From Candidatus Kapaibacterium sp. (GTDB lineage Bacteria; Bacteroidota; Ignavibacteria; Kapaibacteriales; UBA4661), in contig JANYIG010000288.1 of the NCBI GenBank assembly GCA_025358765.1, positions 1 to 35,316 of the forward strand: 35,316 nucleotides of DNA, read 5' to 3'. Within the stretch, counting starts at the first letter, position 1. Each line of letters starts with the position of its first letter. The notes beneath the pieces are model-generated. The model was not told where the DNA came from. It worked only from the letters and a program-made list of their open reading frames with translations, and searched no databases. The translations under genes and the position numbers were made by a program. Positions 1 through 35,316 of the stretch are shown here, in pieces.

Positions 1-149
1 GCTTGATTTTTGCCCAAATTATTGTCGAGCTTAACATTTTTGGGACCTTTGGCGTTCAGATTGAAGCCTGTTGCAGCAAACGACGATGCGGTGCTGCTTA
101 CCGTCAAGACGGCAACAAGGCTTGCCAACATAATTCTGCGGGTGGTCAT
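1..149 (-). CDS. Partial secreted protein, N-terminus only
   Basis: The gene runs off the left edge, so only about 49 residues are visible. They begin MTTRRIMLASLVAVL and form a clear Sec signal peptide: a basic start, a hydrophobic core, and an Ala-rich probable cleavage site near SFA-ATG. The visible mature part is Asn/Lys-rich with no recognisable domain. The ATG at 149 is preceded by a strong Shine-Dalgarno sequence (GGAGG, 7 nt spacing), which is unusual for this window and fixes the start. It is absent from the ORF track because it is cut by the edge. Function unknown; export is a confident inference. Confidence 0.6.
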   Translation of the reverse strand, partial: MTTRRIMLASLVAVLTVSSTASSFAATGFNLNAKGPKNVKLDNNLGKNQ

Positions 150-254
150 GGATCTATCCTCCGTATATGAATGAGATAATGAAATGATGAAAGGTAATTA
201 CTATAAATAATCGTCGTCGTTGTTACAAATGAATACGGTATGCTCGTGAATACG

Positions 255-524
255 TCATACTCGCTTTTGGCGGCGCATCATGAGAAAGCTCACACCACCA
301 AGCACTAATGCCGCACCCGAGGCTGGCAAAGCATAATCTAACCCAAGCCGAAACTCGTCTTTCCACTCAATACTTTCTTCTTCAGTGCCAAAAATAGGGT
401 TGACTTTTTTTACGACCATTGGCACTTTATCTTTGCTAAGGTTGTTCTGCCCATGAGCAAACCATACACCCATGATAACTAATATTGCAAGTAGTGAAGC
501 TCCTGTAAGCACTTTCCACAACAT
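255..524 (-). CDS. Small two-helix membrane protein with LPASG-helix-Arg tail
   Basis: An 89-residue protein with a hydrophobic N-terminal segment (about residues 5-23, signal peptide or anchor), a polar middle rich in Lys and Glu, and a second hydrophobic segment (about 68-83) ending in a basic tail RRQKRV. Just before the second helix is LPASG (66-70), so the C-terminus has the layout of a sorting signal: short motif, helix, positive tail. No family recognised. The start has a clear upstream purine-rich site (GGGGAG, 7 nt spacing). It lies between a partial secreted-protein gene and prfA on the same strand and is probably exposed to or spans the periplasm. Confidence 0.6.
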   Translation of the reverse strand: MLWKVLTGASLLAILVIMGVWFAHGQNNLSKDKVPMVVKKVNPIFGTEEESIEWKDEFRLGLDYALPASGAALVLGGVSFLMMRRQKRV

Positions 525-654
525 ATAATTTCTCCCCTTCAGTGATTTGATGATAGAATACGGTAAATGGTTTGTTTGTCGAGCAACTTAGCAAAAATCT
601 TACACTTTCACTACGAGTGCTTTATCAAAATCCAAGGCTTGTTTCACAGATACC

Positions 655-1737
655 TCACATCCTTGCACCCTGCTTCAATAGCTCCGTCCGCTCTGCCAGC
701 CGTAACTGCGTAATCACGGGGTCTAAATCGCCGTCTATGACTTCTTGCAGCGAATAATTTTTTGCATCACCCTCCAAACGGTGGTCGGTCACGCGGTTTT
801 GCGGATAATTATACGTGCGGATTTTGTCCGAACGATCGCCACTTTTCACCATTTCCTTCCGCGTGGCGGAAAGCTCTGCGGCTTGTTTGCTGGATTCTAA
901 TTCGTACAGCCGTGCTCGCAACACTTTCATTGCTTTATTACGATTTTTTAGCTGCGAACGCTCTTCTTGGCATTGCACTACTATCCCCGTCGGTATGTGA
1001 ACAAGTCGTACAGCCGTTTCCACTTTGTTCACGTTCTGACCGCCTTTGCCGCCCGAACGGAAAATATCAATCCGCACATCACCCTCTTTGATTTCTACAT
1101 CCACTTCTTCTACCTCCGGCAACGTTGCTACTGTTGCAGCAGAGGTGTGGATGCGCCCGTTTGCCTCCGTGTCGGGAACACGCTGCACACGGTGAACACC
1201 ACTTTCGTATTTCATCATCCCAAATGCCTCTGCGCCGGAGAGCGAAAAAACAATTTCTTTGTAGCCACCGCGTTCGCTTTCGTTAAAGTCAATGACCTCT
1301 GTTTGCCAGTGCATCTTGTCCGCAAAACGTTGGTACATGCGGAAGAGGTCGCCTGCAAAAATTCCCGCTTCGTCGCCGCCTGTGCCAGCACGAACTTCGA
1401 TAATACAATTTTTATCGTCGTTCGGATTGTGTGGCAACAGCAAGATTTCTAATTCCCGCTCAAGCTCGTCTGCCCGTATGCTCAAATCATCCAATTCCGA
1501 CAGCGCAATTTCCTTTAATTCAGCATCTATTCCCGGAGTTGAAATAATTTCCTTATTTTCGCGTAGGTCTTTTGTTACGCGAAGAAATTCTTCTGCCAAT
1601 TGAACAATGCTTTCAAGTCGTTTATGCTCGCGGGAAAGCTCCGTGAACCGCTTAAAATCGCTCACGACATCAGGTTCAGCAAGCAAATTCGTCAACTCGC
1701 GGTAACGGTTAATAATCGCACTCAGTTTTTCTTCCAT
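655..1737 (-). CDS. prfA: Peptide chain release factor 1
   Basis: Class I release factor that recognises UAA and UAG stop codons in the ribosomal A site and triggers hydrolysis of peptidyl-tRNA. With the chosen ATG (MEEKLSAI) it is 360 residues, the normal RF1 length; the track ORF adds 11 residues from an upstream GTG at 1770 that are not needed. The catalytic GGQ is at about 232-234 within [10 protein letters not shown], and the codon-reading PxT tripeptide that marks RF1 rather than RF2 is PDT at about 188-190. The N-terminal helical region and the acidic patch before [10 protein letters not shown] are typical. There is no internal frameshift, as expected for RF1. It is divergent from the lipoprotein gene on the right. 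Confidence 0.96.
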
Positions 1738-1772
1738 CAGAATATTCTCGTTTGAATGATAGATTGCCACAA

Positions 1773-1790
1773 CAGTATAGCATAATACTG
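1773..1790. promoter_or_regulatory. Inverted repeat between prfA and the divergent lipoprotein gene
   Basis: CAGTAT-AGCATA-ATACTG is a perfect 6+6 bp inverted repeat in the short region between two divergent genes, where their promoters must lie. It could be an operator or a chance AT-rich palindrome; no regulator is identified. Confidence 0.25.
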
Positions 1791-1844
1791 ATTCAAAACT
1801 ACTAAACTCCTACCATTCCATAAAAAATCGTGCAAAAAAAAATC

Positions 1845-3947
1845 ATGCAGATGTTGGTGGTCGTTCGTTATTTGTTGCTCGTCATTGGTCATTGGTCATT
1901 GGTCATTGGTCGCGGGGCGGCTATTGCGCTTTGCTGCGGACTTTTTTATTTGCTGAGTGGATGTTTTTCACACAGCGAAGACCCTAATTTGCTAAATTCT
2001 ACACCAACTGATGGACTTATTCAAATACGATATTTAAATCTCAGTGATGGCACGTACTCTCGTGCATTGCGTCTCGTGGCCGAAGGAACAAGTGCTACAA
2101 CATCCCGTGTTACACAAACTGAAATATCTCCAAATATCACTATTTCCAGAGATTCAGCCATGGCAATCATTACAGACGATATAGATACATTAAAAAATTA
2201 CAAAAATACAAGCCGCATCAAGTTTCAGCGCAGGAGTTATCATACTATTATTTCACTGCCACAGCCCAAAAACAGTCAAAAACAGCCCGCAGCAACAGAT
2301 ACAGTCATCACACTTACGATGTCGCAGACAGTCGACCCATTCCGCAATCCATCGCAAGCCGGACTCCGCATTGTTAATTGCTATCCTGCCTCCTCAGTGT
2401 CTTTCAGCATTATTCTTGGTTGCCCAAGTGGAACCCCAATTGCACAAAACTTAGCATTTCGCAATATTAGTTCTCCTACACCTGTCCAAGCGGATACGGT
2501 GGCAGTTTCTATACAGCAAAAAGACTCTACTACGGGGATAATCACACCAGCCCATAGCTATCAATTTTTAGCAAGAGGCGGGCAAGATTATACAATTGTG
2601 ATTTATGAAGTAAAGACTGCTGGAAAAAAGGGAAAATCTATCCCTGCTTTCAAAATCCTTGATGAACGTGACTCAAGTGCAAATGCCTTCCAAGAATTGA
2701 AGGTTGTCGGTGAACGCACTGCGGAAGTTCGTGTAATGAATTTTTCGGCAACAGATGAAATTGCGGTAAAACGCGGCTCTGATACTGTTAGTGCGAAGGT
2801 AAATAAAAGTGCGATTTCTGTATTTGTACCGCTTTCTACCTGCATCAATTCAACTGCAGATGTTATTGGTATTTTTAAGAACATTGCTACAAATGCCGCC
2901 ATTACAACCGCTACGGCGACATTTGATGTGGGCAAAAAATACTCGGTCGTGGTAGCAGACTATGGCACAGGCAGCGCTAATACTGCGATTGTAGTACCAT
3001 CGCCCGTTGCTACATCTCTGCCTACAGACAAAACTCGCCTACGCTTTCTAAACCTCGACAAAAATGGCACACCCATTTCCATTCTTCGCGGTTCGCGCCA
3101 AACGCAAAGTGGCATCTACGAAGCCGGAGCAGTGCTGCAAAGCTCGCTTCCATTTGGTGCGGTGTCTGCCGCAGTGGAAGTTTCCGTTGGAGATTTACCG
3201 CTTGCAATTTTTTCGGCAACACAACCACAACGCTTCTTGCAAAGCGGCGTTCAGCCGATTATAGGAGGTAACCAATACCTTGTCGTTTTTGCTAAAAACC
3301 CCAAAGACGCTAACAGCCAAGCCATTTTCCTTGTTCCAGAAGACTCGCAACCAGCACAAACAACAATCCAACCAATGGACGCGGGCGGATTTGTCCAGTT
3401 TATCAACGCGGTTCCGAGCGATGGCGTTGGGCTTGGCGTTGCGGGTTTAGAAAAAGCTACACTCCGATATGGTGAAATTATAGCAACTGTGCTGCCTGTC
3501 AACACAAAACTCGGCAACGGCACCGTCACCAATGGCGGGCGGGCGACGGTGGTTCTTGCGGGAAAAGATGCCACACAACCAGAGTCATTCGTTTTTCCGG
3601 CGTTTCCCCCTGATGCGAATAGTATCAAACGGCGAGTTGTCCATGCGGTAAAAGCCCTTGATATGCAGCCCATTAGGGTTGCATTCAATCCCCCCGATAG
3701 TACATATATTGACAGCATTTATATAAGCAAAACTGAACCTGTGGTATATGGGAAATCAAGCGAATCTAATAATGTTCAACAACAACAACAGCGCTCAGAA
3801 TTATATTTCTGGAAATCGGGCGATTCAAAAGTCATTTACCTACGCATAAGCGACGTACTGCTTACAACGGGCAAGGCATACACCCTTATTTTTGCACCCG
3901 GAAGCGTTGCCGGAACCTACGCAATGCTTGTTGTGCAGGAGTATTAG
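1845..3947 (+). CDS. Surface lipoprotein with several DUF4397-like repeats
   Basis: About 700 residues from the ATG at 1845; the track start is a GTG at 1830. A long hydrophobic leader ends in a lipobox LLSGC (residues 36-40), so it is probably lipid-anchored in the envelope. The mature part holds at least four diverged copies of a beta-sandwich unit starting with patterns such as LRIVNCYP, VRVMNFSA, LRFLNLDK and VQFINAVP and ending in a Tyr/Val-rich strand near IVIYE or VVFAKN. This resembles DUF4397 domains of secreted Bacteroidota proteins. A tract near 3777 encodes QQQQQ. The leader is partly encoded by four tandem TCATTGG heptamers. No Shine-Dalgarno is seen, so the exact start is unsure. 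Molecular function unknown. Confidence 0.75.
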   Translation: MQMLVVVRYLLLVIGHWSLVIGRGAAIALCCGLFYLLSGCFSHSEDPNLLNSTPTDGLIQIRYLNLSDGTYSRALRLVAEGTSATTSRVTQTEISPNITISRDSAMAIITDDIDTLKNYKNTSRIKFQRRSYHTIISLPQPKNSQKQPAATDTVITLTMSQTVDPFRNPSQAGLRIVNCYPASSVSFSIILGCPSGTPIAQNLAFRNISSPTPVQADTVAVSIQQKDSTTGIITPAHSYQFLARGGQDYTIVIYEVKTAGKKGKSIPAFKILDERDSSANAFQELKVVGERTAEVRVMNFSATDEIAVKRGSDTVSAKVNKSAISVFVPLSTCINSTADVIGIFKNIATNAAITTATATFDVGKKYSVVVADYGTGSANTAIVVPSPVATSLPTDKTRLRFLNLDKNGTPISILRGSRQTQSGIYEAGAVLQSSLPFGAVSAAVEVSVGDLPLAIFSATQPQRFLQSGVQPIIGGNQYLVVFAKNPKDANSQAIFLVPEDSQPAQTTIQPMDAGGFVQFINAVPSDGVGLGVAGLEKATLRYGEIIATVLPVNTKLGNGTVTNGGRATVVLAGKDATQPESFVFPAFPPDANSIKRRVVHAVKALDMQPIRVAFNPPDSTYIDSIYISKTEPVVYGKSSESNNVQQQQQRSELYFWKSGDSKVIYLRISDVLLTTGKAYTLIFAPGSVAGTYAMLVVQEY
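1882..1909 (+). repeat. Four perfect tandem TCATTGG heptamers
   Basis: The unit TCATTGG occurs four times without a mismatch and is followed by a partial unit. It lies inside the leader-peptide coding region of the lipoprotein gene, where it encodes the IGHWSLVIG stretch. Seven is not a multiple of three, so gain or loss of one unit would change the reading frame before the lipobox. Confidence 0.9.
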
Positions 3948-3991
3948 CAAATCTTTCTCAAAATAGTCAAAATAGAGAAAGGAATTTTTTA

Positions 3992-4064
3992 TTGTCATGC
4001 CAACGGAGGTTGGCATCCATATCGTTTATATGCTGTTGGATTCCTGCCTTCGCAGGAGTGACAA
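3992..4064. repeat. 73-bp MITE/REP-like element with two hairpins
   Basis: The ends are near-inverted: TTGTCATGCC on the left and GGAGTGACAA on the right (8 of 10 matching as terminal inverted repeats). Inside are two perfect stems: ATGCCAAC/GTTGGCAT with a GGAG loop at 3997-4016, and TCCTGC/GCAGGA with a CTTC loop at 4042-4057. It sits alone between the lipoprotein gene and rpe. It resembles small non-coding dispersed palindromic repeats of many bacterial genomes; I see no second copy in this window. The first stem could also act as a transcript end, but no T-run follows. Confidence 0.55.
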
Positions 4065-4155
4065 AAGCTATGTATTTGCAGAACGATATAATTGAGCGCG
4101 TGGCGAAATTTACAATCACAGTCAACATTCAACCCAACATCTAATCTCGACACTC

Positions 4156-4857
4156 ATGCTCAAGCACCCCATTATGCACCATCCTATTATGATTGCCCCA
4201 TCGCTGCTTTCAGCAGATTTTTCGCGGCTTGCCGACGATATTAAGCGTTGCGAGGCAGGCGGCGCAGACCTGTTGCACGTGGACGTGATGGATGGACATT
4301 TTGTGCCGAACATCACCATTGGTCCGCTCGTGGTAGAAGCGATTCGCCCCGTAACGACGATGCCGATTGATTGCCATTTGATGATTGAAAATCCCGATAA
4401 ATACATTCCGGCATTTGCGGCGGCTGGAGCGGATTGGATTTCTGTTCACGTGGAAGCGTGTCCACACCTGCATCGGACGCTCGCACTCATCCGTGAACAC
4501 GGCAAGCGCGTGGGTGCGGTCTTAAATCCCGCAACACCACTTTCGTCTGTGTTTGATGCGGCGGAAAGCTGTGATTTTATCCTCCTCATGTCAGTCAATC
4601 CGGGTTTTGGTGGGCAAAAATTCATCCCCTCATTTTTGCGGCGAGCGGCGGCGCTTCGGGAGTTTTTAGACGCAAATGGGTTGGAACACGTAGAAATTGA
4701 GGTAGATGGCGGCGTGACAAAAGACAACGCTGAAGAAATCGTTCGCGCAGGCGCGACGATTCTTGTGAGCGGTTCCGGCATTTTTCGTGGCGAACCTTTG
4801 GAAACAATTCCGGCGCTCCGGCAAGCAGCGGCACACGCTCAGAGCTTTGCCGTGTAA
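4156..4857 (+). CDS. rpe: Ribulose-phosphate 3-epimerase
   Basis: Interconverts ribulose 5-phosphate and xylulose 5-phosphate in the pentose phosphate pathway; cytosolic metal-dependent TIM barrel. Family signatures appear in order: APSLLSADF at the start, LHVDVMDGHFVPN with metal-binding His and catalytic Asp, DCHLMIENP, MSVNPGFGGQKF, and EVDGGVTKDN with the second Asp before the phosphate-binding loop VSGSGIF. The ORF is 233 residues; a later ATG at 4189 (MIAPSLLS) gives 222, closer to the usual length, and no Shine-Dalgarno decides between them. It is followed after 46 nt by the SDR gene and is probably cotranscribed with it. Confidence 0.95.
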   Translation: MLKHPIMHHPIMIAPSLLSADFSRLADDIKRCEAGGADLLHVDVMDGHFVPNITIGPLVVEAIRPVTTMPIDCHLMIENPDKYIPAFAAAGADWISVHVEACPHLHRTLALIREHGKRVGAVLNPATPLSSVFDAAESCDFILLMSVNPGFGGQKFIPSFLRRAAALREFLDANGLEHVEIEVDGGVTKDNAEEIVRAGATILVSGSGIFRGEPLETIPALRQAAAHAQSFAV

Positions 4858-4903
4858 TCAAGTAAAAATTATCGTTCTATATCTTATTAACCCCAAACAC
4901 TCT

Positions 4904-5572
4904 ATGAATACCACGAACCAGCCAGTTTGCACCATTGTCGGCATGGGCGCAGGCATTGGTATGTCTGTTGCCAAACGCTTTGCCAAAGAAGGTTTTGCGA
5001 TTGCTATGATTGCTCGCCGTGCGGCGGCACTTGAAACATATGAAGCCTCATTTGTTGCGTCTGGCGTGAATGCGCGGTCGTTCGCGGCAGATATCAGCGA
5101 TATAGCAGCGCTTAAAATCGCTTTTGACAGCATCCACTCTACGTTTGGTAACACCGATGTATTAGTTTATAATGCAGCAGTGATGCGTCGAGGTGTTCCG
5201 TCCGAACTCAGTCCGCAACAGCTTGAGGAAGATTTCCGCGTAAATGTCTCCGGCGCTCTCTGTGCGGCACAACAGGTGATTCCGAGCATGAAGGCACAAA
5301 AACGCGGCACAATTTTGTTTACAGGCGGCGGATTAGCATTGGAACTATTTCCCACCCATGCTTCGCTTGCCGTTGGCAAAGCTGGCATTCGCAGCCTCGC
5401 GTTGAGTTTATACGGTGAGCTACAGCCCGTTGGTATTCATGTCGCAACAGTCACAATTGCAGGGTTAGTAAAACCCTCCACTTTATTCGACCCCGACGTG
5501 ATTGCCGAAAAATACTGGAATTTGTACATGCAACCTGTCGGTTCATGGGAACGCGAAATAGTCTATCGTTGA
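4904..5572 (+). CDS. SDR-fold oxidoreductase lacking the catalytic tyrosine
   Basis: A 222-residue Rossmann-fold protein of the short-chain dehydrogenase/reductase superfamily. It has the nucleotide-binding glycine motif GMGAGIG near the N-terminus, an Arg pair (ARR) after the second strand that suggests NADP preference, and the NAA motif (YNAAVM). The chosen start is the ATG at 4904; the longer track ORF begins inside rpe. At the expected YxxxK site the sequence is LAVGK within HASLAVGKAG: the Lys is kept but the Tyr is Leu. The Ser region is TGGG. It therefore belongs to an atypical SDR subgroup or is catalytically altered. Substrate unknown. It follows rpe closely on the same strand. Confidence 0.8.
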   Translation: MNTTNQPVCTIVGMGAGIGMSVAKRFAKEGFAIAMIARRAAALETYEASFVASGVNARSFAADISDIAALKIAFDSIHSTFGNTDVLVYNAAVMRRGVPSELSPQQLEEDFRVNVSGALCAAQQVIPSMKAQKRGTILFTGGGLALELFPTHASLAVGKAGIRSLALSLYGELQPVGIHVATVTIAGLVKPSTLFDPDVIAEKYWNLYMQPVGSWEREIVYR

Positions 5573-5731
5573 CACATGGCATATTCTTTGTGTAAATACA
5601 AAGCATTGGGAAAATGACACAGCAATATTTGGCTTCAAAAATCTCTGGAAACCAGCATTGATGCTGACTGTATCCGAACGAATAATCATATATAAACAGC
5701 AACGCAATCATTCAGGATTTTACAATATTGA

Positions 5732-5751
5732 GAACATGAATTTCTATGTTC
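5732..5751. promoter_or_regulatory. Palindrome upstream of the T9SS cargo gene
   Basis: GAACAT and ATGTTC are perfect inverted arms separated by 8 nt, about 60 nt before the start codon of the large secreted protein. It could be an operator or lie in the 5' leader; no regulator is identified. The rest of 5573-5810 holds a weak hairpin (CTTTGT/ACAAAG near 5587) and degenerate heptamer repeats. Confidence 0.25.
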
Positions 5752-5769
5752 AGTTTTGAGACAGTTTGT

Positions 5770-5802
5770 TCATTTGTCACCACCGTGTTCATTTATCATT
5801 TG
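5770..5802 (+). repeat. Degenerate TCATTTG heptamers before the T9SS cargo gene
   Basis: TCATTTG at 5770, a diverged unit TCACCAC directly after it, then TCATTTA and TCATTTG in tandem at 5789-5802, ending 8 nt before the start codon at 5811. They match the TCATTNG family found at four other gene starts in the window. Confidence 0.5.
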
Positions 5803-5810
5803 CATACAGT

Positions 5811-8800
5811 ATGAAAATTATTTTTCGACTTTGTTTTGCCCTTACCCTCGGTTTGTGTGTCGTTGTTGGTACGATACAGGCACAACAACAAACATTGAAC
5901 TGGGAACCCATTAACAAAGGATTACCTGAGGGAACGGGCGTAAATGCGTTTTCGTGGATTAGCAATCGCTTTGGTCCAGGTCTTGTTATTCTGGCAGGCA
6001 CGGGTGGCGCGGGGCTTTATCGCTCGTATGATAATGGCGACTCATGGAGCCGGATAGATGGCGCAACGACAGGCTTTCGGAGTACCGATATTCGTGCATT
6101 TACTATTTCCAGCATTACTATTTATGCCGGAACTAAAAACGGCATCTACCGCAGTATCAATCAAGGAAGCGACTGGACGATTGCCGGCAGCACGACCAAT
6201 GGACTAACGAGCATCTCTATTACGTCGCTTGCTGTCGGCTTAAATTTTTCGCTCTATGCCGGAACAATTGATGGGGGGCTATTCCGCTCCACCGACAACG
6301 GCACAACGTGGAAATCGTCAAGCGTGGGTATTAACACTCCTGCCATCACAGCATTAAATGTTATTGATAATTCGACGATTCTTGCCGGAACACCGCGTGG
6401 TATTTTTCGTTCAACAAATAATGGTGATACATGGACGTTTTCTAACCGTGGGATTCCTGAATACGTCCAAATCACAGGCTTTACAGGGTTTGGAACATCG
6501 GTATATGCAAGCACATTTGGTGCGGGAGTTTTTCGTTCAACAGATTTTGGTCTAACGTGGACACCAGTAAATACAGGCTTGCCGAACCTTCGCATCACGT
6601 CCGTTGCGGTTATCAATCTGCCCAATAGCTCCGTCAAACCACTGTTGGTAAGTACCTACGGCAATGGTGTTTTTCTTTCCAACAATGATGGCGCATCGTG
6701 GGGGCAAGCAAGCTATAATATTGGTAACGTTAAAGACCCGTCCTCAACGCCGATTTTCGTCACTCGTGTCGCCATCGTGGAAACAACGCCCTTTGCGGCT
6801 CTTTTGGGAGCAACCGCCTACCGCGCCACACGCGTGAACGCGCCACCACCCATTATCACTTCGTTTTCGCCTGCCTCGGCAACGGCGGGAACACAAGACC
6901 TCGTTGTAACAATTGAAGGCGCAAACTTTAATGCTCCTACTGTTACATTAGATGGCAAAACGCTTGAACTTGTAAGCAGTTCTCAAACACGGCTCGTTGT
7001 AAAGGTTCCTGCATCGGAAATTTCTTACGAAACGATCAAAGTCGTTGAAGTCAAAAATGCTGATGGGCAAAAGGACAATGCTGGCTACCGAATCACCGCA
7101 CCCACAGCCCCATTCATTACGAAACTCAACCCTCCTTCGGATACAGTACAAGCAAACCCACTCAGAGTAGCTATCGTTGGTTCAAATTTTCAGCCGGACG
7201 CAACCGTGATTTTTAACGGCGTTCTTATTCCGCCGGAACGTATTCTTGGACGGCTGTCAACGCTTCTTATCGTCAATGTTCCAATTGAGGCTGTACTTTA
7301 TCCCGGGCGAGTACCTGTACGTGTAACCAACCCTAAAAGCGGCGAGTTTGCTGAGGTGTTATTCACGATTAAGGCTCGCCCTCCAAAAATTGCGACGCTA
7401 ACACCACCAGCCGTTAGTGTGAATGCACCGACATTCAATCTTGCGATCAGTGGTGAGGACTTCTTCACAACCGCCACCGTTAGCATTGGCGGCATGAAAC
7501 TCGATATTCTCAACCAATCGACAACCCAGATTATAGCCGTCATACCTTCGGCGCTCATTACAACCATTGGTAGCGTCACTGTGACTGTCACAAATCCTGA
7601 CGGACAATTCAAGAGTACACAACTGAAGGTCGTGGAGTTTGGTTTAGGGCTTACAGCCAGCGAATCCATAGTTTGTCCGGGTGCACCAGTGCAGATTACG
7701 GGAACTATCCTTGGCGGCGTGGGGAATTATCGTATTGTGTCGTGGACACCCGCCGTCTCAAGCAGCACCCTTATCGGAAAAACAATACAGGCGCTTGTAA
7801 ATCCGACCGTCACGACCACCTACACTCTGAAACTTGCAGACAATAGTAATGCTGAAATTCAAACGGCTATTACCATCGGCGTTCTTCAGCCTTCTGCCGT
7901 GAGTGAGCCACTACGAGTTGCTTTCGACACGGTCAACACGTTTTTCACTCGCATTGACCAAAAAACGATTATCATCCGCAACACCAGTAGTGACAACACA
8001 ACCCTCACTCTCGGCACACCACGTACCACGACAGATAATTTCGCGGTCATTACTCCTGTTGCTGGAACGATTCTTTTAGGCAAACAAACTAGCATGACAA
8101 TTACGGTGCAGTTCAATCCGCTTCAAGACGGCTTTGTGAGCGATACGCTCCTTATCCCGTATAATCCTTGCGGCAATGTCATTGCAATCCCCCTTTCCGG
8201 AAGGCGCATTACTCCTGTGTTGCCGCCGCCCGTACCCGTAACCCTGCAAACAGGTGCGTCCGGTAATTTCCCCGCAAATCAGCCACCTACGTTTTCGTGG
8301 TCGGCGGTGACGTTCGCCGCAAGCTACTCGCTACAAATCGCACGCATTGACCGCAATTTTACGCTTGCAAACGGCTTCGACGGAGCAGATTTTCCTATAG
8401 CGACGACAGCAAACACCTCACTTCAACCAACATTTGCCTTGCAACCAAATACCGCCTACGCATGGACAGTTCGTGCGGTGAATTCTGCCACAACCAGCAC
8501 ATGGACAGTACCACAATACTTCATTACAGCCCCCACTGGGGTGCAGCAACTTTCGCTATTGCCCACAAAGATTGATTTTGGTAGTACCATCGTCAACGAC
8601 ACGGAGCGTCGCGGTATTCAGCTGACGAACCCGGGAAATGCGACGCAAACGATTATGAGTGTTGACTTCTTCCCAGCAGCAGTCGGTAGCGGGGCGCAAC
8701 GTATTTTTGACATTTCCGGCAGCTTTACTCGCAACATAGTCAATCCCTTGTTACCCGCAAACGCAGTGCTGACCTTCCGTCCGACTGATACCATCCCCTA

Positions 8801-9650
8801 TCAAGGCGTAATACGAATCCGAACTGCAACCGATACATTTTTGGCGTTACTCGTAGGGCGTGGCGTTACGTGCAATGCTCAAGGAGTGCCAGATTGTGCC
8901 GAAACTGAGATTACGCTTCGCTTCCAGCCACCCGCCGGAAAAACGAAGCCGGATGTGGGTGACACGATTTCCATGCAACTTGTGATGAAGAGTTCGCAAC
9001 GCCTGACTGATGCCCGATATGCGGCTAAAGCAAAGAATTACAGTGCTGAGATCATTATTCAAAATCCCGATGTATTTTTCCCAACTGCCATTGTAACGCC
9101 CGGAAATCTCTCTGCTCAGCAAAAAAACATTGGTCGAGCGCGAGTTCGCTTGAATGACGTTCCTGCGAATCGGGGCGCTGCAACGAGCGAGGTTGTTTTG
9201 GGCGAAATACGCGGATTGGCACTGCTTGCGGACACGCTTTCAACGCAAGTTCGCATCGCGGAATTCGTCTGGACAGATTCCGGACTACCCGATGCCAGCA
9301 TTCGCCGCACACTTACCGATGCAACGCTATCGGTTGAAACCTGCACGGCGGGCGGTTCGCCACGCTTACTCATTCCCAATCCAGCGCTCCAACTAACGCT
9401 CGTGCAAGCAGCACCAAACCCCGTGTCCGACCAATTCAACGTGGACTTTATCGTCCACACGGATGCACATCTCGACATCGTGCTTGTGGACGTGATGGGG
9501 CGCAAGGTGAAAACCTTTACAAGTAAAAGCATGACGGCAGACACATATACGATGACGTTCGCCACAAACGATTTAGTCACCGGCTCGTACTTACTGGTGC
9601 TGCAAACACCACTACAAGTGGTAACTCACAGATTGGAGATTTTGAAATGA
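5811..9650 (+). CDS. Large T9SS-secreted multidomain surface protein
   Basis: 1279 residues from ATG 5811, giving a proper signal peptide (MKIIFRLCFALTL, cleavage near AQA/Q about 25); the track ORF adds 15 unlikely residues. Domains in order: six BNR/sortilin-type propeller repeats with the pattern FRSTDNGTTW (about 65-300); three IPT/TIG Ig-like domains (about 346-612), each opening with a SFSPAS- or KLNPPS-like strand; a PKD-like module containing two Cys-Pro-type positions (about 614-700); a choice-of-anchor/ASH-like domain; a fibronectin-like domain (WSAV, AYAWTVRAV; about 800-895); a second ASH-like domain; a cohesin-like region; and a type A T9SS sorting domain at the end (AAPNPVSD, VDVMGRKVK, GSYLLVLQT). 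It is likely exported by T9SS and surface-attached or released. It overlaps the OmpA gene by four bases. Ligand unknown; adhesion is an inference. Confidence 0.88.
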   Translation: MKIIFRLCFALTLGLCVVVGTIQAQQQTLNWEPINKGLPEGTGVNAFSWISNRFGPGLVILAGTGGAGLYRSYDNGDSWSRIDGATTGFRSTDIRAFTISSITIYAGTKNGIYRSINQGSDWTIAGSTTNGLTSISITSLAVGLNFSLYAGTIDGGLFRSTDNGTTWKSSSVGINTPAITALNVIDNSTILAGTPRGIFRSTNNGDTWTFSNRGIPEYVQITGFTGFGTSVYASTFGAGVFRSTDFGLTWTPVNTGLPNLRITSVAVINLPNSSVKPLLVSTYGNGVFLSNNDGASWGQASYNIGNVKDPSSTPIFVTRVAIVETTPFAALLGATAYRATRVNAPPPIITSFSPASATAGTQDLVVTIEGANFNAPTVTLDGKTLELVSSSQTRLVVKVPASEISYETIKVVEVKNADGQKDNAGYRITAPTAPFITKLNPPSDTVQANPLRVAIVGSNFQPDATVIFNGVLIPPERILGRLSTLLIVNVPIEAVLYPGRVPVRVTNPKSGEFAEVLFTIKARPPKIATLTPPAVSVNAPTFNLAISGEDFFTTATVSIGGMKLDILNQSTTQIIAVIPSALITTIGSVTVTVTNPDGQFKSTQLKVVEFGLGLTASESIVCPGAPVQITGTILGGVGNYRIVSWTPAVSSSTLIGKTIQALVNPTVTTTYTLKLADNSNAEIQTAITIGVLQPSAVSEPLRVAFDTVNTFFTRIDQKTIIIRNTSSDNTTLTLGTPRTTTDNFAVITPVAGTILLGKQTSMTITVQFNPLQDGFVSDTLLIPYNPCGNVIAIPLSGRRITPVLPPPVPVTLQTGASGNFPANQPPTFSWSAVTFAASYSLQIARIDRNFTLANGFDGADFPIATTANTSLQPTFALQPNTAYAWTVRAVNSATTSTWTVPQYFITAPTGVQQLSLLPTKIDFGSTIVNDTERRGIQLTNPGNATQTIMSVDFFPAAVGSGAQRIFDISGSFTRNIVNPLLPANAVLTFRPTDTIPYQGVIRIRTATDTFLALLVGRGVTCNAQGVPDCAETEITLRFQPPAGKTKPDVGDTISMQLVMKSSQRLTDARYAAKAKNYSAEIIIQNPDVFFPTAIVTPGNLSAQQKNIGRARVRLNDVPANRGAATSEVVLGEIRGLALLADTLSTQVRIAEFVWTDSGLPDASIRRTLTDATLSVETCTAGGSPRLLIPNPALQLTLVQAAPNPVSDQFNVDFIVHTDAHLDIVLVDVMGRKVKTFTSKSMTADTYTMTFATNDLVTGSYLLVLQTPLQVVTHRLEILK

Positions 9651-11710
9651 AGCTGAACCTTTTATCATTCGTCATTCGTCGCTGGTCATTTGTCCTCACA
9701 TTTACACTTTTAGCACCGCCATTGGTTCACGCTCAAACCGCGTACGAAGAACCGTCTTTGGTACGCTATGGATTATTTGGGAGCTATGACCTCAACCAGC
9801 ACACCGTCAAATTCAAGGAGATCGTGCCGAGTTGCTGCAATAAAGTGTTCCCCAATGTCAATAATTCAAGCTGGACTGCAGGAGCGTTATTTGAGATACC
9901 GATTGTGGGTAGTTTCGGCATTAGCCTCCGCGCTGCATATTCCCCTCTTTCGACAAATTTTGCAACAGATTCCTTGCTGCCTTTGAGTAGCATTGGTGCG
10001 AATCAACCCCGTGCAATCCCCGTTCGCTTTGGGCTGGAAACAAAACTCGCCAGCATTGATATTGAGCCGACGTTTACCTTCCGCCCTATTGAACGCCTTT
10101 CCATCTACGCTGGTATGCGGGCTGCACTGTTTATCCAATCCAATTTCCGTCAATACGAACAACTCTTAGATAACAGTGTCGTCTATGCCGATACCCGCAC
10201 TAACACTCGCGCTGACGTAAGCGGCTCTATTCCTACGCGTAACGCATTTGTGCCGTTTTTGTTGGGTGGTATTAGCTACGAAATTCCGATAAGCCCGACC
10301 ATTTCTGTTGCCCCAGAGATTTTTTATTCCTACAAACTCGGCAGCCTACTCAACAACGAAACATGGCAAGTTAATACGCTGCGTTTGGGAGTTTCCGTGC
10401 GGTTCTCGCCTGCACCGACTATCCGTGTAGAATCATCGCCATCGCAGCTGCGTGACCAACGTAAACCAGACATCAACAAAACTCCGATTGACAAACAACA
10501 GAACAAAATAGATCAAGTAGAAAAAATGCTTGCGCCGCCAACAGCAAAGATTTTCTCCGTGAGCGGCATCGTTATTGGCTCTACCAACACTCAGCAGGTG
10601 ACCAGCCCAATAGTGAAAGTGGAAGAATTTGCGGCATCCGGCTCGAAGCCGCTTCTGAACGCTGTCTTTTTCGATGAAAAAGAAAGTGAGATTCCAGCTC
10701 GATATCACCGCCTAAAACCAACCGAACGGGCAAAGTTTCAGGTAGATAATCTTGCTTCGCTCGGTGTTCTCGACACGTATTATCAAATGCTGAATATCCT
10801 TGGCAAGCGTATGTCCTCATCACCCAAAACGAAAATTACACTCACTGGGTACGCCGATGGTTTGAAGGAAGCCAACAATCGTCAACTCGCATTACAGCGC
10901 GTAGAAAGTGTAAAAAAATATCTCAAAGATATGTGGAGCATTGATGATAAACGTGTTACAGTCAAGGTTTCCGGCAGTGAACCCCTTTCCTCCAGCAGCG
11001 CCAATGCTCGCAGCCGTGCCGAAGAGCAGCGTCGCGTGGACATTCAATCCGAAACATCAGAGCTCCTTGATGAACTCCGCTTCGATTACACCCAGCGCGG
11101 CGCAAACCCTCGTGTGCTGAAGATGAAATTTGACATTAATGCTCCGGCAGGCTTAAAACAATGGAAACTTGATGCCGTCGAGGCAGATAGTGTACGAGTG
11201 CGAACGCTGAAAACGTTCCGGGGAACGGATACCTATCCCGAAATCTTGGAATGGATTGTGGCTGCTACGCCGCAGGACACACTGCCCGCAGCTTCGCGCG
11301 ATATTGCCTTGCGATTGGAAGCCACCGACTCGCTTGGCAGGACAGGTAGAGCACCATTCTCCTTCGTGCCAATGGAGCTATTGACGATTTCCAACAAACG
11401 CAAATCCCGTAAACCTGACGAACGCGTAGACGGCTACACAGTTATTCCGTCGAGCTATGCAGCTCCGCTCATGGCGGACGACCCAAATATGCAGCGTACT
11501 ATAAAAAAAATTCAATCTAAACTTACGCCGGATGTAAAAGTGAATATTATAAGTGATGCTGGCGACGGGGCTCAAACGGTCGCAAAAGCATTAAACCTGC
11601 CGCAAGCCAAGGTTTCAACGAGTACACAGCCTTTGTACAACACAACATTGCCGGAAGGACGGTTCTACAACCGCGCCGTGCAAGTGGATGTGCGGACACC
11701 GCTTAAATAG
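9647..11710 (+). CDS. OmpA-family outer membrane protein with barrel, OmpA and Ig-like regions
   Basis: 687 residues, starting at an ATG that overlaps the T9SS cargo stop (ATGA), with GGAG 8 nt upstream, so translation is probably coupled. A signal peptide ends near VHAQ. Residues of about 30-260 form an outer-membrane beta-barrel-like region of alternating aromatic strands (LRAAYSPLS, LGVSVRFSP). A linker follows, then an OmpA peptidoglycan-binding domain with NAVFFDEKE, LTGYADG and SRAEEQRRVDI. After it comes an Ig-like stretch (EWIVAATP, LEATDSLGRTG) and a C-terminal half resembling a second OmpA tail (VNIISDAGDG, LPEGRFYNRAVQV). It probably anchors the outer membrane to peptidoglycan and may partner the preceding secreted protein. 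The leader region carries degenerate heptamer repeats. Confidence 0.82.
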   Translation: MKLNLLSFVIRRWSFVLTFTLLAPPLVHAQTAYEEPSLVRYGLFGSYDLNQHTVKFKEIVPSCCNKVFPNVNNSSWTAGALFEIPIVGSFGISLRAAYSPLSTNFATDSLLPLSSIGANQPRAIPVRFGLETKLASIDIEPTFTFRPIERLSIYAGMRAALFIQSNFRQYEQLLDNSVVYADTRTNTRADVSGSIPTRNAFVPFLLGGISYEIPISPTISVAPEIFYSYKLGSLLNNETWQVNTLRLGVSVRFSPAPTIRVESSPSQLRDQRKPDINKTPIDKQQNKIDQVEKMLAPPTAKIFSVSGIVIGSTNTQQVTSPIVKVEEFAASGSKPLLNAVFFDEKESEIPARYHRLKPTERAKFQVDNLASLGVLDTYYQMLNILGKRMSSSPKTKITLTGYADGLKEANNRQLALQRVESVKKYLKDMWSIDDKRVTVKVSGSEPLSSSSANARSRAEEQRRVDIQSETSELLDELRFDYTQRGANPRVLKMKFDINAPAGLKQWKLDAVEADSVRVRTLKTFRGTDTYPEILEWIVAATPQDTLPAASRDIALRLEATDSLGRTGRAPFSFVPMELLTISNKRKSRKPDERVDGYTVIPSSYAAPLMADDPNMQRTIKKIQSKLTPDVKVNIISDAGDGAQTVAKALNLPQAKVSTSTQPLYNTTLPEGRFYNRAVQVDVRTPLK
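9665..9699 (+). repeat. Heptamer repeats within the OmpA-family signal peptide
   Basis: Five units in exact 7-bp register: TCATTCG, TCATTCG, TCGCTGG, TCATTTG, TCCTCAC. They encode the SFVIRRWSFVL part of the signal peptide, in the same phase as the TCATTGG repeat in the lipoprotein gene (SLVIG). Confidence 0.6.
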
Positions 11711-11726
11711 AAATTAGAACGTCAGA

Positions 11727-13130
11727 ATGCAGCATAAACCTCATTGTCTTATTGTTGGCGGCGGCTTTGCGGGCGCAACGGCTGCCGTAACGCTTGTGCA
11801 GGCTGGTTGGCGGGTGACGCTTCTGGAAGCGAAGAGTGAAGCGGGCGGCAGGGTGTACTCGCTGACTGACCGTGAAACAGGCGAAGTAATTGACAATGGG
11901 CAACATTTGCTGATGGGCTGTTATCATCACACATTACACGTCCTCCAAACTCTTGGCACTGAGGGGCTTCTGCGTCCGCAGAAATCCATGCGAGTTGATT
12001 TTGCAGATTGCAAGCCAAACACCAATATCAATGCCGAATTTTTCACCTTAGACACCTCGTTGCTACCCGGCAAAGCAGGCATGGCGCTTGGCATTGCACG
12101 ACTGCGCGGTTTGACGTTGCAAGACCGCTTCAATGCTCTGCTGCTATCGCTCAAGATTCAACTCCATATTGCCCGTCCGCAGGGAAAAACCGCGCAGGAG
12201 TTTTTGGTAGAATACAAGCAGTCGGACAATAGTATTCATCGCTTTTGGGAGCCGATTATTCTCGCCACGCTTAATGCTCATCCCTCGGCAGCAGCGGCTT
12301 CATTGCTGGTGGAGGTGTTTCGGAGAGCATTTTTTGCAGATACCGCATCGTCAAGGCTTTTGTTGCCGCGTACCGGACTTGCAGAACTGCTTGCACCACT
12401 TCCCAAATGGCTTGAACGATACGGTTGCGTTTTCAGGCAAGCCACCGTATCGGAAATTCTCTTTGAAAGCAATAGAGTTATTGGTGCTAAAACAAGTAGT
12501 GGCGAAGTTTTTCATGCCGATTGTATGATTTCTACCGTACCGCCGCGCATCCTTGCTCGCTTATTACCAGAATCAATCTCACACCCAATAGGCTCTACTT
12601 GGCACTTCGCACAATTAACGCAATACGAATTTTCGCCCATTGTATCGGTCTATCTCTGGTTTGACCGTCCGTGCTTTGAGCAGGAATTTATCGCCATGCT
12701 TGGTACAAAAGTCCAGTGGATTTTTAACCGTCGCCGGATGTGCGATGCGCCCGACGATGTAGTAAAACGCTTTCCTGGTCATATTTCTCTTACTATCAGC
12801 GCCAGCGACGACATTATTACTGCCAGCGCCGACACAATCATCACGCTTTGTATGGATGAACTTCGGCAGGCGTTTCCGTCTGTCCGTGAAGCAGTATTAC
12901 TTCGTTCGCGCGTTATCAAGGAGAAAATGGCAACACCGCACATCACCCCAGAACTTGAATTAAAGCGCCTTACAGCCCAAACACCTATTGCAAATTTCTT
13001 CGTTGCGGGCGATTGGACGGACACTAAACTTCCCGCCACAATAGAAGGCGCTTCACAAAGCGGCTTCACGGCAGCGCAAATGGCTTTACGTGGATTTTCG
13101 TCAACAGGTAAGATTATGTCTGCGATTTGA
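11727..13130 (+). CDS. hpnE: Hydroxysqualene dehydroxylase (HpnE-like FAD amine-oxidase-fold enzyme)
   Basis: 467-residue flavoprotein. The FAD-binding dinucleotide motif is VGGGFAGATAA at the N-terminus, followed by EAKSEAGGRV (ribose-binding Glu and GGR) and the HpnE-like signature DNGQHLLMGCYHHTL. Further matches are FWEPIILATLNAHPS, LLLPRTGLAELL and the C-terminal FAD contact VAGDWTDTKLPATIEGA. In the HpnCDE route this enzyme reduces hydroxysqualene to squalene, the precursor of hopanoids and other triterpenes. hpnC and hpnD are not in this window, so a carotenoid-desaturase-like role cannot be fully excluded. Its last 17 bases overlap the end of the phosphatase gene on the opposite strand. 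It follows the OmpA gene after 16 nt. Confidence 0.8.
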   Translation: MQHKPHCLIVGGGFAGATAAVTLVQAGWRVTLLEAKSEAGGRVYSLTDRETGEVIDNGQHLLMGCYHHTLHVLQTLGTEGLLRPQKSMRVDFADCKPNTNINAEFFTLDTSLLPGKAGMALGIARLRGLTLQDRFNALLLSLKIQLHIARPQGKTAQEFLVEYKQSDNSIHRFWEPIILATLNAHPSAAAASLLVEVFRRAFFADTASSRLLLPRTGLAELLAPLPKWLERYGCVFRQATVSEILFESNRVIGAKTSSGEVFHADCMISTVPPRILARLLPESISHPIGSTWHFAQLTQYEFSPIVSVYLWFDRPCFEQEFIAMLGTKVQWIFNRRRMCDAPDDVVKRFPGHISLTISASDDIITASADTIITLCMDELRQAFPSVREAVLLRSRVIKEKMATPHITPELELKRLTAQTPIANFFVAGDWTDTKLPATIEGASQSGFTAAQMALRGFSSTGKIMSAI

Positions 13131-14364
13131 CATTGATGGCAAGTAATGTAGCATCATCGGCAAGTTCCAGAGTGGCACGTCCCGCGCCGCAGAAGGTACG
13201 GAGATGGGAAATTATTGTGTCGTAGAGTTGTTGCGGCATCTGCGAGCTGCCGTGTTTTTTGAGAACACGTTTGACGTTTTCTAAGCCAAATTCCTCATTG
13301 CCTGCATTGGTGGCTTCCATCACGCCATCGGTGAGAAACACAAAAACGTCACCTTCTTGGAATGAAGTACTCTGGACGTTGAACACACCTTTTGTTGCCA
13401 ATCCAAGTGCCATGCCACGTGGCTTGATTTCCTGCACTGAAGCCGTTCGCGGCGTATAATGGAGTACAGGCAGGTGTCCAGCATTCGCAACAATGAGTGT
13501 TTGGTTCTGGAAATTAACCAGGCAACATTGGAAACTCACGAACATACCCTTGTCAGCATTTTCGCAAATCATCTGGTTCAACGATTGCATCAGTGCCGGA
13601 AGGTTGCTGTAATGCTTGAGTTCCGTACGGAATGCACTTTTCGTAACTGCCATAAGCAACCCTGCTGCGATATTATGCCCCGATACATCACCAACGGCAA
13701 CAGCGATTTCATGCTCTGAGAACCGCACAACATCGAAGTAATCACCACCGACCTCGTTGGAAGGTACGGTTTTTCCAAATGCGGTATAGAATGGTTCGTT
13801 CAACGAAATTTCTGGTACAAAGCGCTGCTGGATAATCCGCGCAGCGTCTAATTCGCTCACCATCTGGACTTTTTCGCGGCTGATGGTACTCATCACATTC
13901 CCATAGAGCCGCATTCCAGTATAAACGCAGACGACTATTCCGAAAAACAATAATGTCGAGACAACATCATGGAAGCCCTCAATTCCGTTCATGCCAATTG
14001 TGATATGGGCAAAACCGCGACCAGTGAAAAAGCCGTAGAGTGCTCCAAAGACGGCACACAAACATATATATGTGAGATAATAACGCGGCTTGCGAAGACG
14101 AGAATTAACAATGCTTGCAGCAACATAACCATTACCAATAAGTGCCAGAGTGTAGATGTACCAAACAGAACTTGTACTAAGGTGGGCATCATCGCTCAAT
14201 GGTTTCAGAGCCAGATGTAATGCAAAAAGAACGGCAGTATTAAACGCAACAATGGCACCAGCTCCCTGTAACCGTTGGCGAAGCGGCAAGTCAGTAAACC
14301 CCTGATAATCGCGGAATGAACGTTCAATAAAACGTTCAGCAAGATTTTTTTTGCTTCTGGACAT
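13114..14364 (-). CDS. Membrane-bound SpoIIE/RsbU-type PP2C serine phosphatase
   Basis: 416 residues. The N-terminus is basic and cytoplasmic, then four predicted membrane helices lie at roughly 28-52, 62-85, 92-112 and 128-150. A short coiled linker (SELDAARIIQQRFVPE) of the kind that precedes RsbU phosphatases leads into a PPM/SpoIIE domain. Metal-binding motifs are GGDYFDVV, VGDVSGHN, FLTDGVMEA and ADDATLLAI. In relatives the third motif is usually GDVSGHG; here the last Gly is Asn. Such enzymes dephosphorylate anti-sigma antagonists or similar partners in partner-switching signalling, but no sigma factor, anti-sigma kinase or STAS gene is visible nearby. It is the last gene of the minus-strand block, 25 nt after the DUF5683 gene. 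Confidence 0.88.
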   Translation of the reverse strand: MSRSKKNLAERFIERSFRDYQGFTDLPLRQRLQGAGAIVAFNTAVLFALHLALKPLSDDAHLSTSSVWYIYTLALIGNGYVAASIVNSRLRKPRYYLTYICLCAVFGALYGFFTGRGFAHITIGMNGIEGFHDVVSTLLFFGIVVCVYTGMRLYGNVMSTISREKVQMVSELDAARIIQQRFVPEISLNEPFYTAFGKTVPSNEVGGDYFDVVRFSEHEIAVAVGDVSGHNIAAGLLMAVTKSAFRTELKHYSNLPALMQSLNQMICENADKGMFVSFQCCLVNFQNQTLIVANAGHLPVLHYTPRTASVQEIKPRGMALGLATKGVFNVQSTSFQEGDVFVFLTDGVMEATNAGNEEFGLENVKRVLKKHGSSQMPQQLYDTIISHLRTFCGAGRATLELADDATLLAINVKSQT

Positions 14365-14389
14365 AAGAGTTTGGGTTATTTTCTATCAC

Positions 14390-15028
14390 TTACCACCGCA
14401 ATGCTAATCCTATACGCCCTTGCACGGGCATAATATTGAGGCTTGCTTTGAGGTCATCGGTCACATCAAATTCATACAAATGCGCCCCCACAAACGCATC
14501 CACCGCCGCAAGCAGATAAACGCCAAGCAAATAGACAGCATAAGTGTCACGCACATCACGATAAAACTCTCGATAACGGAGCGTGAGCTGTCCCGATGAC
14601 GAATGCTGCGCGGAATCATTCAAATTATCATATTGTTGACGATACGTTACAAATTTGCTATTTGCTGAGTAAACCTGATATCCCAGCAGTACTGCGCCAC
14701 CGAATGCCAATGGCGCTTTCCAATACGATTCCACGTACACTTGCCCCCAGCCCGGCATCAGCAACGAACGCCACACAGCGCCAAACGGTGATTTTTCCAT
14801 TCTAAGTTCTGCCGTCGTGGATGTTTGTGGCAATATCTCCTTTAATGGCAGGAAGACTTTTTCCATGGCTTTTTCTTGTTCTGGCTTAATCGTTGCAGAT
14901 GTAGAGAGAATAGGTTCTGTAGGTTGAGCGCAAAGCGGTATTGTGGCTGCAACACAAAGAAAAAGAAGCCCGAACACAAGTGTTATTCGGGCTTTGGAGC
15001 AAATCGTTATGAACATTTTATTCGTCAC
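14390..15028 (-). CDS. DUF5683 domain membrane protein
   Basis: 212 residues from a GTG overlapping the ridA stop (GTGA); an ATG at 15016 (MFITICSK) is an equally possible start. A signal peptide or anchor ends near PLCAQ. The conserved part matches the DUF5683 pattern of Bacteroidota proteins: [19 protein letters not shown], then two to three helices, an Arg/Tyr-rich loop ([16 protein letters not shown]), then [20 protein letters not shown] near the end. The biochemical role of this family is unknown; it is often an envelope protein in conserved housekeeping contexts. Overlap with ridA suggests translational coupling. Confidence 0.78.
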
Positions 15029-15399
15029 TTTACAGCAACAATTTCAATCTCAACCATCACATCTTTCGGAAGCCTTGCCACTTCTACCGTCGAACGGGCA
15101 GGTTTGCTTTCGCCAAGATATTTCCCATAAACTTCATTCATTGCCACAAAGTTATTCATATCTTTCAGGAATACCGTTGCTTTCACGACGTTAGCGAACG
15201 TGTAGCCCGCCTCATCCAGCAAGGCTTTGATATTTTCTAACGCTTGAGTGGTTTGTTCAGCAATGCCACCCGCAACTACATCACCGTTTTTGAGCGGAAT
15301 CTGCCCCGACAGAAACAGCATCACACCTTGTGTTTGAATACCTTGCGAATACGGTCCGATTGGTTCGGGGGCGTTGCTTGTGTAAATAACGTTTTTCAT
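15025..15399 (-). CDS. ridA: RidA family reactive enamine/imine deaminase
   Basis: 124 residues from the ATG at 15399 ([20 protein letters not shown]); the track ORF adds ten residues without support. RidA proteins hydrolyse reactive 2-aminoacrylate-type enamines released by PLP enzymes and form cytosolic trimers. The signatures are present: IGPYSQ near the N-terminus, LSGQIPL, a [12 protein letters not shown] helix, and the terminal active-site motif [20 protein letters not shown] containing the substrate-binding Arg. Length is normal for the family. It lies between the ROK kinase gene (106 nt upstream) and the DUF5683 gene (4-nt overlap), all on the minus strand. Confidence 0.93.
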
Positions 15400-15505
15400 A
15401 GTCCAAAGTTCGGAAAAAGAGATGAACAAAAAATGTTAAACTGTGTTAAAATCGCCTTCGATTATTGGTTCAAGCCATTGAGATGCACTATTGGGAAGAT
15501 TCCTG

Positions 15506-16441
15506 CTAAAAGGTTTCTGCATGGATTTTGCCAAGCATCGCCGCTCCCACAAGACCAGCAGTGCTGCCAAATTTCGCAGCACGAATGTCCGATTCCGACG
15601 CAATCGTCGGCAGAGCACGAGTTTTCAGGGTGTTCCGTGCTGTGTCCAGAAATATTGGATGCGCTTGCGATACACCACCGCCCACTACGACTACACGCAT
15701 ATCCAAAATCGCCAGCATCGAACATAAACCCAATCCTAGCACTGTGCCAGCATGTTTCAAGCATTCGAGCGCCGCAACATCGTGGCGTACTGCGGCTTCG
15801 GAGATGTCTTTCACATCTAAATCCTTGACGTTGTTTAGTGTGGAATCGGGATATTTTGCAGCGAACAGATGCCCCATCGTGATTAAGCCCGCACGACCAA
15901 TTATTTCTTCCAATGTTCCCGTCTGGAAAAGCTGTTTGCCTGCTTCCGTCGTGGCATTGAAGTCCATTACGATATGCCCAACTTCTCCAGCACCGCCACG
16001 TTCACCTGTAAAAATACGATTCTCGACGATGATTGCACCACCAACTCCAGTTCCAAGCGTAATATAGAGAAAATGAGAAGCATCGTTGCCTGCACCAAGC
16101 TCCGATTCTGCTAACCCCGCCACATTTGCATCGTTATCCACTGTAAGCGGTACAGAAGAGACGGATTGCAAAAGCTCGATAAGTGGTACAATCCCCCAGC
16201 CCGGTAAGTTTGGCGGATGATACACACAACCGTCCTTCGGGTTTACTACTGACGGAAACCCCACACCAATTGATTCCCCTTGCTCTGAGAGTTTTTTGAC
16301 TATGGATTGCAGCTGCTCAATCATCGCATCTTTGCCAGCCTGCGGATTAGTCGGAACGGATGTTTGCTGTGCGATAGAGCCGTCGGCAGCTACAATACCG
16401 TATTTGATGGTTGTTCCACCAATGTCAATTCCTGCAAACAT
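15506..16441 (-). CDS. ROK family sugar kinase without the zinc cysteine cluster
   Basis: 311 residues from ATG 16441 (MFAGIDIGGTT); an upstream GTG at 16453 adds four residues. ROK kinases phosphorylate hexoses or N-acetylhexosamines with ATP, glucose being common. Visible motifs are the N-terminal phosphate-binding IDIGGTTIKYG, the sugar-binding VDNDANVAGLAE with catalytic Asp, LGTGVGGAII, and GGAGEVGHIVM. The usual CxCGxxGCxE zinc site after the GH is missing: the sequence there is FNATTEAGKQLFQTGTLEE with no Cys. A C-terminal adenosine-binding region (VVVVGGGVS) is intact. Substrate cannot be named; glucokinase activity is plausible. It lies 33 nt downstream of the DivIC-like gene. Confidence 0.85.
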   Translation of the reverse strand: MFAGIDIGGTTIKYGIVAADGSIAQQTSVPTNPQAGKDAMIEQLQSIVKKLSEQGESIGVGFPSVVNPKDGCVYHPPNLPGWGIVPLIELLQSVSSVPLTVDNDANVAGLAESELGAGNDASHFLYITLGTGVGGAIIVENRIFTGERGGAGEVGHIVMDFNATTEAGKQLFQTGTLEEIIGRAGLITMGHLFAAKYPDSTLNNVKDLDVKDISEAAVRHDVAALECLKHAGTVLGLGLCSMLAILDMRVVVVGGGVSQAHPIFLDTARNTLKTRALPTIASESDIRAAKFGSTAGLVGAAMLGKIHAETF

Positions 16442-16474
16442 AGTCAGTGCCACGATTGATTGATACGATATGAG

Positions 16475-16765
16475 TTACTTTTTCGGAGATTCGATACGAT
16501 AAACACTTTCTCCCTGTCGAATCATTCCGTAGCGTTCACGGGCAATTTTTTCAATGAGCAACGTGTCGTTGTCAAGTTGTTTCACCATCTTTTTGAGAGA
16601 GTCTTGTTGCTCACGTGCAGCTCCAATACTTTCTTGCAGCTTGCGTTTCTCCACCTCAAGGCTCACACGCGAGAATACGCCCCGCGACGAGAACAACGCA
16701 TAGACCACAAATAGTCCTCCTAATGCTAAGGCAAGAATCCGGCGGTTTTGTTTAGGTTGTGCCAT
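16475..16765 (-). CDS. FtsB/DivIC-like septum formation initiator
   Basis: 96 residues from ATG 16765 (MAQPKQNRR), preferred over the longer ORF that overlaps purM. A short basic cytoplasmic head is followed by one membrane helix (LALALGGLFVVYALF), then a heptad-rich coiled coil (EVEKRKLQESIGAAREQQ... KKMVKQLDND) and the family end motif IEKIARERYGMIRQGESVYRI. FtsB/DivIC proteins join the divisome with FtsL and FtsQ/DivIB and help trigger septal peptidoglycan synthesis. The length is typical. It lies 31 nt after purM and 33 nt before the ROK gene, so it is probably cotranscribed with both. Confidence 0.85.
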   Translation of the reverse strand: MAQPKQNRRILALALGGLFVVYALFSSRGVFSRVSLEVEKRKLQESIGAAREQQDSLKKMVKQLDNDTLLIEKIARERYGMIRQGESVYRIESPKK

Positions 16766-16796
16766 CCGCGCTTTCCTATGTTGATGCAGTGGAGTT

Positions 16797-17792
16797 CTAT
16801 TGTGTAATTCGTCCAATCACAAGCGGTTTTTCCCCCGCCCTTGTGAGTATAGCTATAATATCGTTCACGTTCTGCTCCGACGCTACCATAATCAAGCCAA
16901 TACCAAGGTTGAATACATGGCGCATCTCTGCGTCGTTCACACTGCCCGTTTGCTGAATAAGGTTGAATAGCGGCGGTATTTGCCACGACCTCCAATTGAC
17001 ATCAATCGTCAAATGCTTTGGTACGACGCGTTTTGTATTACCAATGATACCGCCGCCCGTGATATGCGAAAGCCCGTTTAGGATATCAAGCTCTAAAAGT
17101 GGCTTCACAACATGCAAATACGACCGATGCACCTTCAGCATTGCCTCGCCAAGTGTCTCGCCGAGTACGTCAATGTGTTTGTCGAGCGAAAAATTTGGCA
17201 GCAATACGCTCCGCGCAAGGGAATAACCATTCGTATGCAAACCCGACGATGGCAACCCGATAAGCACATCACCTGCTTGAATACGCTCGCCATTCAATAT
17301 TTTGCTTTTTTCTACTACGCCGACAATGGTTCCAGCAACGTCGTATTCACCTTCGGCGTACATTGAAGGCATTTCCGCAGTTTCGCCGCCAATGAGCGCA
17401 CAACCATTTTCACGGCACGCCGTTGCAAAACCTGTAATCACTTGCTCTGCAACATCTGTAGATAATTTACCCGTTGCAAAGTAATCCATAAAATACAGAG
17501 GCGAAGCGCCGCAGACGAGAATATCGTTCACGCAGTGGTTGACCAAATCCTGTCCGACGGTTGTATGAATACCCGTTGCAAATGCGATTTTGAGTTTCGT
17601 CCCAACGCCATCTACACTTGAGACAAGGACGGGGTGCTCATAGTCGGGAAACTTTGCATCAAAGAACGCGCCAAAAAGCCCGATGTCCGTCATCACGCTC
17701 GGCGTGAAGGTCGAACGGACAAGCGGTTTGATGCGGTCAATAAGTTTTTCCCCTGCTTCTATGTCAACGCCAGCTGCTTTATACGTATTCAT
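16797..17792 (-). CDS. purM: Phosphoribosylformylglycinamidine cyclo-ligase (AIR synthase)
   Basis: 331 residues, close to the family standard. ATP-dependent closure of FGAM to aminoimidazole ribonucleotide, the fifth step of de novo purine synthesis. N-terminal YKAAGVDIEAGE and VLVSSVDGVGTKLKIAF, the metal/phosphate motif HCVNDILVCGASPLYFMDYFA, the GGETAEMPSMY signature and the C-terminal glycine-rich HITGGGIIGN are all present. The ATG at 17792 (MNTYKAAG) is in the usual position. No other pur gene of the pathway is next to it, so the purine genes are dispersed in this genome. It sits 55 nt after the DUF3109 gene. Confidence 0.96.
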   Translation of the reverse strand: MNTYKAAGVDIEAGEKLIDRIKPLVRSTFTPSVMTDIGLFGAFFDAKFPDYEHPVLVSSVDGVGTKLKIAFATGIHTTVGQDLVNHCVNDILVCGASPLYFMDYFATGKLSTDVAEQVITGFATACRENGCALIGGETAEMPSMYAEGEYDVAGTIVGVVEKSKILNGERIQAGDVLIGLPSSGLHTNGYSLARSVLLPNFSLDKHIDVLGETLGEAMLKVHRSYLHVVKPLLELDILNGLSHITGGGIIGNTKRVVPKHLTIDVNWRSWQIPPLFNLIQQTGSVNDAEMRHVFNLGIGLIMVASEQNVNDIIAILTRAGEKPLVIGRITQ

Positions 17793-17847
17793 TTGAAAAT
17801 TTCGTGAAGTCTTGTGAGAGGTCGTGCATAAAATTTGGGATACTGAA

Positions 17848-18417
17848 TTACGGGTTTTCTAATGTGCTAAACTTGTCCAATCGCTCGTACCATTCTTCGC
17901 TATATGCACGGATGAGCGCCTCTTTCACACTTTGATGGATTTTCACGTTCTGCTTTTTACCATTGTCAAGCGCAGGTTTGCACTCAGGAAATTCATCGTA
18001 ATACAGATACGGACCATTAAAATCTGCCACGCGAACGGGAAATAAATGGCACGAAATCGGCTTGCGGAAAGACAATGCACCTTCAAAATACGCCTTTTCA
18101 ATCGCACATTTTGCAATATCGCTGCCTTTTTCGTAATACACAAACACACAATCGTGGTCGTCAATGCAGCGTGTCGTAAAATCGCCTTCCGTGCCTTCCA
18201 CAGCGCCGTGTTCATGGATAATGGCTTTGCTACGGTCAGACAAGTACACGGATGCAGCTTTGATGGAATTATTTACCTCATCTACCTCAGAATCAAGCAC
18301 TGGTGCACCCTGCCCGCCCTTAACAGTGCAGCATGCTCCTTTGCATTTATTTAGGTCGCAGAGAAAGTGCGTGGAAGTGATGGATTCGTCGCCAAGAATA
18401 TTGTCAATAATAAACAT
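17848..18417 (-). CDS. DUF3109 cysteine-rich protein
   Basis: 189 residues matching the DUF3109 pattern: FIIDNILGDESI at the start, LCDLNKCKGACC, DCVFVYYE, CAIEKAYFEG, and SFRKPISCHLFPVRV. Nine cysteines are visible (about 20, 25, 29, 30, 84, 90, 104, 123, 146), arranged like YkgJ-type zinc or iron-sulfur-binding proteins. The biochemical role of the family is not established. It is commonly found as a soluble protein in Bacteroidota. It lies between the MerR gene (47 nt) and purM (55 nt). Confidence 0.85.
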   Translation of the reverse strand: MFIIDNILGDESITSTHFLCDLNKCKGACCTVKGGQGAPVLDSEVDEVNNSIKAASVYLSDRSKAIIHEHGAVEGTEGDFTTRCIDDHDCVFVYYEKGSDIAKCAIEKAYFEGALSFRKPISCHLFPVRVADFNGPYLYYDEFPECKPALDNGKKQNVKIHQSVKEALIRAYSEEWYERLDKFSTLENP

Positions 18418-18464
18418 GCAAAATAAGCGATTTGAGTGTGTTCAGCGTCAAAAGTAAAAGCATT

Positions 18465-18974
18465 TTACGAGAGCAGCGAGTGTAACAGCCGAAGAACGTC
18501 TTGAAGTTCCCGCAAATCATCCTTTGTGAGTGAGCTATTCGTGGAAGCGTGATTGGATAACGTCTCTATAGCCGCGTGAATAGTTGTTGTTTGCACGTTC
18601 GCGGGTAGTATTGGTTCTGGTTCTATCGCTGGAATTAGCTCAACAATTTCTTCGGAACTCACTTCCATAGTTGCCGACTGCTCTGATTCCGACAACGGCT
18701 CTGTGTCTGGAGCATCCTCTATCTCAGGATGATAGGTTTTCATCATTTCCTTCGCACCCTCAATCGTGTAACGCTTCTCGCGAAGGAGTTTTTTGATGGT
18801 CTTGATGACATGAATATCTTTATCCGTGTATATACGGTTCCCCGCACGGTTTTTCTGTGGGCGTAGCTGCTCAAATTCCGTCTCCCAGTAACGCAGGACG
18901 TACTGTTCTTCATCAGCAAGGCGACTTACCTCGCTGATGGAATAATAGAGCCGTTTGATACTAGAATCTTTCAC
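18465..18974 (-). CDS. MerR-family transcriptional regulator
   Basis: 169 residues from a GTG start (MKDSSIKRLYYSIS). The winged helix-turn-helix of MerR proteins covers about residues 9-80: YYSISEVSRLADEEQYVLRYWETEF, the wing NRAGNRIYTDKDIHVI, then the helix KTIKKLLREKRYTIEGAKEMM. The remainder is a Glu/Pro/Ser-rich, acidic, probably disordered region and a short C-terminal helix (LRELQDVLRLLHSLLS). There is no obvious effector domain and no metal-binding Cys, so the signal sensed is unknown. It is the first gene of the minus-strand block and is divergent from feoA. Confidence 0.88.
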   Translation of the reverse strand: MKDSSIKRLYYSISEVSRLADEEQYVLRYWETEFEQLRPQKNRAGNRIYTDKDIHVIKTIKKLLREKRYTIEGAKEMMKTYHPEIEDAPDTEPLSESEQSATMEVSSEEIVELIPAIEPEPILPANVQTTTIHAAIETLSNHASTNSSLTKDDLRELQDVLRLLHSLLS

Positions 18975-19168
18975 AAAGTAAAAGGACAGTTAAAGTGCGA
19001 GTTTCACAAAATTACATAACAAGTTACAAATATTAGAACTTACGACGAGGAAAACAAACTTCAAAATTGAAATTGCAGCAAATTGTCAATAAACCTTCAA
19101 AATGTGGGAATATTTTTATCCTGATTGGGTCGAGAAAATTCTTGCTCGTTATTTAGATTTAGTTTAAG

Positions 19169-19200
19169 TTTGTATAGTCTTTCAATACATTTACATTGTA
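19169..19200 (+). promoter_or_regulatory. Possible Bacteroidota-type promoter for feoAB
   Basis: TTTG at 19169-19172 and TACATTGTA from 19192, with 19 nt between them, resemble the TTTG / TAnnTTTG pair used by Bacteroidota primary sigma factors. The -7 box matches imperfectly. No Fur-type palindrome is evident in the 245-nt region between merR and feoA. Confidence 0.35.
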
Positions 19201-19219
19201 CCAACATTCTCGTACTACC

Positions 19220-19441
19220 ATGAACGAAATACCTGTCGGAAGCTCTGCGACCATCGTTGGTTACACCATTCACAACGCATTTACCGAGCGTTTGCGCGAA
19301 TTTGGATTGATTGAAGGAACTATTATCAAACTCCTCCGCAAAGCACCGTGGAACGGACCGATTGAAGTACAATATGGTCACTCGCAAATTGTTCTCCGCC
19401 CTGATGAACTCACGAATATTCAAGTAAAACGTATGATGTGA
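19220..19441 (+). CDS. feoA: Ferrous iron transport accessory protein FeoA
   Basis: 73 residues from ATG 19220 (MNEIPVGSSA); the track ORF adds eight residues. This is a small SH3-like beta-barrel protein of the FeoA family, which binds or regulates FeoB at the cytoplasmic face. The pattern VGSSATIVGY, RLREFGLIEGTIIKLLRKAP, PIEVQYGHSQIVLRPDEL with its terminal beta strand is typical. It lies 52 nt before feoB on the same strand, so the two form the usual operon. No Shine-Dalgarno sequence. Confidence 0.9.
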   Translation: MNEIPVGSSATIVGYTIHNAFTERLREFGLIEGTIIKLLRKAPWNGPIEVQYGHSQIVLRPDELTNIQVKRMM

Positions 19442-19493
19442 TTTTTTTGCGTCTTTCAATTGCGCCCACCCGCCAAAATCACACATAAAATGT

Positions 19494-21380
19494 ATGTCCG
19501 ACGAGTTGCCCCAGAACCCATCTCTTATTGCTCTTGTAGGAAGCCCAAACTGCGGCAAGTCCACAATATTTAACGCCCTTACTGGACTTCGTCAAAAAAT
19601 TGCCAATTTCCCCGGCGTTACCGTCGAACCCAAAACTGGAACCGTAAAACTTAGCGGTGAAACTTCAGTAACCCTCATTGATTTGCCTGGCATCTATAGC
19701 GCCACGCCTAAAACCCCCGATGAAGAATTAACTATTTCCGTACTCAAAGGTACACACGCGAATATCACGCAGCCTAATGCAGCGATATTCGTCGTGGAAG
19801 GTACAAACATCGAAAAAAGTCTATTCCTCTATGCACAGTATGCAAAACTCGCCGTACCGACGATTGTAGTCGTGACAATGATTGATGCAATCAAGGGGAG
19901 TGGTGGCGTATTAGACGACATTGAACTTGAGCGACAGCTTGGCGTTCCAGTGATTGGCGTAGTTGGACACAGAGGTATTGGCTTAGACGAAATCCGTGAA
20001 TATTTAGAATGCGGCGATTTTCAGCCGCCACTTTTGGCAGATAATCAGGTATTCACCGGAAAATCCACAATCGAAGACCAACACCTCTGGGCGCGAGAAG
20101 TGGCGCGTGAGGTAGCACGTCTGCCCGAAATGGATTCCTTCACGCGCCGCTTTGATGCTGTGCTGCTGCACCCTGTCGTTGGACCGCTCGTATTCTTGCT
20201 CGTGATGCTTATATTCTTTCAATCAATCTTCACGTGGGCAACCCCGCTCATGGACGGTATTGAAGCAGGGTTCACAGGACTTCGTGGGTATGTGGAGGGT
20301 ATTGTTCCGGCGGGCATTGTGCAAAGTTTCCTCAGTAAAGGCATGATTGCGGGTGTTGGTGCGGTGGTGGTCTTTTTGCCGCAGATTATTATTCTTACGC
20401 TCTTTATCTCCTTGCTCGAGGATTTTGGCTATCTCTCGCGGGCAGCATTTTTGGTAGATAGAATCATGGGTGTATTTGGCTTGCAGGGGCGCTCATTCGT
20501 ACCGCTATTGGGGTCGTTTGCGTGTGCCATTCCGGGCATTATGTCGGCACGCATTATTCCCTCCGAAAAAGACCGTCTGACGACGATTCTCATTGCGCCG
20601 TTAATGACCTGCTCGGCGCGTTTACCCGTCTATATATTACTTATCACCGCCTTTGTGCCAAACTCGCTTGTATGGGGCTTTTTGAGCCTACAAGGATTCG
20701 TACTGATGGGTTTATATATAATCGCGGCGCTGTCAGGACTTGTTATCGGGAAAATCTTCAAAAGTACACTGTTCAAAGGCTCGAAACTACCCTTTCTGAT
20801 GGAGCTGCCGCCATACCGCTTTCCGGCAGCGCAAAACGTGTTCCTGACCGCATTCAATCGTACGAAGGCGTTTCTGACTTCCGCAGGAACGACGATTCTC
20901 TTCCTTTCGATTATCCTTTGGGCGATGGCAGAATTTCCGCGATTTGAAGCCCCTCAAAATGCTTCAACAGCCGATATTGAACGTCTTCAGCTTGAACACT
21001 CCGCACTTGGTATGATTGGCACAACGATTCAGCCTGTTTTTGCGCCTCTTGGCTTCGACTGGAAAGTGACAATTGGCGTTCTGAGCAGCTTTGCAGCCCG
21101 TGAAACGTTTGTGTCGGTGATGGGGCAAATGTATAGCGTGGATGTGTCAGAAAACAATGAGAGCCTTCGCGTTGTGCTTCAACGTTCAATAACGCTTCCC
21201 GCAGCCCTTTCCATTATTGCGTTTTATGTGTATGCACTGCAATGTATGTCCACGATTGCAATCATAAAGCGTGAAACTGGTTCATGGAAATATCCTGCCT
21301 TTGCGTTTGCCTACACGCTATTGCTCGCCTACGGTGCAGCGCTTGCCACATATCATGTAGGACTCCTCCTCACTTCTTGA
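19494..21380 (+). CDS. feoB: Ferrous iron transporter FeoB with divergent G4/G5 motifs
   Basis: 628 residues, on the short side for FeoB (often about 700-770). It imports Fe(II) across the inner membrane using an N-terminal G-protein domain. G1 is GSPNCGKS (16-23), G2 Thr is in FPGVTVEP, and G3 is DLPG (63-66). The G4 motif is TMID (128-131) where NMxD is usual, and the G5 region is VVGHRG instead of a SA-type loop. A shortened helical spacer (about 170-235) precedes the membrane part. Transport-core matches are LLGSFACAIPGIMSARII and APLMTCSARLPVYI, with the conserved Cys residues, and a final gate repeat near ILSSFAARETFVSVMGQ. It follows feoA. Confidence 0.93.
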   Translation: MSDELPQNPSLIALVGSPNCGKSTIFNALTGLRQKIANFPGVTVEPKTGTVKLSGETSVTLIDLPGIYSATPKTPDEELTISVLKGTHANITQPNAAIFVVEGTNIEKSLFLYAQYAKLAVPTIVVVTMIDAIKGSGGVLDDIELERQLGVPVIGVVGHRGIGLDEIREYLECGDFQPPLLADNQVFTGKSTIEDQHLWAREVAREVARLPEMDSFTRRFDAVLLHPVVGPLVFLLVMLIFFQSIFTWATPLMDGIEAGFTGLRGYVEGIVPAGIVQSFLSKGMIAGVGAVVVFLPQIIILTLFISLLEDFGYLSRAAFLVDRIMGVFGLQGRSFVPLLGSFACAIPGIMSARIIPSEKDRLTTILIAPLMTCSARLPVYILLITAFVPNSLVWGFLSLQGFVLMGLYIIAALSGLVIGKIFKSTLFKGSKLPFLMELPPYRFPAAQNVFLTAFNRTKAFLTSAGTTILFLSIILWAMAEFPRFEAPQNASTADIERLQLEHSALGMIGTTIQPVFAPLGFDWKVTIGVLSSFAARETFVSVMGQMYSVDVSENNESLRVVLQRSITLPAALSIIAFYVYALQCMSTIAIIKRETGSWKYPAFAFAYTLLLAYGAALATYHVGLLLTS

Positions 21381-21418
21381 AGTTATTTTTTCTACGGGTT
21401 GGGATTTTGACGAGAAAT

Positions 21419-22945
21419 TTAAAACGGCGCAGAATCTCTACCGTATCCGGCAGTGCCGTCGAAATTTGAGATACTACCTGCATAGTCTGGCGGTGCTTCC
21501 ATACCGAAGGCAAGATTTTCAAATCGGGCGTAATTTTTGATGTAACTCACGCGTACCGTGCCGATGGGACCGTTACGCTGCTTGCCAATAATGAGTTCGG
21601 CGGTGTTTTCGGTAGGAGAGCCATCATCGTATGTTGTGATTTCATAGTGTTCTGGGCGGGTAATAAACATGACCACATCTGCATCCTGCTCAATAGAGCC
21701 GGATTCGCGTAGATCAGACAGCATCGGGCGTTTGTCTGAACGGGATTCCACGGAACGATTCAGCTGCGAAAGTGCCACCACAGGCACGTCAATTTCTTTG
21801 GCAAGTTGCTTGAGCGAACGGGAAATCTGGGAAATCTCTCGCTCACGGCTTTCAGCCTTCGCGCCGTGCATAAGCTGGAGATAATCCACCATAATAAGCC
21901 CGATATTGCGTTCTGCTTTTAGGCGGCGACATTTTGCACGGAGTTCCATAATAGAAAGCGACGCACTGTCATCAATAAAAATCGGCGCTTTAGCCAGTTT
22001 GTCCATTTTCTGTGCCAACTGCGGAAATTCGTCATCCGCTATACGTCCTTGAAAGATATGCTGGGCATTTACGCGAGCTTCGGCACTCAGAAGTCGCACC
22101 GTTAGTTGTACAGCAGTCATTTCAATTGAGAAAAAAGCTACAGGGACACCACTTTCTACCGCCGCATTGCGGGCAATGCTCAACGCCAAAGCAGTTTTCC
22201 CCATTGACGGTCTGGCAGCAATAATGACCAAATCCGATTTCCGCAACCCGCCGAGCATTTCGTCGAGCTTCAAATAGCCAGTGGGTACACCAATGAAACT
22301 ATTTTTATTGCCGCTTGCCATCTGCGCCAGCATCTGAAAGGTTTCTTTAGCAAGCCTGTCCATTCCCACATAACTCTTGCGGAGGCGTTTTTCGGCAATC
22401 TCGAAAATCATACTTTCTGCGGTATCAATCTCTTCCAGCGCATCTGTCGTGCTGTCATAGGAACGTTCCAAAATGAGAGATGCTGATTGAATAAGCATTC
22501 GCTTCAAGTGGTGTTCCTGCACGATGCGGGCATACTGCTCTACATTTGCAGCCGAGGGCGTACGAGCATTGATTTCCGAAAGGTAATAACTGCCGCCGAT
22601 GACTTTTAGCATGTCGAAGCGCATCAGTTCTTCGCTCAACGAGATAATATCAATCGTAATGCTCCGCTCGAACATCGCAAGCATAGTTTCATAGACCTTA
22701 CGATGAGCTTCTTTATAGAACGCATCGGCTTCTAAAATTTCAATTACTTTGCTGAGCGCTGTGCGGTCAAGCATGATAGCACCCAACACTGCCATTTCCG
22801 CATCATGGGAATGCGGTGGAACCTTGTCACCCATACCCGCAAGCTGGATAACCTGTGCAGCACGAGCAGGAGAGCCGCCTTTGACGACTTTCGAGTAGAA
22901 CACGTCGCCGGCGTATTCGTTATCTTTCACGAAATTGGATGCCAC
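21419..22945 (-). CDS. dnaB: Replicative DNA helicase DnaB
   Basis: 508 residues from a GTG start; an internal ATG at residue 38 would give about 471, and the first 37 residues are poorly conserved-looking. It unwinds DNA at the fork as a hexamer and loads through DnaA/DnaC-like partners. The N-terminal primase-interacting domain starts at HDAEMAVLGAIMLD. The RecA-like core has Walker A ARPSMGKTALALS, Walker B-like IGLIMVDYLQLM, and the DnaB signature SQLNRSVESRSDKRPMLSDLRESGSIEQDAD. No intein is visible. The upstream intergenic region carries several DnaA boxes. It is convergent with feoB across a 38-nt gap that shows no terminator. Confidence 0.95.
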   Translation of the reverse strand: MASNFVKDNEYAGDVFYSKVVKGGSPARAAQVIQLAGMGDKVPPHSHDAEMAVLGAIMLDRTALSKVIEILEADAFYKEAHRKVYETMLAMFERSITIDIISLSEELMRFDMLKVIGGSYYLSEINARTPSAANVEQYARIVQEHHLKRMLIQSASLILERSYDSTTDALEEIDTAESMIFEIAEKRLRKSYVGMDRLAKETFQMLAQMASGNKNSFIGVPTGYLKLDEMLGGLRKSDLVIIAARPSMGKTALALSIARNAAVESGVPVAFFSIEMTAVQLTVRLLSAEARVNAQHIFQGRIADDEFPQLAQKMDKLAKAPIFIDDSASLSIMELRAKCRRLKAERNIGLIMVDYLQLMHGAKAESREREISQISRSLKQLAKEIDVPVVALSQLNRSVESRSDKRPMLSDLRESGSIEQDADVVMFITRPEHYEITTYDDGSPTENTAELIIGKQRNGPIGTVRVSYIKNYARFENLAFGMEAPPDYAGSISNFDGTAGYGRDSAPF

Positions 22946-23037
22946 AGTGGTTGAATGTTAAGAAATTAAGAATTGATACTCCAAAAGCGGGAACAACGTT
23001 GCACAGCAATAATACGAAAAAAATGCTGATTAGCCGT

Positions 23038-23143
23038 TCATTTCGTTTTCCAGTTCTTATACACAGGATTTTCAACGAAATGAGGTAATTTATCCACAGG
23101 GTTTTCCACATTTCCACGCAAAAGTCGTACCAAATGTGGATTA
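23038..23143. other. DnaA-box cluster: candidate oriC or DnaA-controlled dnaB promoter
   Basis: The 213-nt gap between purU and dnaB contains TTATACACA (23057), the perfect box TTATCCACA (23090) and TTTTCCACA (23102) on one strand, and TAATCCACA on the other (23135-23143, one mismatch). The first two boxes sit in a repeated 20-mer matching 17 of 20 bases, spaced 33 bp apart. A perfect 10-bp inverted repeat, TCATTTCGTT at 23038 and AACGAAATGA at 23074, encloses the first box. An AT-rich stretch lies at 22955-22980. These are features of replication origins, though they could also regulate dnaB. Confidence 0.5.
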
Positions 23144-23158
23144 CGTGATTCTTTAGGA

Positions 23159-24007
23159 TTACTCGAACACAATAGTTTTGTTGCCGTTGAGGAAAACTCG
23201 GTCTTCAAGAACGAGTTTAAGCGCTTTAGCGAGGACGACTTTTTCAACATCGCGTCCTGCTTGCGCCATCGAAGCGGGCGTATCGGCATGGCTAACGGGG
23301 ATGACACCCTGTGCTATAATAGGTCCTTCGTCGAGCGTGTCCGTCACAAAATGAGACGTCGCACCGATAAATTTCACGCCCCGTTCAAATGCTTGACGAT
23401 ACGGGCTTGCACCGATGAAAGCCGGAAGTAACGAATGATGAATATTAATAAGACGGTTGGCATAACGAGCGGTCAAATCCGACGACAACACGCGCATATA
23501 TCGTGCAAGCACTATAAAATCTGGTGTGTAGCCGCCGAGAACCTTTAAAAGTGCTTTTTCATGGTCTTCACGATTCAAACCTTCGTGGCTTACAACATGA
23601 AAGGGAATATCAAATTTTTCCACAAGCGGACGCAAAACATCGTGGTTCGCAACCACAGCAACGATGCGGGCATTGAGTTCGCCAAAGACACTACGCGTTA
23701 TTAGATCGGCAAGACAATGATGCTCCTTCGTAGCCATTACGAGCAAATTGCGTTTGTACGTGTCCGAAAGGCGCACAGTTGCTCCTTCAGGCAAAATTTC
23801 GAGGAGTTCTTGTTGTAGCAATGAACGATTAGGTTGCCCCGTAAATTCTGTTCGCATAAAAAACTGCCCGTTATTGGCATCCACGAATTCTTGATTACCC
23901 AATACGTTGAAGTCATTGCGGTATAGAACGCCTGTAATCTTGTGTACAAGCCCTTTTTCATCGGGACAGTCTATGAGGAGTATGTATTTTTCTTCGTTCA
24001 TTGCCAT
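23159..24007 (-). CDS. purU: Formyltetrahydrofolate deformylase
   Basis: 282 residues from ATG 24007 (MAMNEEKYILLIDCPDEKG); the track ORF extends into metG and is too long. Hydrolyses 10-formyl-THF to formate and THF, balancing one-carbon pools and supplying formate. An N-terminal ACT domain (about 5-80) is followed by a formyltransferase-fold domain with VVANHDVLRP, PDFIVLARYMRVLS, and the catalytic region NIHHSLLPAFIGASPYRQA, FIGATSHFV and DEGPIIAQ, giving the conserved Asn, His and Asp. It begins 19 nt after metG and is probably in the same transcript. Confidence 0.93.
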   Translation of the reverse strand: MAMNEEKYILLIDCPDEKGLVHKITGVLYRNDFNVLGNQEFVDANNGQFFMRTEFTGQPNRSLLQQELLEILPEGATVRLSDTYKRNLLVMATKEHHCLADLITRSVFGELNARIVAVVANHDVLRPLVEKFDIPFHVVSHEGLNREDHEKALLKVLGGYTPDFIVLARYMRVLSSDLTARYANRLINIHHSLLPAFIGASPYRQAFERGVKFIGATSHFVTDTLDEGPIIAQGVIPVSHADTPASMAQAGRDVEKVVLAKALKLVLEDRVFLNGNKTIVFE

Positions 24008-24026
24008 AACGTACGTGGTCGTTTGA

Positions 24027-26318
24027 TTACCGCACTTCCGCACCAGCTTCGATGCCATCTTTTTCGGGAGTAACGAGCGACAGTGAGCCATCGGGCATAG
24101 TTGCAGCAAGGAGCATTCCCTGTGATTCATGCCCCATAAGTTTTGCAGGCTTCAGATTCACCACCACTGTGACCACTTTACCAACCATTTCCTCTGGCGT
24201 GTAGTATTTGCCAATGCCAGCAAGGATTTGACGCTGCTCCGTACCAATGTCCACCTGAAGTTTTAAAAGTTTATCGGATTTCGGAATACGCTCGGCAGCA
24301 AGAATCTTGCCCGTGCGAAGTTGCACGTGTTTAAAGTCATCAATTGAAATCAAGGAACCTGGGGTTTCATCACTCGATTGCTTCAGGCTTGGTGTCTCAG
24401 ACATAGGGCTTGATTCTTGCGAGGAGGAATTTGAAATTTGAGCAGTATCACTTGCAGCCGAAGAACCTAATTTCGCAACTTGGCGAGCAATCACATCATC
24501 CTCAATTTTCGAGAATAAAATCTTCGGTTCGCGTAAGACGGAGCCTTCGGCAAGATGCGGCAATGCGAGTGTTTTCCAAGCGTTTACAAATATTACTTTC
24601 TCATGTACATTCGGAATATTCAGAAGCTCCAATATCGCCTCTGCTGTTTTCGGCAGCACCGGCGAAAACGCAAAGCCAAGCGTCCGAATAAGCTGCGAAG
24701 AGACATACAGCGCCTTTGCACACTCGTCCGATGCTTCTTTGATGGATTTCCAGGGAGCGCTGTCATTAAAATATTTGTTCGCAGCACGGGCAATATTCAT
24801 GGTTTCCGAAACGGCATCGCGGAAGCGGAATGTGCGGTAATTCGCCTCAACCTTCTTCAAACTCAACACTATTGATGCAATCACACGCACGTCCTCCTCT
24901 GTGAAATAATGCAGATATTTGGCATGTAGTGCCTCGACAGCTTTGTCTGGCATGTTGAACGTCTGAACAGACATATCCTCCACAAGTAGCTTCCATGCTT
25001 CCGGTAACTTTTTTAGGCGTTGCGGTAATGTGGGGACTTTACCCTCGAAATTTTTGTGGATGAATTGGGCAGCACGATTCACAAAGTTGCCTAAAATAGC
25101 GCCGAGTTCGTTGTTCACACGGGCTTGAAAATCGCGCCACGTGAAGTCTGCATCCTTTGTTTCGGGCATATTCATTGCCAATGCGTAACGCAAAGCGTCC
25201 ACGTGCTGCGGCTCCGGGAACTCAGCAAAATAATCCTTCAAGTCAATCGCCCAGTTGCGAGATTTCGAGAATTTTTCGCCTTCAAGATTCAAAAACTCGT
25301 TTGCGGGGATATTCGTCGGAAGCACGTAATTTCCTTTAGCGTAGAGCATTGACGGAAACATAATCGCATGAAAAACGATATTATCTTTACCCAAAAATGC
25401 TACATACTCTTTGCCTGCTTCTTCCTGCGAGATGCCCACAGCGGCATTCAAAACACCCTCTGGAGAGATCTGCCACCAGTCTTTCCAAGCCTCCGGCGTA
25501 CCTTGCGCCTTTGCCCATTCTTTTGTGGCAGAAATATAGCCCAACACCGCATCAAACCAAACGTAGATAACCTTTCCCTTCGCACGTTCGAGCGGCACGG
25601 GTACGCCCCAGGTTAGGTCACGAGTAATAGCACGATCTCCAAGCCCTTGATTGAGCCATGAGCGTGTTTGCTGCACAACATTGTCTTTCCACGTGGCTTC
25701 TTTACTTGCGATATAATCTTCAAGCATTTGCTGAAAATCACCCAACTTGAAGTACCAATGCGTAGTATTCCGTACAATAGGTGTCTTGCCCGTGACAAGG
25801 CTGCGCGGGCTTTTGAGGTCGAGCTGATTGTAATACGCACCGCAATTATCGCATTGGTCGCCACGCGCCTTGTCATAACCACAGTTGGGGCAAATTCCTT
25901 CCACATAGCGGTCGGGCAAGAACATTTGTGCTTCTTCGTCATAAAACTGTGCTTCTTCCTTTTCCGCCATATACCCTTTTTCCAGCAAGTCTGTAAAAAA
26001 CTCCTGTGTGGTTTCGATATGTACGGGAAGCGAAGTGCGTGAATAAATATCAAAACTCATGGCAAACTTTTGGAGAGCTTCAAAGTTTGCGGCATGGTAT
26101 TTGTCGGTAAGTTGTTGTGGTGTAACGTGTTCTTTTTCGGCGGCAATAGAAATTGCGACCCCATACTCGTCCGACCCGCAGACATAGAGCACCTTATCGC
26201 CTGCAAGCCGCAGAAAACGAGTATAGAGGTCAGCCGGTAAGAAGGAACCCGCTGTGTGACCAAGATGGAGATAACCGTTTGAGTACGGAAGCGCTGATGT
26301 GACTAACGTTTGTTTCAT
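24027..26318 (-). CDS. metG: Methionyl-tRNA synthetase with C-terminal tRNA-binding domain
   Basis: 763 residues from ATG 26318 (MKQTLVTSALPYSNG); another ATG three codons earlier is possible. Class I synthetase charging initiator and elongator tRNA(Met). Catalytic motifs are HLGH (about 18-21) and KFSKS (about 349-353). A zinc knuckle is formed by CPNCG and CDNCG (Cys 143, 146, 156, 159). The anticodon-binding helical domain follows. A Ser-rich linker (SSSQESSPMSETP) leads to a Trbp111/EMAPII-like OB-fold (about 660-763: ISIDDFKHVQLRTGKI, KLLKLQVDIG, KLMGHESQGMLLAA), which supports dimerisation or tRNA binding. It heads the metG-purU-dnaB strand block. Confidence 0.96.
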   Translation of the reverse strand: MKQTLVTSALPYSNGYLHLGHTAGSFLPADLYTRFLRLAGDKVLYVCGSDEYGVAISIAAEKEHVTPQQLTDKYHAANFEALQKFAMSFDIYSRTSLPVHIETTQEFFTDLLEKGYMAEKEEAQFYDEEAQMFLPDRYVEGICPNCGYDKARGDQCDNCGAYYNQLDLKSPRSLVTGKTPIVRNTTHWYFKLGDFQQMLEDYIASKEATWKDNVVQQTRSWLNQGLGDRAITRDLTWGVPVPLERAKGKVIYVWFDAVLGYISATKEWAKAQGTPEAWKDWWQISPEGVLNAAVGISQEEAGKEYVAFLGKDNIVFHAIMFPSMLYAKGNYVLPTNIPANEFLNLEGEKFSKSRNWAIDLKDYFAEFPEPQHVDALRYALAMNMPETKDADFTWRDFQARVNNELGAILGNFVNRAAQFIHKNFEGKVPTLPQRLKKLPEAWKLLVEDMSVQTFNMPDKAVEALHAKYLHYFTEEDVRVIASIVLSLKKVEANYRTFRFRDAVSETMNIARAANKYFNDSAPWKSIKEASDECAKALYVSSQLIRTLGFAFSPVLPKTAEAILELLNIPNVHEKVIFVNAWKTLALPHLAEGSVLREPKILFSKIEDDVIARQVAKLGSSAASDTAQISNSSSQESSPMSETPSLKQSSDETPGSLISIDDFKHVQLRTGKILAAERIPKSDKLLKLQVDIGTEQRQILAGIGKYYTPEEMVGKVVTVVVNLKPAKLMGHESQGMLLAATMPDGSLSLVTPEKDGIEAGAEVR

Positions 26319-26503
26319 AAGTAGCATTAAATGACAAATTCAGAACAAGACAACGAAAATACGGAACTCTATAGCGTCCTAACAAGAAAAAACATCAACG
26401 TCCAAAGTCCTCAAAAAAACCAGCATCCATGATAAACTCTAACACTTTGCAATGTAATATCTTATGACGATTGAATGACAAAAAATTCATAAAGCAAAAT
26501 GCG

Positions 26504-26535
26504 TTTGGACAGTTAGCAAGGAAGTCTTATATTTC
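26504..26535 (+). promoter_or_regulatory. Promoter candidate for the lytic transglycosylase gene
   Basis: TTTG (26504-26507) is followed after 20 nt by TATATTTC (26528-26535), close to the Bacteroidota TTTG / TAnnTTTG pair. Read as a general sigma-70 site it is TTGGAC, 17 nt, TATATT. It lies about 70 nt before the start codon in the divergent metG gap. The rest of 26328-26601 shows no gene. Confidence 0.45.
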
Positions 26536-26601
26536 GAGCCTTTTTGGAGAGTTCTTTTCTACGTAATTCGTATATTTCACAACCTTTTAACGAAGACTGG
26601 T

Positions 26602-29118
26602 ATGAAACAACTGTTTACCTTCGTTATCCTGACAACGCTCATCCTCGCACTCTCCTTAGAGTCGCACGGATGCGCGACAGGTGGTCGAACGAACGCGGCA
26701 ACACCCACGTCTGTTGCTGTTTCTAAATCCCTTGCCCTTGCTGCTGCTGCTAAACCTCTAACGCTTCCCCGTATCCAAGATGATTTTGCTGAATTGGACG
26801 ATACAATTCCTACAATGCCCTTTGCAGGCTCCAGCGACCGTTTTATTATGACAACACTCGAATCTGCGCGTCAGCACTACCTTCGAGCATTGTCATACAT
26901 AAACCGCTCCGACACCGCGAAAGCTGCCCGTGCGTTTGAGCAAGCTATTGAAACACTCAACAAAATTTCCAACTTACCGAAAATCGAAGAAAATCCCGAT
27001 TTTACCGACCTAATGCAGTCCATCATTGATGATTACGAGAACCACATTCAGAGCATTGATAATCTGAATGAGAACTCGCCGATTTTCGTGCTGCGTGATA
27101 AGTTTTTCCAAGAAGTGGACAAAGATGCAACTGTCTATAATGAATTATCATTTGCCAAAGACAAAGAACCCCGTTCAACACTCACCCAGTTGAAACTACC
27201 AGAATCCAGCTCGGCACTAACAAAAATCATTGGCATGAAGGGTGTTCCGCTTCAAATTCCGATGACGGACAACGAATTTGTGCAAAAAACGATTGAATTT
27301 TTCACAAATGATCGTGGTCGCCGTTACTTCCAGAAATGGCTTCAACGAGCGGGTCGGTGGTTCCCGATGATGCGGAAAATCGCAAAAGAAGAAGGCGCAC
27401 CAGAAGAAATCATCTATCTTTCAATGATTGAGAGTGGCTTGAGTCCTTTTGCTCAATCGCCTGCAAAGGCAGTCGGTTTGTGGCAGTTTATGAAATCAAC
27501 AGGGAATTTGTACGGTTTGGAAGCTGGCTATTGGACGGACGAGCGCCGTGACCCTGAAAAAGCAACGCGGGCGGCAATGCGGCATTTAAAAGACCTTTAC
27601 AACGAATTTGGAGACTGGCACTTGGCAATGGCTGCGTATAATTGCGGCGTGGGTGGTACGCGCCGAGCAATTGCCCGCTCGGGGGTTTCCAATCCCGACT
27701 ATTGGGAAATTCGCGGAAAACTTCCCCGCGAAACTCGCAACTACGTACCGCTTTACATCGCAGCTGCAAAAGTAGCAATGAACCCTGAAGCATACGGCTT
27801 TATCAACATTCCGCTTGAAGAGGCATACGATTATGACACCGTAGAAATAAATGAATCAGCGGATTTCAGGGCACTGGCGGGCTGCACTGGTATTTCGGCG
27901 GATGAATTGGAGTTTTTAAACCCTGAGATTCTTCGTTCTTCAACGCCTCCAAGCTCCAACCACTACGAACTCAAAATTCCCAAAGGCAAGAAAGAGATTT
28001 TCGCCGCAAATTATGAAAAATTAGATGTTGAAGACAAGCATTCATGGGCGTTGCATGAAGTGACCGGCAGTGAAACACTATATTCCATTGCAAAAAAATA
28101 CAACGTTTCCGCAAACGTTATTGCTGCCGCAAATGAACTATCAGGCAAGAAAAAACGACTCCCCGCGGGAACGATTCTCCGTATTCCGACCGATGGCAAA
28201 TACACTGAGGGTGTAAGCGAAGAAGATGAAGTAGCTCATGCGTCATCGTCTGGAGCATCCGGCAGTAAAGAGCCGAAAGAGCGCGATAAGGACATCACGC
28301 ACACTTCACCTGTCCCAGCAAACAGCAAAAAAGTAACACATGAAATTCGTAGCGGAGAAACGCTTTATAATATTGCAACCCGTTACGGAGTGCGGCTTGC
28401 CGACTTGCGGAACTGGAACAATATACCCTACAACTCTGACAAGGTGGCGCTTGGTGAACAGTTGACTATTTATGTGGACAAGAATCGGCGCGATGACGAA
28501 GGCGTTGATGCAAATGCAATCAAGCCTGTAAAGACGGTCATTATTGCTCACGTGGTAAAAAAAGGTGAAACATTGGCAAAAATTGCGGATGATTATGAGG
28601 TTTCCATGAACGACATCCGTACTTCATCCAGCATGAAAAAACGGGATAAAATCTTTGTCGGACAGACCTTAAAAATCGCCGTTGCTGCCAATAGCACCCA
28701 AGCACGAAACGACAGCCGCGATACGCGTACCGAAGAACCGCACAAACAAAGCGTCGCAACGACAGCGCCAAACAACGGTAGATACTCGACTTACACTGTA
28801 AAAAAAGGTGAGAGCGTTTCCGATATTGCAAGTCGGTATGGCGTGAACGCACGCGACATTGCGAAGTGGAATCCATCAGCAAAAGGCGAGCGTTTGGCTG
28901 CCGGCACGGAATTAAAAATCTTTGGGCAGAACACCGCAAAAGGTAGTGCGGCTGCGTCGGAGGACGTTTCCGGCAAATCCTACGTTGTAAAACCAGGTGA
29001 TACACTCTTCTCGATTGCAAAGAAATATGGTTTGAGCGTTAGCACTATGGCGAAACTCAACAAAGGTTTGAGCGAAAATAAACTCGCTCTTGGACAAAAG
29101 CTCAGAGTAGCAGAATAA
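26602..29118 (+). CDS. Membrane-bound lytic transglycosylase with five LysM domains (MltD-like)
   Basis: 838 residues. The leader ends at SHGC (Cys24), a non-standard lipobox, so lipid anchoring is likely but not certain. The soluble-lytic-transglycosylase (SLT) domain spans about 250-395 with the catalytic Glu in SMIESGLSPFAQS (E277), KAVGLWQFM, DWHLAMAAYNCG and ETRNYVPLY. It cleaves the glycan strands of peptidoglycan. Five LysM peptidoglycan-binding repeats follow at about 484-529, 579-625, 649-694, 730-774 and 793-837, each opening with a GETLYSIAKKY-like pattern and separated by charged linkers; a weaker LysM-like segment lies at 424-462. E. coli MltD has fewer LysM repeats. It is monocistronic, ended by a clear terminator. 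Confidence 0.92.
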   Translation: MKQLFTFVILTTLILALSLESHGCATGGRTNAATPTSVAVSKSLALAAAAKPLTLPRIQDDFAELDDTIPTMPFAGSSDRFIMTTLESARQHYLRALSYINRSDTAKAARAFEQAIETLNKISNLPKIEENPDFTDLMQSIIDDYENHIQSIDNLNENSPIFVLRDKFFQEVDKDATVYNELSFAKDKEPRSTLTQLKLPESSSALTKIIGMKGVPLQIPMTDNEFVQKTIEFFTNDRGRRYFQKWLQRAGRWFPMMRKIAKEEGAPEEIIYLSMIESGLSPFAQSPAKAVGLWQFMKSTGNLYGLEAGYWTDERRDPEKATRAAMRHLKDLYNEFGDWHLAMAAYNCGVGGTRRAIARSGVSNPDYWEIRGKLPRETRNYVPLYIAAAKVAMNPEAYGFINIPLEEAYDYDTVEINESADFRALAGCTGISADELEFLNPEILRSSTPPSSNHYELKIPKGKKEIFAANYEKLDVEDKHSWALHEVTGSETLYSIAKKYNVSANVIAAANELSGKKKRLPAGTILRIPTDGKYTEGVSEEDEVAHASSSGASGSKEPKERDKDITHTSPVPANSKKVTHEIRSGETLYNIATRYGVRLADLRNWNNIPYNSDKVALGEQLTIYVDKNRRDDEGVDANAIKPVKTVIIAHVVKKGETLAKIADDYEVSMNDIRTSSSMKKRDKIFVGQTLKIAVAANSTQARNDSRDTRTEEPHKQSVATTAPNNGRYSTYTVKKGESVSDIASRYGVNARDIAKWNPSAKGERLAAGTELKIFGQNTAKGSAAASEDVSGKSYVVKPGDTLFSIAKKYGLSVSTMAKLNKGLSENKLALGQKLRVAE

Positions 29119-29147
29119 AAAAGCCTAATAACCTAATACATGCCTAC

Positions 29148-29187
29148 AAAGCCCGTCAAATTTACTTTGGCGGGCTTTTATTTTTTT
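29148..29187 (+). terminator. Rho-independent terminator after the lytic transglycosylase
   Basis: AAAGCCCGTCAAA pairs with TTTGGCGGGCTTT (one G-U pair) around a five-base loop, followed by a run of T. Strong GC core plus T-tract, 29 nt after the stop codon. Confidence 0.85.
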
Positions 29188-29299
29188 AGGTTTGTTTCAT
29201 TTAACTGAAATTTAGAGGCGTTATTTTTCCTGAAACAAGCACCGACGTTCCTTCGTATCTGGGAACATAATTTTTCCTCAACAAACCTACAACGCAGCC

Positions 29300-30832
29300 A
29301 TGCAACATCGCCCCTTTATTGCCCTTACGGTAAAATTCTTAGGCATTTGTGCGTTTATGCTCTCTACTCTGTCCGTTCACTCGCCTGCCCAAATGCAACA
29401 GATTGATTGGGCAAAAGTTCATACCACAACAATCGCCGCTATGGATGCGCTCTATAATCTGCGCTTCAATGAAGCAGAACAGAAGTCGAACGAAGTTATT
29501 ACAATGGCTCCAAACGACCCACGGGGGCATTTCTTTAGAACAATGGTTTATTACTATCGTCATCGTTTAGCGCAAAACGCAAACTCTCCGACCGAAGATG
29601 ATTTCCAAAAGTTTATGAGTTATTCGCAAAAGACAATTCAAGTCTGCGACCAGCTTCTTGCTGCCAATAAAAATGATGGGAAAGCGCTGTTTTACATTGG
29701 CGGAATGTATGGCTATCGCGGAATGACGATGGTGAACCACAATGAAATGATGAAAGCGGTGTGGCAAGGCAAAAAAGGAATTGATTATCTTGAAGATGCC
29801 GTTAAACTCGACCCGCAGAATGCTGATGCACAAATGGGTTTTGGTTTGTTCAACTACTTGATTTCGCAAGCACCTCCGATGTTCAAACCTGCCATTAGGC
29901 TTGCTGGCTTGTCGGGCGATAAAAATGTAGGTTTACGGCAGCTTGAGTATGCAGCTGCAAACGGTATATATTCAAGACCAGAAGCACAGTTCTGGCTTTC
30001 TGAATTTTATCGCAGCGAAAACCTGCCGGAACGTAGCGAAAAACATTTCAAAAACTTCCTTGCACAATACCCGCAAAACACGATGATGCGCTATCTCTAC
30101 GGCAGATTACTTCTGAACGATATGCGGCGAGGCAATGAAGCAGCGAGTCAGTTCAAACAAGCCTCCGACGAGACAGTATTGGGAGCAGCGGGTAACGCAC
30201 AGCTGTTTGTCGCAGCAAGTTTAGTTGATTTGGGTAATATCAGCATGTACAAAGAAAATTATAATGAGGCAATAAGTTGTTTTCAAAAGGCGCTTGCCAA
30301 ACGCTCGGATTGGACGAGCATTAACAATGGTATAGCGCTTTGCTACGAGCTTCAGGGAAATCGCACGGCTGCTGTACCGTATTATCAAAAAGCCAAAGAC
30401 AATAAATTTGCTCAAGAGCATGCAATAAAAGCACTTTCGGAGATTGAAATCGGACTTGTCAAATCACAACATCTTTTTAATATTGGCGAATATACCAAAC
30501 AACTTGTAGTCGTCGATGAAACCTTGAAGAAATCTGGCATTACGGATGACCAACGCGCTGAACTGCTCTATCGCAGTGCCCGTGCTGCCCACGAAAAAGG
30601 CGACTACGCACAGGCGGAAAGCCGCTATCAACAGGCGCTCGCCACGAAGCCACAAAAAGAAACATGGATTCCACCCGCAGCCTATTACCGTCTTGGTCTA
30701 ACACAAGAAAAAGTAGGTAAAAAGACCGAAGCGCAACAAAATCTTGAGCAGGCGTTGGCATTTAAGGATTATGAAAATGAGAAGCCTATGCGAAAGCTGA
30801 TGGAGCGCGATCTTGCCCGCTTAAAACGGTAA
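29300..30832 (+). CDS. Exported TPR-repeat protein
   Basis: 510 residues. The first about 30 residues (basic start, LGICAFMLSTLSVHSPAQ) form a signal peptide, so it works in the periplasm or outer membrane. The remainder is built of 34-residue TPR helix pairs, clearest around ALYNLRFNEAEQKSNEVI, KNFLAQYPQNTMMRYLYG, NYNEAISCFQKALAKRSD and GDYAQAESRYQQALATKP. No enzymatic domain. TPR proteins act as interaction scaffolds; the partner is unknown. It lies 181 nt after the lytic enzyme's stop, beyond a terminator, so it has its own promoter. Confidence 0.8.
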   Translation: MQHRPFIALTVKFLGICAFMLSTLSVHSPAQMQQIDWAKVHTTTIAAMDALYNLRFNEAEQKSNEVITMAPNDPRGHFFRTMVYYYRHRLAQNANSPTEDDFQKFMSYSQKTIQVCDQLLAANKNDGKALFYIGGMYGYRGMTMVNHNEMMKAVWQGKKGIDYLEDAVKLDPQNADAQMGFGLFNYLISQAPPMFKPAIRLAGLSGDKNVGLRQLEYAAANGIYSRPEAQFWLSEFYRSENLPERSEKHFKNFLAQYPQNTMMRYLYGRLLLNDMRRGNEAASQFKQASDETVLGAAGNAQLFVAASLVDLGNISMYKENYNEAISCFQKALAKRSDWTSINNGIALCYELQGNRTAAVPYYQKAKDNKFAQEHAIKALSEIEIGLVKSQHLFNIGEYTKQLVVVDETLKKSGITDDQRAELLYRSARAAHEKGDYAQAESRYQQALATKPQKETWIPPAAYYRLGLTQEKVGKKTEAQQNLEQALAFKDYENEKPMRKLMERDLARLKR

Positions 30833-30915
30833 GACCCTTACCATAACCAAATACTCCCATGACGGAATAACTCGCACACGTCATAGAGAAATAGGCAAAA
30901 AACTCCATCAATTTT

Positions 30916-31219
30916 GTGTCAATTTGTGGCGAGAGCGAACGAATGAAATGCGCGCTTATTGGCTCATTACTTCATGCGCCGCGTGTGTTGTTCCTTGACG
31001 AACCTACCATCGGCTTAGATACCATCGGCTTAGATATTGTCGCACAAAAATGGGTCCGCAACCTCAATGATTTCCGAATATTCGCCAGAGCGAGTTTTAA
31101 TGCGTGTTCCCCGTCAGAACGTTGCCTCCGCAGCCTCATCCATCCTCAATTCCTTCGACGTTGCCGACCTTACTATTGAAGAAGTTCCTATCGAAGAAAT
31201 CATCCGCAAAATCTGCTAA
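30916..31219 (+). pseudogene. Decayed ABC transporter ATPase fragment
   Basis: The first frame (from 30916) reads [32 protein letters not shown], which is the signature-to-Walker B segment of an ABC-2-type ATPase (COG4586-like). The signature Gly-Gly is damaged and the Walker A part is absent. A 15-bp tandem duplication, ACCATCGGCTTAGAT twice, doubles TIGLD. After KWVRNLND the frame shifts, and the second frame (31037-31219) gives [13 protein letters not shown] and the C-terminal end [21 protein letters not shown]. The switch-to-helical middle (H-loop) is deleted. It is therefore a remnant, not a functional gene. It occupies most of the otherwise empty 30833-31358. Confidence 0.8.
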
Positions 31220-31358
31220 TGCTTATTTTCTTCGCTTCTCGTTTCTTTTGCGTAAATTTGCTGGCTAAAATCACGTTCGTGCGCGTAAACGATTTACAGA
31301 TTCTGAGATTCGTCCCGCACCTTCAAGGTCTTCAACGTTCCATCTATCCTAAAAAGAC

Positions 31359-32681
31359 ATGAATACACGATTTCTTCTTGCTTGCTTGGTAGTTGTGCTG
31401 ACCGTAAGCGATATTACCGCGCAAAATAAACTTGCGACACTGATTGACCAAAACGCAGCGAAACTTGAAAGCAAGATCATCGCGTGGCGACGGGATTTTC
31501 ACCAAAATCCGGAACTCAGCAACCGTGAATTTCGCACGAGCAAAATCATCGCGGAACACCTGCAAAAACTTGGCATTGAGGTCAAAACAGGCGTTGCAAA
31601 AACCGGCGTTGTGGGCGTTCTCAAGGGTGGCAAACCCGGACCTGTCGTAGCCTTGCGTGCAGACATGGACGCTCTTCCCGTTAGTGAGCAAGTAAATATA
31701 GCGTTTGCATCAAAAGCGAGAAGCACGTATAACGGTCAAGACGTAGGCGTTATGCACGCTTGCGGTCACGATGCACACGTGGCGATGCTCATGGGGGTAG
31801 CAGAACTATTTGCGGGAATAAAAGACCAATTACCTGGAACCATCAAATTTATCTTCCAACCTGCCGAGGAGGGCGCTCCCGAAGGCGAAGAGGGTGGTGC
31901 AGAACTCATGCTGAAAGAAGGAGCGTTCGAGAGCCCCAAGCCGGAAGCCATTTTTGGGTTACACGTAATTTCGGGGTTAGAAGCAGGCAAAATTAGCTGT
32001 CGCCCCGGTCCAACGATGGCAGGCGTAGATTTCCTGAAAATCCTTATCAAAGGCAAACAAACACACGGCGCAAAACCTTGGGGCGGCGTTGATCCAATTG
32101 TTGTTTCTTCGCAAGTTGTATTGGGGCTTCAGACGATTGAAAGCCGTCAAGTAGATGTGACGAAAGAGCCTTCTATTATAACCGTTGGTACGGTTCATGG
32201 CGGAGTGCGGAACAATATCATCCCTGACAGTGTTGAGATGACGGGTACGATTCGCACGTTCGATGACGGAATGCAAATACAGATTCACGAGCGCATCAAA
32301 CGTACGGGCGAACTCATTGCTCAAAGCGCTGGCGCGACAGCGAATGTGACAATTCGCAAGCAATATCCCGTCACGGTCAACCACGAAAGACTTACCGAAG
32401 TAATGACCCCAACGCTCAAGCGGATTGCAGGCGAGGAAAACGTATCCATTGGTCAAAAAGCAACGGGTGCAGAGGATTTTTCGTTTTACCAAAAGCAGAT
32501 TCCCGGCATGTTCTATTTTCTTGGTATCACACCCAAAGGCACAGACATGACGACGGTTGCAGCAAATCACTCGCCACTATTCTACATTGACGAGTCGGCA
32601 TTAGTTCTGGGCGTGAAGTCTCTCGCAAATGTGGCAGTAGATTACATGCAGAACAAACCGCTTAACCGCGCAAGCAAGTAA
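31359..32681 (+). CDS. Secreted M20D-family metal-dependent amidohydrolase/carboxypeptidase
   Basis: 440 residues with a Sec signal peptide (MNTRFLLACLVVVLTVSDITAQ), so it acts in the periplasm or outside. The M20D (HipO/AmhX/ILL-like) pattern is complete: ALRADMDALPV (about 98-108), the metal-binding MHACGHDAHV (132-141), QPAEEGAP (167-174) with the catalytic and ligand Glu, GLHV (200-203), a dimerisation domain with the THGAKPWGGVDPI motif, and the late metal His in ATGAEDFSFY and HSPLF. Such enzymes cleave N-acyl amino acids or small amide bonds. Substrate cannot be told. Its upstream gap is the ABC pseudogene. Confidence 0.92.
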   Translation: MNTRFLLACLVVVLTVSDITAQNKLATLIDQNAAKLESKIIAWRRDFHQNPELSNREFRTSKIIAEHLQKLGIEVKTGVAKTGVVGVLKGGKPGPVVALRADMDALPVSEQVNIAFASKARSTYNGQDVGVMHACGHDAHVAMLMGVAELFAGIKDQLPGTIKFIFQPAEEGAPEGEEGGAELMLKEGAFESPKPEAIFGLHVISGLEAGKISCRPGPTMAGVDFLKILIKGKQTHGAKPWGGVDPIVVSSQVVLGLQTIESRQVDVTKEPSIITVGTVHGGVRNNIIPDSVEMTGTIRTFDDGMQIQIHERIKRTGELIAQSAGATANVTIRKQYPVTVNHERLTEVMTPTLKRIAGEENVSIGQKATGAEDFSFYQKQIPGMFYFLGITPKGTDMTTVAANHSPLFYIDESALVLGVKSLANVAVDYMQNKPLNRASK

Positions 32682-32714
32682 TTGCCCAAAGGATTAATGT
32701 CACTGGATTATTGA

Positions 32715-32735
32715 CGAATGACCAAATACGAATGA
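32715..32735 (-). repeat. Minus-oriented TCATTCG heptamers at the flippase start
   Basis: CGAATGA, CCAAATA, CGAATGA lie in exact 7-bp register. On the other strand they read TCATTCG, TATTTGG, TCATTCG, the same family as the tracts before the envelope genes on the left. They span the proposed start codon at 32732. Confidence 0.5.
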
Positions 32736-33784
32736 ACCATAATCTCAAAAAAATCCTTCGCACCGTACTCAGCATAGCAATTCTCGTTGCAGCTCTTTGG
32801 TACACCACACGCGGTGTGGACTTTGCAAAACTTGCCGACGCACTCAAACAAGCAAATTATTGGTGGGTGCTGGCAACGCTACCCGTGATGACGCTTTCAC
32901 ATTATTTCCGTGCTTTGCGCTGGGTGACGCTTATCAAGCCAGTTCAACCCGGGTTATCGCTCTGGAACTCATTTTCTGGCGTGATGGTTGGGTACATGCT
33001 GAACAACGTTGTTCCTCGTAGTGGCGAGGTTGCTCGCCCGTATTTGCTCAGTCGGCGCGAGCATATTCGCTTTTCGACGGCAATCGCAACTATTCTTGTG
33101 GAGCGAGTTCTGGATATTTTGAGTTTGTGTATTTTCATATTGGCAACGTTTTACCATTTCCAGAACAAGATGCTGTCTGCCTTTCCGGAAATCAATGGAA
33201 AACTCTTTAACGCTCTTGTCGTGCCGCTCGTGGCGCTGATTGTTTTTATTGTGCTGTTGATGACCACGAATATCGGCGAACGAATACTACGTCTTGTTGT
33301 GAAGCCGTTTTCGGAGCCGCTCTACGCGAAACTGCATCATTACATGGAAGCGTTTATTGAAGGCTTTAGTATTTTTAAGTCTCCGGGCTTGTATTGGCGA
33401 GTGATTGCGGAAACCGTACCGATATGGATTTTGTACAGCCTGCCGCTCTATCTCACGTTTTTTGCTTTTGGCTTCGATACTCAGTATGGTCTCACATTCC
33501 TTGACGCAAACGTGTTACTCACCATTACAACCATAGCGTTTCTCATTGCCCCAACGCCAGGGGCATTTGGTGTGTATCACTCGTTCGCACAAATCACCCT
33601 TGTAAAATTTTACGGTGTTCCTCCAGAACCAGCGCTGGCATTCGCGTTTGTGGCACACGGAGCAGGATTTTTGCTGCAAATGAGTGTTGGTGCGGGCTTC
33701 TTGTTTTATGAGCAATCGCGCGGCTTTAGCTTGAGTTCAGTGAAAGAAGTTGAGGAAGAAGTTGAAAGCAAGCAGACAACATAA
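32732..33784 (+). CDS. Flippase-like membrane protein (LPG synthase TM / UPF0104 family)
   Basis: 350 residues from ATG 32732 (MNHNLKKIL); the track start is a TTG seven codons earlier. About eight membrane helices, with the family landmarks WWVLATLPVMTLSHYFRALRW, GYMLNNVVPRSGEVARPYLL, ILVERVLDILSL and the C-terminal LIAPTPGAFGVYHSFAQ. Related proteins include the membrane part of lysylphosphatidylglycerol synthase and dolichol-lipid flippases; no lysyl-transferase domain is attached. Probably moves a lipid or lipid-linked sugar across the membrane. It is 50 nt after the amidohydrolase gene and 20 nt before the inositol phosphatase gene. Confidence 0.85.
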   Translation: MNHNLKKILRTVLSIAILVAALWYTTRGVDFAKLADALKQANYWWVLATLPVMTLSHYFRALRWVTLIKPVQPGLSLWNSFSGVMVGYMLNNVVPRSGEVARPYLLSRREHIRFSTAIATILVERVLDILSLCIFILATFYHFQNKMLSAFPEINGKLFNALVVPLVALIVFIVLLMTTNIGERILRLVVKPFSEPLYAKLHHYMEAFIEGFSIFKSPGLYWRVIAETVPIWILYSLPLYLTFFAFGFDTQYGLTFLDANVLLTITTIAFLIAPTPGAFGVYHSFAQITLVKFYGVPPEPALAFAFVAHGAGFLLQMSVGAGFLFYEQSRGFSLSSVKEVEEEVESKQTT

Positions 33785-33804
33785 GGAAATTTTGGATAAA
33801 GAAT

Positions 33805-34617
33805 ATGAATACGACAATTGACACGACAACACTTCTGAAAACCGCTACAGATGTAGCGTTGGAGACGGGTGCTTTGCTTAAAAAGGGCTTTGGGACATCT
33901 TTCAAGATTGCGAATAAGGAAGGGCGGCATAACCTCGTGACCGAATACGACCACGCGGCAGAAAAACTCATCTTTGGGCGTATTCGGGCGGCATTTCCCG
34001 ACCATGTGATGCTTGGTGAAGAGAGTGGTGGCGCTGTGCATACCACGCCAAACACCGTGCGCTGGATTGTTGATCCGCTTGATGGTACGGTGAATTTTGC
34101 TCATGCGATTCCAATTTTCTGCGTCAGCATTGGCGCGGAATACATCAATGCCGAAGGTATCGGTGAAATAGTCTGCGGAGCTATCTACGCACCGATGACG
34201 GATGAGCTTTTCACAGGCGAACGCGGGGGCGGGGCGTTTTTAAATGGGCATCGTTTAACAGTATCGCACACAGACAAACTCGACGATGCAATTCTCGTCA
34301 CAGGTTTCCCCTACAACGCAGATACCAACCCGGGCGGATGCCTTGACCATTTCACCCGCTTTGTGAGCATGGGGATTCCCGTGCGGCGACTTGGCTCGGC
34401 AGCAATTGATTTGGCATATTTAGCAGCTGGGCGCTTTGATGGCTACTGGGAAGTGAGCTTGAACCCATGGGATGTCGCGGCAGGCAAACTCTTACTCGCC
34501 GAAGCAGGCGGAACCATGACGCAATACGACGGCGCTCCGCATGACCTTATGCGCGGTACGATGCTCGCCTCTAACGGACGTATTCACGGCGAGATGTCAG
34601 CAGTACTCATGCGATAG
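33805..34617 (+). CDS. Inositol monophosphatase family protein
   Basis: 270 residues, the normal length. Mg-dependent phosphatase fold with the metal-site motifs GEESGG, WIVDPLDGTVNFAHAIP and WDVAAGKLLLAEAGG, plus the GAIYAPMTDELF strand. Members hydrolyse inositol monophosphate, fructose 1,6-bisphosphate, or PAP; SuhB-type proteins also affect rRNA processing. The sequence alone does not settle the substrate. It lies 20 nt downstream of the flippase-like gene and is likely in its transcript. Confidence 0.9.
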   Translation: MNTTIDTTTLLKTATDVALETGALLKKGFGTSFKIANKEGRHNLVTEYDHAAEKLIFGRIRAAFPDHVMLGEESGGAVHTTPNTVRWIVDPLDGTVNFAHAIPIFCVSIGAEYINAEGIGEIVCGAIYAPMTDELFTGERGGGAFLNGHRLTVSHTDKLDDAILVTGFPYNADTNPGGCLDHFTRFVSMGIPVRRLGSAAIDLAYLAAGRFDGYWEVSLNPWDVAAGKLLLAEAGGTMTQYDGAPHDLMRGTMLASNGRIHGEMSAVLMR

Positions 34618-34641
34618 TGAGGAATTCGTTTTTTCCATTTC

Positions 34642-34667
34642 TCATTTGTCACTTGATAAAGCAAGTG
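34642..34667 (+). repeat. Heptamer pair and small hairpin before folK
   Basis: TCATTTG and TCACTTG are adjacent at 34642-34655, again in the TCATTNG family. The second unit also forms the left arm of a CACTTG/CAAGTG hairpin with an ATAAAG loop (34650-34667). It lies in the 72-nt gap before folK; no T-run follows, so it is not a standard terminator. Confidence 0.4.
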
Positions 34668-34689
34668 TGGTGCAGATAACCAACGACCC

Positions 34690-35190
34690 ATGACTTCTGT
34701 GCTTCTCTCGTTAGGCTCAAATCTCGGTGACAAGATGCGGGCAATTTCTCGCGCTGTTGAACTCTTGACTCAAGATACTTTGCAGGAGGTTCGTGTTTCA
34801 TCCTTCTACGAAACAGCGCCCGTAGGTTTCATTCAACAACCTTCATTTATCAATATTGCTGTGAGCGGATGGACGAAATATGAGCCGGAAATATTATTTA
34901 AAGTCTGCAAAACTATTGAGCAAAAAATTGGTCGCAAACCACGTCCACGCTGGCACGAGCGGGAAATAGATATTGACATCATTCTCTACGGCTTGGAAAC
35001 ACTCACAACTGAAGTGCTGGCAATTCCACATCCGCAGATGCACAATCGCCGTTTTGTGCTTGTTCCCTCGGCGGAAATCGTTCCGACAATGATTCACCCT
35101 ATCCTGAACACAAGTATAGAAGAGCTATTAGAGCTCTGTGAGGATGTGAATCCTGTAAAAAAAATTGTATTCCTAAAAACTCAACCGTAG
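34690..35190 (+). CDS. folK: 2-amino-4-hydroxy-6-hydroxymethyldihydropteridine diphosphokinase
   Basis: 166 residues, typical HPPK. Transfers pyrophosphate from ATP to 6-hydroxymethyl-7,8-dihydropterin in folate synthesis, before FolP. Signatures: LSLGSNLGDK at the N-terminus, SSFYETAPVGFIQQPSFINIAV, and the metal/ATP region GRKPRPRWHEREIDIDIILYG with the conserved Asp pair, then IPHPQMHNRRFVLVPSAEI. It follows the inositol phosphatase gene after 72 nt. folB and folP are not seen in the window. Confidence 0.95.
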   Translation: MTSVLLSLGSNLGDKMRAISRAVELLTQDTLQEVRVSSFYETAPVGFIQQPSFINIAVSGWTKYEPEILFKVCKTIEQKIGRKPRPRWHEREIDIDIILYGLETLTTEVLAIPHPQMHNRRFVLVPSAEIVPTMIHPILNTSIEELLELCEDVNPVKKIVFLKTQP

Positions 35191-35227
35191 TAACTACTAC
35201 ATTGTTTGTTTAAATTTTACAGGTTGC

Positions 35228-35262
35228 TTGCAAAGACTATGAAAAGCATGAAGTCTTTGCAA
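35228..35262. repeat. 11-bp perfect inverted repeat downstream of folK
   Basis: TTGCAAAGACT and AGTCTTTGCAA flank a 13-nt loop. A T-run (near 35290) is too far away for a classic terminator. It could be an operator, a structured transcript end, or one arm of an element that continues past the window. Nothing else is recognised in 35191-35316. Confidence 0.5.
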
Positions 35263-35316
35263 ATCGGATACTTATCGGTATTCGTTAAGATTTTTTTTGA
35301 ACCTAAAAATTAAGTA

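Follow-up and report, generated by a model that had tools for sequence, protein, structure and literature searches.

Several DnaA boxes lie upstream of the gene for the replicative helicase in this genome of Candidatus Kapaibacterium, and the question is what they are for. A preliminary description of the locus gave two options, a chromosomal origin of replication (oriC), which it put into its title, and a DnaA-regulated dnaB promoter. Conservation, position and the literature all favour the second option, and the nucleotide skew speaks against the first. We estimate a probability of about three in four that we are dealing with a dnaB promoter that has a DnaA-responsive array upstream of it, through which DnaA would regulate dnaB directly, and not with the chromosomal origin. 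By the window we mean the whole stretch of 35,316 nucleotides that was analysed, which is the entire contig C359 of a 4.86-Mb genome in 362 contigs.

The putative control region is a 213-bp intergenic gap (22946–23158, minus strand). It reaches from the 3' end of purU, the formyltetrahydrofolate deformylase gene (23159–24130, minus strand), to the 5' end of dnaB, the presumed regulated gene, which has the same orientation (21419–22945, minus strand). The gap contains four DnaA boxes spanning 87 bp (23057–23143), three of them on one strand. Two match TTATNCACA exactly, TTATACACA at 23057–23065 and TTATCCACA at 23090–23098, both on the plus strand. The other two have one mismatch each, TTTTCCACA at 23102–23110 (plus strand) and TAATCCACA in reverse orientation at 23135–23143 (minus strand). 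A 20-mer occurs twice here (23057–23076 and 23090–23109) with 17/20 identical positions and a spacing of 33 bp, or about three helical turns. Each copy consists of a DnaA box and, 3 bp further on, a second or half-degenerate box. Hence, there are two double boxes: TTATACACA followed by the degenerate TTTTCAACG (23069–23077, plus strand), and TTATCCACA-ggg-TTTTCCACA (23090–23110). A perfect 10-bp inverted repeat (23038–23083, with arms at 23038–23047 and 23074–23083) encloses the first box at 23057; we noticed no counterpart in relatives. The cluster, the repeated 20-mer and the inverted repeat had all been described before, and our analysis confirms them.

The gap has three TTWTNCACA boxes; when it was shuffled 20,000 times by dinucleotides, no shuffle had as many (mean 0.06). 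This form of the box was picked after the site had been seen, and it is the relatives that provide the independent test. In a scan of the genome for direct TTWTNCACA pairs 3–33 bp apart, two of the eight matches fall into the purU-dnaB gap. Scans for two inverted box arrangements found one site each, neither of them at the dnaB cluster.

The box array lies roughly 40–140 bp upstream of TATTATTG (23007–23014, minus strand), a candidate promoter element for dnaB that resembles the TAnnTTTG element of Bacteroidota and matches the consensus weakly. In five genomes of genus g3 (G003, G005, G007, G008, and G009) a TTTTTTC..CATATTG sequence is found between the boxes and dnaB. The same element is present in G004 of family f1, even though there are no boxes upstream of dnaB in that genome. 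The window carries TTTTTTTCGTATTATTG where the g3 relatives have this sequence, and the position may well be that of the dnaB promoter. A search of the gap for sigma70-type promoters found no match. A search for an RNA element in the dnaB leader gave no Rfam match and a fold z-score of −1.15. The arrangement of a double box with 3-bp spacing upstream of a weak promoter-like match is what one would look for in a DnaA-regulated promoter.

One would also expect such a promoter to keep its boxes together with dnaB in related genomes, a comparison that the preliminary description had proposed as well. We counted TTWTNCACA boxes in the 350 nt preceding dnaB in 30 genomes of the order, among them that of the window, and obtained 33, where shuffles predict 1.6 and the remaining parts of these loci 1.05. 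The window's own family (f1) has two or three boxes in 8/9 complete loci (the window's genome G000, and G002, G003, G005, G006, G007, G008, and G009) and one box in the partial locus of G001. Clusters at dnaB are also found in families f4 (G021) and f9 (G032, G058, and G047), and family f3 has single boxes at most. Several distant families are without boxes: none were found upstream of dnaB in f2, f5, f6, f8 and part of f4 and f9. Pairs are frequent, and double boxes with 3-bp spacing occur at dnaB in f1, f4, and f9, for example TTATCCCCA-aag-TTTTCCACA in G006, TTATTCACA-tag-TTACCCACA in G021, and TTGTCCACA-ttg-TTTTCCACA in G058.

Elsewhere in the relatives, the double box TTTTCCACAAAATTTTCCACA occurs once each in four genomes (G007:C18:26112, G005:C469:22336, G008:C49:18392, and G009:C265:5400) and is possibly another shared DnaA target. 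At G006:C102:105704–105868 there is a tandem array whose units each contain a pair of TTTTCCACA boxes with 3-bp spacing; its period of 33 bp is that of the window repeat. The window's genome contains a second dnaB-like fragment (C349:2812–3643) without a box cluster. It is frame-broken, shares 61–75% identity with the window's DnaB, and is apparently a pseudogene or a foreign fragment.

If the cluster were the chromosomal oriC, DnaA would bind the boxes, melt the adjoining AT-rich DNA and load DnaB. The packing of the boxes into an intergenic gap, most of them on one strand, fits this idea, and in G003 the skew at four-fold degenerate codon sites (four-fold skew, measured on contig pieces) does change at dnaB, from −0.202 on the left to +0.033 on the right. 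Nevertheless, we consider an origin at this site very improbable. A cluster of DnaA boxes is what it has in common with bacterial origins; it differs from them in having no skew switch and apparently no strong AT-rich unwinding element, and there is a better candidate on contig C333. In the window, four-fold skew in the dnaB-forward direction is +0.020 on the left and +0.064 on the right, so that the sign stays constant, and the same holds for GC skew as a whole. Among relatives with dnaB boxes only G003 changes in the expected direction. In G007 the value goes from +0.206 to +0.011, and there is no clear flip from negative to positive at dnaB in G047, G008, G006, G002, G032, and G018. The GC-skew check that had been suggested for an origin hence turns out against it, in the window and for most of the relatives that share these boxes. 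The AT-rich segment that had been noted nearby is weak: AT content is 63% for the whole gap and varies between 55% and 70% in 40-bp windows, without a strong peak beside the boxes. Finally, in the complete genome of the relative G012, dnaB is located at 1.39 Mb, whereas the sampled skew changes sign, from negative to positive, somewhere between about 0.12 and 0.22 Mb; G012 has no dnaB cluster.

The real oriC of this genome is probably located at C333:30520–31065, where a box cluster and a skew flip coincide. This is a divergent gap of 546 bp between a gene that we take to be DUF3108-like and an M20-like dipeptidase gene, with the boxes upstream of the dipeptidase. Three boxes are exact (TTATCCACA, TTATTCACA, and TTATGCACA) and three have one mismatch (TTATGTACA, TTATGCACT, and TTGTTCACA); the stretch from 30640 to 30679 is 80% AT. 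Four-fold skew is −0.127 on the left, where genes on both strands are negative, and +0.211 on the right (n=175, from a right side of only 2.6 kb). Boxes upstream of the M20 dipeptidase surround a conserved AAGTCATCTTGGTTATT-like stretch in G003, G004, G007, and G008; G002 and G006 have no boxes there. Four-fold skew flips again at the dipeptidase in G004 (−0.155 to +0.158) and G008 (−0.111 to +0.088). In G003 it is flat and raw skew flips. The DUF3108-like gene does not serve as a conserved mark of the origin, because boxes upstream of it are not kept in relatives.

The gene for the initiator itself lies outside the window, as had been stated, on contig C20. A comparison with its surroundings had also been proposed, and it gave no sign of an origin: there is no box cluster nearby (the 700 nt before dnaA included), and in the dnaA-forward direction four-fold skew is +0.079 on the left (n=165) and −0.042 on the right. 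We therefore reject the dnaA region as the origin. In genus g3, eight genomes have clusters of TTTTCCACA or TTATCCACA about 300–570 nt upstream of the dnaA match. One could speculate that the main feedback of the initiator has moved from dnaA to dnaB in this lineage, with oriC apart from both, beside the M20 dipeptidase. The window's genome has an array at dnaB and none at dnaA, a sister genus has both, and oriC would lie elsewhere; hence, the supply of helicase rather than of initiator would be tuned by DnaA. We hold this idea to be rather doubtful.

Would DnaA recognize these boxes at all? The DnaA of this genome carries the canonical box-binding signature GRDHTTVIHS and should therefore bind TTATNCACA boxes; TTTTCCACA is a candidate box variant for this protein. 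One could also argue that a different regulator of dnaB uses these boxes, or that the TTTTCCACA variants are ordinary repeats, since in G006 and G002 they form arrays with a 12-bp period inside an ORF. This seems hardly probable to us. The window cluster includes two exact TTATNCACA boxes. In the sampled sequence of the window's genome, TTTTCCACA occurs 16 times where 11.9 are expected, which is hardly an excess and also led us to dismiss it as a genome-wide uptake-like repeat. Moreover, genomes of genus g3 have clusters of this variant upstream of dnaA. The long arrays themselves (G006:C2:3894–4010 and G002:C7:26731–26835) contain between seven and nine TTTTCCACA-like boxes, usually at 12-bp intervals. 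We rejected them as origins, as their sequence reads as a coding repeat in a methyltransferase-like ORF.

Alternatively, DnaA could bind the array without regulating the gene next to it, if the array were a site for titration or reactivation of DnaA, like datA or DARS in E. coli, that lies upstream of dnaB by chance. It is compact, has multiple boxes and contains a degenerate repeat, and double boxes are also found in the DARS sites of E. coli (PMC11317965). However, the array is tied to the 5' side of dnaB across families although the next gene upstream seems to vary, and titration needs no such tie. We consider this alternative unlikely.

Direct regulation of dnaB by DnaA, the reading that we prefer, has precedents. 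One is a site upstream of dnaB in M. tuberculosis (Rv0057 region) to which DnaA binds; a DnaA mutant with reduced binding there under-expresses dnaB (PMC7738170). In both organisms DnaA sites are located upstream of the replicative helicase gene; the phyla are unrelated, binding was measured there and is predicted here, and the likeness concerns the position of the sites. For C. crescentus, PMC8203912, citing Hottes et al. 2005, places dnaB in the DnaA regulon, with predicted DnaA boxes upstream and DnaA-dependent expression. Predicted boxes upstream of dnaB are common to both cases, and the DnaA-dependent expression reported there would be expected here; the promoter context there is proteobacterial. 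In E. coli, DnaA in vivo binds double boxes 2–3 bp apart, with a preference for 3 bp, among them those at nrdA, purH, and DARS1 (PMC11317965). The pair TTATCCACA-ggg-TTTTCCACA fits this spacing. Unlike in our case, dnaB is not named as a target in the text on the E. coli ChIP-seq data (PMC11317965), and here there are two double boxes 33 bp apart.

We suggest that DnaA would bind the array cooperatively and thereby regulate transcription of dnaB. The position of the boxes, upstream of the promoter-like element, makes activation more likely than repression. The supply of helicase would in this way follow the activity of the initiator.

For this genome, the result would correct a likely misplacement of oriC and point to a testable origin on C333. 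More generally, DnaA control of the helicase gene, which has already been reported in mycobacteria and Caulobacter, would be extended to another bacterial lineage. This suggests that the coupling between helicase supply and initiator activity may be widespread or may have evolved repeatedly.
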